64,000 bases of DNA from Candidatus Sulfopaludibacter sp. SbA3 (GTDB lineage Bacteria; Acidobacteriota; Terriglobia; Bryobacterales; Bryobacteraceae). The stretch spans positions 124,001-188,000 of the forward strand of contig CAMDCN010000004.1 in assembly GCA_945890485.1 (NCBI GenBank), in the 5' to 3' direction. The number at the start of each line of letters is the position of its first letter. Position 1 is the first letter of the stretch. This document shows, piece by piece, positions 1-64,000 of this stretch. Below the pieces are notes generated by a model. The model saw only the letters and a program-made list of their open reading frames with translations. It was not told the origin of the DNA and did not search any database. A program made the translations under genes and the position numbers.

Positions 1-1
1 G

Positions 2-1135
2 AAGATCAAAAGCGACTACGTGGAAGAGCCGGACATGAAAAATGTCACTCTCGGTGCGCTGAACGGCCTGCTGGAATCGCTTGACCCGTACGCCTCGTAC
101 CTCGGTCCGGACCAGTACAAGCAGTACGTAAAAGTCTCGGCCGAAGCCAAGGCCGATGTTGGCTTGATCCTCGCCAAACGCTTCGGGTACATCGCCATCG
201 TCGGATCCATCCCCGGTTCCCCCGCCGACAAAGCCGGCCTCGCGACCGGCGATATGCTCGAAACCATCAATAATGTGAATACGCGCGATATGCCGCTCGC
301 CTACGCCGAAATCATGTTGAAAGGCGATGCCGGCTCGACCATCGAATTTTCGGTCCTCCGTTTTACCCGGCCCGAACCCCAGAAGGTCACCCTGACGCGC
401 GCCCCGGTCACGCTGCCGGCCGTTACGAACAAGATGCTTCCAGACAGCATCGGCTACATTCAGGTGCAGTCTCTCGCTGGAAACCGCGCGGCTGAAGTGG
501 AAGCTGCCGTGAAGAGTCTCGAAAAGCAGGGCGCGAAGAAGTTCATCCTCGACCTGCGCAATTGCGCCACCGGCGACCCCGCCCAGGGCGCCGCGGTTGC
601 CAATCTGTTCCAGGATCAGGCGTTGCTTGCCTACATCGAGGGGCAGAAGCAGACCCGCAAGAACCTCGAAGCCGACGCGACCAAAGTTGTAACGAAGCTG
701 CCGGTAACCGTCGTGACCAATCGTGGCACAGCGGGCGCGGCTGAAGTTGCGGCCTCGGCCTTGCTGGAGACCAAGCGGGCCGCCGTGGTTGGCGAGCGCA
801 CGTATGGCGACGCCGCGGTAAGAAAGACGATCATGATGGACGACGGCGCGGCCGTCATCCTCTCCGTCGCCAAGTACTACTCGCCCTCGGGCAAAGCGAT
901 CCAGGATACTGGCGTCACCCCTTCGGTGCCGGTCCTCGATCAACAGAACGTGCCTACGGGCGACGAAGACGAAGACGCTCCGAAGGCGGAGCCCAAGAAG
1001 TCGACCGAAGACGAAATTTTGAAGAAGGCGATCGAGATCGCCATCAAAGGTCTCCCGCCCGAGACCGCCGCGGCGGCCAAAGCGGGCGCCGGCGATAGCG
1101 GCCTCGGCCCCCTTAACATCCCCAAACCACAATAG
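2..1135 (+). CDS. S41 (C-terminal processing) peptidase homologue with lost catalytic dyad, 5' partial
   Basis: The reading frame is open to the left window edge, so the N-terminus is missing. What remains shows an S41 N-terminal helical part (GLLESLDPYASYLGP), a PDZ domain (SIPGSPADKAGLATGDML) and the tail-specific protease core. In active CtpA/Tsp proteins the Ser sits in a G-[ST]-A-S-A-S-E block and the Lys lies 25 residues later in a YGKG block. Here the Ser codon position (734-736) encodes Gly (GTAGAAE) and the Lys position (809-811) encodes Asp (YGDA). Both catalytic residues are therefore absent while the fold motifs (LDLRN, VVGERTYG, SPSGKAIQ.TGVTP) remain. An acidic tail follows. It likely acts in the periplasm as a non-proteolytic PDZ scaffold or regulator; that role is inference. 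fmdB follows after 6 bases. Confidence 0.85.
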   Translation, partial: KIKSDYVEEPDMKNVTLGALNGLLESLDPYASYLGPDQYKQYVKVSAEAKADVGLILAKRFGYIAIVGSIPGSPADKAGLATGDMLETINNVNTRDMPLAYAEIMLKGDAGSTIEFSVLRFTRPEPQKVTLTRAPVTLPAVTNKMLPDSIGYIQVQSLAGNRAAEVEAAVKSLEKQGAKKFILDLRNCATGDPAQGAAVANLFQDQALLAYIEGQKQTRKNLEADATKVVTKLPVTVVTNRGTAGAAEVAASALLETKRAAVVGERTYGDAAVRKTIMMDDGAAVILSVAKYYSPSGKAIQDTGVTPSVPVLDQQNVPTGDEDEDAPKAEPKKSTEDEILKKAIEIAIKGLPPETAAAAKAGAGDSGLGPLNIPKPQ

Positions 1136-1141
1136 TCAGCC

Positions 1142-1471
1142 ATGCCGATTTACGAGTATCACTGCCCTACCTGTAATACGAACTTTGAAAAGATTCAGAA
1201 GTTCTCCGACGAACCGTTGACCGTGCATGAATTGTGCGGCGGCCCTGTGGAGCGGTTGCTTTCCGCTCCGGCGTTCCAGTTCAAGGGCTCCGGATGGTAC
1301 ATCACGGATTACAACAAGACCGGAACCAGTTCTCCCGCCTCCTCGGGTGGCAAGGAACCGGCAACTGAAAAGAAGACTGAGACCAAAAGCGAAACGAAGT
1401 CCGAGACGAAGACCGAGACGAAGTCTACCCCGGCTCCCGCCACCAGTACCCCATCCACGTCTAAAGAGTAG
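1142..1471 (+). CDS. FmdB-family zinc ribbon protein
   Basis: 109 residues. The N-terminus MPIYEYHCPTC and the later GGPVERLLSAPAFQFKGSGW are the FmdB/CxxC_CxxC_SSSS regulatory-protein signature. Cys8 and Cys11 form the first knuckle. The second knuckle, normally CPxCGG, reads HELCGG, leaving only Cys32 with His29 in place of the missing Cys, so a C3H zinc site is possible. The last 40 residues are a low-complexity Thr/Lys/Glu/Ser tail (repeats of KSET and KTET) ending in Pro/Thr. The family is small and its molecular role is poorly defined; it is often called a regulator. It lies 6 bases after the S41 homologue and 5 bases before the first oxidoreductase, so co-transcription is likely. Confidence 0.85.
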   Translation: MPIYEYHCPTCNTNFEKIQKFSDEPLTVHELCGGPVERLLSAPAFQFKGSGWYITDYNKTGTSSPASSGGKEPATEKKTETKSETKSETKTETKSTPAPATSTPSTSKE

Positions 1472-1476
1472 CGATC

Positions 1477-2805
1477 ATGTCGATTTCGCGCCGTCATATC
1501 CTCCAGGCCGCCGCGCTCACGCCGGCGGTCGCTCTGTCTCAGGTCTCCCCCAACGATAAGATCCGATTCGCCACCATTGGCATCGGCGGCATGGGAACCG
1601 GCGATACCGAGTCGGCCCTGCGAACCGGTTTGACCGAAATGGTGGCAGCCTCGGATATCTACCAAGGCCGTCTTGATCGCGCCAAGGAGCGCTTCGGGAA
1701 CCACCTGTTCACGACGCGCGACTACCGCGAAGTGCTCGCGCGCAAGGATATCGACGCCGTCATCATCGCGACGCCGGACCATTGGCACGCCCGCATCGCC
1801 ACCGAAGCCCTCGCCGCCGGCAAGGACGTTTACGTCGAAAAGCCCATGGTGCAGAAGGTGGAAGACGGCATCAAGCTGGTCGACGCCGCCAAAGCCAGCG
1901 GCCGGATTCTGCAGGTCGGTTCGCAGCGGGTTTCGAGCATCGTCTACGCGAAAGCCAAGGAACTCATTGAAAACGGTGCGATCGGCGAGTTGAACCTCGT
2001 CGAAGCCTGGTGGGATCGCAACTCGGCCATCGGCGCCTGGCAGTATTCCATTCCGCCCGATGCCACCCCGGCCAACATCGACTGGGACACCTTCCTGGGC
2101 TCCGCGCCGAAGCGGCCCTTTGAACCCATGCGGCTCTTCCGCTGGCGGAACTACCAGGACTACGGCACCGGCGTCGCGGGCGACCTGTTCGTCCACCTGT
2201 TCAGCGGTATGCACTTCATCACGGGCGCCGTTGGCCCCAACCGCGTCTTTGCCACCGGCGGACTCCGCTACTGGAAAGACGGCCGCGACGTGCCGGACGT
2301 AATGATGGGCCTCTACGACTATCCGAGCCGCGGCAAGATGCCGGCCTTTAACTTGGCTCTGCGCGTGAACTTCGTCAACGGCGCGGGCGAGACGAGCGGA
2401 TTCCGCTTCGTCGGCAGCGAGGGAATTCTCACGGTGGACGGCGGCGTCACCGTCAACCGGCAGCCGCGCGAAAGCGAGCCCGGCTACACGATTAGTACTT
2501 TTACGAAACGAAGCCAAGAGCAGTTCCTCGCCGAGTACCGGAAGAAGTACCCGGCGCACAAGCCGACCATGGACGCCATGCGGCCTTTGGGCCAAGAGAA
2601 CTACCGGCCCGAGCGCGGCTACAGCGACCACCTCGACCATCACCGCAACTTCTTCGCCGCCGTGCGGAGCCGGAAGCCGGTCGTGGAAGATGCCCGATTT
2701 GGTTTGCAGGCCGCTGGCCCGGCGCTGCTCTCGAACCGCAGCGTGTTTGAACAAAAGGCGTTCACCTGGAACCCGGAAACGTTTACAGCGAAGGCAATCG
2801 GATGA
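1477..2805 (+). CDS. Gfo/Idh/MocA-family oxidoreductase with Tat-type leader
   Basis: 442 residues. The N-terminus MSISRRHILQAAALTP is a short twin-arginine leader, so the NAD(P)-dependent enzyme is probably exported folded. The Rossmann motif GIGGMGTGD lies at about residues 36-43 and the family EKP motif at 121-123 (VYVEKPM). The C-terminal domain has the HH.NFF.A stretch typical of Gfo/Idh proteins. The family oxidises or epimerises sugars, inositols or their glycosides; the substrate cannot be read from sequence. The stop overlaps the next gene start by ATGA, and the next gene is a close paralogue. No GH or transporter gene sits beside the pair. Confidence 0.88.
   Translation: MSISRRHILQAAALTPAVALSQVSPNDKIRFATIGIGGMGTGDTESALRTGLTEMVAASDIYQGRLDRAKERFGNHLFTTRDYREVLARKDIDAVIIATPDHWHARIATEALAAGKDVYVEKPMVQKVEDGIKLVDAAKASGRILQVGSQRVSSIVYAKAKELIENGAIGELNLVEAWWDRNSAIGAWQYSIPPDATPANIDWDTFLGSAPKRPFEPMRLFRWRNYQDYGTGVAGDLFVHLFSGMHFITGAVGPNRVFATGGLRYWKDGRDVPDVMMGLYDYPSRGKMPAFNLALRVNFVNGAGETSGFRFVGSEGILTVDGGVTVNRQPRESEPGYTISTFTKRSQEQFLAEYRKKYPAHKPTMDAMRPLGQENYRPERGYSDHLDHHRNFFAAVRSRKPVVEDARFGLQAAGPALLSNRSVFEQKAFTWNPETFTAKAIG
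2503..2517 (+). repeat. Dispersed 15-base repeat, variant copy
   Basis: ACGAAACGAAGCCAA, inside the first Gfo/Idh gene in the frame T-K-R-S-Q. One base differs from the main form, and homology with the paralogue at 3738 explains this copy. Confidence 0.4.
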
Positions 2806-4031
2806 TTCGACTAGCACTCATTGGCGGGGGCGGCATGGGCTCGGGCGACGTCGAGGACGCGCTCAAGAGCGGTCAGGCCCAGTTGACGGCGGTGGCAGAT
2901 ATCTACCAGGGCCGGTTGGACCGGGCGAAGGAGCGCTGGGGCAGCAACGTGTTCACCTCGCGCGACTATCGCGAAGTGCTGGCGCGTCGCGACGTCGATG
3001 CCGTAATCGTCGCGACGCCAGACCACTGGCACGCGCCGATCGCCATCGCGGCGCTGCGGGCCGGGAAAGACGTTTACGTCGAAAAACCGATGGTCCACAA
3101 GTTTGCCGAAGGGCCGCAGATGATTGCGGCGCAGAAGGAAACCGGGCGGATTTTGCAGGTGGGCAGCCAGTACGCCAGTTCGCTCGTGTTCGCCAAGGCC
3201 GGCGATCTGCTGAGGCAGAAGGCGCTCGGCGAGGTGAATCTCGTCGAAGCGTGGCTTGATCGGAACACTGCGCTCGGCGCTTGGCAATATAGCTTGCCGC
3301 CTGACGCCAACGAAGCCAACATCGACTGGGAGACCTTCCTCGGCAACGCGCCGAAGCGGCCGTTTGAACCGGTTCGGCTGTTCCGGTGGCGCAACTACAA
3401 GGACTACGGCACCGGAGTCTCCGGCGACCTTTTTGTTCATCTCTTGACCGGCTTGCACTTTGCGACCGGCAGTACGGGCCCCAGCCGAATCTACGCCACC
3501 GGCGGCGTGCGGTTTTGGAAGGATGGCCGCGATGCACCAGACGTCGTTCTGGCGATGATGGACTACCCGACGTTCACCTTTGTTCTACGCGTGAATCTGG
3601 CGAGCGGCGCTGCGCCGCCCGAGCGCTTCGGATTGAAGTTCGTCGGCAGCGAAGGCACGATGGAAGCGACGATGAGCGGCGTGACCATCGACCGGACGCC
3701 GCGCGAAGCCGAACCCGGCTACACGATCGACACTTTTACGAAACGAACCCAAGAACAGTTCCTGGCTGGATACCGGAAGCAGTATCCACAAGCCAAGCCA
3801 ACGGCGGACGCCATGCGGCCGCTGCGGCAAGAGCGCTATACCCCGCCCCGCGAACACAATGCGCACTTCGACCACATGAAGAACTTTCTGACGGCGGTCG
3901 AGACACGGAAGCCGTTCTTTGAAGACGCCCTGTTCGGCTATCGCACGGCTGGGCCGTCGCTGGCGGTGAACCTCAGTCTTGAGGAACAGCGGCCGGTGAT
4001 GTGGGACGCGGCAAAGCTGGTAGCGAGCTAA
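2802..4031 (+). CDS. Gfo/Idh/MocA-family oxidoreductase, cytoplasmic paralogue
   Basis: 409 residues, aligning nearly end to end with the preceding protein (shared blocks DIYQGRLDRAKER, SRDYREVLARRD, EKPMVHK, RPFEPVRLFRWRNYKDYGTG, GYTIDTFTKRTQEQFL). It lacks the Tat leader and begins directly at the Rossmann strand MIRLALIGGGGMGSGD, so it should stay in the cytoplasm. It starts inside the upstream stop (ATGA), so translation is coupled. This is a tandem duplication in which the copies differ mainly in export signal. The 3' end overlaps the convergent gene at 3973 by 59 bases. The specific sugar substrate is unknown. Confidence 0.87.
   Translation: MIRLALIGGGGMGSGDVEDALKSGQAQLTAVADIYQGRLDRAKERWGSNVFTSRDYREVLARRDVDAVIVATPDHWHAPIAIAALRAGKDVYVEKPMVHKFAEGPQMIAAQKETGRILQVGSQYASSLVFAKAGDLLRQKALGEVNLVEAWLDRNTALGAWQYSLPPDANEANIDWETFLGNAPKRPFEPVRLFRWRNYKDYGTGVSGDLFVHLLTGLHFATGSTGPSRIYATGGVRFWKDGRDAPDVVLAMMDYPTFTFVLRVNLASGAAPPERFGLKFVGSEGTMEATMSGVTIDRTPREAEPGYTIDTFTKRTQEQFLAGYRKQYPQAKPTADAMRPLRQERYTPPREHNAHFDHMKNFLTAVETRKPFFEDALFGYRTAGPSLAVNLSLEEQRPVMWDAAKLVAS
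3738..3752 (+). repeat. Dispersed 15-base repeat, main form
   Basis: ACGAAACGAACCCAA, inside the second Gfo/Idh gene, read there as T-K-R-T-Q. Confidence 0.5.
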
Positions 4032-5277
4032 AGAGCTTTTCGGGGTCGCCGGTCGCCTCGATCACGAGTTCGAGGAAGGCGATGTGCATTTCGTCGGTGG
4101 TCTGGTCGCCCCATTTTACGGAGGCGGCCGGATCGGGGTTGAACCGGTTGTTGGGTGAATTGTCGAAGCCGGCCGTGGATTCGAGACGGGTTCCTTTGGG
4201 CAGGTCGATGGGTTTGGCGAGGACGTAGGTCGTCTGCCAATTGAAGTCGTACCGGGGGACGGCGAGGACGGTTTCGGTGCGGCCGTCGGGGTAAACGGCG
4301 CGGACGGTCATGCTCTTGCCGCGGACGTGCATGTGGGGCTGCACCGAAAGCAGACGAGCCGGGCGGGCCAACGTCATCGCCGCTTGCGAAACGAACCCAC
4401 TGGCGTGCGGGGGGATGACGAAATCGAGATCACGAAGGGTGTCGATGGCGACCACGCGGTTTTGCGGCGCAGCAGGGGCGAAATAGAGGCCGAACTCGCT
4501 GCGGTCGACGGCGGGAGTTCCGCCGGGGTTGTAGTGCATCTCGAAGATCAGGTCAGAGCCGGCAGGGACGAGTTTCGCGCCGTCTTCGAGCCACGGCATG
4601 GGTTCGTAGCCGGGTTCGTATCCGAGGATGAGCTGCCGGCGGTCGAAAACGCGTTCGTGCTGATGGCGCTTGCCGCGCTGGGCCACGGTGGGCGAGAAGA
4701 TCTCGTTGGTGGGGAAGCCGGCGAGGTAGCTGGAGCCGGGCGGGCGGATGAACGCGTTGATGTGGTGAACCACTTGACGCTGGTCGATGCGGAACTCGGC
4801 GGCGCGGACCCAGGTGTCTTCCTTGAGATTCAGCGGAACGATGAGGAAGGAGTAGGCGAGTTGGCCAGAGGCGGGCACCTGGAAGCCGGGAACCTGCACA
4901 ACGCGGTCGGGCTGGCCGAGTTTCCAGCGACTGGGGCCCGCGTTGGTGGCAATCGACTTCGCGGCGGCGCCTTGCGGGGCGCCAGCCTCCACCCAGGCAT
5001 TTAAGGTGGCGACCTCGGTAGCTGAGAGCGAACGGTCGTTGCGGAAGGAGTGAGCGCCGGGGGCGGCGTGCCACGGCGGCATGCTCTGCCGGGCGACGGC
5101 CTGGCGGATGGCTTTGGCGAACGGGCGGGTTTCCGAGTACAAAGTGAAGGCCATGGGAGCGACCTCACCTTTCTGGTGGCACTGGACGCAGCGGCGTTCG
5201 AGGATCGGCTGAACGTCTTTCCAGGTGGTTTCGGCCAGGACGGGGGTCGCCAGGAGAAGCAGGCTCCAGATTCGCAT
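3973..5277 (-). CDS. Exported haem c protein with copper monooxygenase-like C-terminal domain
   Basis: 434 residues with a Sec signal peptide (MRIWSLLLLATPVLAET). One haem c site is seen, Cys30-V-Q-Cys33-His34, in a planctomycete/acidobacterial cytochrome-like segment (ILERRCVQCHQKGEVAPM, SMPPWHA). The rest resembles the copper type II ascorbate-dependent monooxygenase (PHM/DBH) fold: His/Met-rich motifs FEMHYNPGG, QPHMHVRGKSM and TTDEMHIAF match the positions of copper ligands in that family. Such proteins are common in Acidobacteriota, but no substrate is established. It probably works in the periplasm with an electron donor. It is convergent with the Gfo/Idh gene, overlapping by 59 bases. 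Confidence 0.75.
   Translation of the reverse strand: MRIWSLLLLATPVLAETTWKDVQPILERRCVQCHQKGEVAPMAFTLYSETRPFAKAIRQAVARQSMPPWHAAPGAHSFRNDRSLSATEVATLNAWVEAGAPQGAAAKSIATNAGPSRWKLGQPDRVVQVPGFQVPASGQLAYSFLIVPLNLKEDTWVRAAEFRIDQRQVVHHINAFIRPPGSSYLAGFPTNEIFSPTVAQRGKRHQHERVFDRRQLILGYEPGYEPMPWLEDGAKLVPAGSDLIFEMHYNPGGTPAVDRSEFGLYFAPAAPQNRVVAIDTLRDLDFVIPPHASGFVSQAAMTLARPARLLSVQPHMHVRGKSMTVRAVYPDGRTETVLAVPRYDFNWQTTYVLAKPIDLPKGTRLESTAGFDNSPNNRFNPDPAASVKWGDQTTDEMHIAFLELVIEATGDPEKLFSSLPALPRPTSPAAVPQD
4386..4400 (+). repeat. Dispersed 15-base repeat, main form (13 of 15 inner bases)
   Basis: GCGAAACGAACCCAC; CGAAACGAACCCA is exact. It lies in the coding region of a minus-strand gene in an unrelated reading frame (V-S in GFVSQA). 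Confidence 0.5.
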
Positions 5278-5286
5278 GGCTCTATT

Positions 5287-6174
5287 CTACTTGCGTAGCG
5301 CCATCAGCACACAGCCTATGACTACGATGCCGGCGCCCGACAGGGTCAGCGGATCGAGCGGTTCCGGGGCGATATAGGCAGGCCAAAGCCAGGCGGCCAG
5401 GCGCGTGAACGCCACGGTGAAAAGCGGCGTGGTGGCGACGACCGCACTAACCCGCGAAGCCGGCCAGACAGCGAGCGCCTCGCTGAAGAAGGCATAGCTG
5501 ACGAGACTGTTCAGACAACAGGCGAGTAGAAACCACCAGCGGGTCGCGTCGAGTACAGAAAGACTGATTGGCGTAGCCGCGGGCAGCATCAGTACTGATC
5601 CGGCGGCGTAGATGATCCACATGATGGAAATGGAATTCATGTCGCGGAGCAGCTTCTTCTGCGCCAAGGCGTATCCGGCCCAGAGGACGGCACTGCCGAG
5701 AAGGACCAGAATGCCTAGGCCGAACGATTCCGAGAACCCCGAGAGCTGGCGATGGAAGAAGATCAACATGCCAACGGGCAGAATCCCGACGCCGATCCAC
5801 TGCTGGCGGCCGAAGTGCTCGCCAAACCAGCGGACGGCCCCAAAAATCACCAGGATCGGGGCGATTTGGATGACGATTTGAACCGTCGACGGAGACGTCA
5901 TGCGCAGACCATACAGGAAACCGAAATTGTTTCCGGCAAAGCCGAGCAAAGCCAGGAGCAGGAAGAGCCAGCGGCGGTCGGCAAACTGAGCGCGCCCCGG
6001 GAGATGGCCTTGCCAATAGAGAAATCCGCCGAGCCCGGCCGTGGCGACGAGATATCGGGTCCACGTGACGGTAATTGGATCGACTTTTTCAACGACGGGC
6101 CGGAGGGCGATGGGAAGGCTCCCCCACAACGCGGCCGTGAGAACAGAGAGCACAAGGCCCAAGGGAGGACGCAC
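5287..6174 (-). CDS. EamA/DMT-family transporter
   Basis: 295 residues, strongly hydrophobic throughout, with the ten-helix layout of two EamA repeats. The first helix (LVLSVLTAALWGSLPIALRP) and the repeat-end motif YALAQKKLL followed by a second set of helices (SVLMLPAATPISLSVL, VSYAFFSEAL) fit drug/metabolite transporters. Members export amino acids, nucleosides or other small metabolites; the substrate is unknown. It is 9 bases upstream of the haem c gene and 6 bases downstream of the small membrane protein, all on the same strand. Confidence 0.82.
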   Translation of the reverse strand: MRPPLGLVLSVLTAALWGSLPIALRPVVEKVDPITVTWTRYLVATAGLGGFLYWQGHLPGRAQFADRRWLFLLLALLGFAGNNFGFLYGLRMTSPSTVQIVIQIAPILVIFGAVRWFGEHFGRQQWIGVGILPVGMLIFFHRQLSGFSESFGLGILVLLGSAVLWAGYALAQKKLLRDMNSISIMWIIYAAGSVLMLPAATPISLSVLDATRWWFLLACCLNSLVSYAFFSEALAVWPASRVSAVVATTPLFTVAFTRLAAWLWPAYIAPEPLDPLTLSGAGIVVIGCVLMALRK

Positions 6175-6180
6175 TAACCC

Positions 6181-6675
6181 TTATTTTAGCTTGAAGCCGG
6201 TGGTAAGCACCCAGAGGCCGTAGCCGCCAAACAGCAGCACCGAGGCTCCGGCCAGGCGGATCAGGCCGTTGGCCGGGGTAAGCAGGCTGAGCGCCCCGAT
6301 CAGAGTCACCAGCAACCAAGCGCTGCCGGAGAGCAGGCGTGCCCAACCCGAGCCAACACTCAGGCCGCGTCCGGTGAAGTAGAGGATCGCGGCGAAAACA
6401 AGCCCCACGACGGAGGCCGTAAACAGCCCTTTGATGATCCCTTCCCCAAGGATCGCGATGGGCCGAGTCACAAAAGCGAGGCCGCGCTCGACTCCATTGA
6501 AAATCTGCACCATCCCGTCCGAGCTTGTGGTGGGTTCCGGCATGGGCGGGGTGGGATTCCGAATGAGGTCCAAAACCTGCCAACCGAAAAACAACGTACC
6601 GCAAATCGCAGGGAAGCCGACCAGCCAGGCGAAGACGTAGTGCATCCAGATCAGAAAAGTAGTGTGGGGATTCAT
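6181..6675 (-). CDS. Small multi-pass membrane protein of unknown function
   Basis: 164 residues. Four to five hydrophobic segments are visible: about 8-30 (FAWLVGFPAICGTLFFGWQV), 75-100 (IIKGLFTASVVGLVFAAILYF), 108-128 (LLSGSAWLLVTLIGALSLL) and 135-158 (IRLAGASVLLFGGYGLWVL), with a short Pro/Thr/Ser-rich loop between the first and second. I do not recognise a family. It heads the three-gene minus-strand set ending at 3973. A copy of the dispersed 15-base sequence (6675-6689) abuts its start codon. Confidence 0.6.
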   Translation of the reverse strand: MNPHTTFLIWMHYVFAWLVGFPAICGTLFFGWQVLDLIRNPTPPMPEPTTSSDGMVQIFNGVERGLAFVTRPIAILGEGIIKGLFTASVVGLVFAAILYFTGRGLSVGSGWARLLSGSAWLLVTLIGALSLLTPANGLIRLAGASVLLFGGYGLWVLTTGFKLK

Positions 6676-6689
6676 TGGCTTCGTTTCGT
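6675..6689 (-). repeat. Dispersed 15-base repeat, variant copy at a start codon
   Basis: On the minus strand ACGAAACGAAGCCAA, identical to the copy at 2503, ending at the ATG of the membrane protein at 6181-6675 and outside the gene. Confidence 0.5.
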
Positions 6690-6738
6690 CGGGCGCAGGG
6701 AAGTACGAATTTCGATCAGGAGCCGCTACATTTAAATC

Positions 6739-8316
6739 ATGCGTTACGTTTTGGTGATTTTTGCCGTGGGGACGGCGCTTTGGGCGGCGGAGCCGGGGAA
6801 GTTAGCGGCAAGCTGGTGGAGGCATGTCGAAATCCTGGCCGACGACAAAATGGAGGGCCGGGACACCGGATCGCCGGGACACCGGATGGCCGCGAACTAC
6901 GTAGCGCAGGAGTTTGAGCGCAATGGGCTGAAGGCCGCCGGGACGGATGGTTATCTGCAGCCGGTGCCTTTTCAGGTTCGGCGCATCGACGAGGCCAATT
7001 CCAGCGTCGAGCTGATCCGGGACGGCAAGGCGGAGAAGCTGCAGTTAGGGAAAGAAGTGACCATCGGCCTGCGAACGGCGCCGGAGCCGAAGGTGGAGGC
7101 GGGGCTGGTATTCGCCGGGTACTCCCTCGTGGTGCCGGAGAAGAACTTTGACGATTTGGCCGGGCTGAATTTGAAGGGCAAGATCGTAGTGCTGCTCTCC
7201 GGGGTGCCGGACGGGATTCCGGCGGAACTGGCGGCGCACTACCAGACCGAGCGCGGGAAACGGCTGCGAGCGGCGGGCGCGATTGGAACGATCAGCATTG
7301 CCAACCCGGCGCAGATGGACGTGCCGTGGGCGCGGGCGAGCCGGGCGCGGCTGCTGCCTTCGATGAGCCTGGACGTGCCGCCGAAGCCGGAGGACGGAGC
7401 CCTGCAGTTGGCCCTTTCCTGGAACGCCGAGTACGGCGACAAGTTGTTCGCGGGTAGCGGACACACGATGGCCGAGCTACTGGCGCTATCGACGGCGAAG
7501 AAGCAACTGCCCCGGTTCGAACTGCCGGTGCGGGTGCGAGCGGTGCAGGCCTACGAGAAAGAGAAGGTGGAGTCGCAGAACGTGGTCGCGCTGCTACCGG
7601 GGGCGGACGCGAGGTTGAAGGACGAAATCGTGGTACTATCCGCGCATTTGGATCATGTGGGCAAGAGCCGGTCGTTCGAAGGGGATGCGATCCACAATGG
7701 CGCGATGGACAACGCGTCGGGGGTGGCGGCGCTGCTCGAAATTGCGCGGGCGATTAAGGAATCGGGCGTGAAGTTGAAGCGGAGTGTTGCCTTCGTCGCG
7801 GTGACGGGCGAAGAGAAGGGGCTATTGGGTTCGAAGTTCTACGCCGAAAGCCCAACGATCAAGGGCAAGATGGTGAGTGAGTTGAATATGGACATGTTCC
7901 TGCCGATTCATCCGCTGCGGATTATTAAGCTGCTGGGGGTGGACGAGTCGGACCTGGGCCCGCGGTTCCAGCGGATTGCCGAAAAGCACGGCGTGAAGAT
8001 TATGCGGGACCCGCAACCGGAGCGGAACATCTTCATCCGGAGCGATCAGTACAATTTCGTGAAGCAGGGGGTGCCGTCGCTCTATCCGGCGTTTGGCGCG
8101 GAGCCGGGCAGCGCGGACGATAAGATGCAGAAGGCTTGGCTGCAGGAGCGGTATCACGCCGTTTCCGATGACCTGAGCCAGCCGGTGGACAAGGCAGGCG
8201 CGGCGAAGTTTATCGAAATTCTGATCGAATTCACCCGGGAAGTGGCCGACGCGCCGGAAGCGCCGCAGTGGAAACCCGAAAGCTTCTTCCGCCGGTTCGT
8301 GAAGGCTGGGGCATAA
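6739..8316 (+). CDS. M28-family zinc aminopeptidase, secreted
   Basis: 525 residues with a signal peptide (MRYVLVIFAVGTALWAAEP). A PA-like insertion lies at roughly 115-250 (GLVFAGYSLV, LKGKIVVLLSGVPD). The peptidase domain carries the two-zinc set: His303 in SAHLDHVG, Asp324 in GAMDNASGV, Glu358-Glu359 in TGEEKGLLGS, Asp385 in ELNMDMF, and a late His in RYHAVSDD. This is the complete M28 (aminopeptidase S/Y, PSMA-like) ligand and base pattern, so it should be active, cleaving N-terminal residues from peptides outside the cytoplasm. galT follows after 10 bases on the same strand. Confidence 0.9.
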   Translation: MRYVLVIFAVGTALWAAEPGKLAASWWRHVEILADDKMEGRDTGSPGHRMAANYVAQEFERNGLKAAGTDGYLQPVPFQVRRIDEANSSVELIRDGKAEKLQLGKEVTIGLRTAPEPKVEAGLVFAGYSLVVPEKNFDDLAGLNLKGKIVVLLSGVPDGIPAELAAHYQTERGKRLRAAGAIGTISIANPAQMDVPWARASRARLLPSMSLDVPPKPEDGALQLALSWNAEYGDKLFAGSGHTMAELLALSTAKKQLPRFELPVRVRAVQAYEKEKVESQNVVALLPGADARLKDEIVVLSAHLDHVGKSRSFEGDAIHNGAMDNASGVAALLEIARAIKESGVKLKRSVAFVAVTGEEKGLLGSKFYAESPTIKGKMVSELNMDMFLPIHPLRIIKLLGVDESDLGPRFQRIAEKHGVKIMRDPQPERNIFIRSDQYNFVKQGVPSLYPAFGAEPGSADDKMQKAWLQERYHAVSDDLSQPVDKAGAAKFIEILIEFTREVADAPEAPQWKPESFFRRFVKAGA

Positions 8317-8326
8317 TAGAGAGTTC

Positions 8327-9328
8327 ATGCCCGAGCTAAGAAAAGACCCTATCACGGGACGATGGGTAATCATCTCGACGGACCGGGCCCGACGGCCTTC
8401 CGATTTCACGCGGGCCACGGTAGAGCCTACCGGATCGCGTTTCTGCCCGTTCTGCGCCGGCAACGAGGACAAGACGCCTCCTGAAGTGCTTGCCTATCGC
8501 ACGGACGGGCTAACGCATGGCGGCCGCTGGAGCCTGCGCGTGGTGCCGAACAAGTTCCCTGCCCTGCGCGTGGAAGGCGACCTGGACCGGCAAGGCGAGG
8601 GCCTTTATGACCGGATGAACGGCATTGGGGCGCACGAAGTGGTGATCGAGACGCCGGACCACATGGCGACGCTGGCTTCGATGAACGAGCGCCAGGTGGC
8701 CGAGATGATCTGGGCGTTCCGCGACCGGGTGGTGGATCTCAAACGCGATAAGCGGCTGCGGTACGTGATGCTGTTCAAGAACCACGGCGAGATCGCCGGG
8801 GCGTCGCTGGAGCATCCGCATTCGCAGATCATCGCGCTGCCAGTGGTGCCGAAGCGGGTGCAGGAAGAGTTGGACGGGGCGCGGAAGTACTTCGAATTCA
8901 AAGAGCGCTGTGTCTACTGCGACATTCTGCGGCAGGAGCTGAAAGATACCGACCGGGTGATTCTGGAAACCGACGAGTTCGCGGCGGTTTCGCCGTTCGC
9001 TTCGCGGTTTCCATTTGAAACGTGGATTCTGCCGCGGCGGCACGAATCGCATTTCGAGAGCATCCGCGAGGCCGAGGTGTTGAACCTGGCGTGGGTGCTG
9101 CGGAGCATTCTGCGCAAGATGGACCGGGTGCTGGAGAAGCCGGCGTTCAACATGATTGTGCATTCGGCGCCGGTTCAGGAAGCCGCCACCGAGCACTACC
9201 ACTGGCATATCGAGATCATCCCGAAGTTGACGCGGGTAGCCGGATTCGAGTGGGGCACGGGCTTTTACATCAACCCGACGCCGCCCGAAGAAGCGGCTCG
9301 CTTTATGCGGGAAGCGGGATTATCATAG
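8327..9328 (+). CDS. galT: Galactose-1-phosphate uridylyltransferase
   Basis: 333 residues. Catalyses UDP-glucose + galactose-1-phosphate to glucose-1-phosphate + UDP-galactose (Leloir pathway). The start MPELRKDPITGRWVIIS is typical. Zinc ligands Cys40 and Cys43 (CPFCAGNE) and the active-site block EHPHSQ at 162-167, with His165 as the nucleophile, are present. The C-terminal domain retains a second HIT-like half (HYHWHIEIIPK). Length and order match GalT. No galK, galE or galM is adjacent; the sugar-activation operon at 38973-45013 is distant. It is followed 10 to 19 bases later by a methyltransferase gene. Confidence 0.93.
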   Translation: MPELRKDPITGRWVIISTDRARRPSDFTRATVEPTGSRFCPFCAGNEDKTPPEVLAYRTDGLTHGGRWSLRVVPNKFPALRVEGDLDRQGEGLYDRMNGIGAHEVVIETPDHMATLASMNERQVAEMIWAFRDRVVDLKRDKRLRYVMLFKNHGEIAGASLEHPHSQIIALPVVPKRVQEELDGARKYFEFKERCVYCDILRQELKDTDRVILETDEFAAVSPFASRFPFETWILPRRHESHFESIREAEVLNLAWVLRSILRKMDRVLEKPAFNMIVHSAPVQEAATEHYHWHIEIIPKLTRVAGFEWGTGFYINPTPPEEAARFMREAGLS

Positions 9329-9347
9329 CCAGACAGGAGTGAGCCAG

Positions 9348-9908
9348 ATGCAGCGCCGATTGTTCCTTTCAATTCCGTTCGCGGTGGGGCTGGGGGCGCA
9401 ATCGACGCCGAAGCCGAAGCTGGATGTTCCTTATGTGCCGACGACCGAGAAGGCCGTACAGGAGATGCTGAAGCTCGCTCAGGTGAAGAAGACCGATCTG
9501 CTCTACGACCTTGGCTGCGGGGATGGGCGGATTGTGATTGCCGCGGCGAAGCAGTATGGTGCGCGCGGCGTGGGCATTGATATTGACCCGCAGCGGATTA
9601 AAGAAGCGCGGGCGAATGCCAAGGCGGCGGGCGTCGAGTCGCTGGTTCGGTTCGAAGAGAAGGACCTGTTCCAGGCCGAGTTCAGCGCGGCTACGGTGGT
9701 GACGCTGTTTCTGCTGCCGAGCATCAACCTGAAACTCCGGCCCAAGCTGCTCGAACAGTTGAAGCCAGGCACGCGGCTGGTTTCGAACACGTTTGATATG
9801 GGCGACTGGAAATCAGAGAAGGTGGTGAACCTGGAGACTTACGAGGATCCGGAGTTTTACGGCCTGAGCCAGACGCTGTATCTCTGGACAATTCCCGCGA
9901 AGAAGTAG
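9348..9908 (+). CDS. SAM-dependent methyltransferase with N-terminal leader
   Basis: About 187 residues. An AGGAG at 9335-9339 lies 8 bases before ATG 9348, favouring this start over the in-frame GTG at 9339, which overlaps the ribosome site. The class I motif I is DLLYDLGCGDGRIVIAA, followed by the acidic end of strand 2 (GIDIDPQRI). The N-terminus MQRRLFLSIPFAVGLGAQ looks like a short twin-arginine-like or Sec leader, which is odd for a SAM enzyme because SAM is cytoplasmic; it may instead act as a membrane anchor. The substrate is unknown. A GC-rich hairpin follows the stop. Confidence 0.78.
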   Translation: MQRRLFLSIPFAVGLGAQSTPKPKLDVPYVPTTEKAVQEMLKLAQVKKTDLLYDLGCGDGRIVIAAAKQYGARGVGIDIDPQRIKEARANAKAAGVESLVRFEEKDLFQAEFSAATVVTLFLLPSINLKLRPKLLEQLKPGTRLVSNTFDMGDWKSEKVVNLETYEDPEFYGLSQTLYLWTIPAKK

Positions 9909-9910
9909 TC

Positions 9911-9940
9911 CGGCCGCGCTCGAATGGGCACGGCCGGATG
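9911..9940. terminator. GC-rich hairpin between convergent genes (possible terminator)
   Basis: TCCGGCCG at 9911-9918 and its exact complement CGGCCGGA at 9933-9940 form an 8-bp stem with a 14-base loop, placed between the methyltransferase stop and the dapD stop. There is no T-tract on either side, so intrinsic termination is not certain. Position and symmetry make it a plausible bidirectional element. Confidence 0.4.
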
Positions 9941-9944
9941 TGGG

Positions 9945-10784
9945 CTACCGCAGCAGATCTTCGAGCTGAATCTTCGCGTCTGTCTTGGCGTCCCGGTACT
10001 TGATGATCACGGGCGTGTAGATGGAGATGCCCCATTCCTTGCCCGGACCACTCGTCACGGCTCGCGAACCCGCGACGACGACAGCGCCTTCGGGAATCAC
10101 CAGCGGCTCGTCGTCGGTCGCCTTGATGACGGTGCCGTTCACCAGGTCGTACACCGGCGTCGACCGGTTCAGAATCGTGCCTGTCCCGAGCACGGCCCGC
10201 GTCTTCACGACGGTGCCTTCGTAGACGCCGCAGTTACCGCCGCACAGCACGTCGTCTTCGATGATCACCGGCAGCGCGCCGACGGGCTCCAGCACTCCGC
10301 CAATCTGCACGGCGGCCGACAGGTGCACGCGGGCGCCGATCTGGGCGCAGGAACCTACCAGGGCATGCGAATCCACCATCGTGCCGTCGCCTACATAGGC
10401 GCCGACGTTGATGTACATGGGCGGCATGCAGGTGACGCTCTTGCCGATGTAGCAGCCGTCGCGCACGCTGGAACCGCCGGGCACGATCCGGATGCCGGCG
10501 TCGGCCGGAAACTGGCGGACCGGGTAGGTCGCTTTGTCCATGAACGGCTGCCGCTGCGGGTCCACCGACATGTCGACGATGGCGCCCAGGCGGAAGCCCA
10601 GCAGAATGCCTTTCTTCACCCACGCGTTCACCCGCCAGCCGGTTCTCTCGGCCGGGTCAGGCGACGCACTCCGAATGGTTCCCGCGTTCAGCGCGGCCTT
10701 GAACTCGGCGAAGAGCTTCCAGTGTTCTTCGGTGTAGCCGCCCGCCGGTTTGTTGTCAAAAGCCTCTTCAATCCTTGCCTGCAA
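9945..10784 (-). CDS. dapD: 2,3,4,5-tetrahydropyridine-2,6-dicarboxylate N-succinyltransferase
   Basis: About 279 residues. Transfers succinyl from succinyl-CoA to tetrahydrodipicolinate in the succinylase branch of lysine/diaminopimelate synthesis. The left-handed beta-helix hexapeptide region runs from [14 protein letters not shown] to VVVAGSRAV, with [13 protein letters not shown] and [14 protein letters not shown] as in DapD. A TTG codon at 10784 preceded 4 bases upstream by GGAGGAGA gives a start ([11 protein letters not shown]) that matches known DapD N-termini. An ATG at 10805 is in frame but has no ribosome site. It overlaps the dapA stop by 17 bases. Last gene of the lysine operon. 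Confidence 0.92.
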
Positions 10785-11649
10785 TGATCTCCTCCCATAC
10801 CGCATCCAGTTTCGCCATCGTCGCCGCGGAAGGCGGGCACATCGGCAGCCGCCACACGGGCTCGAGCAATCCCATCTTCGCCATCAGATACTTCACCGGA
10901 ATCGGGTTCGACTCGACGAAGTTCGCTTCCATCAGCGGCAACCAACGCCGCTGTAGAATCCTCGCCACGTCATATTCGCCCAGCCGGGCTTTGAGCGCCA
11001 GCAGCGTCATCTCGCGCGGAATCTGATTCGAGACCACGGAGATGATTCCCTTCCCCCCGAGCGCCGTCAGCGGAATCGTAATCGAGTCGTCCCCGCTCAG
11101 CACATGGAAGCTCTCCGGCACTTCGTGGATCACCCGGGCCATCTGGCTGATGTTCCCCGAGGCCTCTTTGACGGCCACGATGTTGTCGATCGCCGTCAGT
11201 CGCTTTAGCGTCGCCGGCTCCACGTTCACGCCCGTCCGTCCGGCTACGCTGTAGACAATGATCGGCGTCTTGACGGCAGCCGCGATGGCGGCGTAGTGCT
11301 GATAGAGGCCTTCCTGCGTCGGCTTGTTGTAATAAGGCGTCACGGACAGCAGGCCGTCCACGCCCATCGCCGCAAGCTCCTTCGAGAGGGACACGACTTC
11401 GGCCGTGTTGTAGCCGCCCGCGCCGGCCACGACCGGCACTTTGCCCTTGGCTTCTTCGAGCGTGATCTCGACGACGCGCAGATGCTCGGCGTGGGTCAAC
11501 GTCGGCGATTCGCCAGTCGTCCCGCACGGCACCAGGAAGTCGATGCCCTCGCTGATCTGCCGCTGCACCAACGCCCGCAGCGTCGCCTCGTCGAGCGACT
11601 GGTCCTGGCGGAAAGGAGTTACTAACGCAGTCCCGCAACCCGTAAACAT
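10768..11649 (-). CDS. dapA: 4-hydroxy-tetrahydrodipicolinate synthase
   Basis: 293 residues. Condenses pyruvate with aspartate semialdehyde. Lys161 in [10 protein letters not shown] is the Schiff-base residue and Tyr133 in [11 protein letters not shown] the proton relay, at the positions these residues have in the E. coli enzyme. The pyruvate-binding [10 protein letters not shown] motif is at 42-51. Length is typical. It is the fourth gene after the lysine riboswitch: dapB ends 6 bases upstream and dapD begins inside its 3' end. It should therefore be repressed when lysine is plentiful. Confidence 0.95.
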
Positions 11650-11655
11650 GGTTCC

Positions 11656-12351
11656 TTACCTCGCTCCAAACAATATCTCGGAAAACTCGTAAAAGCCCTG
11701 CTTGCCCACTACCCACTTGGCGGCTTGCAGCGCACCGCGGGCGAAGCCTTCGCGGCTCCGGGCCGTGTGGCGCAGCGTGATGGTGTCGGCGGCCGAGTCG
11801 AAGCCGATCTCGTGCGTCCCCGGCACCCGCCCCGCGCGGTTTGAGCTGACGTCAATCGTCCGGCCATAGCCGGCGGTCTTCATCTCGTCGACCAGCTTCA
11901 GCAGCGTACCGGACGGGGCGTCCTTCTTTTCGTCGTGATGGATCTCCCACGCGTAAGCCCCGTACTCGGGCTGCTCTTTCAACAGCCGGGCCGCTTCGTG
12001 GATCAGCTTGAAGAAGACGTTGACGCCCACCGAGTAGTTCGGCGACCAGACGACCGGACTGCCGTTGGTTTCGCTCGCCTTCCGCACGCGGTCCATCTCG
12101 TCGAGCCATCCGGTGGTGCCGATGACCACCGGCACATGCAGCGCCGTCAGCGCCTCCACGTTCCGGACGGTCGCCGTCGGAATAGAAAACTCGATGGCCA
12201 CGTCGATGCCGGCGAAGTTCTCCGCCGTAAGGCCTTCAAAGTTCGCGTTGTTGTGCTCGTCGAGAATCAGCCCGACGCTCAGGCCGTACTCCGGCGCAAG
12301 CGATTCGAGCATCTTGCCCATTTTGCCGTAGCCAATCAGTGCCAGCTTCAT
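11656..12351 (-). CDS. dapB: 4-hydroxy-tetrahydrodipicolinate reductase
   Basis: 231 residues, at the short end for DapB. Reduces hydroxy-tetrahydrodipicolinate to tetrahydrodipicolinate with NAD(P)H. The Rossmann start is MKLALIGYGKMGKML and the DapB signature EIHHDEKKDAPSGT carries His138/His139 and Lys143. The central VIGTTGW segment is the usual nucleotide-binding loop. It overlaps lysC by 4 bases (ATGA), so translation is coupled. Confidence 0.95.
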   Translation of the reverse strand: MKLALIGYGKMGKMLESLAPEYGLSVGLILDEHNNANFEGLTAENFAGIDVAIEFSIPTATVRNVEALTALHVPVVIGTTGWLDEMDRVRKASETNGSPVVWSPNYSVGVNVFFKLIHEAARLLKEQPEYGAYAWEIHHDEKKDAPSGTLLKLVDEMKTAGYGRTIDVSSNRAGRVPGTHEIGFDSAADTITLRHTARSREGFARGALQAAKWVVGKQGFYEFSEILFGAR

Positions 12352-13697
12352 TCAAACACCTTCTCGTCCAGCGTCGCGAAGAACTCGGCGTGCAGCGCGG
12401 CCACGGCGGCCGGTAACTCGCGATCCTCCACCACCATACTCAAGTTCAACAGAGACGCACCCTGGCTGATCATGTGCAGGTTCGTCGTCCGCACCGCGTT
12501 GAACGCCGTTGCGGCGACGCCCGGCGTCTTCTTGATGCCTTCACCGACCAGGCAGATGATCGACAGGTCGCGTTCGACGGTGACTTCGGCGATCTTCGAT
12601 AGCTCTGCGACAATGGCGTCCAGATTCTCAGTCATGTCGATGGTCAGCGACACGGAGACTTCAGAGGTCGAAACCATATCGACGGGCGTTTCGAACCGGT
12701 TGAACGTTTCAAAGATCCGGTGCAGAAACCCGTGCGCCATCAGCATCCGCAGGCTCTGGATGTTGACGAGCGTGATGCCCCGTTTGCAGGCGATCGACTT
12801 CACTACGTTCGCAGAGGGAACCGCCTCCGCCACAATCCGCGTGCCCGGTGAAGCCGGGTTGCGGGAGTTCAAAATCCGGACCGGGATGTTCTTTTCGACG
12901 GCCGGGACGACGGTGGCCGGGTGGAGCACCTTCGCGCCGAAATAGGCCAGTTCGGCGGCTTCGGCAAAGCTGATCAACTTCACCCGATGCCCGCCAGGAA
13001 GGATGCGGGGGTCGCACGTCAACATGCCGTCGACATCGGTCCAGATTTGGATTTCGCTTGCGCCAATGCCGGCGCCGAAGATGGCGGCCGAGAAGTCGCT
13101 GCCGCCTCGGCCGAGCGTGGTGGTGAAGCCGTCCTGCGTCGAGCCGATGAAGCCGCCCAATACGACGACCTTGCCCATTTCGGCGAGCGGCGCCAGAATG
13201 TTCGCGCATTTGGCGTAGGTCCGCGGATAAAGCGGCGCGGCCTGGGTGTGACGCCGGTCGGTGATCAGCACTTCGCGCGCGTCCACATGGACGCTGGGGA
13301 GCCCGAGCTTCTCAAACGCCACGGCGACGATCTTTGACGAAAGCCGTTCGCCGTAGCTCGAAATCAGGTCGACATACTGGTCTGGAAAATCGCCGATCTG
13401 GGTCAACTCGTCAAGGAACGCGCCCAACTCCTGAAAGTGCAGCTCGATGAAGCCGCTCAGCGAGGCGTCCGCTTCGCCGAGGGTAAACGCTTCGAGCGCA
13501 TCGATCGCCGTCTGCGCCGCGTCCCGCTGGCCGTCGGCGGCTAACTCCGCCGCCGCGAGCAATGCGTTGGTCGTTTTGCCCATGGCGGAGACAACCACAA
13601 TCGGCTTCTGATCCAAGCGCTCCCGGACAATCCCGGCGACTCTCGCAATCGCCGCGGCAGACTCAACCGAGGAGCCGCCGAACTTCATGACTATCAT
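12348..13697 (-). CDS. lysC: Aspartate kinase (lysine-pathway)
   Basis: 449 residues. Phosphorylates aspartate, the first step to lysine, threonine and methionine. The N-terminal kinase motif MIVMKFGGSSV, the middle FIGSTQDGFTTTLGRGGSDFSA and the aspartate-binding region are clear. The C-terminal 150 residues contain paired ACT domains (ITLVNIQSLRMLMAHGFL, ICLVGEGIKKTPGVAATAF), the usual site of feedback inhibition. It is a monofunctional enzyme with no homoserine dehydrogenase domain. It lies directly after the M20 gene with no gap and overlaps dapB by ATGA. Confidence 0.94.
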   Translation of the reverse strand: MIVMKFGGSSVESAAAIARVAGIVRERLDQKPIVVVSAMGKTTNALLAAAELAADGQRDAAQTAIDALEAFTLGEADASLSGFIELHFQELGAFLDELTQIGDFPDQYVDLISSYGERLSSKIVAVAFEKLGLPSVHVDAREVLITDRRHTQAAPLYPRTYAKCANILAPLAEMGKVVVLGGFIGSTQDGFTTTLGRGGSDFSAAIFGAGIGASEIQIWTDVDGMLTCDPRILPGGHRVKLISFAEAAELAYFGAKVLHPATVVPAVEKNIPVRILNSRNPASPGTRIVAEAVPSANVVKSIACKRGITLVNIQSLRMLMAHGFLHRIFETFNRFETPVDMVSTSEVSVSLTIDMTENLDAIVAELSKIAEVTVERDLSIICLVGEGIKKTPGVAATAFNAVRTTNLHMISQGASLLNLSMVVEDRELPAAVAALHAEFFATLDEKVFE

Positions 13698-14711
13698 CTA
13701 TTCCAATCCTTTGAGTAACTGCGTTACCAGCGTTTCGTAGTGTTCGACGGCCGCGAGTAACTCTTTTTTCGGTACGCGCTCTTCGCTCGTATGCGCCACA
13801 TGGATGGTGCCGGGACCAAACAAAAGCGGCTGGCCCCACTCCCCGCCAAACGCCGGAATGTCCGTCGTGTAGGCGACGACCGTGGTCGGAATGCCCGGCA
13901 CCGGTTTCAAATGAACGGCCGGGATACAGAGAATTTCGCGGGCTTCGACGAGGCCTTCGCACGCCGCGGCGACGGCTTCGCGAATCGGCGTGGGATCGTC
14001 AACGAGGCGGAAGAAGAGATCGGCTTTCGCCGCATCCGGAATCACATTCGGCGCGCGGCCGCCGGCCAGGGTCGCGATATTCAACGTGCAGGGCCCGAGA
14101 ATCGGATGGGTTGGCAGTTCGATTTCCCGCACCCGGTTCAAGGCATCGAGCAGCTTTAGAATCGCCGAATCGCCCAGTTCCGGATAGGCCGAGTGGGCCA
14201 TGCGGCCGCTGGCATGCAGCTCATAGCGCAACGCGCCTTTCGAACCCAACGCCAGTTGGCACTCGGTGGGTTCGCCGTTGATGAGATACTTCGACCCGCG
14301 CGGCTGCTTCGCCATGAAGTAGGCCCCGGCCGAGTTCCGCTCTTCGCCTACGACAAACAGCAGACCGAAGTTGCGAATGCCTTTGGCGAGCATCGACTCC
14401 GAGGCCTTGATCATCGAAGCGATGATGCCTTTCACGTCGCACGCGCCGCGGCCCCAGATGAACTCGTCGTCTTCGCGGGAGGCGAAGAAAGGCGGGACGG
14501 TGTCGGTGTGCGTCGACAGGGTCACCAGAGGTTCGCCGAAGGTGACCAGGATATTCGACCGGTTGGGCTCAACCTCAATCAACTCGATCGTCCCGCCATA
14601 CTGCGCGGCGAGGGGACGCAGATACTCCGCCAGATAGGCTACATGGGGAGCTTCGTTGCCGGTGATCGACTCAATATCGATAAGCGCGCGAGTAAGTTCA
14701 AAGACATCCAT
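13698..14711 (-). CDS. M20 metallo-deacylase, probable succinyl-diaminopimelate desuccinylase
   Basis: 337 residues from ATG 14711. An in-frame opening reaches 14879, but that stretch is the riboswitch. The zinc-site motifs of the ArgE/DapE/ACY1 family are seen: THTDTVPPF (His, catalytic Asp), GRGACDVKG (bridging Asp), VGEERNSAGA (catalytic Glu pair) and a late HVAHTSEE. The general M20 family includes DapE, ArgE and carboxypeptidases. Its position as first gene after a lysine riboswitch, and the succinylase-type dapD in the same operon, point to DapE activity. No clear Shine-Dalgarno precedes the ATG. Confidence 0.8.
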   Translation of the reverse strand: MDVFELTRALIDIESITGNEAPHVAYLAEYLRPLAAQYGGTIELIEVEPNRSNILVTFGEPLVTLSTHTDTVPPFFASREDDEFIWGRGACDVKGIIASMIKASESMLAKGIRNFGLLFVVGEERNSAGAYFMAKQPRGSKYLINGEPTECQLALGSKGALRYELHASGRMAHSAYPELGDSAILKLLDALNRVREIELPTHPILGPCTLNIATLAGGRAPNVIPDAAKADLFFRLVDDPTPIREAVAAACEGLVEAREILCIPAVHLKPVPGIPTTVVAYTTDIPAFGGEWGQPLLFGPGTIHVAHTSEERVPKKELLAAVEHYETLVTQLLKGLE

Positions 14712-14756
14712 AAATTTGTGTTGTGGGGAGGGAGAGCAGGAAGAAGGCGGGCCTTC

Positions 14757-14951
14757 CTCTCTAGCACTCCACTCGAAAGGACATCCGGCATTGCACCGGC
14801 TCTTCAAGTGACAGTGGACCGGCTTTCGCCCGCGTCCCCCAACCCGGCCGCTTTCCAACAGCGCACCGTGCTTCGGCAATGGTCCCTAACAATCCTGCTC
14901 CCGATGGCGGGAAAAACGGCAGAACGTCGTGGCCAATGCGCCTCTACAGAG
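14757..14951 (-). ncRNA. Lysine riboswitch (L box)
   Basis: Read on the minus strand, this leader contains the conserved L-box blocks in order: GTAGAGGCGC near the 5' end, GCCGAAGCACGG in the middle, CACTGTCACTTG, and GGAGTGCTAG near the 3' end. Outer ends CTCTGTAG and CTAGAGAG pair as stem P1 with one mismatch. It binds lysine and controls the downstream M20-lysC-dapB-dapA-dapD genes. Just 3' of P1, GAAGG-CCCG-CCTTC (14743-14756) forms a hairpin but is followed by a C/T mixture rather than a U-run, so a classical terminator is not evident. The switch may work through translation or an unusual terminator. Confidence 0.9.
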
Positions 14952-14958
14952 TCCTTTT

Positions 14959-14988
14959 AGAGTAGCGGAGCCCGGCGGCCCCCGTCAA
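14959..14988 (-). promoter_or_regulatory. Probable sigma-70-type promoter of the lysine operon
   Basis: On the minus strand TTGACG (14983-14988) and TACTCT (14959-14964) are separated by 18 bases. Transcription would start near 14952-14956, immediately before the P1 stem of the lysine riboswitch. This agreement between promoter and aptamer edge is the main support. Confidence 0.6.
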
Positions 14989-15779
14989 CGCAGATGCTTC
15001 TTCAGGAACTCGACCGAGCGCGGCACAATCTCTTCAACACCCTTTCCGGCGAAGGCGTGGCCACGGCCTTCAAACCAATGAACCTCATGCGGCACGCCCT
15101 TGGCGGCGAGTTCCGCGATGAGCCGGTGAGCCTGTTCGGCGTTCACGGCCTGGTCGTCCTTCCAATGCATAACGAAGACGGGTGGGCCGCCGCGCTTCAC
15201 CTGCAGCACCGGCGACGCGGCGCGGATCGCTTCCTCCGGCACGGGCGGGCCGCCGAGATACTCTTCGATGAGGTTGGCCGAGGTTTTGGCGACGGTCTTC
15301 TTCAGATTCTCCTCGGCGTTCCCGGCCATGCGCCAATCGCGGAGGTCGGTGGGGCCGGAGAGATCGATGATGGAGCGGACGGTGGGATCGGCGAAGCCGG
15401 CGAGGAGTGCGATCTGCGCCCCGGCCGATGCTCCCATCAGGACGATGCGTTCCGGGTCGAGATTCCATTTGGCGGCGTTCTTCCGCAGAAAGGCCATGGC
15501 CTTCCGCACGTCGTCGAGGGGGGCCGGAAACTTCGCGGCGGGGGCGAGCCGGTATTGGATCGCCGCCACGGCGTAGCCGGCTTCGACGAAGCCCGGCATG
15601 ACGCGGTGGAAGGAGCGGCGGCTACCCATGGACCAGCCGCCTCCGTGAAGGCCGAGGATGACGGGCGAACGGGGTCCGGCGGGAGCGAGGATGTCGAGGC
15701 GGAGATCGCCGTCGTAGACGATGTCCTCTTCGATCTTCGGCGGCGCGGCGAACGCGAGCAGCAAGCTTCGTCTGGTCAT
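14985..15779 (-). CDS. Alpha/beta hydrolase, esterase/lipase-like, with leader
   Basis: 264 residues. The start is ATG 15779, overlapping the upstream sulfatase stop as ATGA; the frame stays open much farther upstream only as a shadow of the sulfatase gene. A leader MTRRSLLLAFAAPP is present. The oxyanion motif LHGGGWSMG, nucleophile elbow GASAGAQ, acid region HWKDDQAVN and catalytic GHAFAGKG give a full Ser-Asp-His set of the hormone-sensitive lipase/BD-FAE type. It probably removes acyl groups from a glycan or small ester outside the cytoplasm. It is the last gene of the sulfatase cluster. Confidence 0.85.
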   Translation of the reverse strand: MTRRSLLLAFAAPPKIEEDIVYDGDLRLDILAPAGPRSPVILGLHGGGWSMGSRRSFHRVMPGFVEAGYAVAAIQYRLAPAAKFPAPLDDVRKAMAFLRKNAAKWNLDPERIVLMGASAGAQIALLAGFADPTVRSIIDLSGPTDLRDWRMAGNAEENLKKTVAKTSANLIEEYLGGPPVPEEAIRAASPVLQVKRGGPPVFVMHWKDDQAVNAEQAHRLIAELAAKGVPHEVHWFEGRGHAFAGKGVEEIVPRSVEFLKKHLR

Positions 15780-17131
15780 CGTAAGGGGTCCTCCGTCCGC
15801 TGCATCCATCGGGCCATTTCTTCCTTCAAGCTGGCGACCGTCGCTGCGTGGCGGGGTTCGGCGGAGAGGTCGTGGAGTTCGTCGGGATCCTTCGCCATGT
15901 CGAAGAGTTGGGTTCGTTCCGTAGCTGGGGCGTAGTAGCGGATGAGCTTCCAACGGCCTTGGCGTACGCCGCGCTGCAGGTTGCGATAGGCGAAGAATAG
16001 GGAGTCGTAGCCGGGGCCTGCGAGCAGGTTGCGGCTCTCGACGGTCTCCGGCACGGGCAGCCCGGCGAGGTGGCAGAGCGTGGGATAGACATCGTGCAAA
16101 TAACGAAACGAACCCAACCGCTTGCCGCGCGCGATGCCGGGCCCGGCGAGGACGAGCGGGACGCGGACGCTGTGGTCGTAGAGGTTCTGCTTGCCGAGGA
16201 GGCCGTGGCGGCCGACGGCCAGGCCGTTGTCGGCCGCGAAGACGACGATGGTCTCCCGCGCTTCGCCGGTTTGTTCGAGGGCGTCCAGGATGCGGCCAAT
16301 CTGCGCGTCCATGTGCGTGATCATGGCGTAGTAGTCGGCGATGTGTTCGCGCACCACTTCCGGAGTACGGGGGAACGGGGCGAGCATCTCGTCGCGGATC
16401 TTGAGTTCGCCGTTGTCGAAGGGGTGTTCGCCGCGGAAGCTCTTGGGCAGGCGCAGGCGCTCGGGGTGATACTGCGCCCGTACGTCCGGCGGCGACTGAC
16501 GAGGGTCGTGGGGGGCAGTGAAGCAGACGGAGAGCAGGAACGGGTCGGCGCCCGGCTTGCGTTGGCGCAGGAAGCCGATGGCGGCGTCGGCGAAGAGTTC
16601 GGAGGAGTGTTTCGTCGCGATGCGGTCCGGGGTGGCGGGATAGACGCCATCGGGGCGGAAGTCGTGTTCGGGGACCTTGTAATGATCGGAGCCGCCACCC
16701 ATCAGGATGGACCCGCCGGAGGAGAAGGCGCGGGCGAAGAGGGGGGCTCGATTGTGCCACTTGCCGCTTCCGAAGGTTGTGTAGCCGTGGCGGCGGAAGT
16801 GTTCGGGCAGCAGCGTGAAGGGGCCTTTGCGGCCTCGGCCGGTTACTTCGGCGGTCAACCGCTCGTCGGCACGGAAGAGCGATTGGCCACTCCAAAACAT
16901 GGCGCGGCTCGCAACGCAGACGGCGGGCGCGACGCCGCCCATGATGTGGGCGTGCGTGAAGGCCGTGCCGCGCGCCACCAGGCGGTCCAGGTTCGGCGTT
17001 CGGATCTCGCGATTGCCGAGGGCGGCGATGGTATCGAAGCGTTGGTCGTCGGAGAAAAGGATTAGTATGTTGGGGCGGCGGCCGACGGCGGCGGCGCCGG
17101 CGGCTTGCATCCATTCGCGGCGGGTCATCAT
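15776..17131 (-). CDS. Sulfatase (alkaline-phosphatase superfamily), exported
   Basis: About 451 residues from the ATG at 17131, which overlaps the upstream sulfatase stop (ATGA). The leader MMTRREWMQAAGAAAVG is short and twin-arginine-like. The metal-binding start NILILFSDDQRFD and the formylglycine site Cys72-V-A-S-Arg are present; the usual Pro of CxPxR is Ala, which sulfatases tolerate. FAADNGLAVGRHGLLGKQNLYD is the C-terminal metal/substrate region. It hydrolyses a sulfate ester of unknown substrate. A maturase for the formylglycine residue is not in the window. Confidence 0.88.
   Translation of the reverse strand: MMTRREWMQAAGAAAVGRRPNILILFSDDQRFDTIAALGNREIRTPNLDRLVARGTAFTHAHIMGGVAPAVCVASRAMFWSGQSLFRADERLTAEVTGRGRKGPFTLLPEHFRRHGYTTFGSGKWHNRAPLFARAFSSGGSILMGGGSDHYKVPEHDFRPDGVYPATPDRIATKHSSELFADAAIGFLRQRKPGADPFLLSVCFTAPHDPRQSPPDVRAQYHPERLRLPKSFRGEHPFDNGELKIRDEMLAPFPRTPEVVREHIADYYAMITHMDAQIGRILDALEQTGEARETIVVFAADNGLAVGRHGLLGKQNLYDHSVRVPLVLAGPGIARGKRLGSFRYLHDVYPTLCHLAGLPVPETVESRNLLAGPGYDSLFFAYRNLQRGVRQGRWKLIRYYAPATERTQLFDMAKDPDELHDLSAEPRHAATVASLKEEMARWMQRTEDPLR
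16103..16117 (+). repeat. Dispersed 15-base repeat, main form
   Basis: ACGAAACGAACCCAA, antisense inside a sulfatase gene where it is read as L-G-S-F-R. A one-mismatch copy lies nearby at 15908-15922. Confidence 0.5.
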
Positions 17132-18465
17132 GGTTTGTAGTCCTCGCCGCGGACACTGCGGCGGCAGGAGTCGCGCCATGCTGTGAGCGCCTGGCGCATG
17201 CGGGCGACCTCCGCCGGTTGCGCGGCGGCGAGGTTGCGCGTTTCTCCGGGGTCGGCTTGCAGGTCGAAGAGCAGGTCTTCGGAGCGGTCCAGGTTTGTGA
17301 GGAGCTTCCAACGTTCTTCCACCCAGGCGAGTTTCGGCGAGCCTCGGGTGATCTTCGTGGTTTCGAAAGCCAGGGCGGAACCGCGCTGTTTAGCTTTGCC
17401 ATCGAGCAACGGCAACAGGTTGGTTCCGTCGATGGGCCGGGCGTCGGGGGCTTTCAGTTCGAGCGCGGCCAGGATGGTGGGGAAGTAGTCCGAGGTGGAG
17501 CAGGGCGCATCGACGACGCGCCGGCCTTTCCAACGTGCAGGCCATTCGACAATGGCGGGGACGCGGACGCCGCCTTCAAACAGGCTTGCCTTGCGCCCGC
17601 GGAGGGGCCCGGCCGTGCCGGGGAAATCGGTCGACTCGGCGTCGCCTTCCGGCCCGTTGTCGCTGGCGTACCAGAGCATGGTGTCTTGCGCGACGCCCCA
17701 CTCCTTCAGCTTGGCCCGGAGGCGGCCTACTTGCGCGTCGAGAGCCGTGATGGAGCCCCAGTAGTGCTGCTTGCTCTCGGAGTGTTCGGCGTACAGGCGC
17801 CGGTACTCGGGCGTGGCGACGAGGGGCAGATGCGGCGCGTGGAACCAGATGACGCAGAGGAACGGATCCTTGGCTTGGACGGCCTTGCCGAGAAACTCGA
17901 AGGCTTCGTCCATGATGATTTTCGAATCGTCCCCGCGCAGGGGGAGCGTGACTTCGACTCCGTTCTTCCAGTACTCGCGCGGCGGCGGGTCGGCGGTGGG
18001 CACCTTGCGGACGGTGGAGAACCACTCCGTGAAGCCGCTATCCGTGGGGGAGGACTGCTTGGGACCATCGAAGTCTCCGAGGTGCCATTTGCCGAAATGG
18101 CCGGTGCGGTAGCCCAAGGGCCGCAGCACTTCGGCGATGGTTCGTTCGCCGGCGGGCAGGGCGTATTCGGAGGGTTGGCCTTCGCGGCCAGCGTTGGCGA
18201 AGTAGATGCCGTAGCGGAAGGGGTGGCGGCCGGTGAGGCAACTGCCGCGCGTGGGGGAGCAGACGGGCGCGCCGGAATAGAAGCGGTTGAGCCGGATGCC
18301 TTCGCTGGCCATGGCGTCGAGATGGGGCGTCTGCAGCACGGGATGGCCGTTGAAACCGGCGTCACCCCAGCCTTGGTCGTCTGCCATTACCAGGATGATG
18401 TTGGGCCGTTGGCGCCGGCTCTGCGCCAGCATCGCCGTTGCGGTGAGAAACGCTCGTCTGGTCAT
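17128..18465 (-). CDS. Sulfatase, exported
   Basis: About 445 residues. ATG 18465 overlaps the upstream stop as ATGA, in keeping with the rest of the cluster; an ATG three codons earlier (18474) also exists. The leader is MTRRAFLTATAMLAQS. The motifs PNIILVMADDQGWGD, formylglycine site Cys69-S-P-T-Arg and LGYRTGHFGKWHLGD are the standard arylsulfatase set, and YASDNGPEGD carries the later metal ligands. It belongs with two further sulfatases and esterases in one transcription unit, suggesting stepwise removal of sulfate and acetyl groups from a complex glycan. Confidence 0.9.
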   Translation of the reverse strand: MTRRAFLTATAMLAQSRRQRPNIILVMADDQGWGDAGFNGHPVLQTPHLDAMASEGIRLNRFYSGAPVCSPTRGSCLTGRHPFRYGIYFANAGREGQPSEYALPAGERTIAEVLRPLGYRTGHFGKWHLGDFDGPKQSSPTDSGFTEWFSTVRKVPTADPPPREYWKNGVEVTLPLRGDDSKIIMDEAFEFLGKAVQAKDPFLCVIWFHAPHLPLVATPEYRRLYAEHSESKQHYWGSITALDAQVGRLRAKLKEWGVAQDTMLWYASDNGPEGDAESTDFPGTAGPLRGRKASLFEGGVRVPAIVEWPARWKGRRVVDAPCSTSDYFPTILAALELKAPDARPIDGTNLLPLLDGKAKQRGSALAFETTKITRGSPKLAWVEERWKLLTNLDRSEDLLFDLQADPGETRNLAAAQPAEVARMRQALTAWRDSCRRSVRGEDYKP

Positions 18466-20549
18466 TTGCGGCACCGGGCAATGGCGGTGCGAACACTATC
18501 GGCCACCTGCTCGCCGAGCAGCCAGTTGGCCTTGGCGCCGAAGTGGACGTTGCCGGGACCGAGGAAGAGATCGGGCGTGAAGCGGGAGGTGCTGGTGTAG
18601 AGGTCGGTCACCGGGATGCCAGCCTTCTCCATCACGCGGGCGGCGACTTCGTTGTACCGCTTCTCGTCGCCGGGCACGCGGCCGAGTTCGCCTTCGGGGA
18701 CGAAGGTGGTGTTGGCCCAGACCAGGCAGGCACCGGTCTTCTGCAGGCGGCCGACGAGTTCGGTCAGGTTGCGTTCATAGTCGGGCAGAGGCACGCTGAT
18801 TTTGCCGTTCACTTTGTCCCGCTTGCCCGCGTCCTTGGAGTCGGGATGGCGGTAGCAGAGGTCATGGAGGCCCCAATTGAAATGGATGACATCCCATTTG
18901 GCGGAGCCGAGCCACTTGTCGAGCCGCTGTTGGCCGGTGAGGGTGGACTGGCAGTTCTCGGGTTGATCGGCTCCGTCGACGACGGGGCGGAAGACGTTGG
19001 CGGCGTCGCGCAGGAGGTGGCGGACTTCGCGGGTGTAGCCGACGGAGATGGAGTCGCCGAGGAGGAGGACGTTGGGGTAGCCGGGGCGGCGTTCGGTGGT
19101 CCAACCGCCTTTGCCGAAGACCGGGCGGACGGTGGTGGGCATCGTCGCGTGGGTCCAGCGGTCGGTGCGGAAGGGCGAGGCGGGGAGGCCTTCGGCGTTT
19201 CCGAAACCGGCAGCGGCAGCGGGAGTGAAGGCGTAGCGGGCGGCTACAGGGTTGGGTACGGCGGCGGCGGTCACCGTGATGGTGCTGCCGTCGATGCGGG
19301 CCGTGGCTGGGTGGAATACATGGTCTTCGCCAGCGACGACGAAGCCCTCGATGGTTTCCGCGGCGCGGGAGCGGAGGCCGCTGGCGGCGAAATCGAACCA
19401 GAGCCGAAGGGACTGGCCGTCGCGGGTCATGCGCCGGTAGAGGGGACCGGAATAGACGAGCTTTTCGCCATAGGCCACGGCGCGGGCGGCGAGCGCCAGG
19501 CGTTCGCCGATGTCCCGCTTGTTCTTGGGATGGATGTTAACGGTGTCGCCTATGTCGTTGGTCACGACCATGGCCGTGCCGCTGACGGCGAGGGTCTCCA
19601 GTTGGGCTTCGCGCAGTTCGGTCCACTCGGTGCCTGGCTCGGTTCCAGCGCCGCCGTAGTTGGCCAGTTGGACGTATAAGAAGGGCCGTGGGCCGAGGCC
19701 CCAACGTTGCCGCCAGTCGGCGATGAGGGCGGTGAATAGGGTGCGGTAGAAGCGGCTTTCCGCGCGGCTGGCATTGGTCTCGCCTTGGTACCAGAGGAAG
19801 CCGCGGATGGCGTAGGGCGTGAGCGGCGCGATCATGCCGTTGAAGAGACCGCTGGGCAGGCTGGAGTTGCCGGGCCGCATGGGGGCGCGACGGCCTTGCT
19901 GGACGTAGTACTGCAGATCGGGATGCGTATGGAGCGCCTCTTGGCCGATCCACGCTTCGGCGGGGGTGCCGCCGCGGGCCGCTTCGATCAGCCCGATGGG
20001 GACGCGGAGCTTTTCCTGCAGGTGGCGACCGAACCAATAGGCGGCGGCGGAAAACTCGGGGACGGACTGCGGGGTGCAGAGTTCCCAACGGGCGGCGACG
20101 TCGTCCTGGGGGGTATCGATGATCCGATGCGGGACGTGGAAGAGGCGAATGAGCGGATGGTTGGCGCCGGCGATCGACTTCTCCGGCTCGGCCGAATGCT
20201 TCATCCGCCACTCCATGTTCGATTGGCCGGAGGCGAGCCAGACTTCGCCGACGTAGACGTCCTGCAGGGTGATGGCGTTGGATCCGGCGATGCGCATGGT
20301 GAACGGGCCCCCGGCGGGCATGGGCGGAAGGAAGAGCTCCCATTTCCCGGCGGCATTGGTGACGGTCTTGCGTTCTGCCTGTTGAAACCGAACCGTGACG
20401 GCTTCGCCCGGCGCGCCACGGCCCCAGATCCGCAAGGGCTCATCGCGCTGCAGCACCATGTGGTCGCCGACCAGCGACGGCAGAGTAATCGCGGCGGGCA
20501 GGGGAATTGCAGCCGCAGCCAGCCAAAGTAGTTGCTTCCAGGAACTCAC
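18462..20549 (-). CDS. Sialate O-acetylesterase-type esterase fused to a second SGNH hydrolase
   Basis: 695 residues with a signal peptide (SWKQLLWLAAAAIPLPAA). Residues about 20-490 are a SASA-type esterase: beta-rich start LPSLVGDHMVLQR, nucleophile Ser110 in LASGQSNMEW, RGFLWYQGETN block. From about residue 500 a separate SGNH/GDSL hydrolase follows: NVLLLGDSISVGYTR (block I), INFNWGLHD-like segment HFNWGLHDL, and a final GNVHFGAKAN with the catalytic His near 669. Both active sites look intact. The enzyme should remove O-acetyl or similar groups from glycans. It is translationally coupled to the sulfatase after it. Confidence 0.87.
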   Translation of the reverse strand: MSSWKQLLWLAAAAIPLPAAITLPSLVGDHMVLQRDEPLRIWGRGAPGEAVTVRFQQAERKTVTNAAGKWELFLPPMPAGGPFTMRIAGSNAITLQDVYVGEVWLASGQSNMEWRMKHSAEPEKSIAGANHPLIRLFHVPHRIIDTPQDDVAARWELCTPQSVPEFSAAAYWFGRHLQEKLRVPIGLIEAARGGTPAEAWIGQEALHTHPDLQYYVQQGRRAPMRPGNSSLPSGLFNGMIAPLTPYAIRGFLWYQGETNASRAESRFYRTLFTALIADWRQRWGLGPRPFLYVQLANYGGAGTEPGTEWTELREAQLETLAVSGTAMVVTNDIGDTVNIHPKNKRDIGERLALAARAVAYGEKLVYSGPLYRRMTRDGQSLRLWFDFAASGLRSRAAETIEGFVVAGEDHVFHPATARIDGSTITVTAAAVPNPVAARYAFTPAAAAGFGNAEGLPASPFRTDRWTHATMPTTVRPVFGKGGWTTERRPGYPNVLLLGDSISVGYTREVRHLLRDAANVFRPVVDGADQPENCQSTLTGQQRLDKWLGSAKWDVIHFNWGLHDLCYRHPDSKDAGKRDKVNGKISVPLPDYERNLTELVGRLQKTGACLVWANTTFVPEGELGRVPGDEKRYNEVAARVMEKAGIPVTDLYTSTSRFTPDLFLGPGNVHFGAKANWLLGEQVADSVRTAIARCRK

Positions 20550-20567
20550 CCGAAGACGGTACCACGA

Positions 20568-21836
20568 TCAGGGGCTTTTTCGCGAGACAAAGCCCGCCAA
20601 GCGCGGGGCTTTCACCTCTTCTTCCCACGCGGCGAGAAGCCGCCGCAAGGCATCGGCTTCGGCCGGGGCCTGTTGCAGCCGGTCATGCTTTTCCGCGAGG
20701 TCTTCGCCGAGATGGAACAGGTACTCGCGGCCGTTGTCCACGACCAGTTTCCAGTTGCCGCGGCGGACGGCTTTGCGCCGGTTCTCCAGGCGCTTGTAGC
20801 GCCAGAAAAGGGCCCGTTCCTTTTCGGGGCCGAGGAGGCTTTGCCCGTCGAGCGGGCGCGTCGGTTTCACCCCGGCTGCTTCGAGAAGAGTGGCCGTCAG
20901 ATCCATATGCATCGACGGGCGCGCCGACTCCGTACCCGCCTTCACTTTTCCCGGATAGCGCAGAATGCAGGGCACACGGATGCCGCCTTCGAAGGTCGTC
21001 GTCTTCGTTCCGCGGAGGGGGCCGTTGCTACCCACGCCGATGGCGCCGTTATCACTTGCGAAGATCACGATGGTCTCTGGCGGGACGGCGGCAACCAGCT
21101 TGCCAACATAGTGATCCAGCCGCTCGACCATGGCCGCGTAGCCGGGCCGTCCTGCTTCCTTGCCCGGCCCTTGAATCGGCGTGTGCGGCGCGGTAAAGGG
21201 CACGTACAGGAAGAAGGGCTTGGCCGGCGACCGTTGCCCGAGCCAGCGCAGCGCTTCGTCTCCGATCAGGTCCGTCACGTAGCCAGGACGATCCACCTGC
21301 TTTTCCCCTTCATAGATCGCCGGGGCGCCGCCCTCTTCGCGATGGGTGAAATAGTCCGCGTTGCCGCCGATTACGCCGAAATAGTGCTCAAATCCATGGC
21401 GCAGGGCCGAGAACTTCGGAGCGTAGCCGAGGTGCCACTTGCCAACGCACGCGGTCTGGTAGCCGGATTTAAGCAGCATCTGGCCCAGGGTTGCCTCGGA
21501 GGCCGGCAGGCCGAGTTCTCCACGTTCCTGCAGCCAGATCGCCTCATCGTAGCGGCCGACATTACCGACGCCGATGGCGCATTCCAGGCCGCCGACGCGG
21601 TGGGGATAGCGACCCGTCAGCAGGGCGGTGCGGCTCGGCGTGCATTCGGGGGCGTTGGCATAGAACTGCGTGTAGCGCACGCCTTGCCTAGCGAGAGCGT
21701 CGATGTGCGGCGTCCGGATATCCGGCGCGCCGTAGCAGCCGAGATCAGCCCAACCCATGTCGTCGGACAGGATCAGCAGGATGTTTGGCCGGGGCGCAGC
21801 CGCCGCGGCCAGCAGAAGTCTCCGCCGGGAAATCAT
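20568..21836 (-). CDS. Sulfatase, exported
   Basis: 422 residues. The leader MISRRRLLLAAAAAPRP is a very short twin-arginine-like segment running directly into the catalytic domain (NILLILSDDMGWADLGCYG). The formylglycine site is Cys65-T-P-S-Arg, followed by LLTGRYPHR. YQTACVGKWHLGYAP and FASDNGAIG complete the pattern. It is 18 bases upstream of the SASA gene and 9 bases downstream of a transglutaminase-like gene. Size fits N-acetylgalactosamine-6-sulfatase-like arylsulfatases, but substrate cannot be assigned. Confidence 0.9.
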   Translation of the reverse strand: MISRRRLLLAAAAAPRPNILLILSDDMGWADLGCYGAPDIRTPHIDALARQGVRYTQFYANAPECTPSRTALLTGRYPHRVGGLECAIGVGNVGRYDEAIWLQERGELGLPASEATLGQMLLKSGYQTACVGKWHLGYAPKFSALRHGFEHYFGVIGGNADYFTHREEGGAPAIYEGEKQVDRPGYVTDLIGDEALRWLGQRSPAKPFFLYVPFTAPHTPIQGPGKEAGRPGYAAMVERLDHYVGKLVAAVPPETIVIFASDNGAIGVGSNGPLRGTKTTTFEGGIRVPCILRYPGKVKAGTESARPSMHMDLTATLLEAAGVKPTRPLDGQSLLGPEKERALFWRYKRLENRRKAVRRGNWKLVVDNGREYLFHLGEDLAEKHDRLQQAPAEADALRRLLAAWEEEVKAPRLAGFVSRKSP

Positions 21837-21845
21837 CCCGACAGT

Positions 21846-22706
21846 CTACTGCGGTTCCTCGGTGACGGAGACGGTGACGTCCATTCCCAGGAAGGCGCCC
21901 GGGGCTCCGTAGTAGGTTCCCCACAACGGCAGCACATGCTCCGGCGACCAGGCCATCGCGACCCGGATGAGGTTGCGGTTGCCGACGATGCTGTTCGTGG
22001 GATCAAAGTCGATCCATCCGGCTCCGGGTAGATACACCTGGACCCAGGCATGCGTAGCGCCGCCACCTTTTTCCGTGCCGGGCGTGAAGATGTAGCCGCT
22101 GACGAAGCGGGCCGCGAGACCCAGCGAGCGGACGGCCTCCATCATCAACACCGCGAAATCGCGGCAACTGCCCCGCCCCGTCTGCAACGTATCGTCGGGG
22201 TTTTGGACGCCCTTTTCCTGACGCCGGGTATAGACGAACTGATCGCGAATGCCCTTCGTCATGGCGCGCAGCATGCCCATGGTTCCGGAGGCCTCGGCCG
22301 GTTCGAGAAACTGCAGCGCCCAGCGGCCGACGTTGCCGCTCGGGTCGTGGCGCACGAGTCCCCGCGCGAGGTTTGGATAGTCTTCCGGCGTATAGACGAA
22401 CGGATACTTCCGCGCGAACTCTTCCACCGGATACTCGGGCAGGGTGGTTTCGTAGTGCTCCAGCGTGACGCGGCTTTCAAACCGGAGCTCCGTTGTTTTG
22501 CCTTCAAACGTCGTCACGGCGACGGAGTTGTCGAAGACATCGTGGAGCCAGCGGACGGTCGCGGGTTGCGGGGTGATGACGAGGCTCGTCCGCAGCAGCC
22601 GCAAATCGTGGCTCTCCCGCGGGCGGAACATCATGCGGTGCTCACCAAGGCGAACAGGATCCGCGTACCGGTAGACGGTGACGTGGCGGACACTCAATAG
22701 GGACAT
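21846..22706 (-). CDS. Transglutaminase-like cysteine protease family protein
   Basis: 286 residues. An N-terminal beta domain (Bact_transglu_N type, SVRHVTVYRYADPVRLGEHRM) precedes a transglutaminase core with Cys in GRGSCRDFAVL, His in GATHAWVQVYLPG and Asp in IDFDPTN, a complete triad. Bacterial members act as proteases or amidases rather than crosslinkers in most tested cases. No signal peptide is evident. It starts 1 base after the next transglutaminase gene ends. The alpha-E and ATP-grasp genes that often accompany this family are absent. Confidence 0.85.
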   Translation of the reverse strand: MSLLSVRHVTVYRYADPVRLGEHRMMFRPRESHDLRLLRTSLVITPQPATVRWLHDVFDNSVAVTTFEGKTTELRFESRVTLEHYETTLPEYPVEEFARKYPFVYTPEDYPNLARGLVRHDPSGNVGRWALQFLEPAEASGTMGMLRAMTKGIRDQFVYTRRQEKGVQNPDDTLQTGRGSCRDFAVLMMEAVRSLGLAARFVSGYIFTPGTEKGGGATHAWVQVYLPGAGWIDFDPTNSIVGNRNLIRVAMAWSPEHVLPLWGTYYGAPGAFLGMDVTVSVTEEPQ

Positions 22707-22707
22707 T

Positions 22708-23511
22708 CTATACTTGGTCCGCCCAAACGCGGAAACTTTCGAGATGATTCGGGCCGAAGGTGGTGGCGATGGCGACGTCGGAGGCGTCGCGGCCGCGGGC
22801 CATCAGCACGCGGCCGATGCGCGGCTTGTTGTTGCGGGGGTCGAAGGTGTACCACTGGCCGGCCAGGTAGACTTCGAACCACGCGGCAAAGTCGCCGACG
22901 CTCCACGGCTGAGGGGTGCCGAGGTCACTGAGGTAGCCGGTGCAGTAGCGGGCCGGGATGTTCAGGCAGCGGCAGAACGTGACGGCGAGATGGGCAAAGT
23001 CGCGGCAAACTCCGGTGCGTTCGCGGTAAGCTTCCGAGGCGGTCCGGGTAGACCGGGCAGCTTGGTAATCGAAGGCGATGTGGTTGTGGACGTAGTCGCA
23101 GATGGCCTGGACGCGTTCGTAGCCGGGGGCGGTGGAGGCGAAGAGGTCCCACGCCAGCGGCGAGAGAAGATCGGTTTCGCAATAGCGACTGCCGAGGAGG
23201 AATACGAGAGCCTCTTCGGGGAGGGACTCCACCGTTTGCTGCCACGCGTCCGGGTAGATGTTCTCCGGCTCGTCCGAGACGCGGACCACCGCGCCGTTGC
23301 TGATCGACACGCGGCCGGCCGGGGCCAGGATGCGGCTGCACCAGTTGCCGAAGCCGTCTCGATAGCCAGAAACCGGAACCGCCGGATCGGTACGCAGAAA
23401 CTCATGACTCACGACGTCTGACGCCCGGGAGTAGTGCAAATCCACGGCCAGGATGACTGGGGTAGGCTGCGGAAACTGATAGATTAATTCGAATCCAACA
23501 CGCAAAAGCAT
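22708..23511 (-). CDS. Transglutaminase-like family protein, second copy
   Basis: About 267 residues from the ATG at 23511 (MLLRVGFELIYQFPQP), chosen because it matches typical family N-termini and avoids the 77-base overlap the longer frame (to 23664) would create. The core has Cys in RTGVCRDFAHLA, a downstream AAWFEVYLAGQW in which the expected His is replaced by Phe or Trp near the family HAW position, and Asp in YTFDPRN. The missing His would be a notable change, though the neighbouring fold is conserved. It lies between the deacetylase gene and the other transglutaminase gene. Confidence 0.78.
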   Translation of the reverse strand: MLLRVGFELIYQFPQPTPVILAVDLHYSRASDVVSHEFLRTDPAVPVSGYRDGFGNWCSRILAPAGRVSISNGAVVRVSDEPENIYPDAWQQTVESLPEEALVFLLGSRYCETDLLSPLAWDLFASTAPGYERVQAICDYVHNHIAFDYQAARSTRTASEAYRERTGVCRDFAHLAVTFCRCLNIPARYCTGYLSDLGTPQPWSVGDFAAWFEVYLAGQWYTFDPRNNKPRIGRVLMARGRDASDVAIATTFGPNHLESFRVWADQV

Positions 23512-23587
23512 AAGAGTAGCCTGTTCCGGGCTAGTCCACATCAGGGCGTGGGTTCCGAAGTAAAGGAACTTAATCGTACCACGCCCG

Positions 23588-24481
23588 TTAGCCGGCCCAT
23601 ACGCTGGCAGCCATGCGATAGGTATTGGCGTTGGCTCGTACGGTGGCTTCAATCGGGTCCGCATAACCGCCGCCGAGCAGGAGGACGAACGGTTTGCCGT
23701 ACGAGCGTGCGGCGCTCATCACACGGCGATCGCGCTCTTCGAGGCCGGAGTGGGTAAGCGAGAGTTTGCCGAGTTTGTCTTCGCGAAGTCCGTCGACGCC
23801 GGACTGATAGAAGACGAAGTCGGGGCGGAAGTCCCAAACGCGGGGCAAATGCTCGTCGAGGGCGGCGAGGTACTCGTCATCAGCCGTGCCATCGGCGAAG
23901 GCGACGTCGATCTTGCTGGTCTGTTTGCGAAAGGGGAAGTTGTTCCGGCCGTGGAAGGAGAGCGTCAATACGTCCGGGTCGTCGGCAAACAGAGCCGCCG
24001 TTCCATCGCCCTGGTGCACGTCGAGATCGACGACGGCCACACGCCAGCCCCAGCCCCGCATGCGCAGGCCGGCGATGGCCACCGCGATGTCGTTGAAGAC
24101 GCAGAAGCCAGATCCTTCGTGGCGAAACGCGTGGTGAGTCCCTCCCATCAGCGCGCCGCCGAAACCGCTTTCCTGCGCGGCGTCGGTGGCGGCGAGCGCC
24201 CCGCCGACACTGGCCAGCGTCCGCAAAACCAACGCGGGCGACCATGGAAAGCCGATCCTCCGCACGGCCGCGGGCGGCAGCTCCCCGTGGAGGAACTGCC
24301 GCACATATTCGGCATCGTGCGCTTCACAAATCTCTTCCGGCGACGCCAAGGGCGCCGGCAGCATTTCAAAGCGGCGATCTTCTGTCAGGGCGTCCCGCAA
24401 CAACCGGTACTTGCGCGCCGGAAAACGGTGGTCCGGCGGCAAGCCCATGTCGTAGTGGTCGCAGTAGAAGAGCCGCAGCAA
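23588..24481 (-). CDS. Histone deacetylase-family deacetylase
   Basis: 297 residues. The zinc-dependent HDAC/acetoin-utilisation/acetylpolyamine amidohydrolase fold is indicated by GGTHHAFRHEGSGFCVFND (active-site His pair), VVDLDVHQGDG (zinc Asp and His) and YQSGVDGL (second zinc Asp), with LLLGGGYAD near the end. All key residues appear intact. Bacterial relatives deacetylate small acetylated amines or proteins. It is 6 bases after the DUF1080 gene. No acetoin genes are nearby. Confidence 0.9.
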   Translation of the reverse strand: MLRLFYCDHYDMGLPPDHRFPARKYRLLRDALTEDRRFEMLPAPLASPEEICEAHDAEYVRQFLHGELPPAAVRRIGFPWSPALVLRTLASVGGALAATDAAQESGFGGALMGGTHHAFRHEGSGFCVFNDIAVAIAGLRMRGWGWRVAVVDLDVHQGDGTAALFADDPDVLTLSFHGRNNFPFRKQTSKIDVAFADGTADDEYLAALDEHLPRVWDFRPDFVFYQSGVDGLREDKLGKLSLTHSGLEERDRRVMSAARSYGKPFVLLLGGGYADPIEATVRANANTYRMAASVWAG

Positions 24482-24487
24482 CTCCGG

Positions 24488-25114
24488 CTACCGCTTGGTC
24501 AGGTCGCGGATCAGGATGTCCTTGAAGCGCATATCGCCGGTGCCGCCCGAATGGAGCTGGAGCGAGATGCCACCGTCGAAGGAGCGCGGACGCGGATCGG
24601 TAAAGTCCACGAGGACGACACCGTTCAGACGGGAGTAATAACGATTGCCTTCCACCTTGAGCAGGTACTCGTTCCACTCACCTTTCCGGACCACGGTTTC
24701 GTTTTCCGGCGAGGGCCATACGATCCACTGCCGGCCATCGCCATAGAGACCGCCGGTATGCTGGCCGATGGTGCAGTCGATTTCAAACTGGAGGCCCTGG
24801 GTGATCTCCGGGGTGCCGGGTTTGAATTCGGAGTGGAAGAACACGCCGCTGTTGCCGGTGCCTTCGCACTTGAACTTCATGGACAGGTGGAAGTCCTTGT
24901 AGTTTTCCTTCGTGCGCAGGTATCCATAAGCTTTCGTCAAAGCCTCGCCATGGATCTCGCCGTTCTGGACCGTCCACTTCTCTTTTCCGATCTCCGTCCA
25001 TCCCGAGAGGTCCTTCCCGTTGAACAGCGGGACCCAATCCTCACCGGGCAACTTCACCTTCTTATCCTGCGCGAACGCGCATGCTGCCAAAGCTAACAAC
25101 AGAACGAATTTCAT
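24488..25114 (-). CDS. DUF1080 (3-keto-disaccharide hydrolase-type) secreted protein
   Basis: About 208 residues from ATG 25114, with a signal peptide MKFVLLLALAACAFAQD; an upstream in-frame ATG at 25126 would overlap glmM. The domain is a concanavalin-like jelly roll with the family motif WVPLFNGKDLSGW and later GNSGVFFHSE and NEYLLKVEGNR. DUF1080 proteins bind or hydrolyse sugars; some act on 3-keto-glycosides made by Gfo/Idh-type oxidoreductases, such as the pair at the start of this window, though those genes are distant. It follows glmM by 8 bases. Confidence 0.85.
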   Translation of the reverse strand: MKFVLLLALAACAFAQDKKVKLPGEDWVPLFNGKDLSGWTEIGKEKWTVQNGEIHGEALTKAYGYLRTKENYKDFHLSMKFKCEGTGNSGVFFHSEFKPGTPEITQGLQFEIDCTIGQHTGGLYGDGRQWIVWPSPENETVVRKGEWNEYLLKVEGNRYYSRLNGVVLVDFTDPRPRSFDGGISLQLHSGGTGDMRFKDILIRDLTKR

Positions 25115-25122
25115 GTCTGCCA

Positions 25123-26454
25123 TCATACTAAGGCCGCTGCGATCTGCGCGGCGATGGCGTGGGCGTGATGGTCCACACGCTCTGCGGATGGCCCTTCCAC
25201 CATGACTCGCGCCAGGGGTTCGGTGCCCGAAAACCGCACCACAACGCGGCCTGCTTCGCCGAACTCATCGTTGCAGGCTCCAATCGCCGCCTGCACGGAT
25301 TCCTGTTCTTCAAGCGGCCGTTTCACGCCAAAGCGCACATTGACCAACCGTTGCGGAAACACTTCGAACTCCTCGCTGAGTTCATCGAGCCCCGCACCTT
25401 CGCGCAGCATCACGTCGAGGAGCAGCAGGAGAGTCAGGACTCCGTCGCCGGTGGTCGCGTGTTCATGAAAGATGACGTGCCCACTCTGCTCGCCACCGAT
25501 GACGGCGTCGCGGCGGATCATCTCTTCGAGCACATACTTGTCGCCAACAGCCGTACGCACGAGCGCAATGCCATGGCGGCGCAGGGCCACTTCGAGACCC
25601 AGATTCGACATGACCGTCGCTACCACTTCACCCTTTGGAAGGTGGCCTCGACGCTGCAGATCCCGGCCGACGATGAACAGGACGTGGTCGCCGTCGATCA
25701 CCTTACCGCTGGCAGAGACGAACATCGCGCGATCGGCATCGCCATCAAAGGCCGCGCCGCACCAGGCTCCGTGCTCGACCACAGCCCGCTGCAAACTCTC
25801 CGGATGGAGCGCGCCGCAACCAGCGTTAATGTTCTTTCCGTCCGGCTCTCCGCCGAGTAAGATCACCTCGGCGCCAAGGTCGCGAAGCAACAATGGGGCG
25901 GAGGAGAAGGCGGCTCCGTTGGCGCAATCGACGACGATCTTCTTGCCGGCGAGCGAGTGGGGGAAAACCGAATCGAGGTGTTCGCGGTACGGGCGGTCTC
26001 GCATGCCGAACCAACGCCAACTGACCGGCTCCGGCTCCGGGCCCGCCAGTTCCAGGATTCGTCCTTCCAGCTCCTTTTCCACCTCATCCGGGAGCTTGTA
26101 ACCGGTGTGGGCAAATACTTTCAGGCCGTTGTCCTGATAGGGATTGTGCGAGGCGGAGATCATCACGCCCGCGACAAACGGGCCATGCTTGGTCATCCAC
26201 GCCACGCACGGCGTGGTGACGACGCCATGGTGATCGGGCGTGACGCCAACTGACTTGAGGCCGGCCATGACCCATTTCGAAAGCTGCTCGCCAGACTCTC
26301 GCGTATCCATCCCGATGACCACACGAGGCTCCGAACTGTGCTCTCGGGCCCACTCTCCGAGCGCCTTGCCAAACGCATACACGGTTGGGGCGTCCAGGGG
26401 ATACTCCCCGGCCACTCCCCGGATTCCATCGGTTCCAAATAGTTGTTTGCCCAT
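25123..26454 (-). CDS. glmM: Phosphoglucosamine mutase
   Basis: 443 residues. Converts glucosamine-6-phosphate to glucosamine-1-phosphate for peptidoglycan precursors. The start MGKQLFGTDGIRGVAGEYP is typical; the phosphoserine is Ser102 in ISASHNP, the metal loop is DGDADRAMF, the sugar-binding loop is GGEQSGHVIF and the phosphate-binding end is RFSGTEPLARVMVEG. It ends the conserved cdaA-cdaR-glmM cluster, lying 0 bases after cdaR. In other bacteria GlmM can bind and restrain CdaA. Confidence 0.95.
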   Translation of the reverse strand: MGKQLFGTDGIRGVAGEYPLDAPTVYAFGKALGEWAREHSSEPRVVIGMDTRESGEQLSKWVMAGLKSVGVTPDHHGVVTTPCVAWMTKHGPFVAGVMISASHNPYQDNGLKVFAHTGYKLPDEVEKELEGRILELAGPEPEPVSWRWFGMRDRPYREHLDSVFPHSLAGKKIVVDCANGAAFSSAPLLLRDLGAEVILLGGEPDGKNINAGCGALHPESLQRAVVEHGAWCGAAFDGDADRAMFVSASGKVIDGDHVLFIVGRDLQRRGHLPKGEVVATVMSNLGLEVALRRHGIALVRTAVGDKYVLEEMIRRDAVIGGEQSGHVIFHEHATTGDGVLTLLLLLDVMLREGAGLDELSEEFEVFPQRLVNVRFGVKRPLEEQESVQAAIGACNDEFGEAGRVVVRFSGTEPLARVMVEGPSAERVDHHAHAIAAQIAAALV

Positions 26455-27123
26455 TTATTGTTCCAACGCCGGTTGCGCGATCCGCTCCATGACGATCCGC
26501 ACGCGGACCACCGAAGGCCCTTCTATCCGCACCTGTCCATCGGCCACGAAGGTGTTCACGCGCAGTTCGGTCTCGCTAAGAATTCCGCTCAAGTCGATGG
26601 GATCCGTCTCTGCACTTTGCAGCCCCTCAACGCGGCTTTGCGGCCCGACGACGCGCAACACTTCCGGCTGCACTTCCTGCTTCAGTATCCTGTAGCCGGG
26701 CATCGGGGTGTTCGCGTAGCGAATGATAACCGGGACGTCGCGGGCCGTCCGCTGTTCAAAGCGGAGGCGGAGCTGTGACGGGATCACCCGCTCCAGCGTC
26801 ACGCCTTGCGGCAGGCGGAGGCTCTGGCGATCGAGATTGAAGGTACGCTCTCCCGGACGATTCACCTCGCTCAGGTCAACGATGAGAGCCGCCTCACCCA
26901 GGTTTCCGGCCTCCAGCTTTTCGGGTGGCGCCTGGACGAGCAGGTTGACGCGGCTGACCATTTCCGAGCTGACTTCCAGCGTCTTTGGAAAGTTCTTATA
27001 TTCCACCGGGACCGAGACGGAAGAGCTAAGCTCCTGCTCACCGACGACGGCGACCCACAACATGCTGGCCAAGGCGAGGCTCAACACCTTCATGCCGATG
27101 TTCTCGGTAAAGAGGGCCTTCAC
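26455..27123 (-). CDS. cdaR: YbbR-domain protein, CdaR-type regulator of diadenylate cyclase
   Basis: 222 residues. An N-terminal membrane anchor (MKVLSLALASMLWVAVVGE, about residues 11-29) is followed by two YbbR repeats (VPVEYKNFPKTLEVS..., VPVIIRYANTPMPGYRI...). Known CdaR proteins sit outside the membrane and modulate the cyclase. It overlaps the cdaA stop by 4 bases and ends directly at glmM. Confidence 0.88.
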   Translation of the reverse strand: MKALFTENIGMKVLSLALASMLWVAVVGEQELSSSVSVPVEYKNFPKTLEVSSEMVSRVNLLVQAPPEKLEAGNLGEAALIVDLSEVNRPGERTFNLDRQSLRLPQGVTLERVIPSQLRLRFEQRTARDVPVIIRYANTPMPGYRILKQEVQPEVLRVVGPQSRVEGLQSAETDPIDLSGILSETELRVNTFVADGQVRIEGPSVVRVRIVMERIAQPALEQ

Positions 27124-27935
27124 GCCTGCCGCTCCTCCGCCACGCCGAAAGCGCGTTTCAACGCCGGCCGCTCCCGCTTGGTCAGCGCCTCTTCGACCCG
27201 TTCGAGAGTCACGTCGTACTCAATTTCGCCGTACTGCGCGATGGAGATTCGGCCGGTCTCTTCGCTGACGATGAGAGATAGGCAGTCCGTCTCTTCGGTG
27301 ACGCCGATGGCGGCGCGATGGCGCGTGCCGAGGTAGCGCAACAGTTCGGGGTTCATCGTCAGCGGCAGGAAGCAGGCGGCGGCGGCGATGCGGTCGCCTT
27401 GAATGATGACCGCGCCGTCGTGCATGGCTGCCCCCGGATGAAACAGGGCGAGGAGTAAGTCGCGGGAGATGGCCGCGTCGAGCGGCACGCCACTTTCGAC
27501 AAACGTCCGCAGGCCAATTTCGCGCTCTACGACGATCAGCCCGCCGATCTTCTGTTGGGCCAACTGTTGCAACGCCAGGAGGATCTCGTCGACCGTTTCC
27601 CGCCGCTGCAAGCGCGAGCCGAAACCGATCAGACGCTGCTTGCCGAGCCGGGCGAGGAGCCGACGGATTTCGCTTTGAAACATCACGATCATCGCGAAGG
27701 CGGTGTAGGGCGCCAGGGTCGCCAGCAGCGTGCGCAACAGCTCCATTTTCAGGGCGAGCGCCATAAGATAGACGAGCACCAGCACGAGTAGCCCGCCCAG
27801 CATATGCGCCGCTCGGCGGCCCCGGACGATCTGGATGAACTGGTAGATGATGATCGACACCAGGACGATATCCAGCGCGGCGACCCAAGTGAGCCGAGGA
27901 AGTGCGGATACGAATGGTGAGAGCAGGGGAATCAT
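27120..27935 (-). CDS. cdaA: Membrane diadenylate cyclase (c-di-AMP synthase)
   Basis: 271 residues. Three N-terminal membrane helices (about 18-36, 43-62 and 66-86) precede the DAC domain. The catalytic DGA is at 173-175 (MHDGAVII) and the RHR at 205-207 (GTRHRAAIGVTEETD), so the enzyme should make c-di-AMP from two ATP. It heads cdaA-cdaR-glmM, an order shared with Firmicutes. No c-di-AMP phosphodiesterase gene is in the window. MscS, a turgor-related channel, is encoded far downstream at 54198. Confidence 0.95.
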   Translation of the reverse strand: MIPLLSPFVSALPRLTWVAALDIVLVSIIIYQFIQIVRGRRAAHMLGGLLVLVLVYLMALALKMELLRTLLATLAPYTAFAMIVMFQSEIRRLLARLGKQRLIGFGSRLQRRETVDEILLALQQLAQQKIGGLIVVEREIGLRTFVESGVPLDAAISRDLLLALFHPGAAMHDGAVIIQGDRIAAAACFLPLTMNPELLRYLGTRHRAAIGVTEETDCLSLIVSEETGRISIAQYGEIEYDVTLERVEEALTKRERPALKRAFGVAEERQA

Positions 27936-27962
27936 TCGGTCTTACAATTCTACCCCTGCTAT

Positions 27963-28970
27963 TCAACCAGACTTAATTTCAGTCCACAATCTATCGCGAA
28001 GGCGTTGGGCGGCGGGGGTCATGGTCTCGAACCACTCGGCCCGGGCCATTACTTCGGGGGTCGGGTAAAGCGTTGGATTTTCGCGGGTTTTCGGGGCAAG
28101 CAGGGGCTTGGCCGCGGCGTTGGCGGTGGCTGTGCGCATGGAGTCCGCCACCCGGGCGCTGACTTCGGGACGGAGCAGATAGTTAATCCATTGATGGGCC
28201 AACTCCTGCCGCGGGCTTTCGCGGAGGATGACGGCGCAGTCCAGGTTTACGGGAAAGCCTTCGCTGGGATAAACGAAGTCGAGGTCCGGCGCGGCGTCAA
28301 TAGCTTGCTGGGCGGTGGTGGACCAGAGTTGGGCGGCGAGGACATCGCCGGCGACGACTTGGTCGCGGACCTCGGAGTTGAGGTAGGCGCGGAGCAGGGG
28401 CTTCTGCCGCATGGCCTCGCGTTGGGCGGCGCGGAGTTGATCGGGGTCGCCGGAGTTCAGGCTGTGGCCAAGCTTACGGAGGGCGGCGGCGAGGACTTCG
28501 GCGGGGTCGTCGAGCATCGTGATTTTGCCGGCGACTCGCGGATTCCACAGATCGGCCCAGCTCGTGGGCGGGGGCTGCATTTTCTTGTGGAACAGAATGC
28601 CGGTGGCGTTCCACATATAGGGCGCCGCGTGGCTGGTCAGGGTCGGCCGGGCGAACGCAGGATCGAGGTTCTTCAGGTTGGGCAGTTTCGAATGATCGAG
28701 GGGGACCAGCAAGCCCTGCTCCCGCATGGGCGGGACGATGTAGTGCGTGGGAAAGACGACGTCCCAGCCGGAGTTGCCGCTGAAGACGCGAGCCAGCATC
28801 TCCTCATTCGATTCGTAGATGGAGTACCGAACGCGGACGCCGAACTCCTTCTCAAAACCAGGGACCGTTTCCGGCGCGACGTAGTCCGACCAGTTGAACA
28901 CGTTCAAACGCGGCAGGGCCGGCGCGCAACTGAGGCCGGCGAGCGAGAAGACGAGGGCCCGGCGTCTCAT
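27963..28970 (-). CDS. potD: PotD-type ABC transporter substrate-binding protein
   Basis: 335 residues with a signal peptide MRRRALVFSLAGLSCAPA (the Cys lacks a good lipobox). The family start LNVFNWSDYVAPETVPGFEKE and SNEEMLARVFSGNSGWDVVFPTHY match spermidine/putrescine-binding proteins, as does LDHSKLPNLKNLDP. It captures the substrate in the periplasm. It is encoded last in the guaD-potABCD operon, with an ATGA overlap with potC. Because the first gene is guanine deaminase, a nitrogenous ligand other than a polyamine cannot be excluded. Confidence 0.87.
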   Translation of the reverse strand: MRRRALVFSLAGLSCAPALPRLNVFNWSDYVAPETVPGFEKEFGVRVRYSIYESNEEMLARVFSGNSGWDVVFPTHYIVPPMREQGLLVPLDHSKLPNLKNLDPAFARPTLTSHAAPYMWNATGILFHKKMQPPPTSWADLWNPRVAGKITMLDDPAEVLAAALRKLGHSLNSGDPDQLRAAQREAMRQKPLLRAYLNSEVRDQVVAGDVLAAQLWSTTAQQAIDAAPDLDFVYPSEGFPVNLDCAVILRESPRQELAHQWINYLLRPEVSARVADSMRTATANAAAKPLLAPKTRENPTLYPTPEVMARAEWFETMTPAAQRLRDRLWTEIKSG

Positions 28971-29728
28971 GTTTTTTGCAGCCTTTCCGAGGCGACGATC
29001 AAGATGCCGAGGCCAACGAAGATGACGGTGGAGATGGCGCTGACAACCGGGTTGGCGCCGCGGCGAGCCATGGCGTAGAGCATCATGGGCAGCGTTTCGG
29101 AATCGACGCCGGCGACCAGGGAGGTGATGACGTAGTCGTCAAACGAGACCGTGAAGGCGAGCAGGGCGGCGGCGGCGATGCCGGGCTTGAGCATGGGGAG
29201 AGTGACCAGCCGGAAAGCCTGCCATTCGGTGGCGCCGAGGTCGAGGGCGGCTTCTTCGAGCGCGGGGTCGGCGGTGCGGAGACGGGCCATGACGACGAGG
29301 AGGACGTAGGCGATGGAGAAGGTGACGTGGGCGAGGATCACCGTGTGCATGCCGAGTTGGAGATGGAAGAATCGGAAGGCCCATTGGAAGGTGGCGAGCA
29401 GGGCGATGCCGGTGATGATTTCGGGCGTAACGAGCGAGAGGTACATGGAGCCCGAGAGGAATTTCGAGTTCTTCTTCCATAGACCGTAGGCGCCGAGAGT
29501 GCCGACCACAGTGGCCAGCACCGTGGAGACCGCGGCGATGAGGAGCGAGTTCCAGGTGGCTTCGGCAAGCGCGCCATCGTTCCACATGGCTTTGTACCAA
29601 ACGAGGGAGAAGCCTTCCCAGATGGTGAAGCGGGAGGAGTTGAAACTGAAGGCGCAGAGGATCAGCAACGGCAGGTGGAGAAAGGCGTAGATGCTGATTA
29701 CATAGAGCGGCAAGAGACGCTGCTTCAT
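28967..29728 (-). CDS. potC: PotC-type ABC transporter permease
   Basis: About 253 residues from the ATG at 29728, which overlaps the potB stop (ATGA); the longer upstream frame is a shadow of potB. Six hydrophobic segments are visible, beginning LLPLYVISIYAFLHLPLLIL. The EAA loop is EEAALDLGATEWQAFRLVTLP, the contact point for the ATPase. PotC family members pair with PotB in polyamine-type importers. Confidence 0.9.
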   Translation of the reverse strand: MKQRLLPLYVISIYAFLHLPLLILCAFSFNSSRFTIWEGFSLVWYKAMWNDGALAEATWNSLLIAAVSTVLATVVGTLGAYGLWKKNSKFLSGSMYLSLVTPEIITGIALLATFQWAFRFFHLQLGMHTVILAHVTFSIAYVLLVVMARLRTADPALEEAALDLGATEWQAFRLVTLPMLKPGIAAAALLAFTVSFDDYVITSLVAGVDSETLPMMLYAMARRGANPVVSAISTVIFVGLGILIVASERLQKT

Positions 29729-30555
29729 AGCATCTCCTCGCCGTCGCGGCGGAGCAGGGCCCAGAGCAGCAGCATGACGATGGCCATCAGCGCGAGCGAG
29801 AGCGCCGAGCCGAAGGGCCAATCGCGGGCGGTGGTGAACTGGTTTTGGACGAGGTTGCCGATCATCATGCTTTTGCCTCCACCGAGGAGGTCGGGCGTCA
29901 GATAAGCGCCGAGACACGGGATGAAGACCAGGACACCGGCGGCGCGCATGCCGGGGGCGGTGAGGGGGAGGACGACGTGGAGCATGGTCTCCCACGGCTT
30001 GGCGCCGAGGTCGGCAGCGGCTTCGAGAAGGGACTTGTCGAGACGTTCCAAATTGCTATATAGCGGCAGAACGGCGAAGGGGAGGTAGCCGTAGACGAGG
30101 CCGACGATGACAGCCCAATCGTTATAGAGCAGCGGCAGGGGCTCGCTGATGATGCCGAGGGCGAGGAGGGCGGAATTGAGGAGGCCGGTATCGCGGAGCA
30201 GGAACATCCAGGCGTAGGTCCGGACGAGGAAACTGGTCCAGAACGGGAGCATGACTAGGTTGAGGAGCAGAGTTTTGCGGGTGCCGGAGCGGGCGATATA
30301 GAGCGCCAGAGGGAAAGCCAGAACGATGCAGCCGATGGTGGACGCGCCGGCCATGACGAAGGAGCGGAGGAGGATGACGCCGTAGAGCGGGTCCAGGAGG
30401 CGGGTATAGTTTTCAAGCGTCCAGGGCTCGACGACGCCGCCGTAGACGCCCTTCGTCTGCAGCGAATAGACGACGATGATCAGCATCGGCCCCAGGAACA
30501 GGAGGAGCGTGAAGGCCCAGGCCGGGAGCAGGAACAGCGTGCGGAGTCGCATCAT
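29725..30555 (-). CDS. potB: PotB-type ABC transporter permease
   Basis: 276 residues, six membrane helices, beginning [20 protein letters not shown]. The EAA loop is [21 protein letters not shown]. It overlaps potA by 4 bases and potC by ATGA. It forms the inner-membrane channel with PotC. Confidence 0.9.
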
Positions 30556-31511
30556 TGGGGAATCGCCATTTCATCGTGCGGATGCCACCAGACGTGGACA
30601 CGCTCGCCGCGCTGGAACTCGCCGAGGCCGTGGGCGATCTGGGCGACGATGCTATCGCCGGCGGGGGTCTTGGTTTCGACCTGAAAGCAGTCGCCAAGGA
30701 ACATCGCCGAACTGACGGTGGCTTCGACGACGCGGGCGCCGTTGCCGGGGGCTTCGCGGGAGATGCGGGTCAACTCCGGGCGGACGCCGATGGCGCCGAC
30801 CCAGTTGACGGCTCCGAGGAAGCCGGCGACGAAGCGGGTGGCGGGGGTGAGGTAGATCTCCTGAGGCGTGCCGATCTGCTCGAGGCGGCCCTTGTTCATG
30901 ACGGCGATCTGGTCGGAGAGCGAAAGGGCTTCTTCCTGATCGTGGGTGATGAAGAGAAACGTGATGCCGACCCGGGCTTGCAGCTCTTTCAGTTCGAGAC
31001 GCATTTGCTTGCGCAGTTTGGGGTCGAGGGCGGAGAGGGGCTCGTCGAGCAGGAGGACTTCGGGCTGCAGGACCAAGGCTCGCGCGAGGGCGGTACGCTG
31101 GCGTTCGCCGCCGGACATTTTGGCGGGGAGGCGGTCGGCCTTGGCGCTGAGTTGGACGAGGTCGAGAGCTTCCTTCACTTTCCGGGCGGTGTCGGGGTCG
31201 CCTTTACGTTTCAGACCGAAGGCGATGTTCTCGGCCGCGGTGAGATGAGGGAAGAGGGCGTAGCTTTGGAAGACCGTGGTGACGGGGCGCTCGTAGGGGC
31301 GCAGGCCGTTCAGCGTGCGGTCGCCGAGCTTGATGACGCCGCGGTCGGGCTCATCGAAGCCGGCGATCATGCGCAGGGTGGTTGTTTTGCCGCAGCCGGA
31401 GGGGCCGAGCAAGGAGTAGAAACAGCCCTGAGGAATCGTCAGCGTGATGCCGTCGACCACTCGGTGTGACGGGAATTCTTTGTAGATCGCTTCGAGATGG
31501 AGATCGCCCAC
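30552..31511 (-). CDS. potA: PotA-type ABC transporter ATPase
   Basis: 319 residues from a GTG at 31511 that shares one base with the guaD stop. Walker A is GPSGCGKTT at 36-44, the signature motif [15 protein letters not shown], Walker [12 protein letters not shown], and the switch His is in [12 protein letters not shown]-terminal TOBE-like beta region ([14 protein letters not shown] to the end) follows. It powers the PotBCD-type importer. No Shine-Dalgarno precedes the GTG, so translation probably depends on guaD. Confidence 0.92.
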
Positions 31512-31975
31512 TAGTAAGGTACTTTAGCGGAAAACTGGCGCCACGCAACCATTGGCTGCAAACCCTCCCCGGCCAGTGCCTGTTGCATGGGAGTTTGGCG
31601 GTCGGCGGCGGGTTTGGCTAGCTCGGTGTAGAAAGTCGAGTCGTCGAAACCGGCGGCGGCGGCGTCTTCTTTTGTGGCGGCGTAGACAATGTGGTCGAGA
31701 CGCGCCCAGAGGATGGCGCCGAGGCACATGGGACAAGGTTCACAACTGGCGAAGATGGTGCAGCCGGATAGGTCGTGGGTTTGGAGCGCTTGGCCCGCGG
31801 CGCGGATGGCAACGATTTCGGCGTGGGCCGTGGGATCGTGCAGGGCGGTGACGCGGTTAGCGCCTTCGGCAATGATTGAGCCGGCACGGACGACGACCGC
31901 GCCGAAGGGGCCGCCACCGGCATTCACATTTTCGATAGCCAGGGCGATGGCCCGGCGGAGATACTCTTCGTCCAC
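31511..31975 (-). CDS. guaD: Guanine deaminase
   Basis: 154 residues from a GTG at 31975 ([17 protein letters not shown]). Zinc-site motifs are THAE-type His51-Ala-Glu53 and Pro-Cys81-P-M-Cys84. The C-terminal part, [25 protein letters not shown] and WRQFSAK, resembles bacterial cytidine-deaminase-fold guanine deaminase (GuaD) more than tRNA adenosine deaminase, which lacks this tail. It hydrolyses guanine to xanthine and ammonia. It is the first gene of the potABCD operon and is divergent from moxR with a 36-base gap. Confidence 0.85.
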
Positions 31976-32011
31976 AAAATCAGGGTATCTTGTTTGAAAG
32001 GGAGTACTCGA

Positions 32012-32980
32012 ATGATGGCGCCATCCGCTAGCGATCTCTCGGTCGCACTGCGCAGCCGCCTCCAACAACTGGAAGCACATCTCGGCACCGTCCTTCGCGG
32101 AAAGGCCGAGGTCGTGCGCCTGAGCCTGGTTGGTCTGCTTTCGCGCGGCCATCTGCTGATTGAGGACGTGCCGGGCGTGGGCAAGACGACGCTGGCGCAC
32201 GCTTTGGCGCGAGCAGTGGATAGCCGGTTTCATCGGATTCAATTCACGGCGGATATGCTGCCGGGGGATGTACTCGGCGTTACCGTGTTCAACGCGCAGG
32301 CGCAGGAGTTTGAGTTTAAGCCCGGGGCGATTTTCACAAATTTCCTGTTGGCGGATGAGATCAACCGGGCGACGCCGAAGACGCAGTCGGCGTTGCTGGA
32401 GGCGATGAACGAGCAGCAGATTTCGATTGACGGCCGGAGCTATCCCTTGGCGCGGCCATTCATGGTGATTGCAACGCAGAACCCGGTGGAGCATCACGGC
32501 ACGTATCCGTTGCCGGAATCGCAGTTGGACCGGTTTCTGATGCGGCTGCGTATCGGCTATCCGGATGTGGCGAGCGAGCGGGAGATTTTGCGGCGGGGCA
32601 GTTCGGACCAGAACGCAGCCTCCTCTCCGTTGCTGACGCAGAACGAGATCCTGGAACTGCAACAGGCTGTCGAAATGATCCACGTCGATGACTCGCTCGT
32701 CGACTACATGTTGGCGATCGTGGAGCGGACGCGGACGCACGATTCGCTGGCGCTGGGGGTGAGTCCACGGGGAGCCCAAGCGCTGTTCCGGGCTTGCCAG
32801 GCGCTGGCGATGCTCGAAGGGCGCGGTTTTGTAACGCCGGATGACGTGAAGCGGCTGACGGTGCCGGTGTTTGCGCACCGGGTGGCGCTGCATGCGAGGG
32901 CGGCCGCGGCCCAGCGTTCGACGGCTGCGGCAGAGCGGCTGCTGGAGAATATCCTTACGTTGACCGACGTTCCGCTCTGA
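32012..32980 (+). CDS. MoxR-family AAA+ ATPase
   Basis: 322 residues from ATG 32012, preceded by AAAGGGAG at 31997-32004; a TTG at 31994 is a weaker alternative. Walker A is PGVGKTTL at 54-61, Walker B ADEINRATP, then the MoxR-specific ALLEAMNEQQ, sensor 1 IATQNPVEHHGTYPLPESQLDRF. A C-terminal AAA lid follows. MoxR proteins are chaperones for VWA-domain partners, but here the usual DUF58 and VWA genes do not follow; instead the convergent lnt gene overlaps its end by 26 bases. Confidence 0.9.
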   Translation: MMAPSASDLSVALRSRLQQLEAHLGTVLRGKAEVVRLSLVGLLSRGHLLIEDVPGVGKTTLAHALARAVDSRFHRIQFTADMLPGDVLGVTVFNAQAQEFEFKPGAIFTNFLLADEINRATPKTQSALLEAMNEQQISIDGRSYPLARPFMVIATQNPVEHHGTYPLPESQLDRFLMRLRIGYPDVASEREILRRGSSDQNAASSPLLTQNEILELQQAVEMIHVDDSLVDYMLAIVERTRTHDSLALGVSPRGAQALFRACQALAMLEGRGFVTPDDVKRLTVPVFAHRVALHARAAAAQRSTAAAERLLENILTLTDVPL

Positions 32981-34442
32981 TCGCCTCGGACAGATAATTC
33001 GGCCACTGGGTAGCGACCAGGCAAGCGGCGGCGACGACCAGAGCGAGCCAGGCAAACCAGTCGCCATAACGGGTGTAGGGCGTCAGATCGGACCGCCAAC
33101 CGAAGTTCAGAGTTCCGGCCATGGCTTGGAAGCCCGGGAAGCTTTGCCGGACGACTCCGGCCGGATCGACGGCCACGGTGATGCCGTTGTTGGTGACCCG
33201 GAGGACCCAGCGCCGGTTTTCAACCGCACGCATCCGGACCAGTTGCAGGTGCTGTTCCCGGGCCGCGGTCTCAAAGAAATAGCCGTCGTTTGAGAGGTTG
33301 ACGAAGAGCTCGGCGCCGGCGCGGGCGAACTCCCGGACGTGGTGGGGCACCGCGCTCTCATAGCAGATGAAGGTCCCGATCCAGCGGCCGTCCACGGGGA
33401 ACGTCACCACGTTTTTTCCCGGGGTGTAGGCGCCGACTTCACCGCTGACCTGGTTCACCCACGAGAACAGTTCCGGCACATATTCGCCAAACGGGACGAG
33501 GAACACCTTGTCGTAGCGGCCGCCGGTTTCGCCCTTGGCGCTGACGAACTGCGCGGTGTTCAACGCTTGGCCAGTGGCGGTTCGCGCGATGGAACCGAGC
33601 ACCATCGGCGCCTGGAGCGTTGTCGTAATCTCGCGGACGCGGCCTTGGAGATCGGCGTCGGTGCTGAAGAAGATCGGGGTCGGCGTTTCGGGCCAGAGTA
33701 CGAGGCCGGGCTGCTTGCCTTGTCCCGCGGCAAGCGTCAAGGTCGTCAGCAGATCTTTCTGATTCTGATAAATTTCAGTTGTCCAATCGCCCAGAACAGG
33801 AAAATTCGGCTGGACGGCGACGGCGGTGCTGGCGGTCTTCAACCCCTCCGGCACTTTGGGTAAGAAGACCGGCAGGAGGACGAACAGGAGCCACGCGGTG
33901 TACGTCCGTGGCTTGCGCAGCAGCACCAGGGCGAGGCAGACGGCCATCAGCGCAAACACGAACGAGATGCCGTAGACGCCAGTGTACGGCGCGAGGCGCA
34001 GGGCCATCGGAATCTCCGTTCCCGCGTTGCCGAGCATCAACCAGCCAAAGCCCGTGAGAGGCTCCTGGGTCCTTTCGAGACCGGCCCACAACAGCGCCAT
34101 CGCGGGCGGCCCGTACCAGTGGCGGACCAGCACACCGCCCAGCCAACTATAGACGCCGTAGTGCAGCGATTTCAGAATACAGAAGAGCGCAAACGAGCCC
34201 CATCCGCCCCAGAAGCCCATGCCTCCGTGGACTTCGAGCACCGAGGCGATCCAGTTGCAGGTCATCGCCCAGAAGACGAGTCCCATTACCCAGCCCAGCA
34301 GGAACCGGCGCGACGGAACATACTCCTGCACCATGGCGATGGTGAGAGGGGTCAACGCCACTGGCGCCAGCCACCACGCGTCATAACGCGGGAAGACCAG
34401 CGCGAGCAGAACGCCGCTAATCGCCGCCAGCAGAAGATGCAT
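32955..34442 (-). CDS. lnt: Apolipoprotein N-acyltransferase
   Basis: 495 residues. Transfers an acyl chain from phospholipid to the N-terminal Cys of lipoproteins at the inner membrane. An N-terminal set of about six helices precedes a nitrilase-fold domain with Glu in VLWPETPTP, Lys in YDKVFLVPFGEYVP and Cys in GTFICYESAVP, the catalytic triad, then a final helix near 470-490. Length is typical. It starts inside lipA (26-base overlap), so co-expression with lipoyl synthase is expected. Confidence 0.93.
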   Translation of the reverse strand: MHLLLAAISGVLLALVFPRYDAWWLAPVALTPLTIAMVQEYVPSRRFLLGWVMGLVFWAMTCNWIASVLEVHGGMGFWGGWGSFALFCILKSLHYGVYSWLGGVLVRHWYGPPAMALLWAGLERTQEPLTGFGWLMLGNAGTEIPMALRLAPYTGVYGISFVFALMAVCLALVLLRKPRTYTAWLLFVLLPVFLPKVPEGLKTASTAVAVQPNFPVLGDWTTEIYQNQKDLLTTLTLAAGQGKQPGLVLWPETPTPIFFSTDADLQGRVREITTTLQAPMVLGSIARTATGQALNTAQFVSAKGETGGRYDKVFLVPFGEYVPELFSWVNQVSGEVGAYTPGKNVVTFPVDGRWIGTFICYESAVPHHVREFARAGAELFVNLSNDGYFFETAAREQHLQLVRMRAVENRRWVLRVTNNGITVAVDPAGVVRQSFPGFQAMAGTLNFGWRSDLTPYTRYGDWFAWLALVVAAACLVATQWPNYLSEAIRAERRST

Positions 34443-35325
34443 GTTCTTCCACCATATCGGCCATGTACGAACTCCGCACCAGCGGCCCGCTGAAGACCAT
34501 CTGAAAACCGGCGGATTTGCCGTACAACTCGTAGGCCGCGAACCGCTCGGGGGTCACGTACTCCGCTACGGCCATGTTTCGCCGCGTGGGTTGCAGGTAC
34601 TGGCCGATGGTGGCCACGTGGACGTCGCTCCGGCGTAGGTCCCGCAAGAGCTCTTCCACTTCTTCGACCCGTTCGCCGAGGCCGACCATCAAGCCGGACT
34701 TGGTCAGCGTTTCGGGCTGATACCGGCGAGCGAAGGCCAACACGTCGAGCGACTGCTGATAATCGGCCTGCGGGCGGACGCGGCTGTAGAGCCGCTTCAC
34801 GGTTTCCATATTGTGGTTAAAGACGTGGGGACCGGCGTCGAGTACGCGGGCGACGGCATCGGTGTCACCGCAGAAATCGGGCGTCAACACTTCGACCTTG
34901 GCGTCGGGCAGGCGGCGGCGAACGGCGCGAACGGTTTCGGCCCAGTGCGTGGAGCCGCCGTCGGGGAGTTCATCGCGGTTCACGCTGGTGATTACGACAT
35001 AGCGGAGGTTCATCTCCGCCGCCATTTCGGCTACGTGTTCTGGCTCTTCGGCATCGAGCGTGAACTCACGCTTGGCCGGCGATCCCTTGGGCACGGAGCA
35101 GAAGGCGCAGCCGCGGGTGCAGAGATTGCCCAAAATCATGAACGTCGCCGCGCCGCGATGGAAACACTCGTGGATGTTCGGGCAACGCGCGGATTCACAC
35201 ACCGTATGCAGCCGCTTCTGGCGGAGCTCCCGTTTCAACAGATGCACGGATTCGAAATGGGTTTCCGGTTTGCGCAGCCACTCCGGCAGCCGGGGCCGGG
35301 CGGCAATCTGCACCAAATCGCTCAC
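34417..35325 (-). CDS. lipA: Lipoyl synthase (radical SAM)
   Basis: 302 residues from a GTG start 1 base after the SPOR gene stop. Inserts two sulfurs into octanoyl groups of 2-oxoacid dehydrogenases and GcvH. The auxiliary cluster Cys are at 43, 48 and 54 (CESARCPNIHEC) and the radical SAM CxxxCxxC is at 69, 73 and 76 (CTRGCAFC). The final RSSY motif occurs in VRSSYMADMV. lipB is not adjacent. Confidence 0.96.
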   Translation of the reverse strand: MSDLVQIAARPRLPEWLRKPETHFESVHLLKRELRQKRLHTVCESARCPNIHECFHRGAATFMILGNLCTRGCAFCSVPKGSPAKREFTLDAEEPEHVAEMAAEMNLRYVVITSVNRDELPDGGSTHWAETVRAVRRRLPDAKVEVLTPDFCGDTDAVARVLDAGPHVFNHNMETVKRLYSRVRPQADYQQSLDVLAFARRYQPETLTKSGLMVGLGERVEEVEELLRDLRRSDVHVATIGQYLQPTRRNMAVAEYVTPERFAAYELYGKSAGFQMVFSGPLVRSSYMADMVEEHASSAGGD

Positions 35326-35326
35326 G

Positions 35327-35980
35327 CTAGAGTCTCTTGGCCATGGCGCCTTTCATGCCGATGTCTTCGAGACGGGTACGGGTCTTGGCGACTTCTTCAG
35401 GGGAACTCATGGGACCGACGAGGACGCGGAAAATGGTCGGTTTGTCAGGGGGGCCGGGGGTGATGACGGCGGGAAAGCTGCGTTTGCGGAGCGAATCCAC
35501 CATCATGTTGGCGCCCTTTAAATCAATCGCAGCCACTTGGAGGTAGGAACCCGAGGGCGGTTTCGCGACGACGCCACCGGCACTCGTGACTGGTGGTTCC
35601 GGTTTGGGCAACTCTTTGGGCTTGGGCGGTTCTTTTTTTGCGGGCTCGGGCTTCGGGGGGTCAACCTTCACCGGCTCCGGCTTCGGAGGCTCCACTTTCG
35701 TTTCGGCCACTTTCGGCGGTTCCACTTTGGGCGACTCCACTACGCGGGGCTCGCTGATCTGGGCTCCGGTGGCGTCGACCTCTTTAGGCCGGCCGGCCAC
35801 GCCATCAGCGGGTTTGCGCGCCAAGGCGAGGTTGACCGCTTCCATGCTCGGATTGTTCCGTCCCACGATATAGCCCATCGTGAAAAACACTCCCAGTAAA
35901 ACTACCAGGATGAAAAACACGCTCAGCAACTGCTTGTTGCCGAGCACCAGTTCAAATTCGCCTTCATCGTTACGGGCCAT
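35327..35980 (-). CDS. SPOR-domain membrane protein
   Basis: 217 residues. One transmembrane segment at about 18-41 (LLSVFFILVVLLGVFFTMGYIVGR), a long Pro/Lys/Glu-rich linker (repeats of PPKPEPVK, PKPEP) at about 75-130, and a C-terminal SPOR fold (GSYLQVAAI to the end, with FRVLVGPMSS). SPOR domains bind denuded septal peptidoglycan, so the protein probably localises to the division site with its bulk in the periplasm. It is encoded 1 base before lipA. Confidence 0.87.
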   Translation of the reverse strand: MARNDEGEFELVLGNKQLLSVFFILVVLLGVFFTMGYIVGRNNPSMEAVNLALARKPADGVAGRPKEVDATGAQISEPRVVESPKVEPPKVAETKVEPPKPEPVKVDPPKPEPAKKEPPKPKELPKPEPPVTSAGGVVAKPPSGSYLQVAAIDLKGANMMVDSLRKRSFPAVITPGPPDKPTIFRVLVGPMSSPEEVAKTRTRLEDIGMKGAMAKRL

Positions 35981-36033
35981 ATCTCTCCTGAAATGTACTC
36001 CCTATTTTGACAAAGAATACAAGCGGGCACGAA

Positions 36034-36402
36034 TCATTCTAGACCACTTTTGTTTTGGAGTGCGCGGCCCGCGATTCCCAGCAGCCACCACGTGGCCGCC
36101 GCGACCGGCAGCATTAGGACCGGATGAGCCTCCATTCTCCAGCAAATTAGCGGCAGGGCCAGGCTTGCGAGCCAGCCCAGCCATCGCGGCCAGGCGCCGA
36201 ACGCTGCCATCGCCAAGACCAACCAGCATGCCACCAATCCAGCTACGCCCCAGCCCATTCCGCGCTGAGCGAGTTGATATCCGCCGACGGCCGCCATGAC
36301 GCCGCCCGCCACGCCGAATACCACCCACCCTGGCCGGCAGAACTCGACGCACACCAGCAGCACCCCGCCCACCAGCCACGACATCGCCGCATTCGCACTC
36401 AC
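36034..36402 (-). CDS. NfeD-like small membrane protein
   Basis: About 122 residues from a GTG at 36402 (VSANAAMSWLVGG); start uncertain. Hydrophobic throughout with about four helices. The segment LVCVEFCRPGWVVFGVAGGVMAAVGG resembles the membrane part of NfeD proteins (EF.RPG..GV.GG), but no OB-fold domain follows, so it would be a membrane-only member. It is divergent from the M20 gene whose start lies 19 bases away, and 53 bases upstream of the SPOR gene. Confidence 0.6.
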   Translation of the reverse strand: MSANAAMSWLVGGVLLVCVEFCRPGWVVFGVAGGVMAAVGGYQLAQRGMGWGVAGLVACWLVLAMAAFGAWPRWLGWLASLALPLICWRMEAHPVLMLPVAAATWWLLGIAGRALQNKSGLE

Positions 36403-36421
36403 CCTGTTATCGTAAGCTTTC

Positions 36422-37498
36422 ATGCACGCCCTGCTGGCTGAACTGGTCCGTACGAATTCCGTCAACCCTTCGCTGACGGCCGGCGCTCCGGGTGAAGCGC
36501 CCATCGCCGCTATTCTCGAACGGGAGTTCGCGGATCCCCGCTTCGAAGTCCATCGGCTTGAGGCGACGCCGGGACGTCCGTCGTTGGTCGTCCGCCGTCC
36601 CGGCACCGGAGGCGGCCGCAGCCTGATGTTCAATGCGCACATGGATACGGTGGGCGTCGAGACGATGGCCGAGCCTTTTTCTGGACGGGTGGAGAACGGG
36701 CGGCTCTACGGGCGCGGCGCGTTCGACATGAAGGGCTCGCTGGCGGCCGCGGTCGCCGCAATGCAGGCGCTGCCCCCGCTGCCGGGAGACGTTTATCTTG
36801 CCGCGGTGGCCGACGAAGAGTTTTTGAGCCTGGGGACGGAGGAGGTGCTGCGGCAATTTCGGCCGGACGCGGCGATCGTCACCGAACCCACCGGATTGGA
36901 TCTGTGCGTGGCGCACAAAGGCTTCGCCTGGTTTGAACTGACGGTCCCCGGCCGGGCGGCGCATGGATCGAGGTACGACCTCGGCATCGACGCCAACCTG
37001 GCGGCGGTGCCCTCTCTGCAGCAGCTTTCCGAACTGAGTGCTGAGCTGTTGCGGCGGCCGCCGCATGCGCTGTTGGGCCCGCCCAGCCTGCATGTGGCGA
37101 CAGTGCATGGCGGCAGCGGATGGAGCACGTACGCGGCCGCCTGCAACATCCAGATTGAACGCCGCTTGCTGCCGGGCGAAACGGCGGAACAAGCCCTCAG
37201 CGAGCTCCCACCCGGCGCGCGCCTTGTTTTCCATCGGCCTCCTTACGAAACGAACCCAAACACGCGCCTGATCACGCTGGCACGGCGCGCCTTGCCGGAA
37301 GCTCGCATCACCGGGCAGACGCCGTGGTTCGATTCGGGGCTTTACGCCGCGGCCGGGATCGAGACGCTGGTATTAGGCCCGGCCGGGGAGGGCGCCCACG
37401 CCGATATCGAATGGGTGGATCTGGCGAGCGTGGAGGCCGCGGCAGCAGCCTACATGCAAATCGCGACCGAATTTTGTCAGACTGAGGAACGCCAATGA
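36422..37498 (+). CDS. M20-family metallo-deacylase (ArgE/DapE/ACY1-like)
   Basis: 358 residues. Zinc motifs: NAHMDTVGV (His and catalytic Asp), RGAFDMKGSL (bridging Asp), VADEEFLSLGT (catalytic Glu pair), and GEGAHADIEWV near the C-terminus. A dimerisation domain is inserted at about 165-275. It deacylates an N-acyl amino acid or peptide; which one is unclear, and it is only distantly like the M20 protein of the lysine operon. The stop overlaps the following sulfatase gene start as ATGA, so the two are coupled. Confidence 0.85.
   Translation: MHALLAELVRTNSVNPSLTAGAPGEAPIAAILEREFADPRFEVHRLEATPGRPSLVVRRPGTGGGRSLMFNAHMDTVGVETMAEPFSGRVENGRLYGRGAFDMKGSLAAAVAAMQALPPLPGDVYLAAVADEEFLSLGTEEVLRQFRPDAAIVTEPTGLDLCVAHKGFAWFELTVPGRAAHGSRYDLGIDANLAAVPSLQQLSELSAELLRRPPHALLGPPSLHVATVHGGSGWSTYAAACNIQIERRLLPGETAEQALSELPPGARLVFHRPPYETNPNTRLITLARRALPEARITGQTPWFDSGLYAAAGIETLVLGPAGEGAHADIEWVDLASVEAAAAAYMQIATEFCQTEERQ
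37245..37259 (+). repeat. Dispersed 15-base repeat, main form
   Basis: ACGAAACGAACCCAA, inside the M20 gene at 36422, read there as Y-E-T-N-P, a different frame from the Gfo/Idh copies. Confidence 0.5.
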
Positions 37499-38970
37499 AT
37501 CGCCGCACCTTTCTTCAAGCCCTACCCGCACTCGCCGCCGCGCAGACGCCGAGGAAGCCACGCAATATCATCTTCATCCTGTCGGACGATCATCGCTACG
37601 ACGCCATGAGTTTCCTAAAGGGCCAGCCGTTCCTGGAGACACCGCATCTCGATTCGCTCGCGCGCGACGGTGCCCACCTGAAGAACGCGTTCGTGACAAC
37701 GGCTTTGTGCTCTCCGTCGCGGGCCAGCGTGTTGACTGGAAAGTACGCCCACAAGCACAAGATCGTCGATAACAACACGGCCATTCCGACGGGCACGACC
37801 TATTTCTCCAGTTACTTGCAGAAGGCGGGATACAAGACAGCGTTTATCGGCAAATGGCATATGGGCGGCGAATCGGACGCGCCCCAGCCGGGGTTTGACC
37901 GTTGGGTTTCGTTCCGCGGCCAGGGCACTTATCTGCCCAGCGCCAACGGACTGAACGTTGACGGGCAAAAGGTGCCGCAGAAGGGTTACATTACGGATGA
38001 ACTGACGGACTACGCACTGGATTTTATCCAGAAGCAAACCGGTCCATACTTCGTCTACCTTTCCCATAAGGCAGTACATGGCGAGTTCATCCCCGCTGAA
38101 CGGCACAAGGGCAAGTTCGACAAAGCGAAGTTCGTTCCGCCAGTTTCGCTGAACGCCGAGGCGATTAACCGGCCGATGTGGGTGCAGAACCAGCGAAACA
38201 GTTGGCACGGAGTGGATTACCCTTACCACTCGACGATCAGCATTGAAGAGTATTACAAGCGCTACGCCGAATGCCTGTGCGCCGTGGATGAGAGCGTGGG
38301 CCGGGTGCTGGCACTGTTGAAGCAGCGCGGAGAGTTGGACTCGACGCTCGTGATATACATGGGCGACAACGGCTTCGCGTTCGGTGAACACGGCCTGATT
38401 GATAAGCGGACGGCATACGAAGAGTCCATGCGGGTGCCGATGCTGGCGCGTTGCCCGGAGCTATTCCGCGGCGGCCAGACGCTGCCGCAAGTGGTGGCCA
38501 ACCTCGACATCATGCCAACCGTGCTGGACGCAGCCGGGGTTCCCGTCCCGGCAGGCGGCGACGGCGCCAGTTTCCTGCCGTTGTTAAAGGGGCAGCCGAT
38601 CGCATGGCGCGATTCCCTGCTCTACGAGTATTACTGGGAGCGCAACTTTCCCCATACGCCGACGATTCACGCTCTGCGGACCGATCAGTATAAGTACATC
38701 CGGTATCACGGCATTTGGGACTTGGATGAGCTGTACGACATCAAAGAGGATCCGCACGAGTTACGGAACCTGATCAAGAGTCCGGCGCATCAGGAGATCG
38801 TAAAGAGAATGAACCAACGGCTGTTTGAGATTCTGGAGAGCACCGACGGGATGAACATGCCGCTCTACCGCGATAAGGGCGGCGTCAGCAATTTGCGAAA
38901 TCCGAATGGGCCAAAGGCCGCCCAATTTCCTAAGGCGTTTGAAACTGCTCCGGTGAAGCCGCGGCCATAG
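37495..38970 (+). CDS. Sulfatase, exported
   Basis: 491 residues. A twin-arginine-like leader MNRRTFLQALPALAAAQ, then NIIFILSDDHRYDAMSF and the formylglycine site Cys72-S-P-S-Arg. AFIGKWHMGG and YMGDNGFAFGEHGL supply further metal and substrate residues. The C-terminal third (DLYELY/DELYDIKEDPHELRNL) matches heparan/iduronate-type sulfatases. It is encoded apart from the other three sulfatases and translationally coupled to an M20 deacylase, which hints at a substrate bearing both sulfate and N-acyl groups. Confidence 0.9.
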   Translation: MNRRTFLQALPALAAAQTPRKPRNIIFILSDDHRYDAMSFLKGQPFLETPHLDSLARDGAHLKNAFVTTALCSPSRASVLTGKYAHKHKIVDNNTAIPTGTTYFSSYLQKAGYKTAFIGKWHMGGESDAPQPGFDRWVSFRGQGTYLPSANGLNVDGQKVPQKGYITDELTDYALDFIQKQTGPYFVYLSHKAVHGEFIPAERHKGKFDKAKFVPPVSLNAEAINRPMWVQNQRNSWHGVDYPYHSTISIEEYYKRYAECLCAVDESVGRVLALLKQRGELDSTLVIYMGDNGFAFGEHGLIDKRTAYEESMRVPMLARCPELFRGGQTLPQVVANLDIMPTVLDAAGVPVPAGGDGASFLPLLKGQPIAWRDSLLYEYYWERNFPHTPTIHALRTDQYKYIRYHGIWDLDELYDIKEDPHELRNLIKSPAHQEIVKRMNQRLFEILESTDGMNMPLYRDKGGVSNLRNPNGPKAAQFPKAFETAPVKPRP

Positions 38971-38972
38971 GC

Positions 38973-40400
38973 TCATCCGAACTTGATGGCGTATAGATCG
39001 GCATCTTTCAGCGCGACCCGGAGGCGCACCGGTTTGCCGGCCCAGGCGCCGAGCCGTGCGCCGCCCTGCCAGCGGACGATGCGGGCGATTTCGTCGCCGA
39101 CCAACTCCACAGAATCCGCCAGCTTTGCGCCGGACGGATCTTCCAAGGTGAATCGCACCCCTCCGGGGGCCGAGGTGGCGAAGTTGGCCGCCAACTCCTC
39201 GCCGGCGTAGGTGAATACTTTGCTCAAGATTTCGCCTCCGCCGTAGCCGGCGTGTACCGAGGCGAATCCGTCGAGCCGCATGGTGTACCGCCGCAGATGG
39301 ATCGACGGTTGGCCGTAGTTCTTCACGACGAAAAACGCCATCTGACCCGCGCCCGCCGGGATGACGTTCAAAGCGGGGTAGTTCGAGCGAGAGACCCAGT
39401 TCTCCATGCCGAGACCGGGACGGAGGAAGGCATCCAGGAACGTGCGGTCGTATTTCATTCCACCGCGAGAGGTGAGCAGCACGGCGTCGGAGCAGTCCTT
39501 GAAGTAACCGGGATCGACGTTGATGGCTCGCGCTTCGGCTTCGGTCAACACCTGGCGGCCGGGCATGAAGCGTGCGGCCAGCGCGACGTACAGGTGCGGC
39601 GCGCGGAAGTAAGCGCTGGTTTGATTGGTATACAAATGCTCGGGCGGCGCATCGCCGAAGCTCATCTCGCCCTGGTTTTCCCAATCGACGAAGTTGCGGC
39701 TGACAGCGCGGGAAATCCAGCGGTAGCCGGTGCCACCGATCTTCTTAAACGTTCGGTAGTAGAGCACATAGCGCTGTTCGGCCTCAGACCAAAAGGCGAG
39801 ATTCTGCGAGTCGAACGCTCCTTCGCGCAGGATCGGCTCCGGGCGTATGGCGCTCCAATGAACGCCGTCACTCGAATGAAAAGCGACCAATCCGCTCTTG
39901 CTGGTGCCCGCAACGCCCTTAAAGCGACCGGCGCGGTCGACACCGATACGGGTATCGAGAAAGGGCGAGAAGTTGTGTTGCAGCGGCGGGGTGCCGGCCA
40001 GGATCACATTGTTTTCACGGGTGCCGCGGACCTCGTGCAAGCGGAGGGACGGCCGGGAGAATTGGGTTCCGCCGGCGGGCGACTCGGCATAACAGTAGAC
40101 TTCGTCCCCGCGGCCGTCAGCACCCGCATTCGGCACGCCGCGGTAGTAGAGCCGGACGATATCGCCATCCGGGATCACGGTGACGTAGTTGCAGAAACGG
40201 CCCTCCCACGGGCGGTCGAAGGAGAAGGCCGTGCCCGCGTCGACGGGAGTGCCAAGGCGGAGTTCGGCGCCGGTCAATTTTTCGATCAGGAAAGAGTCGA
40301 CGAAGAGTTCGCGCCGGTTCCCTATGGCAATCGGCGGCTCCGCCCCAACCGCAACAGTAGCCGCCGCACCACCGATCCATTCCCGCCGCGAAATGCGCAT
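38973..40400 (-). CDS. Exported glycosyl-hydrolase-like (five-bladed propeller) protein
   Basis: 475 residues from ATG 40400, which shares one base with the upstream stop; the frame open to 40883 is a shadow. The leader MRISRREWIGGAAATVAVG is twin-arginine-like. The body (ELFVDSFLIEKLTG, VDRAGRFKGVAGTSKSGLVAFHSSDGVHW, FDSQNLAFWSEAEQRYVLYYRTFKK) is the repeated pattern of GH32/GH43-like proteins found in Planctomycetes and Acidobacteria, for which catalytic activity is largely untested. It is last in the sugar-activation operon. Confidence 0.72.
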   Translation of the reverse strand: MRISRREWIGGAAATVAVGAEPPIAIGNRRELFVDSFLIEKLTGAELRLGTPVDAGTAFSFDRPWEGRFCNYVTVIPDGDIVRLYYRGVPNAGADGRGDEVYCYAESPAGGTQFSRPSLRLHEVRGTRENNVILAGTPPLQHNFSPFLDTRIGVDRAGRFKGVAGTSKSGLVAFHSSDGVHWSAIRPEPILREGAFDSQNLAFWSEAEQRYVLYYRTFKKIGGTGYRWISRAVSRNFVDWENQGEMSFGDAPPEHLYTNQTSAYFRAPHLYVALAARFMPGRQVLTEAEARAINVDPGYFKDCSDAVLLTSRGGMKYDRTFLDAFLRPGLGMENWVSRSNYPALNVIPAGAGQMAFFVVKNYGQPSIHLRRYTMRLDGFASVHAGYGGGEILSKVFTYAGEELAANFATSAPGGVRFTLEDPSGAKLADSVELVGDEIARIVRWQGGARLGAWAGKPVRLRVALKDADLYAIKFG

Positions 40401-40984
40401 CACTTTCCTCCGAGTTCCAGGGCGCCAGCAATACCGATCCAGACCAACGAAAACATCAGCAGGCCCGCCCATCCCAAATAAGCTATCAGCACCGCGGACT
40501 CCAGATTCGGCATCTCTCCCTCCAGTTCCACGATAGGGTGCTTCCAATCGAGTGCCGCGGCAATGTCCGCAGCGTGCTGACGAACCGTCGCATCTGGGAG
40601 AAGCTCCTCGGTCAAGTCCAGGCATGCCCCGTCCAGCCGGAGTACTCCGGCCGCCAGATACTCCTTCGTGACGCCCTTCACTTGATAGACGGCCCGCCGC
40701 ACGTATACCTGGGCGATGTGCTCCCGGAGGATCGGCGGCGCCTGGGGCCCCACCGGCAAAGGCCCTTTTCGCATCCATACGCCACGGGCGGTCACGGTAA
40801 TACTGGCCCGATTTAGGAAGCAGACGAGCATGCCATAGGTGAACAACGCCATCAGCGGGCCGAGTTGCCACACGCCCGGCCAACCTTCATCGAGGGCCGG
40901 CCAGACAAACCAGACATAGAGCGGCGGCAGGACAAGCGCGATGGACAGCGGACAGGAGCGGAAACGACGATGATACCCAGCCAT
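40400..40984 (-). CDS. Membrane protein of unknown function, PH-like cytoplasmic part
   Basis: 194 residues from ATG 40984, 4 bases after the kinase-pyrophosphorylase stop. Two N-terminal helices (about 12-32 and 40-62), a soluble middle region (TVTARGVWMRKGPLPVGPQAPPIL, EHIAQVYVRRAVYQVKG) of alternating strands suggestive of a bacterial PH-like fold, and a C-terminal helix at about 165-188. I do not recognise a named family. Confidence 0.6.
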   Translation of the reverse strand: MAGYHRRFRSCPLSIALVLPPLYVWFVWPALDEGWPGVWQLGPLMALFTYGMLVCFLNRASITVTARGVWMRKGPLPVGPQAPPILREHIAQVYVRRAVYQVKGVTKEYLAAGVLRLDGACLDLTEELLPDATVRQHAADIAAALDWKHPIVELEGEMPNLESAVLIAYLGWAGLLMFSLVWIGIAGALELGGK

Positions 40985-40988
40985 ACCC

Positions 40989-43900
40989 TTACGGGCGCAA
41001 ACCGGTGACCAAATCAACCACGGCCGCCGCCGATCCGTCGCGCACCCACGCGTCGAGCTGCGAAACATCCTTCAACTGCTGGCCGCGCTGGCGGCTGACC
41101 TCGACATAGCGGCAGCCGAACTCTTCAATGGCCGTCATGTCGCCCCAAAGGCGTTCGAACTGCGCGACCGGGAAGACGTCCTCCTGGCCACGGCCCCAAC
41201 GCTTCTTGACCTCTTTGATCGTGACGTAACTCGGCATCCGTTGCGCTGTGCGGCGAACAGCTTCGGTGACTTTGGCCTCGTCGCGGAGCTGCTGACGGGT
41301 CAGGCCGAACACGCGCAGGAGCGCGTCGATGGTGATCCAGTAGCTGCCGGTGTTGTAGTAGCGCAGGCCGAACTCGACGCGCTCGTCGGGCAGGCATAGG
41401 CCTTCCACCAGACGCGGCTTGCCGTTCACGAGCGCAAGGCCGCCGCCGTGGTCGTCATACTGCCTGCCGATCACCTCGACGGTCATGCCGGCTCCGCTGG
41501 CGATGTGTTGGCCGAGCAGTTCGGCCGCCGGGGTGGCGCCCAGGGTATCGATGTTATGCAGGAAGAGATAGTCGAGTTCAGGACGTTCGGTCAGCAGTCC
41601 GGCCAGCGTGCCGTTGCGTAGCAGGTTCGGCAGTTCGTACCAATGACCGACGGGATGAATGCATTGGGAGGCAATGTTGTCCGTATAGTCGCTCGCTTCG
41701 CCGACGCTACGAACCCATTGCAGCAGGCTCGCCCGCCCGCTCTCGCGGACCTTCTGTTTCTGTGCGTCCAATTGCTGCTGGGGCAGCACCTCCCACAAGT
41801 AGCGGAGATCGGCCACAGTCGGCACCATGCGCAGGCCAATACTCTTACCCGCCGAGACCCGCGCGCCAGTAGCGGCGATGGGCGCGTATGTGAGGTAACT
41901 CGTCGTCACCACATGGGGCACTTCGGCGCGCCTCGCCTTTTCGCGCTGGATATCGAGAAAGCTCCAGTACCGGCCCTGGATGCGGTGGAACGGATGCAGC
42001 GCCTTGACGACGCCCGCGCCTTTCGTCCACCGGCTACCGACGCCGCCCGCCATGGTCACCATGGCCAAGCGGCCAGCTCGTAGCGCCGCAACTCCGGCGG
42101 GGGCCTCCGCGAGAGAGACTACGGCCACATGCTCGGGCCGGACGTCCTCGATCATCGTGTTCGCAGGCAACCGGTTCTGCGCCAGGCCCACGCGGCCGGC
42201 CCGGTAGTCGGCCCGCAACTGCTCATGAGCGGCCGGGTCGAAGCCATTGGCGGCCAGGAGTTCGGTCAGTTGCGGTCCCGCGCCGCCAGCGGCCTCGGCC
42301 TCTTTCGGAATCATTCTTTCAAAGAGCGCTTCGGTCTGGTCGCCGTAGCGCTGCGCGAACCGGGTGAGTTCGCTGCGGCGTTCGGCGGTTAACAGGCGCG
42401 CCTCCTGGCGCAGGTCGCCCGGCGCTCGCAGCAGATAGTATGGCGCGCTCAGGACGGCTTCCCTGCCCTGCCGAAGTTCGGCAATGGTTCCGTTCTCGTT
42501 GATGGTAAAGTCGTACACGACCGGCTCCACGGCGAAGGGGAAGCTCGACTCCATCGCCCGCTTGGTTTCGGCGAGAATCGTTGGCATGGCGTCGAGTGCA
42601 GCCGGGCGCACCGCGGGGTCGAATACGAAACCCATGCCGCCGCCGCTCATGCCGCCGAGCATCCAGAAGCCCCAGAAGCCTGCTCCGAATTGCGACTGGC
42701 ATTTCGCGATGAGCGCTTCGGTGTAAGCGTTTCCCGCCCACGGGATGATCGCCTGAATCGGTCCGTCGTAGTTCGCCTGCGTCAGCGCCGCGAGCCGCTG
42801 CACATCGCCTTCGCGCAGGGCAGCCTGCAACTCGTCGAGAAGCCGGATCGCTTCTTGCCGGCCTTGCCATTCCTTCCCACTGCGAAGCAGATACCGCTCC
42901 GTGCACATTTCGAGGATGGGGCCGACGTCCTGACTCATGCCGCCATGGACCAGGACGAGTGACTCTTCCAGTCGCCGCCGCGCAGCCGCGGGGACTTCAT
43001 CGAGCAGACGGTGCCGCGGCAAAAGCCGCCCCCGGCTGACGCCAAACTCCGGATCCCCGGCCCCGGACTCTTCCGCCGCGATCAGTTTGATTCCTGGCCA
43101 TACGCCGCCAGAATCCTGCCATCCGCCGCCGCTGCCGCCCAACCACTCGCCAAGGATCGCGCGGGCCGCTACCTGCCGGCGGTCGTCTTCCTCCAGCGGT
43201 CCGGTCATCGTGCGGATCTGTCCCGTCGCCCGCATGCAAAGCGAGATAAGGCAGGCGAGCAGATTCGTGCTGACGGCGAAGCGGCTGCCTTTCGGAATAT
43301 CGTTCACCTGGCTGACGAGTTCGATACCGCAGCCATCGCGGCCGATGAGCCGCGCGAGGACATCGGCGAGCTTCTGGCCACTGCCTTCGAGGCCCGCCGG
43401 AAGGAGGCCGCTGGCGATCACCGCGGCCTTGAGCAACCCGAGGTAATCCCGCGCAAAATCAAAGACCTCTTCGAGCGACGACACATCGACGGCCGCGCCG
43501 AGGTCCACGCTGACGAGACGCAGCACCGGCTCATCAATTACACGAAGGAACGCTTCGACGGGCGGCCGCGTCGCCATACCCGTCCCTCGCACGGCGAGGT
43601 CGACGGAGATGTTGATCACCCGCGCACCTTCCGGATAATCCATCGCCAGAAAGAAGATGTCGCTCCAGGCGCTGTGGCTCAAGTCCATGCGGACGGGCGT
43701 CGTTTCGTGCAGCACCGGGAACGGATTGGGCGTGCTCAGTTCGGAACGCAAGCGGAGCGGATAGTCGGCCAGGTGACCGGTGCGGAACATCCACTGGTTG
43801 CCGGGGAATCGGCGGACGCTTTGCCGCACCTGATCGGCGAGCGTCTGGAAGGCGAGGCCGCGATAGGCGATCGCGAGTGCGCTACTGACGGCGGGGCTGG

Positions 43901-44192
43901 CGATTCCGGCCGCCAGCAACTCCGCGATGGCCTGTTCAAAGCGGCGGCTGCGGACATGTTCAATCGCCCGGTACGGAATCAGCGCTGCCTCGGCCGCGGC
44001 GGGGCCGATGGAGAAGCGATGCAACGTAGAGAGAAAAACCAGCGCGCGAACGCGTTCGTAAAGGTTCGTCGCATCCTTCCGAAACGCTTCGAGGCGCGAC
44101 GCTTCGGCGAGGAGTTGCTCCAAGCTTTTGCCCGCCGTCCACTCTTCAAACGGCGCATGCGCCTTCGTGACGATCCGGTCCACCAGAGTCAT
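40989..44192 (-). CDS. Fusion of fucokinase-type GHMP kinase-like domain and UDPGP-family nucleotidyltransferase
   Basis: 1067 residues. Residues about 160-530 look like the FKP/fucokinase class of GHMP kinases: substrate motif PVRMDLSHSAWSD (166-178), motif 2 PKGSRFAVSTNLLA (300-313) where the usual PxGSGLGTSS loop has lost its G-L-G, the class-specific GGSGGGWQDSGGVWPGIK (352-369), and motif 3 GGMSGGGMGF (513-522). Residues about 690-1067 are eukaryotic-type UDP-sugar pyrophosphorylase: nucleotide loop MAGGVGSRWTKGAG (714-727), PVGHWYELPNLL, then LFLHNIDTLGA (877-886) and YYNTGSYWI. The domain order is kinase first, the reverse of Bacteroides Fkp. It may phosphorylate a sugar at C1 and then activate it. 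Starts by ATGA overlap with the GalU-like gene. Confidence 0.78.
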   Translation of the reverse strand: MTLVDRIVTKAHAPFEEWTAGKSLEQLLAEASRLEAFRKDATNLYERVRALVFLSTLHRFSIGPAAAEAALIPYRAIEHVRSRRFEQAIAELLAAGIASPAVSSALAIAYRGLAFQTLADQVRQSVRRFPGNQWMFRTGHLADYPLRLRSELSTPNPFPVLHETTPVRMDLSHSAWSDIFFLAMDYPEGARVINISVDLAVRGTGMATRPPVEAFLRVIDEPVLRLVSVDLGAAVDVSSLEEVFDFARDYLGLLKAAVIASGLLPAGLEGSGQKLADVLARLIGRDGCGIELVSQVNDIPKGSRFAVSTNLLACLISLCMRATGQIRTMTGPLEEDDRRQVAARAILGEWLGGSGGGWQDSGGVWPGIKLIAAEESGAGDPEFGVSRGRLLPRHRLLDEVPAAARRRLEESLVLVHGGMSQDVGPILEMCTERYLLRSGKEWQGRQEAIRLLDELQAALREGDVQRLAALTQANYDGPIQAIIPWAGNAYTEALIAKCQSQFGAGFWGFWMLGGMSGGGMGFVFDPAVRPAALDAMPTILAETKRAMESSFPFAVEPVVYDFTINENGTIAELRQGREAVLSAPYYLLRAPGDLRQEARLLTAERRSELTRFAQRYGDQTEALFERMIPKEAEAAGGAGPQLTELLAANGFDPAAHEQLRADYRAGRVGLAQNRLPANTMIEDVRPEHVAVVSLAEAPAGVAALRAGRLAMVTMAGGVGSRWTKGAGVVKALHPFHRIQGRYWSFLDIQREKARRAEVPHVVTTSYLTYAPIAATGARVSAGKSIGLRMVPTVADLRYLWEVLPQQQLDAQKQKVRESGRASLLQWVRSVGEASDYTDNIASQCIHPVGHWYELPNLLRNGTLAGLLTERPELDYLFLHNIDTLGATPAAELLGQHIASGAGMTVEVIGRQYDDHGGGLALVNGKPRLVEGLCLPDERVEFGLRYYNTGSYWITIDALLRVFGLTRQQLRDEAKVTEAVRRTAQRMPSYVTIKEVKKRWGRGQEDVFPVAQFERLWGDMTAIEEFGCRYVEVSRQRGQQLKDVSQLDAWVRDGSAAAVVDLVTGLRP

Positions 44193-45013
44193 CGAGCCGT
44201 CAGCTCCAACATCATCGTGAGAATCTCTTCGCGGTCTTTCCCCTGCAGTCCGAGCGCCAGTTGGGCCTGCAGCAGACCGTACTTGCTGCCAATGTCGAAA
44301 CGGCGGCCCGGCAGCACGGTGGCGAGATAGCGCTCCTGCCGGGCCAGGAGTTGGAGAGCATAGGACAGGCTCGGCACGGTTCCCGACGCCTCCATGTGGT
44401 TGTGGAGAATGTCCATCAAACCGGCCGAAAACAGATGGATGCCGAAGAAGCAGAGATAGTGCCCCTGCCGCAGTCCAGCCGCGACCAGTTCCCGCTCCGC
44501 CTGCGTGGGCGTTGGCTTTTCAAGCACCGTCTCCACCTGATACAACTTGCTGCCGAGCGCCGGCCCGCCGACGGCCCCGAAGTAAGGCAGCAGGCCTTCC
44601 CGCGTCGGCAACACAGCGCTGACGCTGCAGCCTTCTGCCGCGTGGAGGCGAACCAACTCGGCGGTGAGAGCGCTTATGGGCCCTTGATCGGCGAGGTAGA
44701 AATGGTCGCCCACGAGATGCAGAAACGGCTGGGAGCCGACAAATTCTCGCGCCTGATGGATCGCGTGCGCATAGCCCTTCGCTTCGAGCTGCTCGATCAA
44801 AGTGATGCGACGGCCGGTGCCGGCGAACAGCGCTTCAAACGGTGCCCGGTCCCCGGACGGGATCACAATCCCGATCTCATCGACAGCCTCAGCCAGCAGT
44901 TCCAACAGGAACTCGCCCATGGTTGGCCGGCGATTGTCCGGCGTCGCCAGGGTCTGGTGCAAGATGTGCCGCTGTCCGGGCGCGGCCGCCGTGATCACTG
45001 CCTTCAGTTTCAT
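44189..45013 (-). CDS. GalU-like nucleotidyltransferase lacking the GxGTR signature
   Basis: 274 residues. The overall pattern is UTP-glucose-1-phosphate uridylyltransferase: EQLEAKGYAHAIHQAREFVGS, FLHLVGDHFYLA (metal Asp), EGCSVSAVLPT, YFGAVGG, VLEKPTP (sugar-phosphate Lys), and a GRRFDIGSKYG end. The N-terminal loop that binds the nucleotide, normally AGLGTRxLPxTKxxPK, reads AAAPGQRHILHQTLATP, so the glycines, the Thr and the Lys are altered. Activity may be lost or use a different nucleotide. It is translationally coupled to the downstream fusion enzyme and may be its partner or regulator. Confidence 0.75.
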   Translation of the reverse strand: MKLKAVITAAAPGQRHILHQTLATPDNRRPTMGEFLLELLAEAVDEIGIVIPSGDRAPFEALFAGTGRRITLIEQLEAKGYAHAIHQAREFVGSQPFLHLVGDHFYLADQGPISALTAELVRLHAAEGCSVSAVLPTREGLLPYFGAVGGPALGSKLYQVETVLEKPTPTQAERELVAAGLRQGHYLCFFGIHLFSAGLMDILHNHMEASGTVPSLSYALQLLARQERYLATVLPGRRFDIGSKYGLLQAQLALGLQGKDREEILTMMLELTAR

Positions 45014-45030
45014 CGCTCCCGTTATTGTAA

Positions 45031-45054
45031 GCGGCTAAACTGGGTTTAGTCCGC
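45031..45054. promoter_or_regulatory. Dyad between divergent genes (candidate operator)
   Basis: GCGGCTAAAC (45031-45040) and GTTTAGTCCGC (45044-45054) are inverted repeats apart from one extra T, centred in the 42-base divergent gap between the GalU-like gene and the sterol-desaturase-like gene and ending 1 base before the latter's ATG. It could be an operator or a short hairpin blocking the start. Confidence 0.35.
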
Positions 45055-45055
45055 A

Positions 45056-45979
45056 ATGACCGAACTATTCACTGAACTGCATTCCTGGTTATACGCGGCC
45101 CTGTTGCAGCCGTTGTTGTTTCAATGGGACCTGATGGCGTGGGCCGAACTGACCTACGAATGGTCTGAGCTATTTCTATTGGGCGCGATTGAAGTCGTGG
45201 TGCTATGGGCACTGTTACGTCCGCTAGAGGCTTTTTTTCCGGTGGAACGGTGGGACGATCGGGCAGCCACTCGGGTCGACGTACTCTACACGTTGCTGGC
45301 CCGGCTGGGTATTCTGCCGATCTTCTTTTTCATTGTGCTGCAGCCCGCCGTGGACTTGGTGCATGCGGCGTTGCGGCTGCGGGACATTATTCCACCGAAT
45401 CTGGAGGACCTGCTGCCCGTGTTACAGGAACGGCCGTGGCTGAGCCTGTTGGCCTATGCGGTGATTTTTGATTTCGTGGACTACTGGCGCCATCGCGGAG
45501 AACATTCGTTTCGCCGGTGGTGGGCGCTGCATGCCGTCCATCATTCGCAACGGCAGATGACGTTCTGGTCTGACGAGCGGGAGCATTTGCTCGGGCAAGC
45601 GATAGCCGCTCTGCTCCGCGCCGGGGTGGCGCTGGCAATTGGCGTTCCGCCGGCCGACTTCCTGATTGTGACGCTCGCGGCGGGGGCCCTCGAAAGTCTT
45701 TCGCACGCCAACGTGCGCATGAGCTTTGGGCGAATCGGGGACCGGCTTCTAGTCAGTCCCCTTTACCACCGCACGCATCACGCCCTACACCACAACACGA
45801 CCACGAACCTCGCCACGCTGTTTCCCATCTGGGACGTCCTCTTCGGTACCGCCGATTTCTCCCGGACCTTTCAGCCCACCGGGATCGACGACAACCAGGA
45901 GTACGGCCAAGGATTCTGGCAACAGCAATGGCTCGGCCTCACCCGGTTACTTGCGAAAGTGGAACCGGGCAATCGGTAA
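45056..45979 (+). CDS. Sterol desaturase/fatty acid hydroxylase-family membrane di-iron enzyme
   Basis: 307 residues with four or more membrane helices. The eight-His di-iron pattern is seen: HRGEH (HxxxH), HAVHH (HxxHH), and HRTHHALHH. A family member uses O2 to hydroxylate or desaturate a lipid. Bacterial members act on sterol-like, hopanoid or fatty-acyl chains, but the substrate cannot be read. Its 3' end overlaps the convergent phosphoesterase gene by 33 bases. Confidence 0.85.
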   Translation: MTELFTELHSWLYAALLQPLLFQWDLMAWAELTYEWSELFLLGAIEVVVLWALLRPLEAFFPVERWDDRAATRVDVLYTLLARLGILPIFFFIVLQPAVDLVHAALRLRDIIPPNLEDLLPVLQERPWLSLLAYAVIFDFVDYWRHRGEHSFRRWWALHAVHHSQRQMTFWSDEREHLLGQAIAALLRAGVALAIGVPPADFLIVTLAAGALESLSHANVRMSFGRIGDRLLVSPLYHRTHHALHHNTTTNLATLFPIWDVLFGTADFSRTFQPTGIDDNQEYGQGFWQQQWLGLTRLLAKVEPGNR

Positions 45980-48394
45980 GGGCATTTCGCTCTTGGCGCC
46001 GCGGACGCTCTTCCAAATGATTTCGTTGAGCGCGAGCATCGGGGCCTTGTCGTACGCTTCGAGGTTCATCTCCATCGACTCCTTGGCGCCCCATGCCAGC
46101 GGGCTGTTCAATGCGTTCAGGTCGATTCGCGGCTTCTCGTGGGTATAGGGCGTCAGGTCGGCCTTCGTGCCGAGGGCGGCGTACAGTGGCGTGGCCGCCG
46201 CGTCGTACTGGCTCATCGGCGGCAGGCCCAGGAGCAGCTCCATCGTTCGCAAAAACGAGGAGGTGGTGTAGAGGGTGCTGTCGACGGTTTTGCGCTTAGT
46301 GTAGGGGCTGATGAGCAGGCCGACGGTGCGCCGCGCGTCGACGTGGTCCGGACCGTTCTGCGCGTCGTCTTCGATGACAAAGATGGCCGTCTTCGACCAA
46401 TAAGGCGACCGTGTCAGGCGGTCCACCATCATGCCGAGGGCGTAGTCATTCGAGGCCACGGCCGCTTGCGGCGTCGGGGCGCCCGGGCGTGTGCCCTGCG
46501 TATGGTCTTCGCCAAGGCTCATGACGGAGTAGTTCGGCAGTCGCTTTTCGGGATCGGTGGAGGCGAAGTTCCGTTCATACTCGTCGAGTTCTTCCAGGAA
46601 CACTTTCGCGTTCGCGGTATCGCGCATCCCGGGCATCTTGAACTTTGGCGAGACATGGCCGTACAGGTTTCCCACGCCCGGAGCCGCCTCCATTGTCGTC
46701 CCATCGCTCGACCGCGTGGCGTATTCGCCATAGCTGCGGTAGGTCAATCCCTTGGCCTTGGCAACGTCCCACAGGTTGCCCGCGTTAGGCACGTAGGCGT
46801 TCGATCGGCCGGCCTTCGAGTGGCCGCCGTAAGTGATCGGCCATAGCTTCTCATTGAAGTCGGTGGCGTAGGCGGCGTTGGACCAGGAGTGGCCGTCGAC
46901 GCTCACCTCGCCGTCGCAGAACAGGTTGTCGAACAGCACGAACTCTTCGGCCAGCTTGTGATGATTCGGGCTGACTTCCCAACCAAAGATAGTCAACCGC
47001 GAGTCGCCGTTGCCCTGCTTCAGGTCGCCGAGCACCTGATCGTAAGTCCGGTTTTCCTTGATGATGTAAATGATGTGTTCGATGGGCGAGCCCACGCCGA
47101 CCTCGGCCGGAACAATCGAAGGTTCCTTCGGCGCGGCCGCGCGCGTCAACTGCTCATCGCGGTAGGGGATGTTCGCCAACACCTGGGCCGTGTACTTGCC
47201 CAACTCGTTCTTCAGATTCTTCAGGTCGATGCGATGGATGGAGCCCTTCTGCAGGCTGCGCACGCTGTCCTCCGGCATGCCGGCCTTCCGCAAGGGGCTA
47301 GTGGGGCCGGTGACGTTCGGGTAGCCGCCGAGGCCTTTGGCATTACCAACGATGAGCTGATTTGTGGAGGGCAGATAGGTCAATGCCGAAGGGTACCAGC
47401 CCGCCGGGATGAAGCCCAGGATGGCGCTTTCGCCAGCTTCCTTCACATTGATCACCGCTACGGCGTTGTTGTCCGCGTTCGCCACGAACAGCATCTTGTT
47501 GGCGTCGTCGAAGGCCAGCGCATTGGGCGTCGAACCTTCCGGGGCCAGTGCAGTGATGCCGACGTTGATGCGTTCGGTGGGCCGCAGCTTGGCGGTGTCG
47601 ATGACCATCACCGTGTTCGTGTTGGCGCAGGAGACAAACAGACGACCGTCGGAAGCCAGCAGCAGGTCGTTCGGATTCGAATCGACGTCGATGGTGCGAA
47701 TTACTTTCTCGGCGGCGACGTCGATCACCGAAACCGAAGCGCTGGCCCAGTTGGACACGTAGAGCGTTTTGCCGTCAGGAGAGAGGATGACGTCGTAGGG
47801 GTTGATTTGGGTCTGGATGCGCTTCAGCAGTTTCCCGGTAGCGGATTCGAAAACCACCAAGTGGCCCGGCTCATTGCCCGTGCCGCGATTCGCCGCGTAC
47901 AACTTGCCGTTGGTGGGATGATGCACGAGGCCCGCCCACAGGATCTTGGTCAGCGGAATGCTCTCCTCGAAACGCTGCACCGGCTGGCTGCTCACTTTTC
48001 CATTCGCGAAGTTGAAGGCGTAGATCGGGGCGCGCTCCGGATTCTGCCTGCTATCCGCGTTGCCGCCGGAGGCATAGAGCTTTTTGCCGTCCGGGCTGAA
48101 ACCGAGGCCGAACCAAGCCGACTTCATCGGGATCCGCTGCACCGCCTCCCAGGAGGCGACGTTGATGACGTCGAGACCGTGGGGGTTGAAGCCCGCATGC
48201 AGGCCGACAATGGTCTTGCCGTCCGGCGAGGGCAACAATTGCAGAGTCATGTCCTCCGTCGACACCGAAGGACCAACCGGCGTGATGCGCCAGCCATTTG
48301 GCAAATTGTAACCACCCGGCATGGGGCCGGGTTTCTGGGCTAGGAGCAGAGCGGCAGAAGCAACGAGAGACAGGAGGCGGCGCGTCATGGGCAT
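45947..48394 (-). CDS. Secreted beta-propeller protein fused to acid-phosphatase-type phosphoesterase
   Basis: 815 residues with a signal peptide (MPMTRRLLSLVASAALLLAQ). Residues about 30-400 contain YVTN/lactonase-like blades (repeats of SPDGKTLYVSNW, PNDLLLASDGRLFVSCANTNTVMVID, LFVANADNNAVAVINV). From about residue 430 a PF04185-type phosphoesterase follows (IEHIIYIIKENRTYDQVLGD, NHHKLAEEFVLFDNLFCDGEVSVDGH, IFVIEDDAQNGPDHVDARR). The family includes phospholipase C and acid phosphatase. Such propeller-phosphoesterase fusions recur in Acidobacteria. The role is probably release of phosphate outside the cell. Confidence 0.88.
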   Translation of the reverse strand: MPMTRRLLSLVASAALLLAQKPGPMPGGYNLPNGWRITPVGPSVSTEDMTLQLLPSPDGKTIVGLHAGFNPHGLDVINVASWEAVQRIPMKSAWFGLGFSPDGKKLYASGGNADSRQNPERAPIYAFNFANGKVSSQPVQRFEESIPLTKILWAGLVHHPTNGKLYAANRGTGNEPGHLVVFESATGKLLKRIQTQINPYDVILSPDGKTLYVSNWASASVSVIDVAAEKVIRTIDVDSNPNDLLLASDGRLFVSCANTNTVMVIDTAKLRPTERINVGITALAPEGSTPNALAFDDANKMLFVANADNNAVAVINVKEAGESAILGFIPAGWYPSALTYLPSTNQLIVGNAKGLGGYPNVTGPTSPLRKAGMPEDSVRSLQKGSIHRIDLKNLKNELGKYTAQVLANIPYRDEQLTRAAAPKEPSIVPAEVGVGSPIEHIIYIIKENRTYDQVLGDLKQGNGDSRLTIFGWEVSPNHHKLAEEFVLFDNLFCDGEVSVDGHSWSNAAYATDFNEKLWPITYGGHSKAGRSNAYVPNAGNLWDVAKAKGLTYRSYGEYATRSSDGTTMEAAPGVGNLYGHVSPKFKMPGMRDTANAKVFLEELDEYERNFASTDPEKRLPNYSVMSLGEDHTQGTRPGAPTPQAAVASNDYALGMMVDRLTRSPYWSKTAIFVIEDDAQNGPDHVDARRTVGLLISPYTKRKTVDSTLYTTSSFLRTMELLLGLPPMSQYDAAATPLYAALGTKADLTPYTHEKPRIDLNALNSPLAWGAKESMEMNLEAYDKAPMLALNEIIWKSVRGAKSEMPLPIARFHFRK

Positions 48395-48445
48395 TATTAG
48401 ATCACCACAATGTGAAATTGCGATGACGCGGCTCTTGATTTAAAT

Positions 48446-48462
48446 GTGCATTAGAGATGCAT
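48446..48462 (+). promoter_or_regulatory. NsrR-like operator 1
   Basis: GTGCATTAGAGATGCAT, a 17-base imperfect palindrome fitting the NsrR consensus ATGYATT-N3-AATRCAT with a G at one half-site position. It lies 69 bases upstream of the truncated haemoglobin ATG, in a gap otherwise free of genes, and the same operon encodes an NsrR-type regulator. Confidence 0.7.
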
Positions 48463-48468
48463 TTTCTC

Positions 48469-48497
48469 TTGCTCCGGTGATTTTAAATATGTATTCT
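48469..48497 (+). promoter_or_regulatory. Probable promoter of the NO-detoxification operon
   Basis: TTGCTC and TATTCT are 17 bases apart. The -10 overlaps operator 2, as expected for repression. The predicted start is close to 48504, leaving a leader of only about 10 bases before ATG 48515 with no Shine-Dalgarno. Confidence 0.45.
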
Positions 48498-48505
48498 GAA
48501 TGCAC
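48489..48505 (+). promoter_or_regulatory. NsrR-like operator 2
   Basis: ATGTATTCTGAATGCAC, a 17-base imperfect palindrome (ATGTATT / AATGCAC) matching the same NsrR consensus as operator 1, spaced 43 bases centre to centre, about four helical turns. It covers the -10 region. Confidence 0.75.
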
Positions 48506-48514
48506 ATTACGTCT

Positions 48515-48880
48515 ATGCCTACCCTATACGAACAACTTGGCGGAGCCCCCGCCGTAGAAGCCGCGGTGGATCTGTTCTACCGCAAGGTCCTGCTCGACGA
48601 CCGCATCAACGGTTTCTTTGAGGGCGTTGATATGGACCGCCAGATTGCGAAACAGAAGTCCTTCCTGACCATGGTCTTTGGCGGCCCGGTCTCCTACAGC
48701 GGCCAGGATATGCGCCGGGCTCATGCCCACCTCGTCGCGCGTGGCCTGAACGACGGCCATTTCGATGCCGTCGTCGAGAACCTCGGAGCGAGCTTGGCTG
48801 AATTGGGCGTCGCCGCGGAACTGATCAATGAAGTCGCCGCTCTCGCCGAAACCACCCGCGCCGATGTCCTCGGCAAATAG
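48515..48880 (+). CDS. glbN: Truncated haemoglobin, group I (N)
   Basis: 121 residues from ATG 48515 (MPTLYEQLGG); an upstream ATG at 48500 falls inside operator 2 and is less likely. The two-over-two globin pattern includes Tyr22 at B10 (LFYRKVL), GGP at 56-58, and the proximal His70 (MRRAHAHL, M plus 4, as in M. tuberculosis trHbN), then HFDAVVENL. Group I truncated globins can dioxygenate NO to nitrate when re-reduced. The coupled downstream reductase and the NsrR operators support that role. Its stop overlaps the reductase start by 17 bases. Confidence 0.88.
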   Translation: MPTLYEQLGGAPAVEAAVDLFYRKVLLDDRINGFFEGVDMDRQIAKQKSFLTMVFGGPVSYSGQDMRRAHAHLVARGLNDGHFDAVVENLGASLAELGVAAELINEVAALAETTRADVLGK

Positions 48881-49811
48881 TCCCGTCCTGCACTGGGAGG
48901 ACACGCCAGTGCCATGCCTCGAGGGCGATACCGCCCTCGAGGCTCTCCTTCGCGCTGGAATCGCCATTCCGCATTCCTGCCGCGCCGGGGCCTGCCAATC
49001 GTGTCTGGTACAGGCCAAATCGGGTGCTGTCCCCGCGGCGGCACAGCAGGGCCTGAAAGATTCGCTGCGTGCGCAGAACTATCTGCTGGCCTGCCTCTGC
49101 CGGCCGGAGCAGGATCTGACGCTGGCGCCGCCCGGCCAGGGAGTTCGCATTCCCGCCTTTCTCACCGAGGCCGATTGGCTCAGCGATTCGGTACTCCGCG
49201 TCCGGCTCGCCGCCTCGGAACCGCTCGGTCACCGGCCTGGCCAGTACCTGACGTTGTTCCGACCCGATGGGCTCGGCCGCAGCTACTCGATCGCCGGAGA
49301 CGACCTGGAACTGCACGTGCGCCGCATCCCCGGTGGCGCCATGAGCAACTGGCTGGCCGAGGCCCAACCGGGCGACGCCGTCACCATTCAAGGTCCCGCC
49401 GGCGACTGCTTCTACACGCCGGGCGATCCCACTCAACCGATGCTTCTGGCGGGAGCCGGCACCGGGCTGGCACCTCTGTTTGGCATCCTTCGCGATGCAC
49501 TTCGCCAGGGCCACCAGGGACCGATCTGGCTGTATCATGGCGCGCTCAACGAACGTGGCCTGTACCTAACCACGGAGCTCCAAGCGATGGCCGCCGAGTA
49601 TCCGAATTTCGCCTACCGCCCGGCGCTGCTCGACCGCGATGGGCCGCTGCCGGAGCTGATCTCGCGCGACCATCCGAAGCTGAATGGCTGGCGCGGCTTC
49701 GTCTGCGGCGACCCGACAATCGTGAACATGCTCCGTAAGCGCCTGTTTCTCGGCGGCATGGCCAGCCGGGCCATCAGCGCCGACGCCTTCCTCCCCGCTA
49801 CTCTCAAGTAG
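48864..49811 (+). CDS. 2Fe-2S ferredoxin/FAD/NAD(P)H reductase
   Basis: 315 residues from ATG 48864. An N-terminal plant-type ferredoxin domain carries Cys39, Cys44, Cys47 (CRAGACQSC) and Cys77 (LLACLC). The flavin domain follows with FAD motif RSYS at 139-142, and the nucleotide domain with AGAGTGLAP at 196-204 and a final CGDPTIV. This is the modular reductase of oxygenases (BenC/MmoC type). Here it most simply reduces the truncated haemoglobin, giving the equivalent of a split flavohaemoglobin. It ends 2 bases before nsrR. Confidence 0.88.
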   Translation: MSSANSPVLHWEDTPVPCLEGDTALEALLRAGIAIPHSCRAGACQSCLVQAKSGAVPAAAQQGLKDSLRAQNYLLACLCRPEQDLTLAPPGQGVRIPAFLTEADWLSDSVLRVRLAASEPLGHRPGQYLTLFRPDGLGRSYSIAGDDLELHVRRIPGGAMSNWLAEAQPGDAVTIQGPAGDCFYTPGDPTQPMLLAGAGTGLAPLFGILRDALRQGHQGPIWLYHGALNERGLYLTTELQAMAAEYPNFAYRPALLDRDGPLPELISRDHPKLNGWRGFVCGDPTIVNMLRKRLFLGGMASRAISADAFLPATLK

Positions 49812-49813
49812 AG

Positions 49814-50254
49814 ATGCATCTGACGCTTCATACCGACTACGCCCTCCGGGTTCTGCTCTACCTGACGCACTTCCCGGAGCGGCCCGTCGGCACGGCGGAG
49901 ATCAGCACGGCGTTTGGCATCTCAAAGCACCATTTGGTGCGTGTTGTGCAAACTCTCGCTCTGCATCAATTTGTGACGGCTACAGCGGGGCGCTCCGGCG
50001 GAGTTGCTTTGGCGAAACCCGCGGCGGAGATCCGCTTGGGCGACGTGGTGCGCGCGTGCGAACCGAACTTCAAGATGGTTGAGTGCTTCGAGAAAGAGTC
50101 GAACACGTGCCCGATCGTGCCGGTCTGTGCCCTGAAGTCGCCGCTGCGGGATGCGCTGAACGCGTTCCTGACGACTCTTGACGCGCACACCCTCGCCGAC
50201 GTGGCGAATCCACGGCAACACAACCGCTTCATCAGCCTCCTCCAGTCTCAGTAG
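49814..50254 (+). CDS. nsrR: NsrR-type Rrf2-family nitric oxide-sensing regulator
   Basis: 146 residues. An Rrf2 winged helix (MHLTLHTDYALRVLLYL, GISKHHLVRVVQTL, GRSGGVALAKPA) precedes three Cys at 91, 99 and 105 in VECFEKESNTCPIVPVC, the iron-sulfur ligands of NsrR that react with NO. The operon promoter region holds two palindromes of the NsrR type, so the protein probably represses its own operon until NO damages the cluster. Confidence 0.9.
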   Translation: MHLTLHTDYALRVLLYLTHFPERPVGTAEISTAFGISKHHLVRVVQTLALHQFVTATAGRSGGVALAKPAAEIRLGDVVRACEPNFKMVECFEKESNTCPIVPVCALKSPLRDALNAFLTTLDAHTLADVANPRQHNRFISLLQSQ

Positions 50255-50267
50255 AATAGGGCTCGAT

Positions 50268-51266
50268 ATGAGCGCCTCCCCTGTTCACTGCTCGGTACCG
50301 TTGAACGCCCCGAGCGGCAAGTTCCCTGGCCATTTGGCCATTCCTTACTCGTACAATCTCGGCGGCTGGGCCAACCTGCTCGTGCCCATCTGTGTCATCG
50401 CCAACGGCCCCGGCCCGACGGTGCTGCTGATGGCCGGGAACCATGGCGACGAGTACCCTGGCCAAGTGGCTATCCAACACCTATGGCGCCAGCTTGAGCC
50501 TTCGCAGATAACCGGCAGGCTGATCCTGATCCCGACGCTCAGCCCACCCGCCGCCCATGCGGGCACCCGCCTGTGGCCGCTAGATGGGCGCAACTTCAAC
50601 CGATGCTTTCCCGGCAACCCCGCCGGCACGCCCAGCGAAGTGCTCGCGCACTTTTTGTCCAGTATTCTGTTCCCGCTGGCGGACGTCGTCATCGATCTCC
50701 ATACCGGCGGCCGTAGCCTGAACTTCGTCCCGTGCGCGCATATGCACCTGGTTGATAACCCCGCGATGTTCGCCGCGACGGAAGCCTTCCTCACGGACTT
50801 CTGCTTTCTCTACACCGATGTCGCAGGCGCCGGACTTCTGCCTTCGGAGGCGGAACGCCAAGGAAAGCTGGTCATTACTACGGAGCTCGGCGGAGGCGAG
50901 ACCGTCACGGCCTCGCTGCACCGGCTGACGCAAACCGGACTGACCAACGTCCTCCGCCACATCGGCGTGCTGGCCGGCCCCCCGGTTCCACGGACTCGGC
51001 CCGCTCGTTGGGTGCAGTCGCTCGATCGGGAAGACTACCGCTTCGCGCCCATCTCCGGCCTGTTTGAAGCCGCCGTCGATCTCGGCGACGCCGTCGCTCC
51101 AGGCGATATCCTGGGCCGCATCCATGACCTCGAAGACCCCAGCCGCGAACCCGCCCTCATTCTCTCCCCCAGTGCCGGACTGCTGATCGCCAACCGCTCC
51201 CCTTCCCGCGTCGCCCAGGGCGATTGCGTGGCCGTCATTGCCCACGAGACCAACCCCCATGCCTAA
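50268..51266 (+). CDS. Succinylglutamate desuccinylase/aspartoacylase-family deacylase
   Basis: 332 residues from ATG 50268 (MSASPVHCSVPLN), 13 bases after nsrR. The AstE/AspA zinc motif is GNHGDEYPGQ (His and Glu), with RNFNRCFPG, and the second zinc His is in VVIDLHTGG. The C-terminal beta part (FEAAVDLGDAVAPGDILGRIHD) is also typical. Relatives include DoeB, which deacetylates N-alpha-acetyl-diaminobutyrate in ectoine breakdown, but no other doe genes are here. The ATG of the M81 gene lies 8 bases upstream of its stop. Confidence 0.82.
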   Translation: MSASPVHCSVPLNAPSGKFPGHLAIPYSYNLGGWANLLVPICVIANGPGPTVLLMAGNHGDEYPGQVAIQHLWRQLEPSQITGRLILIPTLSPPAAHAGTRLWPLDGRNFNRCFPGNPAGTPSEVLAHFLSSILFPLADVVIDLHTGGRSLNFVPCAHMHLVDNPAMFAATEAFLTDFCFLYTDVAGAGLLPSEAERQGKLVITTELGGGETVTASLHRLTQTGLTNVLRHIGVLAGPPVPRTRPARWVQSLDREDYRFAPISGLFEAAVDLGDAVAPGDILGRIHDLEDPSREPALILSPSAGLLIANRSPSRVAQGDCVAVIAHETNPHA

Positions 51267-52767
51267 AATCCTCATCAACGAACTCAAGCAGGAGATCTCT
51301 TCCTTTAATCCTCATCTGGGCCAATACCGGGACTTCCTCATCGCTCGCGGCGAGGGCGTGCTGGCGGCCCACCGCAATCTGCGTTCAGAAGTTGCCGGGG
51401 CGTTGAGCGTTTTCGCGTCGCACCCGGAACTCGAACTGATCGGCGGCTATAGCGCCCGCGCCATCACCTCCGGCGGCACGTTGGCCGACGAAGCATTCGC
51501 GCAACTCGCCGACGAGTTCCTCGCCGCCGTCCGGGCGAACGCCGATGTCGACGCCATTTATTTCTGTCTGCATGGGGCCTGCGCCGCGCAGACCATCCAT
51601 GACTGCGAAGGCTACCTGCTCGCGGAGACCCGGAAAATTGTCGGCGATCGAATCCCCATCGTTACGTCACTGGACTTGCACGGCATCCTGACGGACACGA
51701 TCCTCGAACACTCCTCCGCCGTGGTCCTCTATCACACGTATCCCCACGTCGATTTCTACGAAACCGGCGAACGTTCGGCCCGCTTGCTACTTCGCATTTT
51801 GAAGCGCGAAGTCGCGCCCATATCGATTCGTGTCCCCATCCCGGCGCTGGTTCGCGGCAACGAACTGAAGACGGCTACCGGCCGCTGGGGCGAGTGCGTC
51901 CGCGCCGCCATCGCGTTTGAGAACAGTCCGGCCGGGCTTTCGGGCGGCATGTTCATCGGGAACCCGTTCACGGACGTGCCGGATCTGCTTTCTAACGTCC
52001 TGCTCGTCGCCGACGGCGAAGCCAACGTATCCGCGGCGGAAGCGGAGGCCATTCGCATCGCCGAAACCTTCTGGGCGATGCGCCAACATCTTCACCAGCC
52101 AGTGACGCCGCTGGCGGAAAGCATCTCCCGCTTTGCCGCCGCTACGGGCCGTGTGGTTCTGGTCGATGCCGCCGACGCCACCAGTTCCGGAGCCTCCGGC
52201 GATTCAAACGCCATTCTCCGTGAGCTACTCGCTCAGGGTGTTCAGCGCACGGTGCTGCTGCCGATTGTCGACGCGCCCGCCGTGGCGGAGGCCATGGCGG
52301 TGGGCATTGGGGTTACGATTACGGTGCCCTTGGGCGGCACGCTGGACGCCGGACGCTTCGCTCCGCTTGCGTTCACGGGTACGGTTCGCCATCTTTTCGA
52401 TGGCCGCTTCCGCGCCGAGTCCAATGGGGAGATCTGGGACGGCGGTCTAACCGCGGTCCTCGAATCCGGCAACATCACAGTGGTCGTGACGAGTCAGGCG
52501 GTGAATCTATTTGACCGTTCGCTCTTCTTCGCGCACGGTCTCGATCCAGCCCATTTTGACGGCACCGTGGTCAAGAGCCCACACTGCCAGCCGCACATGT
52601 TCGACGACGGCGCCGAACTGATTCTCAATATCGACGCGCCCGGCTCGACTAGCGCCAACCTGCCCTATCTGGGCCACACGCGATGTGCCCGGCCCATCTT
52701 TCCGCTCGAACCGGAGACGGCCTTCACACCGAAGCCACGCCGCTTCTACGGAGCGATCGCAAAGTAA
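51259..52767 (+). CDS. M81-family (MlrC) metallopeptidase-like protein
   Basis: 502 residues. DUF1485/MlrC family, first known from microcystin-degrading Sphingomonas. Motifs: ILINELKQEISSFNPH at the N-terminus, FCLHGACAAQ, TSLDLHGILTD (zinc His), LYHTYPHVDFYETG, VLVDAADATSSGASGDS and GTVVKSPHCQPHMFDD near the end. Members probably hydrolyse amide bonds in unusual cyclic or modified peptides. The coupling to an AstE/AspA-type deacylase suggests two-step degradation of an acylated amino compound. It overlaps the convergent gene at 52746 by 22 bases. Confidence 0.85.
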   Translation: MPKILINELKQEISSFNPHLGQYRDFLIARGEGVLAAHRNLRSEVAGALSVFASHPELELIGGYSARAITSGGTLADEAFAQLADEFLAAVRANADVDAIYFCLHGACAAQTIHDCEGYLLAETRKIVGDRIPIVTSLDLHGILTDTILEHSSAVVLYHTYPHVDFYETGERSARLLLRILKREVAPISIRVPIPALVRGNELKTATGRWGECVRAAIAFENSPAGLSGGMFIGNPFTDVPDLLSNVLLVADGEANVSAAEAEAIRIAETFWAMRQHLHQPVTPLAESISRFAAATGRVVLVDAADATSSGASGDSNAILRELLAQGVQRTVLLPIVDAPAVAEAMAVGIGVTITVPLGGTLDAGRFAPLAFTGTVRHLFDGRFRAESNGEIWDGGLTAVLESGNITVVVTSQAVNLFDRSLFFAHGLDPAHFDGTVVKSPHCQPHMFDDGAELILNIDAPGSTSANLPYLGHTRCARPIFPLEPETAFTPKPRRFYGAIAK

Positions 52768-53312
52768 GGAGCCAAGGCCTGTTCGAGGTCGGAGGCAACG
52801 TCCGATCGCAATTTCACATTGAAGCGCGAGCCTCGTTTGGCTCGCTGCTCCCTCTCGTAGGCTTTGCGCAGCGGCGACACACGGCGGCTTCGGGCCGAGT
52901 CGTAGCGGCTTTCGAGACGCCGGCGCCGGTCCTTATCCCGCGTGCTCGCGATGTCCCGGCGGATCCGTTTTTCTTCTTCCGACATTCCCCAGCGAATTGA
53001 ATCGATACCGGGCAGGGTGAGTAACTCGCGGTTGGTGAAGCCTCCTCCGTTCAGTTGAACTTCGATGTGGTCACCTTTGCGCTTGACGAGTGTCACGACC
53101 ACGGACTCGCCCTTCGACACACCCACGCCGTACTTTTTCAGCCGTTCGTTGAGTTCGGCTTCCTCGAGCGGCACGTTCACGCCGGAGTCGTCCGCCGGCA
53201 TATCGATCAGCGCCCGCCCCGGCCGCATGTTCCATGGGTGCGGCGGATCCTGCGCCCACAGCCCGGCCGCAATCCCTCCCAATAGCCACAGCCGCTTCCC
53301 TTGGGACATCAT
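52746..53312 (-). CDS. Secreted protein of unknown function
   Basis: 188 residues. A signal peptide (MMSQGKRLWLLGGIAAGLWAQ) precedes a small domain (VPLEEAELNERLKKYG, ESVVVTLVKRKGDHIEVQLNGGGF) and a highly basic, helical stretch (EEEKRIRRDIASTRDKDRRRRLESRYD) at about 110-140. No family recognised. It is divergent from the aldolase-like gene with an 18-base gap. Confidence 0.65.
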   Translation of the reverse strand: MMSQGKRLWLLGGIAAGLWAQDPPHPWNMRPGRALIDMPADDSGVNVPLEEAELNERLKKYGVGVSKGESVVVTLVKRKGDHIEVQLNGGGFTNRELLTLPGIDSIRWGMSEEEKRIRRDIASTRDKDRRRRLESRYDSARSRRVSPLRKAYEREQRAKRGSRFNVKLRSDVASDLEQALAPYFAIAP

Positions 53313-53330
53313 TTGGCATATTGTATCCCG

Positions 53331-54197
53331 ATGATTTGCAATCCAGTGATCTACGCGCTTCGTCCGCTCGTCCTCGGCACGGTTCTGCTAGCCGCCACGC
53401 TTTCGGCGCAAAGCCAGCCTCGCATATTTAACACCGTCAAGCAGAAGCTCGCGGCGGGTAAACAGGTGGTGGGCGGCACGGTCAACGTCGCCAACCCCGA
53501 CACCTACTGCGCCATGGCGACCTCCGGCTTCGACTTCCTCTGGATCGAAATGCAGCATAGCCCGATGTCGTATCAGGACGTTGCCCGCATGGTGATGGCC
53601 TGCAAGGGTTCGCCCGCCCTGCCCTTCATCCGCGTTCCCGACGCGACCGAGGGAGACATCCAAAAGGCGGTTGACCTCGGAGCGGTCGGCATTATTATTC
53701 CGATGGTCGATGACGTCCAAAAGGTCAAGAACGCCATCAAGTTTGCGATGTATCCGCCCAAGGGCAAGCGCAGCCTTGGCGGCGGCCAATACGGGGCGCT
53801 CTATGGCCCGGACTACCGGCAAATCGCCAACGACAATATGGTCATCGTCGCGATGATCGAATCGCCGGCCGGCGTGAAGATTGCCAAGGAGCTTGCCGCA
53901 ATTCCCGAAGTCGATGTCGTCTTCGTCGCCAGCACCGACCTCAGCAGCTTCTCCGGCCTGAAGCAGGGCGACCCCAAATATGAAGCCATGGTTTCCGAAG
54001 TCCGGGACGCGGTGCTGGCTGCTGGCAAGAAAGTCGCCGGTCCGCTCGCCTGGAAGTCGACGCGGAAAGGGTACTCGTTCTATCAGGGTCCCGGCGAGTC
54101 GGTACTGCTCAAGTCCGGCGTCCAGTTGGCTCTTGGCGATTCCCCGCAGAGCGAATCAAAGAAAGGGGTCGCTGCGACGGAAGGTTCCGAGAAGTAG
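53331..54197 (+). CDS. Exported HpcH/HpaI aldolase/citrate lyase-family protein
   Basis: 288 residues from ATG 53331 (MICNPVIYALRPLVLGTVLL), with an N-terminal hydrophobic signal ending at LSAQSQ. The TIM-barrel family motifs are present: FDFLWIEMQHSPMS (acidic and aromatic metal site), RVPDATEGDIQKAVDLGAVGIIIPMV, AMYPPKGKRSLGG and IESPAGVKIAKEL. Cytoplasmic relatives cleave 2-keto-3-deoxy acids; an exported version is unusual. Convergent with mscS, which follows immediately. Confidence 0.78.
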   Translation: MICNPVIYALRPLVLGTVLLAATLSAQSQPRIFNTVKQKLAAGKQVVGGTVNVANPDTYCAMATSGFDFLWIEMQHSPMSYQDVARMVMACKGSPALPFIRVPDATEGDIQKAVDLGAVGIIIPMVDDVQKVKNAIKFAMYPPKGKRSLGGGQYGALYGPDYRQIANDNMVIVAMIESPAGVKIAKELAAIPEVDVVFVASTDLSSFSGLKQGDPKYEAMVSEVRDAVLAAGKKVAGPLAWKSTRKGYSFYQGPGESVLLKSGVQLALGDSPQSESKKGVAATEGSEK

Positions 54198-55004
54198 CTA
54201 TTTGCCGATCTCAACGCCCTGAGAAACCAGGGCCGAGTGAATGGCGTGGTGGAGTTCGCTGACGAACTCCGCCTCGCCAATATGAGAGACCAGCAGCTCA
54301 AACTGCATCGACTTGTCGTTGCCCCCCTTGAACAGGACGCGCGGGGCGGGCTCGACCACGACGTCCGGGCTCGACCGGGCGATCGCCAACAGCCGCTGTT
54401 CCACTTCGCGCGGGGTCAATCCATTCAGTACCTGCACCGGGATGCGATACTGCACTGGCGTTTCACCACTTTTCCAGTTCGTCACATTTTCGATCACGAA
54501 TCGGGAGTTGGGCAAAATGACCAGCACGTTGTCCCGCGTCTGAATCTTGGTGCTCCGGGCGCCAATCGACAACACATTGCCCTCAACGCCCCCGACCTCT
54601 ACCCGATCGCCCACCTGAATCGGACGCTCGACCAGCAGGATCAGCCCGCTGAAGAAGTTATTGGTGATATGTTGCAGGCCAAGGCCTAAACCAATACCCA
54701 TCGCGCCGGCGAAGACGCTGAACGCCGTCAGATCCACGCCGGCTGTCTGCAGGATCGCGACCACGCCGCCGAGCAGGAAAAGATAGCGAACGATCGAGCC
54801 GATGGCTTCGCGGGCGCCGACTTCCAAATTCAGCCTGCGAAGGAGCCGGTGAACCAATAAGTGCTTCACGCGGCCCGCCAGCCAGAATAATCCAGCGAAC
54901 AGGAAGATGAGAGAAATTACTGTCCAGACGGTGATCTGCGTCCGGCCCATACTGATCAATGGGATCTCTAACGCGGAGCGCAGAGGCGCGAACCAATCGT
55001 TCAT
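54198..55004 (-). CDS. MscS-family mechanosensitive channel
   Basis: 268 residues. An N-terminal pair of helices (about 24-44 and 68-88), the pore-lining TM3 in AFSVFAGAMGIGLGLGLQHITNNFFSG with the Gly/Ala packing of MscS, then the beta domain (VERPIQVGDRVEVGGVEGNVLSIGARSTKIQTRDN), and a C-terminal alpha/beta region. It releases solutes on hypo-osmotic shock. It lies 4 bases after the GpgS-like gene, overlapping by ATGA, so production of a solute and its release valve could be linked. Confidence 0.92.
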   Translation of the reverse strand: MNDWFAPLRSALEIPLISMGRTQITVWTVISLIFLFAGLFWLAGRVKHLLVHRLLRRLNLEVGAREAIGSIVRYLFLLGGVVAILQTAGVDLTAFSVFAGAMGIGLGLGLQHITNNFFSGLILLVERPIQVGDRVEVGGVEGNVLSIGARSTKIQTRDNVLVILPNSRFVIENVTNWKSGETPVQYRIPVQVLNGLTPREVEQRLLAIARSSPDVVVEPAPRVLFKGGNDKSMQFELLVSHIGEAEFVSELHHAIHSALVSQGVEIGK

Positions 55005-56254
55005 ACCAACATAGGCTCCGCGAATTGTTCAGCCAATTGCCGCATGGCTCCTTGTATTCCGCAAGCTGCTGTCAGCCTGTGGCCCACTGTCACGATCTGC
55101 TCCGGCCCGATCTCCAAGTGCTCCATTAAGTGTATCAACAGTGGCTCAGGCGCTTGGGTCACCGCTCCGGTCGCCCGGCCACCGGCAAAGTGCAGATGAT
55201 GTCCCACGCTGAAATCGGCGAAAACGCGCCGCCGGATTGTCTCCGCGACAACATCGAAGCCTTCGCTCACTACGCCAACGCGGTTGCCCTGTTTGCGCAG
55301 CTCCACCACCATCTCGACGACACCCGGCCGCAGCGGCACCTGGCGCGCCGCGTCCACCAATTCCTCGCGCGGCACGCCCTCCAAACACTGCGAAACAGCA
55401 GCCGCGTCGGTCCGGTTCGCCGCCACGCATCCACCCCGGCCGACGCGATCTGCCACGAAGCGTAGCGCATCCTGGGCCACCAGTTCGGTATCCATGTCGA
55501 TCAGCACAACCCGGTCACAACCCTTGATCCGATGCAACATGGCCGACAGTTCCGCCTTTGCCCGCCGATCCGCGTCGTCGACAGTCTGCACTTGGCCGAT
55601 GGACAGCCGCCCATAGAGCGCAGCCCGGTGCATGATGGTCCGCACGACTTCCGTTGCCAGTTCGTCGAGCTGCGCCAATGGCTGCCGGTCGTCCCGCGGT
55701 GCACTTATCGTCACTTCTGCCAGGCGCGCGCCGGCAAAATGAGCGTCAATGAGCATCGCGAGATCGACATGCCCGTCCAGTTCGATCGGCAAACGCTCCA
55801 GCAGAGGCCGGTGCACGGCCACCGCGCCGCTGAGCGGCTCGTTAAAATGCGCCAACTCCGGGAAGAACGTCGCCAACAGCGGTTTGGCCGTCAATGTCGT
55901 GAGCCGATTGGACTTCTGGCCGCTCTCCGCCTTTACCAGATCCGCTTGGCCACCTAGAATTGGCCGGGCCATGCGCTCAATTACGCGGTCGTCCGCGGAG
56001 TTGAAGTCACCGCCCAAGTACACCACCACTTCGCTGGTCGCCGCGCGCAGGCCGTCCGCCATAGAGCCTCCCCGGCCTAATACGGTACTGGGAATCACCC
56101 GCGCCCCAGCTCGCATAGCCGCTTCCTGAGTGCCATTCGTGGAACCATCATCAACCACCAGAATCTCGCTGACGAGCGGCGACTGGCTCGCCAGCCAGAT
56201 CACCGTATCCAAACTAGCGCTTTCGTTGTGGGTAGGAATGACGACACTGATCAT
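55001..56254 (-). CDS. GpgS-like glycosyltransferase fused to SerB-like HAD domain, altered active sites
   Basis: 417 residues from ATG 56254, placed by GGAGGAG 6 bases upstream (the longer frame begins at a GTG inside this site). Residues 1-215 resemble glucosyl-3-phosphoglycerate synthase: ISVVIPTHNE, VVDDGSTNGT, NRLTTLTAKPLLATFFPEL (116-134), PLSGAVAVHRPLLERLP, DGHVDLAMLID. The family DSD metal motif is G81-G82-D83. Residues 245-417 resemble phosphoserine phosphatase: VVLIDMDTELVAQ (nucleophile Asp), VGVVSEGF, HFAGGRATGAV; but the motif III Lys is missing and the GDGAND loop reads GHRLTAA. The fold suggests glucosylglycerate-type synthesis; the altered residues suggest a changed or lost activity. 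Confidence 0.7.
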   Translation of the reverse strand: MISVVIPTHNESASLDTVIWLASQSPLVSEILVVDDGSTNGTQEAAMRAGARVIPSTVLGRGGSMADGLRAATSEVVVYLGGDFNSADDRVIERMARPILGGQADLVKAESGQKSNRLTTLTAKPLLATFFPELAHFNEPLSGAVAVHRPLLERLPIELDGHVDLAMLIDAHFAGARLAEVTISAPRDDRQPLAQLDELATEVVRTIMHRAALYGRLSIGQVQTVDDADRRAKAELSAMLHRIKGCDRVVLIDMDTELVAQDALRFVADRVGRGGCVAANRTDAAAVSQCLEGVPREELVDAARQVPLRPGVVEMVVELRKQGNRVGVVSEGFDVVAETIRRRVFADFSVGHHLHFAGGRATGAVTQAPEPLLIHLMEHLEIGPEQIVTVGHRLTAACGIQGAMRQLAEQFAEPMLV

Positions 56255-56334
56255 GGAGTTCTCCTCCACTCCACCCTATCGATGCGGCTCGTCTCGCACC
56301 ATCCTGAAAAGACACCAGATTCCCAAAAGTTTGC

Positions 56335-57093
56335 TCAATGCGTCATTGAGTATAAAATGTAGTTGATCCCGAACCGGTAGGCCAACGCCGTCATTTTTTC
56401 AGGGTATTCCGGCATGTCCGCATGTTCCCAGGCGTCTCCCACGTCCTGGTTGAAATTTACCGCCACCACCATCCTCCCCTTTTCATCGTAGATGGCCCGC
56501 CACTGCGGCCCCATCGCCTGCGGACTCACTCCAATCAACCCGTCCGCCCCCCTCCGTAAATGCCGTAGACCGGGTATGAAGGTCCGCTCGGTAATGTCGT
56601 AAACCACATGCAGAACCGGGTCACCGTCCGGAATATCCACGATGGTCCGCTCTGGGAACACCCGCGCCATCGTCTCCCGGAACGCCTCCCATTCCCGGTC
56701 GCCGTAGAAATCGTCTGTCACCAAGAAGCCGCCCCGGTTCAAATACTCCCGCAGTTGCTTCACTTCAGCGTCACTCAAATCCCAATAGCCCACCTGCGTC
56801 GCGTAGACCCACGGATGGTCGAAGATGCGGTCATCCGTCAGTGGCAGATGAATCGGGACGCCATTGTCGATCCGGGTCAGCCGCCGGACGCCCTGCGCGA
56901 AATGTGCATCGGCTTCCGGCCAATCCTGCCGCCACCAACCCCGGCCGCTGCCGAATCGCCGCAATCCTGGCAGGTCCCTGTACTCCAGCCGCACGAAATG
57001 AAACCCACCTACCTCCGGAAACGCAGCCTCGCGCTCCCCCCATTGCGCGTGCAACACCGCCGCCATCGCCAGCAGCCGGAACACCCGGATCAC
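56335..57093 (-). CDS. DUF4159-domain secreted protein
   Basis: 252 residues from GTG 57093, overlapping the kinase stop by 4 bases (GTGA). A short signal (VIRVFRLLAMAAVLHAQ) precedes the DUF4159 pattern: FHFVRLEYRD, WWRQDWPEADAHFAQGVRRLT, and WDLSDAEVKQLREYLNRGGFLVTDDFYG, a ThuA/glutamine-amidotransferase-like fold. Function is not established. Translational coupling to a large histidine kinase is notable. Confidence 0.8.
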   Translation of the reverse strand: MIRVFRLLAMAAVLHAQWGEREAAFPEVGGFHFVRLEYRDLPGLRRFGSGRGWWRQDWPEADAHFAQGVRRLTRIDNGVPIHLPLTDDRIFDHPWVYATQVGYWDLSDAEVKQLREYLNRGGFLVTDDFYGDREWEAFRETMARVFPERTIVDIPDGDPVLHVVYDITERTFIPGLRHLRRGADGLIGVSPQAMGPQWRAIYDEKGRMVVAVNFNQDVGDAWEHADMPEYPEKMTALAYRFGINYILYSMTH

Positions 57094-60000
57094 GGCCGCC
57101 GGATCCCGCGGCGCGTCAGCGCCCGCACACGTTCGGTCAACAGCGCCAGATCCAGCGGCTTCGCCAACGTATCGTTCGCGCCCAGGACCTTGGCCATCCG
57201 TAGATACTCCCCGCCGCTGAATCCGGAAATCGCCAGAATTTTTAATTGCGGATACTCCCGCCTGGCTTGCGCGATGGTCTCAATGCCCTCCTGGGCCGGC
57301 ATAACGAGATCGGTAATCAACAGATCCACGGATTCCTCCGCCAAATGGGCAATCGCTCTGGCCCCATTCTCACACACTGTAACTTCATAGCCTGCCGCGG
57401 ACAATGTCTCACGCAGCAGTTCCCTCACGCCCGCCTCGTCATCCACAATCAGGATCCGGCACGGCTTGCTCTCCGCAGTCAGCACGCGCCGCACCTTCTC
57501 GGCAAGCGCCGCGGGAGAGAAGGGCTTGGGCAGGAAGTTCAATCCCTCGTCAAGGACGCCCTGGTGCACGATCGAATTCTCGGTGTAGCCGGAAACGAAC
57601 AGGACGCGCAAGCCTGGACGCCGTTCACACAAGAATTCGGCGAGATCCCGGCCGTTCAGCTTCGGCATCACGACATCGGTTAACAGTAGCTGAATCTCTC
57701 CGGGGTGCCGCTCGGACGCCACAATCGCCTCTGGACCGTCTGCCGCCTCCAACACTTCGTATCCCAGTTCGCGGAGCACTCCAGAAGCGTACTCTCGTAC
57801 CGCGCTGTCATCTTCCACTAGCAGTATCGTCTCGCTGCCCTGCAAATCATCCCCCAGGCTTTCCATTCGTACTGCCGGAGCCGCCTCGCCTTCGACGGCG
57901 GGCAGATAAACTTTAAATCGGCTACCCACGCCAACCTCGCTGTAGACGCTGATGTGTCCTCCACTCTGCTTCACGATGCCGTAGACAGTCGCCAAGCCCA
58001 AGCCAGTGCCGGCCCCGGTCGCCTTTGTCGTGAAGAACGGGTCGAACACCCGCTGCAGCACGTCGGCTGGCATCCCGTGGCCCGTGTCGGAGACACTAAG
58101 CAGCGCATACTCGCCGGCCGCCACATCCGGGTGCTGGCGCACATACTCTGGCGTCAGGAATGCGCGGCCTGTCTCGATGGTCAGCCTGCCTCCATATGGC
58201 ATTGCGTCCCTGGCGTTGATGGCCAGATTCAAGACCACTTGTTCGAACTGCGACGGGTCGATGCGGACATTCCCCGTATCCTCCCCTGGTGACCACGCCA
58301 CTTCAATGTCCTCGCGGATCAGCCGCTCCAGCATCGGCGTCATGCCTTCCACCAACGAGTTCATCGCCACCGTCTTCGGCTGCAGCACCTGTTGCCGGCT
58401 GAAGGCAAGCAACTGCGCCGTCAGCGCCGCGGCCCGTTCTCCGGACTGCCGGATATGCTCCAGCGGACGCGACACCGATTCATCCGCGGCAAATCGCCGC
58501 TGCAGCACCTGCGAGTACCCATTGATGACCGTCAGCAAGTTATTGAAGTCGTGCGCAATTCCTCCGGCAAGTTTACCGATGGTCTCCATTTTCTGCGCCT
58601 GGCGCAGTTGCTGTTCCAGCGCCAGGCGCTCCGTCACGTCCACGGCCAGCACCAGCCGCGCCTGCCGGTTCGCGAAGGGAATCCTGTCGTTGTAGATCTC
58701 CATTGTCAGCAGCCGGCCGGACTTCGTTCTGTGCTGCCACATCCCGGCGTGCTCCAGGCCCTGCGGCGCATTCGCCACCTTGGCCTCCAGCTTGGCGACC
58801 TCCTCCGGCGGACGGATCGCGCGGACCGTCATCGAAAGTAGCTCGTCCCGGGAAAACTCATACTTGGCGACGGTGGCCTCGTTCACCGCTAGAAACTTCA
58901 ACGTCTCTGCGTCGAAAACCCACATCGGCAGCGGATTTCGGTCAAAAAGCAGTTGATAGCGGCCCGCCAACTCCTCCAAGTCCCGGCTGGCTCGTCTGGC
59001 CTCGGTGACATCCCGCAAGTACACGTCCAGGCCCTGCGAGGTCGGAAACGCCCGCACGTCCATCCAGCGATCATGTTGCTCGATGTGCTCTTCAAAATGT
59101 ACGGCCACCCGTTCCGCCACGGCGCGGCGATACTCCGTGTAGTAGATCCGGCCGACCGCTGCCGGATACTCTTCCCAAACATTCCGTCCCAAAAGCGTCG
59201 ACCGGGCCCGGCCTAACATTCGCTCCGCCTCAGTGTTCAAATACAAAAATCGCCACTCCGCGTCGAACGACATAAAGGCATCCGTTGTCGCCTCCAGCGT
59301 CTCCTGCAGCCGTTCGGCGAGTCCCCTCTCCTCCGTCACGTCCCGAGCGATCCCGTAAATCGTGCCGGCCTCCGCCAACGGCATGCTCGACCAGGACAAC
59401 CGGCGGAACCCGCCGTCCTTCTTTCGATAGCGATTTTCAAATGGCCCCGGGCCCCCCCCGGTCGCCATCCGGCTCAACTCCGTAATCGTACTCTCCCGGT
59501 CCTCTTCAACGACGAAGTCGAGAAACGGCCGCTCGATCAGCTCCGCTGGGGTCCAACCCAGCACTCGCTCAAACGCCGGATTCACCCGCAGAAAAAGTCC
59601 GTTTGTGGTCGCAATGCAGATTAAGTCATTCGAAATCGTGAACAGCGTCTCCAACTCATTCGAAAGCGCACGGCGTTCGGTCACATCCTGCACGGTCCCC
59701 GCCAGATACCACGGCTGGCCCACCCCGTCCCGAATCAGTTCGCCGCGCTCCAGCACCCACCGCACGCTGCCATCCGGGCGCTGAATCCGGTGCTCCCACT
59801 GTAACTTCTCCCCTTGTAACGCCCCTTGGTGCAACGCCGCCGCGTGGTCCCGGTCTTCCGGGTGTACCGCCGCGAGGAAGGTCGAGTAAGTGATTGGGGT
59901 CCCCGGCCTTACGCCGAAAATCTCAAACACCATGGGCGACCAGCGTAACTCTCCGGTCGCCACCTCGGAACGCCACTTACCGACTGCCGCGATCCGCGCC

Positions 60001-60317
60001 GTCTCCTCCAAGTCGCGGTTGCGCTGTTCCAAAGCCGCCTGCCGGACCAGCATCCGCAGGGTTAATCGTTCCGCCTCCGTCCACTGCCGCGGCACCCGGT
60101 CATACACGGCGACGGCGCCCTCCGCCTCAGGCCACGCCTCCGTGGCCGATGACGCAAACGGCTCCGCCACATCCGCCCCTGGGGGATAGCAGGCCACCAC
60201 CCGCCCCGATTCGGTAACCACACACACCGGCGCCGTGCACAAGGCCGCCGCCAGCGCCGCCAATCTTTCTAACTCCCCACCAGAGTAAGAGCGATCCAGT
60301 CCAGGTAAGTGCTCCAT
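57090..60317 (-). CDS. PAS-rich hybrid histidine kinase with two receiver domains
   Basis: About 1075 residues from ATG 60317 (MEHLPGLDRSYSGGELERL); longer starts would run into the divergent oxidase gene. No membrane helix is seen, so it is cytoplasmic. Four PAS domains lie at roughly 118-218, 225-330, 338-440 and 450-568. The phospho-acceptor His589 is in GIAHDFNNLLTVI, the ATPase boxes are NLAINARDAM and GAGTGLGLATVYGIVK, and two receivers follow with Asp881 (LLTDVVMPKLNG) and Asp1003 (LLITDLVMPAQEG). No DNA-binding output is adjacent. A TATACT lies about 14 bases upstream, so it may be transcribed as a nearly leaderless mRNA. Confidence 0.9.
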   Translation of the reverse strand: MEHLPGLDRSYSGGELERLAALAAALCTAPVCVVTESGRVVACYPPGADVAEPFASSATEAWPEAEGAVAVYDRVPRQWTEAERLTLRMLVRQAALEQRNRDLEETARIAAVGKWRSEVATGELRWSPMVFEIFGVRPGTPITYSTFLAAVHPEDRDHAAALHQGALQGEKLQWEHRIQRPDGSVRWVLERGELIRDGVGQPWYLAGTVQDVTERRALSNELETLFTISNDLICIATTNGLFLRVNPAFERVLGWTPAELIERPFLDFVVEEDRESTITELSRMATGGGPGPFENRYRKKDGGFRRLSWSSMPLAEAGTIYGIARDVTEERGLAERLQETLEATTDAFMSFDAEWRFLYLNTEAERMLGRARSTLLGRNVWEEYPAAVGRIYYTEYRRAVAERVAVHFEEHIEQHDRWMDVRAFPTSQGLDVYLRDVTEARRASRDLEELAGRYQLLFDRNPLPMWVFDAETLKFLAVNEATVAKYEFSRDELLSMTVRAIRPPEEVAKLEAKVANAPQGLEHAGMWQHRTKSGRLLTMEIYNDRIPFANRQARLVLAVDVTERLALEQQLRQAQKMETIGKLAGGIAHDFNNLLTVINGYSQVLQRRFAADESVSRPLEHIRQSGERAAALTAQLLAFSRQQVLQPKTVAMNSLVEGMTPMLERLIREDIEVAWSPGEDTGNVRIDPSQFEQVVLNLAINARDAMPYGGRLTIETGRAFLTPEYVRQHPDVAAGEYALLSVSDTGHGMPADVLQRVFDPFFTTKATGAGTGLGLATVYGIVKQSGGHISVYSEVGVGSRFKVYLPAVEGEAAPAVRMESLGDDLQGSETILLVEDDSAVREYASGVLRELGYEVLEAADGPEAIVASERHPGEIQLLLTDVVMPKLNGRDLAEFLCERRPGLRVLFVSGYTENSIVHQGVLDEGLNFLPKPFSPAALAEKVRRVLTAESKPCRILIVDDEAGVRELLRETLSAAGYEVTVCENGARAIAHLAEESVDLLITDLVMPAQEGIETIAQARREYPQLKILAISGFSGGEYLRMAKVLGANDTLAKPLDLALLTERVRALTRRGIRRP

Positions 60318-60367
60318 GGGTGGTCTTGAGTATACCGATTGTCCGCCGCGCTGTGCCATGATGCGAT

Positions 60368-62305
60368 ATGCGAACGATCCCACTCTGCCTTCTCCTTTCG
60401 CTTCCGCTCCTGCCGCAGTCGCATCCGCTTGACGGACTTACCGCCCCGGAATACTGGACCGTCTACAACACCCTCCAACAGGCCGGCCACGCCCCGCCCG
60501 ACACTCTCTTCACCAGCGTTCTTCTCCGCCCACCAGCCAAGACCGCCGTCCTTACATGGCAGCCAGGACAACCCATTCCCCGTGCCGCCGATGTTATTCT
60601 ACTCCGCGGCAAACAGTCCTTCGCCGCCCACGTCGATATCGCCAACCGCCGCGTGGTCAACCACGAGGAGTTGAAAGATGCGCAGGCGCCATTTTTGGCC
60701 AGCGAACTGTTCGGCGCCGGCGAAACGATCAAGGGTGATGCCCGGGTCATCGAAGCTCTCAAGAAGCGCGGGCTAACCGATCTCCGCATGGTCCAGTGCC
60801 TCACCCTGCCAGTCGCCTACCGGGCCATCCCCGAACAGGCCACGGCGCGCATCGGATTCGGCGCCTGCACCCTGACAAGCAACGTCCTCCACGATTGGGG
60901 CCGCTCTATCGACGGACTCACCATTCAAATGGACATGACCACCAAAAAGATCCTGAAGGTGGTGGACACCGATGTCGTGCCCGTTCCCACGGCCGATAAC
61001 AACTACGAAGATATCCCGGAAAATCCGCGCCCCCATTCGACACCCATCGCCACCAGCCAACCTCTCGGCCCCGGCTACCAGATCCAGCAGGGCGAAGTCT
61101 CGTGGCAGAACTGGCGCTTCCGGTTCCGGCTCGATCAGCGGATCGGCACTGTGCTGAATCTGGTCCGCTTCGTCGACCAGGGCCGGCCCCGCTCGGTCCT
61201 ATACGAAGCCAGCGTCAGCGAACTCTTCGTTCCCTATATGGACCCGTCGAACGGCTGGAACAATCGCGCCTTCATCGACGCCGGCCAGTTCTACGCCACC
61301 AGCCACTTTCTGAAACCGCTCCGCCCCGGTCTCGATTGCCCCTCGCACGCGACGTGGTTCCACGGCTTTTCCGCGTCGGAAACCGGCGCTCCCAAGCGCG
61401 CCGATCACCTGGCCTGCCTCTTTGAACGCCATCCGGAATCGCCGGCCTGGCGCCATGGCGAAGACGGCCAGATCTATGGCCGCCCCAACCGCCAGCTCAT
61501 CCTCCGTTCCGCCGCCGTCATCGGCAACTATGACTACATCATGGATTGGCGCTTCGAACCGGACGGCACCATCGAAGTCGGGGTCGGCGCTACCGGCGTC
61601 ATCGAAACCAAGGCTACGGCACAGAAGATGGCGCACGAGAATCATACCGCCGCCGAGACTGGCCAGTTCGTCGCCGAACACACCATCGGCGTAAACCATG
61701 ACCACTACTTCAGCTACCGCCTGGACCTCGACGTCGACGGCCCCGCCAATAGCTTCATGCTCCACAAGATGGTGCCTCGCGCGATTCCGAACGATCCCAT
61801 GCGCAAATCCATCTGGGTGTCCCAACCCGTCATCGCCCAGCGTGAAAAGGACGCCATCCTCGATATCCAGCTCGACCGCCCCTCCATGTGGATGTTCATG
61901 AACCCCGCCGTGAAAGGGCCTCTCAACTACCCAACGGCCTACGAAGTCATGCCCGGCGCCACGGCCAAATCCCTCATGTCTCCCGACGACCCGACGCAAA
62001 AGCTCGGGGCCTTCTCCGAGCACCAGTTCTGGGTGACGCCGTATCACCCCGGCGAGCGCTACGCCTCCGGCACCTATCCCACCAGTTCGAGCGCCGAAGA
62101 GGGCCTGGCCGCCTGGACGCGGGCCAACCGGCCCATCGTCAATACGGACTTGGTCGGCTGGTATACCCTCGGCTTTCATCACATCCCCCGCGCGGAAGAT
62201 TGGCCCGTTATGCCGACCATGTGGCACCACTTCCATATCCGGCCCTTTCATTTCTTCAAGGCAAACCCAGTGCTCGACCTGCCCAAGGAAGTGAACAAAC
62301 ATTAA
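60368..62305 (+). CDS. Copper amine oxidase, secreted
   Basis: 645 residues with a signal peptide (MRTIPLCLLLSLPLLPQS). The topaquinone precursor Tyr388 is in VIGNYDY, the catalytic base Asp305 in FIDAGQFY, and the copper His pair in NHDHYFSYRLD with further His in MWHHFHIRPFH. It oxidises a primary amine to aldehyde, ammonia and hydrogen peroxide outside the cytoplasm. The Tyr-to-topaquinone conversion is self-catalysed. The next gene, on the same strand, starts 21 bases later. Confidence 0.9.
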   Translation: MRTIPLCLLLSLPLLPQSHPLDGLTAPEYWTVYNTLQQAGHAPPDTLFTSVLLRPPAKTAVLTWQPGQPIPRAADVILLRGKQSFAAHVDIANRRVVNHEELKDAQAPFLASELFGAGETIKGDARVIEALKKRGLTDLRMVQCLTLPVAYRAIPEQATARIGFGACTLTSNVLHDWGRSIDGLTIQMDMTTKKILKVVDTDVVPVPTADNNYEDIPENPRPHSTPIATSQPLGPGYQIQQGEVSWQNWRFRFRLDQRIGTVLNLVRFVDQGRPRSVLYEASVSELFVPYMDPSNGWNNRAFIDAGQFYATSHFLKPLRPGLDCPSHATWFHGFSASETGAPKRADHLACLFERHPESPAWRHGEDGQIYGRPNRQLILRSAAVIGNYDYIMDWRFEPDGTIEVGVGATGVIETKATAQKMAHENHTAAETGQFVAEHTIGVNHDHYFSYRLDLDVDGPANSFMLHKMVPRAIPNDPMRKSIWVSQPVIAQREKDAILDIQLDRPSMWMFMNPAVKGPLNYPTAYEVMPGATAKSLMSPDDPTQKLGAFSEHQFWVTPYHPGERYASGTYPTSSSAEEGLAAWTRANRPIVNTDLVGWYTLGFHHIPRAEDWPVMPTMWHHFHIRPFHFFKANPVLDLPKEVNKH

Positions 62306-62326
62306 CGCTGTGCGACGATAGGTGCA

Positions 62327-64000
62327 ATGACCGCTTCCCTGCCTCCCCATCGCCCCATCGAATCCTGCGGCATTATTGGCAATCTGCAATCCGTTGCCCT
62401 CGTCTCCACCGACGGAGCGATCGACTGGTGCTGCCTGCCGCGCTTCGACTCGCCGAGCATCTTTGCTTCCATCCTGGATCGCCAGAAGGGCGGCTATTTC
62501 CGCATAGCCGCCCATTCGGAAGGGCAGAATCGCCAGTTATACCTTCCCGAAACCAACGTGCTCATCACGCGATTCCCCCGCCCGGATGGCGTGGGCGAAG
62601 TGCTGGATTTCATGCCGGTTCTGCCGGAGCAGCCCTCCAACGGCGAACTCGCTCCCAGCAAGATCGTCCGCATCGTGCGCGGCGTTCGCGGCACCATGCG
62701 ATTCAACCTCGATTGTTTCCCCGCCTTTGACTACGCCCGCGTCCCCCACCGCGTGGAGATCCGCCGTTGGGGCGCCATCTTTCATAGCGAGGCTGGCCGC
62801 ATCACGCTGGTCAGTTCGGCGCCGATCACGGTGGAAGACGGCCGCGCGACCGCCGATTTCACAGTGCACCCGAAGCAGTCCTACACCTTCGTCTTGCGTT
62901 TCCACGAAGCGGCGGAAGGCGACCCCGGCGAGCCGGATCCCGTCGACGAATTGGCGCTTCTCGATGGCGCGGTGCAGTTCTGGCGTACTTGGGTCAATCG
63001 TTGCACCTATAAGGGCCGCTGGCGTGAACGCGTTGTCCGCTCCGCCCTGGCCCTGAAGCTGCTCACCTACCGCCCCACTGGCGCCATCGTCGCCGCGGCC
63101 ACCTGTAGCCTGCCCGAAGAGATCGGCGGTGTCCGCAACTGGGACTACCGCTATACCTGGATCCGTGACGCTGCCTTCACCGTCTACGCTTTTCTCCGCA
63201 TGGGTTTCACCGAAGAGGCCACGGCGTTCATCGGATGGCTCGAACAGCGCGCCAGTGAACAGGAACGTGTCAATGGCCCGCTCAACGTCATGTACGCCAT
63301 CGACGGTCGCCATGACTTGACTGAGACCCACCTGGACCACCTCGAAGGCTATCGCGGCTCCCTCCCGGTCCGCATAGGCAACGGCGCCTACAACCAGCTC
63401 CAACTCGATATTTACGGCGAGCTCATCGACTCGCTCTACCTCTACGACAAGTATGTCTCGCAGATCTCCTATAGCCTGTGGCGCCAGATTCGCCAGATGC
63501 TCGAGTGGGTTGCCGCCAACTGGGAGCAACCGGACGAGGGGATGTGGGAGGTCCGCAGTAGCCGCCAGCAATTCGTCTACTCGAAGCTCCAGTGCTGGGT
63601 CGCCCTCGATCGTGGACTCCGCCTCGCGACACGCCACAGCCTGCCGCTGAATCGCGCCCGGATTGAGACGGAGCGCGACCGCATCTTCGAATGGATCATG
63701 GCCCAGGGATGGGATCGCGAGCTCAAGTCCTTCGTCCAATCTGCCGGCTCAAAGACTCTCGACGCGGCGAATTTACTGATGCCGCTGGTCCACTTCATTT
63801 CGCCGACCGATCCCCGCATGTTGAGCACGCTCGACCGGACGATGGAGACGCTTGTCTCGGATAGTCTCGTCTACCGGTACCAACTCCATGGAGAGAACTT
63901 CACCGACGATGGGCTGTCCGGTGGCGAAGGTACGTTCAGCATGTGCACCTTCTGGCTGGTGGAGGCGCTCGCCCGCGCCGGGCGCCTGGAAGAGGCACGT
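62327..64000 (+). CDS. GH15 glucoamylase/trehalase-like glycoside hydrolase, 3' partial
   Basis: The frame is open from ATG 62327 to the right window edge (558 codons), so the C-terminus is missing. The N-terminal motif IGNLQSVALVSTDGAIDWCCLPRFDSPS identifies the bacterial GH15 family. The (alpha/alpha)6 core shows GGVRNWDYRYTWIRDAAF, the general-acid region DEGMWEVR and the base in GGEGTFSMCTFW. Most members hydrolyse alpha-glucans or trehalose, inverting. No signal peptide, so it is cytoplasmic. Confidence 0.9.
   Translation, partial: MTASLPPHRPIESCGIIGNLQSVALVSTDGAIDWCCLPRFDSPSIFASILDRQKGGYFRIAAHSEGQNRQLYLPETNVLITRFPRPDGVGEVLDFMPVLPEQPSNGELAPSKIVRIVRGVRGTMRFNLDCFPAFDYARVPHRVEIRRWGAIFHSEAGRITLVSSAPITVEDGRATADFTVHPKQSYTFVLRFHEAAEGDPGEPDPVDELALLDGAVQFWRTWVNRCTYKGRWRERVVRSALALKLLTYRPTGAIVAAATCSLPEEIGGVRNWDYRYTWIRDAAFTVYAFLRMGFTEEATAFIGWLEQRASEQERVNGPLNVMYAIDGRHDLTETHLDHLEGYRGSLPVRIGNGAYNQLQLDIYGELIDSLYLYDKYVSQISYSLWRQIRQMLEWVAANWEQPDEGMWEVRSSRQQFVYSKLQCWVALDRGLRLATRHSLPLNRARIETERDRIFEWIMAQGWDRELKSFVQSAGSKTLDAANLLMPLVHFISPTDPRMLSTLDRTMETLVSDSLVYRYQLHGENFTDDGLSGGEGTFSMCTFWLVEALARAGRLEEAR

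Follow-up and report, generated by a model that had tools for sequence, protein, structure and literature searches.

The stretch of DNA analysed here (the window, 64,000 nucleotides of contig CAMDCN010000004.1 from Candidatus Sulfopaludibacter sp. SbA3) carries at 48446-50254 a small globin gene, a reductase gene and a regulator gene behind two palindromes, which raises the question of what these proteins do together and which signal governs them. The original prediction read the locus as a self-regulated split flavohaemoglobin, and all elements that it named (two palindromes, globin, reductase and regulator) were found in their places. Judging from sequence, we regard it as very likely that the operon encodes a self-regulated two-component NO dioxygenase.

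Gene layout and encoded proteins

The source genome comprises 7.1 Mb in 35 contigs and is 97.4% complete. In the window, the locus is laid out as follows:

48446-48462, no strand: NsrR-type operator, distal, GTGCATTAGAGATGCAT; pattern match, upstream of the putative -35
48489-48505, no strand: NsrR-type operator, proximal, ATGTATTCTGAATGCAC; pattern match, over the putative -10
48469-48497, + strand: putative promoter, TTGCTC / 17 bp spacer / TATTCT; read by eye
48515-48880, + strand: group I truncated globin, PF01152, 121 aa; Tyr22, Gln43, Gln47, His70
48864-49811, + strand: NAD(P)H reductase with 2Fe-2S, FAD and NAD domains, 315 aa; Cys39/44/47/77
49814-50254, + strand: predicted NsrR-type Rrf2 repressor, 146 aa; Asp8, Cys91, Cys99, Cys105

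The reductase gene starts before the globin stop codon, resulting in an overlap of 17 bp, and the regulator gene begins 2 bp past the reductase gene. For the globin, the ATG at 48515 is better supported than the alternative at 48500, because it is the start in the orthologues L011 and L022 and because 48500 falls within the proximal operator. The regulator had been said to end the operon; it is indeed the third gene, but the operon end is not certain, as an AstE/AspA-like gene follows at 50268, 13 bp past the regulator gene, and the window scan reported no terminator-like site between them. Among the 97 loci compared, several of which end shortly past the module, this gene occurs only in our own (L009) and in L010, L043, L044 and L045. 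The downstream astE-like and mlrC-like genes were rejected as module members, being confined to close relatives apart from one 31% mlrC-like match in L049. A role in phage defence was likewise rejected, with PADLOC returning 0 families for the three proteins.

The assignment of the globin to the group I truncated globins was borne out: it matches PF01152 with 66.1 bits (cut-off 21), its best PDB matches are labelled group 1 truncated hemoglobin or cyanoglobin, and the pocket residues are present. We take Tyr22, Gln43, Gln47 and His70 to be B10, E7, E11 and F8, respectively. All four are invariant across 11 aligned globins (alignment A3). Furthermore, a profile search of genome contigs with the reductase alignment yielded at least 500 confirmed loci, and in the best 80 of these, which were kept, B10 Tyr is retained in 78 globins and E7 Gln, E11 Gln and F8 His in 79 each, all exceptions being gaps. 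The fold family is shared with 3aq5, presumably the Tetrahymena globin, with cyanoglobin (1s69) and with HbN (1idr). The pocket residues match those of 3aq5, with whose two glutamines the two of the window globin align; three residues that 3aq5 lacks are inserted beyond the F8 His region of the window globin. By its title, a paper cited for the Tetrahymena globin ties its B10-E7-E11 network to NO detoxification. Other globins encoded elsewhere in the genome, one more of PF01152 and two of PF00042 whose open frames measure 152 and 161 aa, could share the work. Both PF00042 globins are single-domain proteins (L041 1423-1827, L042 1456-1887), each beside a large open reading frame (ORF) that reads like tetratricopeptide repeats.

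The reductase consists of Fer2, FAD_binding_6 and NAD_binding_1 domains, and of its cluster cysteines C39 and C44 are kept in 79 and C47 and C77 in all of the reductases from the same best 80 loci. Its best solved relative is 5ogx (residues 16-312, 3.4e-44), which is listed as a cytochrome P450 reductase and which we take to be GcoB; toluene monooxygenase and benzoate dioxygenase reductases, 4wqm and 1krh among them, come next. Scores against NCBIfam models all stay below cut-off, with 187 of 338 bits for PRK05713, 120.6 of 430 for BenC and 52.5 of 432 for Hmp (NF009805). The protein had been described as the FAD and NAD domains of flavohaemoglobin plus a 2Fe-2S domain: the three domains are there, but they stand nearer to P450 and BenC reductases than to Hmp.

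Operators and conservation of the module

As predicted, two 17-base palindromes lie 43 bp apart (starts at 48446 and 48489), one of them over a -10 that is itself placed by eye. Both contain the core TGYAT-N5-ATRCA (48447-48461 and 48490-48504), which has the NsrR form. Symmetry over the whole palindromes is imperfect, with 10 and 12 of 16 possible positions matching the reverse complement, and the TGYAT/ATRCA half-sites are intact. The exact core, a pattern written after these two sites had been seen, occurs twice in the 64-kb window, both times here, versus 0.02 expected, and 0 of 100 shuffles reached two. Genome-wide it was found at four places, two of them in this operon, versus two for the backward control. 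Of the two other places, which equal the control level, one is 8 bp ahead of an ORF resembling, on reading, a sugar kinase (L005), and the other is inside an ORF (L008). In Legionella, Rodionov 2005 (PMC1274295) gives glbN with its ferredoxin reductase as the sole NsrR target.

Reading by eye places a -35 (TTGCTC, 48469-48474) and a -10 (TATTCT, 48492-48497) 17 bp apart, with the proximal palindrome covering the latter; a consensus promoter scan of 48200-51400 reported no promoter. If the eye-read promoter is right, transcription would start about 10 nt before the start codon, leaving a leader of about 10-12 nt, and therefore the operon may be nearly leaderless.

The search for the same gene order elsewhere, which the original prediction had proposed, was run on the best 80 loci. 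The globin gene lies upstream of the reductase gene on the same strand in every one of them and is fused to it in none, and a regulator accompanies the pair in 72, downstream on the same strand in 59 and on the opposite strand upstream of the globin in 13. From the remaining eight it is absent in the examined stretch, one of which (L068) is cut at a contig end. Fifteen of the 80 are probably the same contigs as those from which profiles A1 to A3 were built, and are probably common to the class-level set of 17 loci. When these 15 are left out, the globin is present in 65/65 and the regulator in 60/65; in the class-level set the counts are 17/17 and 14/17.

By record titles and manual sorting, the best 80 loci divide into 40 from Acidobacteriota, 20 from Myxococcota, 15 from Proteobacteria (5 of them Zetaproteobacteria), 4 from Hydrogenedentota and 1 from Sumerlaeia, with one of the Acidobacteriota labelled Bordetella and one of the Myxococcota labelled Comamonas. 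The label 'Bordetella parapertussis' on a metagenome-assembled genome (MAG; L062 / L066 form the pair of odd titles) looks wrong, and this locus was sorted with the Acidobacteriota. The 'Comamonas' title looks wrong as well, the locus having an operator and spacing like those of myxobacterial loci. The trio also occurs in one strain of Myxococcus xanthus (L060). As judged from gene content and order, globin, reductase and regulator are a conserved module crossing several bacterial phyla.

A few arrangements deviate from the common one. Three loci of Zetaproteobacteria (L103 3333-3887, L106 2675-3226, L115 3423-3926) have one more group I globin, encoded between the soluble globin and the reductase; its N terminus is hydrophobic and, judged by reading, possibly a membrane anchor. 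On two Methylocystis plasmids (L130 3624-4951; L131 3637-4954) the globin-reductase pair has a sigma factor gene in its vicinity, and the PLSDB gene table, itself incomplete, gives no Rrf2 gene in the stretch examined; a third plasmid shows the pair among the plasmid matches listed.

Within the class, 235 of 299 sampled genomes have some reductase match. Only 16 of the 299, including our own, hold a near full-length orthologue (E 6.7e-93 or better), and therefore the operon is patchy. A broken copy follows at 9.1e-44 (L025), the next genome in the sample drops to 1.1e-23, and a short reductase fragment of 58% identity in G273 may be another orthologue. The broken copy, from the same genus (L025 1113-2349, G249), has disrupted globin and reductase frames and a full-length regulator. 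In the closest relative found (L010 1185-2427), the globin lacks 33 bp and the reductase 21 bp, both in frame, and the gap in the reductase removes two 2Fe-2S cysteines; these gaps are either a real loss or an assembly artefact.

How widely is the operator itself conserved? The count leaves out L076 and L085, whose upstream sequence was too short. Upstream of the globin, 52 of the remaining 78 promoters contain the exact operator and 64 contain it within one mismatch, versus 0 and 3 for the backward pattern and 0.00 and 0.85 expected from base shuffles. The 14 promoters scored as misses include two (L045, L081) in which the globin start was placed late, as the matching contigs L010 and L018 show exact sites. 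Omission of the 15 profile-building loci leaves 43/63 exact and 53/63 within one mismatch. Chance palindromes were rejected as an explanation on the window shuffles together with these backward and shuffle controls; an NsrR-type palindromic operator is present at the putative NO-detoxification promoter. In the class-level set, 13/17 loci have an exact site and 15/17 one within one mismatch; it begins 18-27 nt before the start codon in 9/17, while in the others it is further up or missing, partly through late start assignment. In myxobacterial loci the operator lies mostly 35-70 nt before the estimated globin start, and in several orthologues it follows a -35 resembling TTGAC, as read by eye. 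Such placement fits a repressor that acts by blocking polymerase, and it also fits a very short leader.

The original claim of two NsrR operators stands for the window, where both cores are present, but the distal one is not conserved in L010, where the proximal one keeps its position; only the proximal operator is therefore general. A second site 43-45 bp away was found in three other loci. Across 65 loci including the window, secondary sites with at most two mismatches number 26, versus 12.2 (sd 3.4) in shuffled flanks, and four of them (three without the window) lie at 42-46 bp, versus a shuffled mean of 0.57 and maximum of 3. Since this spacing was chosen after the window had been seen, the signal for paired operators in promoters beyond it is suggestive only.

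Regulator identity and proposed function

The regulator is an Rrf2 protein with Cys82, Cys91, Cys99, Cys105 and Asp8. It had been called an NsrR on account of Cys91, Cys99 and Cys105, and these three are in place together with Asp8; with 117.3 of 182 bits it misses the cut-off of the NCBIfam NsrR model (NF008240), and we therefore call it NsrR-type and not an equivalog. According to two studies (PMC5411485; PMC10510648), the cluster of S. coelicolor NsrR is held by three cysteines and Asp8, and, according to a third (PMC9338935), Arg60 of this protein makes the most minor-groove contacts. All 72 regulators retain D8, R12, C91, C99 and C105, and residue 60 is Arg in 58 and Lys in 14.

A competing reading would make the regulator a RirA-type sensor of iron or iron-sulphur status, with the operon answering iron or oxygen instead of NO. 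Indeed, it scores higher against the RirA model (131.7 of 193 bits, also below cut-off) than against that of NsrR, all 14 members of the regulator alignment (A2) match both models, and, according to PMC10510648, RirA likewise has three cysteines and finds its closest Rrf2 relative in NsrR. However, the same paper gives RirA a highly conserved Asn at residue 8, where all 72 regulators have Asp, and the operator precedes a globin, not iron-uptake genes. The residue-8 difference favours NsrR, and on it RirA identity was rejected; that the operon responds to iron or oxygen strikes us as improbable.

For the NO dioxygenase that we favour, we envisage a self-limiting cycle. NsrR with an intact iron-sulphur cluster would sit on the palindrome over the -10 and block the promoter; NO would react with the cluster and release NsrR, so that globin, reductase and more NsrR are made. 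Electrons would pass from NAD(P)H via FAD and the 2Fe-2S cluster of the reductase to the globin haem, the ferrous-oxy globin would convert NO to nitrate, and the resulting ferric haem would be re-reduced. Once NO is gone, rebuilt NsrR would close the operon. Gene identity, conserved residues, conserved linkage and the conserved operator were computed here, whereas the type of cluster, the sensing of NO, the binding of DNA, the transfer of electrons and the catalysis are inferences. The regulation and the globin-reductase pairing are supported by the loci compared, and the chemistry and NO sensing are those that the protein families would suggest. Of the NO source genes looked for in the own genome, NO synthase, Hcp and RIC had no match at E 0.001, and NirK stayed below cut-off.

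Could the globin and reductase carry out other chemistry, for instance low-oxygen NO reduction or denitrosylation, nitrite reduction or peroxide handling? Versatility is a trait of group I globins, and control by an NO-type sensor would fit any NO-removing reaction. The B10 Tyr and E7/E11 Gln are near invariant, however, and these residues are associated with oxygen-stabilising pockets that support NO dioxygenation, so that we hold such chemistry to be unlikely, if less so than a response to iron. It is still harder to believe that the reductase mainly serves another oxygenase and has the globin as a mere neighbour. Its best solved relatives (5ogx, 4wqm, 1krh) are reductases of P450 or aromatic oxygenases, and some plasmid matches listed at about 34% identity are naphthalene dioxygenase reductases; but the coupling of reductase to globin that was originally proposed is, as a gene pair, fixed in 80/80 best loci, and the globin also lies in both plasmid regions examined, two of the three plasmid matches listed with the highest identity (42-44%).

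Comparison with known systems

That the system is not built from Hmp agrees with our data: globin and reductase are separate genes, the reductase scores below the Hmp cut-off, and none of six matches to the Hmp model in the own genome exceeds it. Membership in, or fusion as, Hmp was rejected for the same low score and for the 0/80 fused loci. In Hmp, a 3/3 globin and the reductase form a single polypeptide, which has no 2Fe-2S domain. Hmp under NsrR and the window system have globin, FAD and NAD modules and, presumably, control by an NO-sensing NsrR and the chemistry in common; the window system differs in its separate proteins, its group I truncated globin and its additional 2Fe-2S domain. 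With 5ogx and BenC (1krh), the window reductase shares the 2Fe-2S, FAD, NAD order, but it is linked to a globin gene, whereas those are linked to a P450 or Rieske oxygenase. The window regulator is akin to 5n07, presumably from Streptomyces coelicolor, which as NsrR belongs to the Rrf2 family and whose Asp8 and three cysteines align with its own. S. coelicolor NsrR operators are those of hmpA1, hmpA2 and nsrR according to PMC9338935, whereas in the window they precede a truncated globin.

With somewhat more confidence than doubt, we propose from these sequences that one reductase family is dedicated to group I truncated globins and, together with NsrR, may form a class of two-component NO dioxygenase in its own right, spread across phyla and taking the place of Hmp in many bacteria. 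In this class some promoters would bear paired operators, spaced by about four helical turns and allowing tighter switching, and some Zetaproteobacteria would add a second, apparently membrane-anchored globin. Because the partner reductase is conserved and lies behind the same putative NO-sensing switch, the idea can be tested directly, including in Myxococcus xanthus, and aerobic NO removal may be under-counted where annotation seeks Hmp only.

Among the titles listed by a literature search, with subscription journals mostly outside its scope, no experimental work on the globin-reductase pair appeared. For Legionella pneumophila, PMC1274295 describes a glbN-lpg2536 operon of a cyanoglobin-type truncated globin and a ferredoxin reductase with an NsrR site upstream, and proposed in 2005 that the pair oxidises NO similarly to Hmp, which Gardner restated in 2012 (PMC3820574). 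The kind is therefore already known, as a proposal. A 2024 paper notes nsrR and glbN in two MAGs, of Hydrogenedentota and Sumerlaeota. Our operon is thus a well-supported new case of a kind that is known but little studied. To this the present analysis adds an acidobacterial example in which nsrR comes third, evidence of wide linkage and of operator conservation, and the test on Asp8. Likened by description only, the Legionella operon and ours share a truncated globin and reductase behind an upstream NsrR-type site, but the former is described as two genes, whereas the window adds nsrR as a third gene, and two operators.
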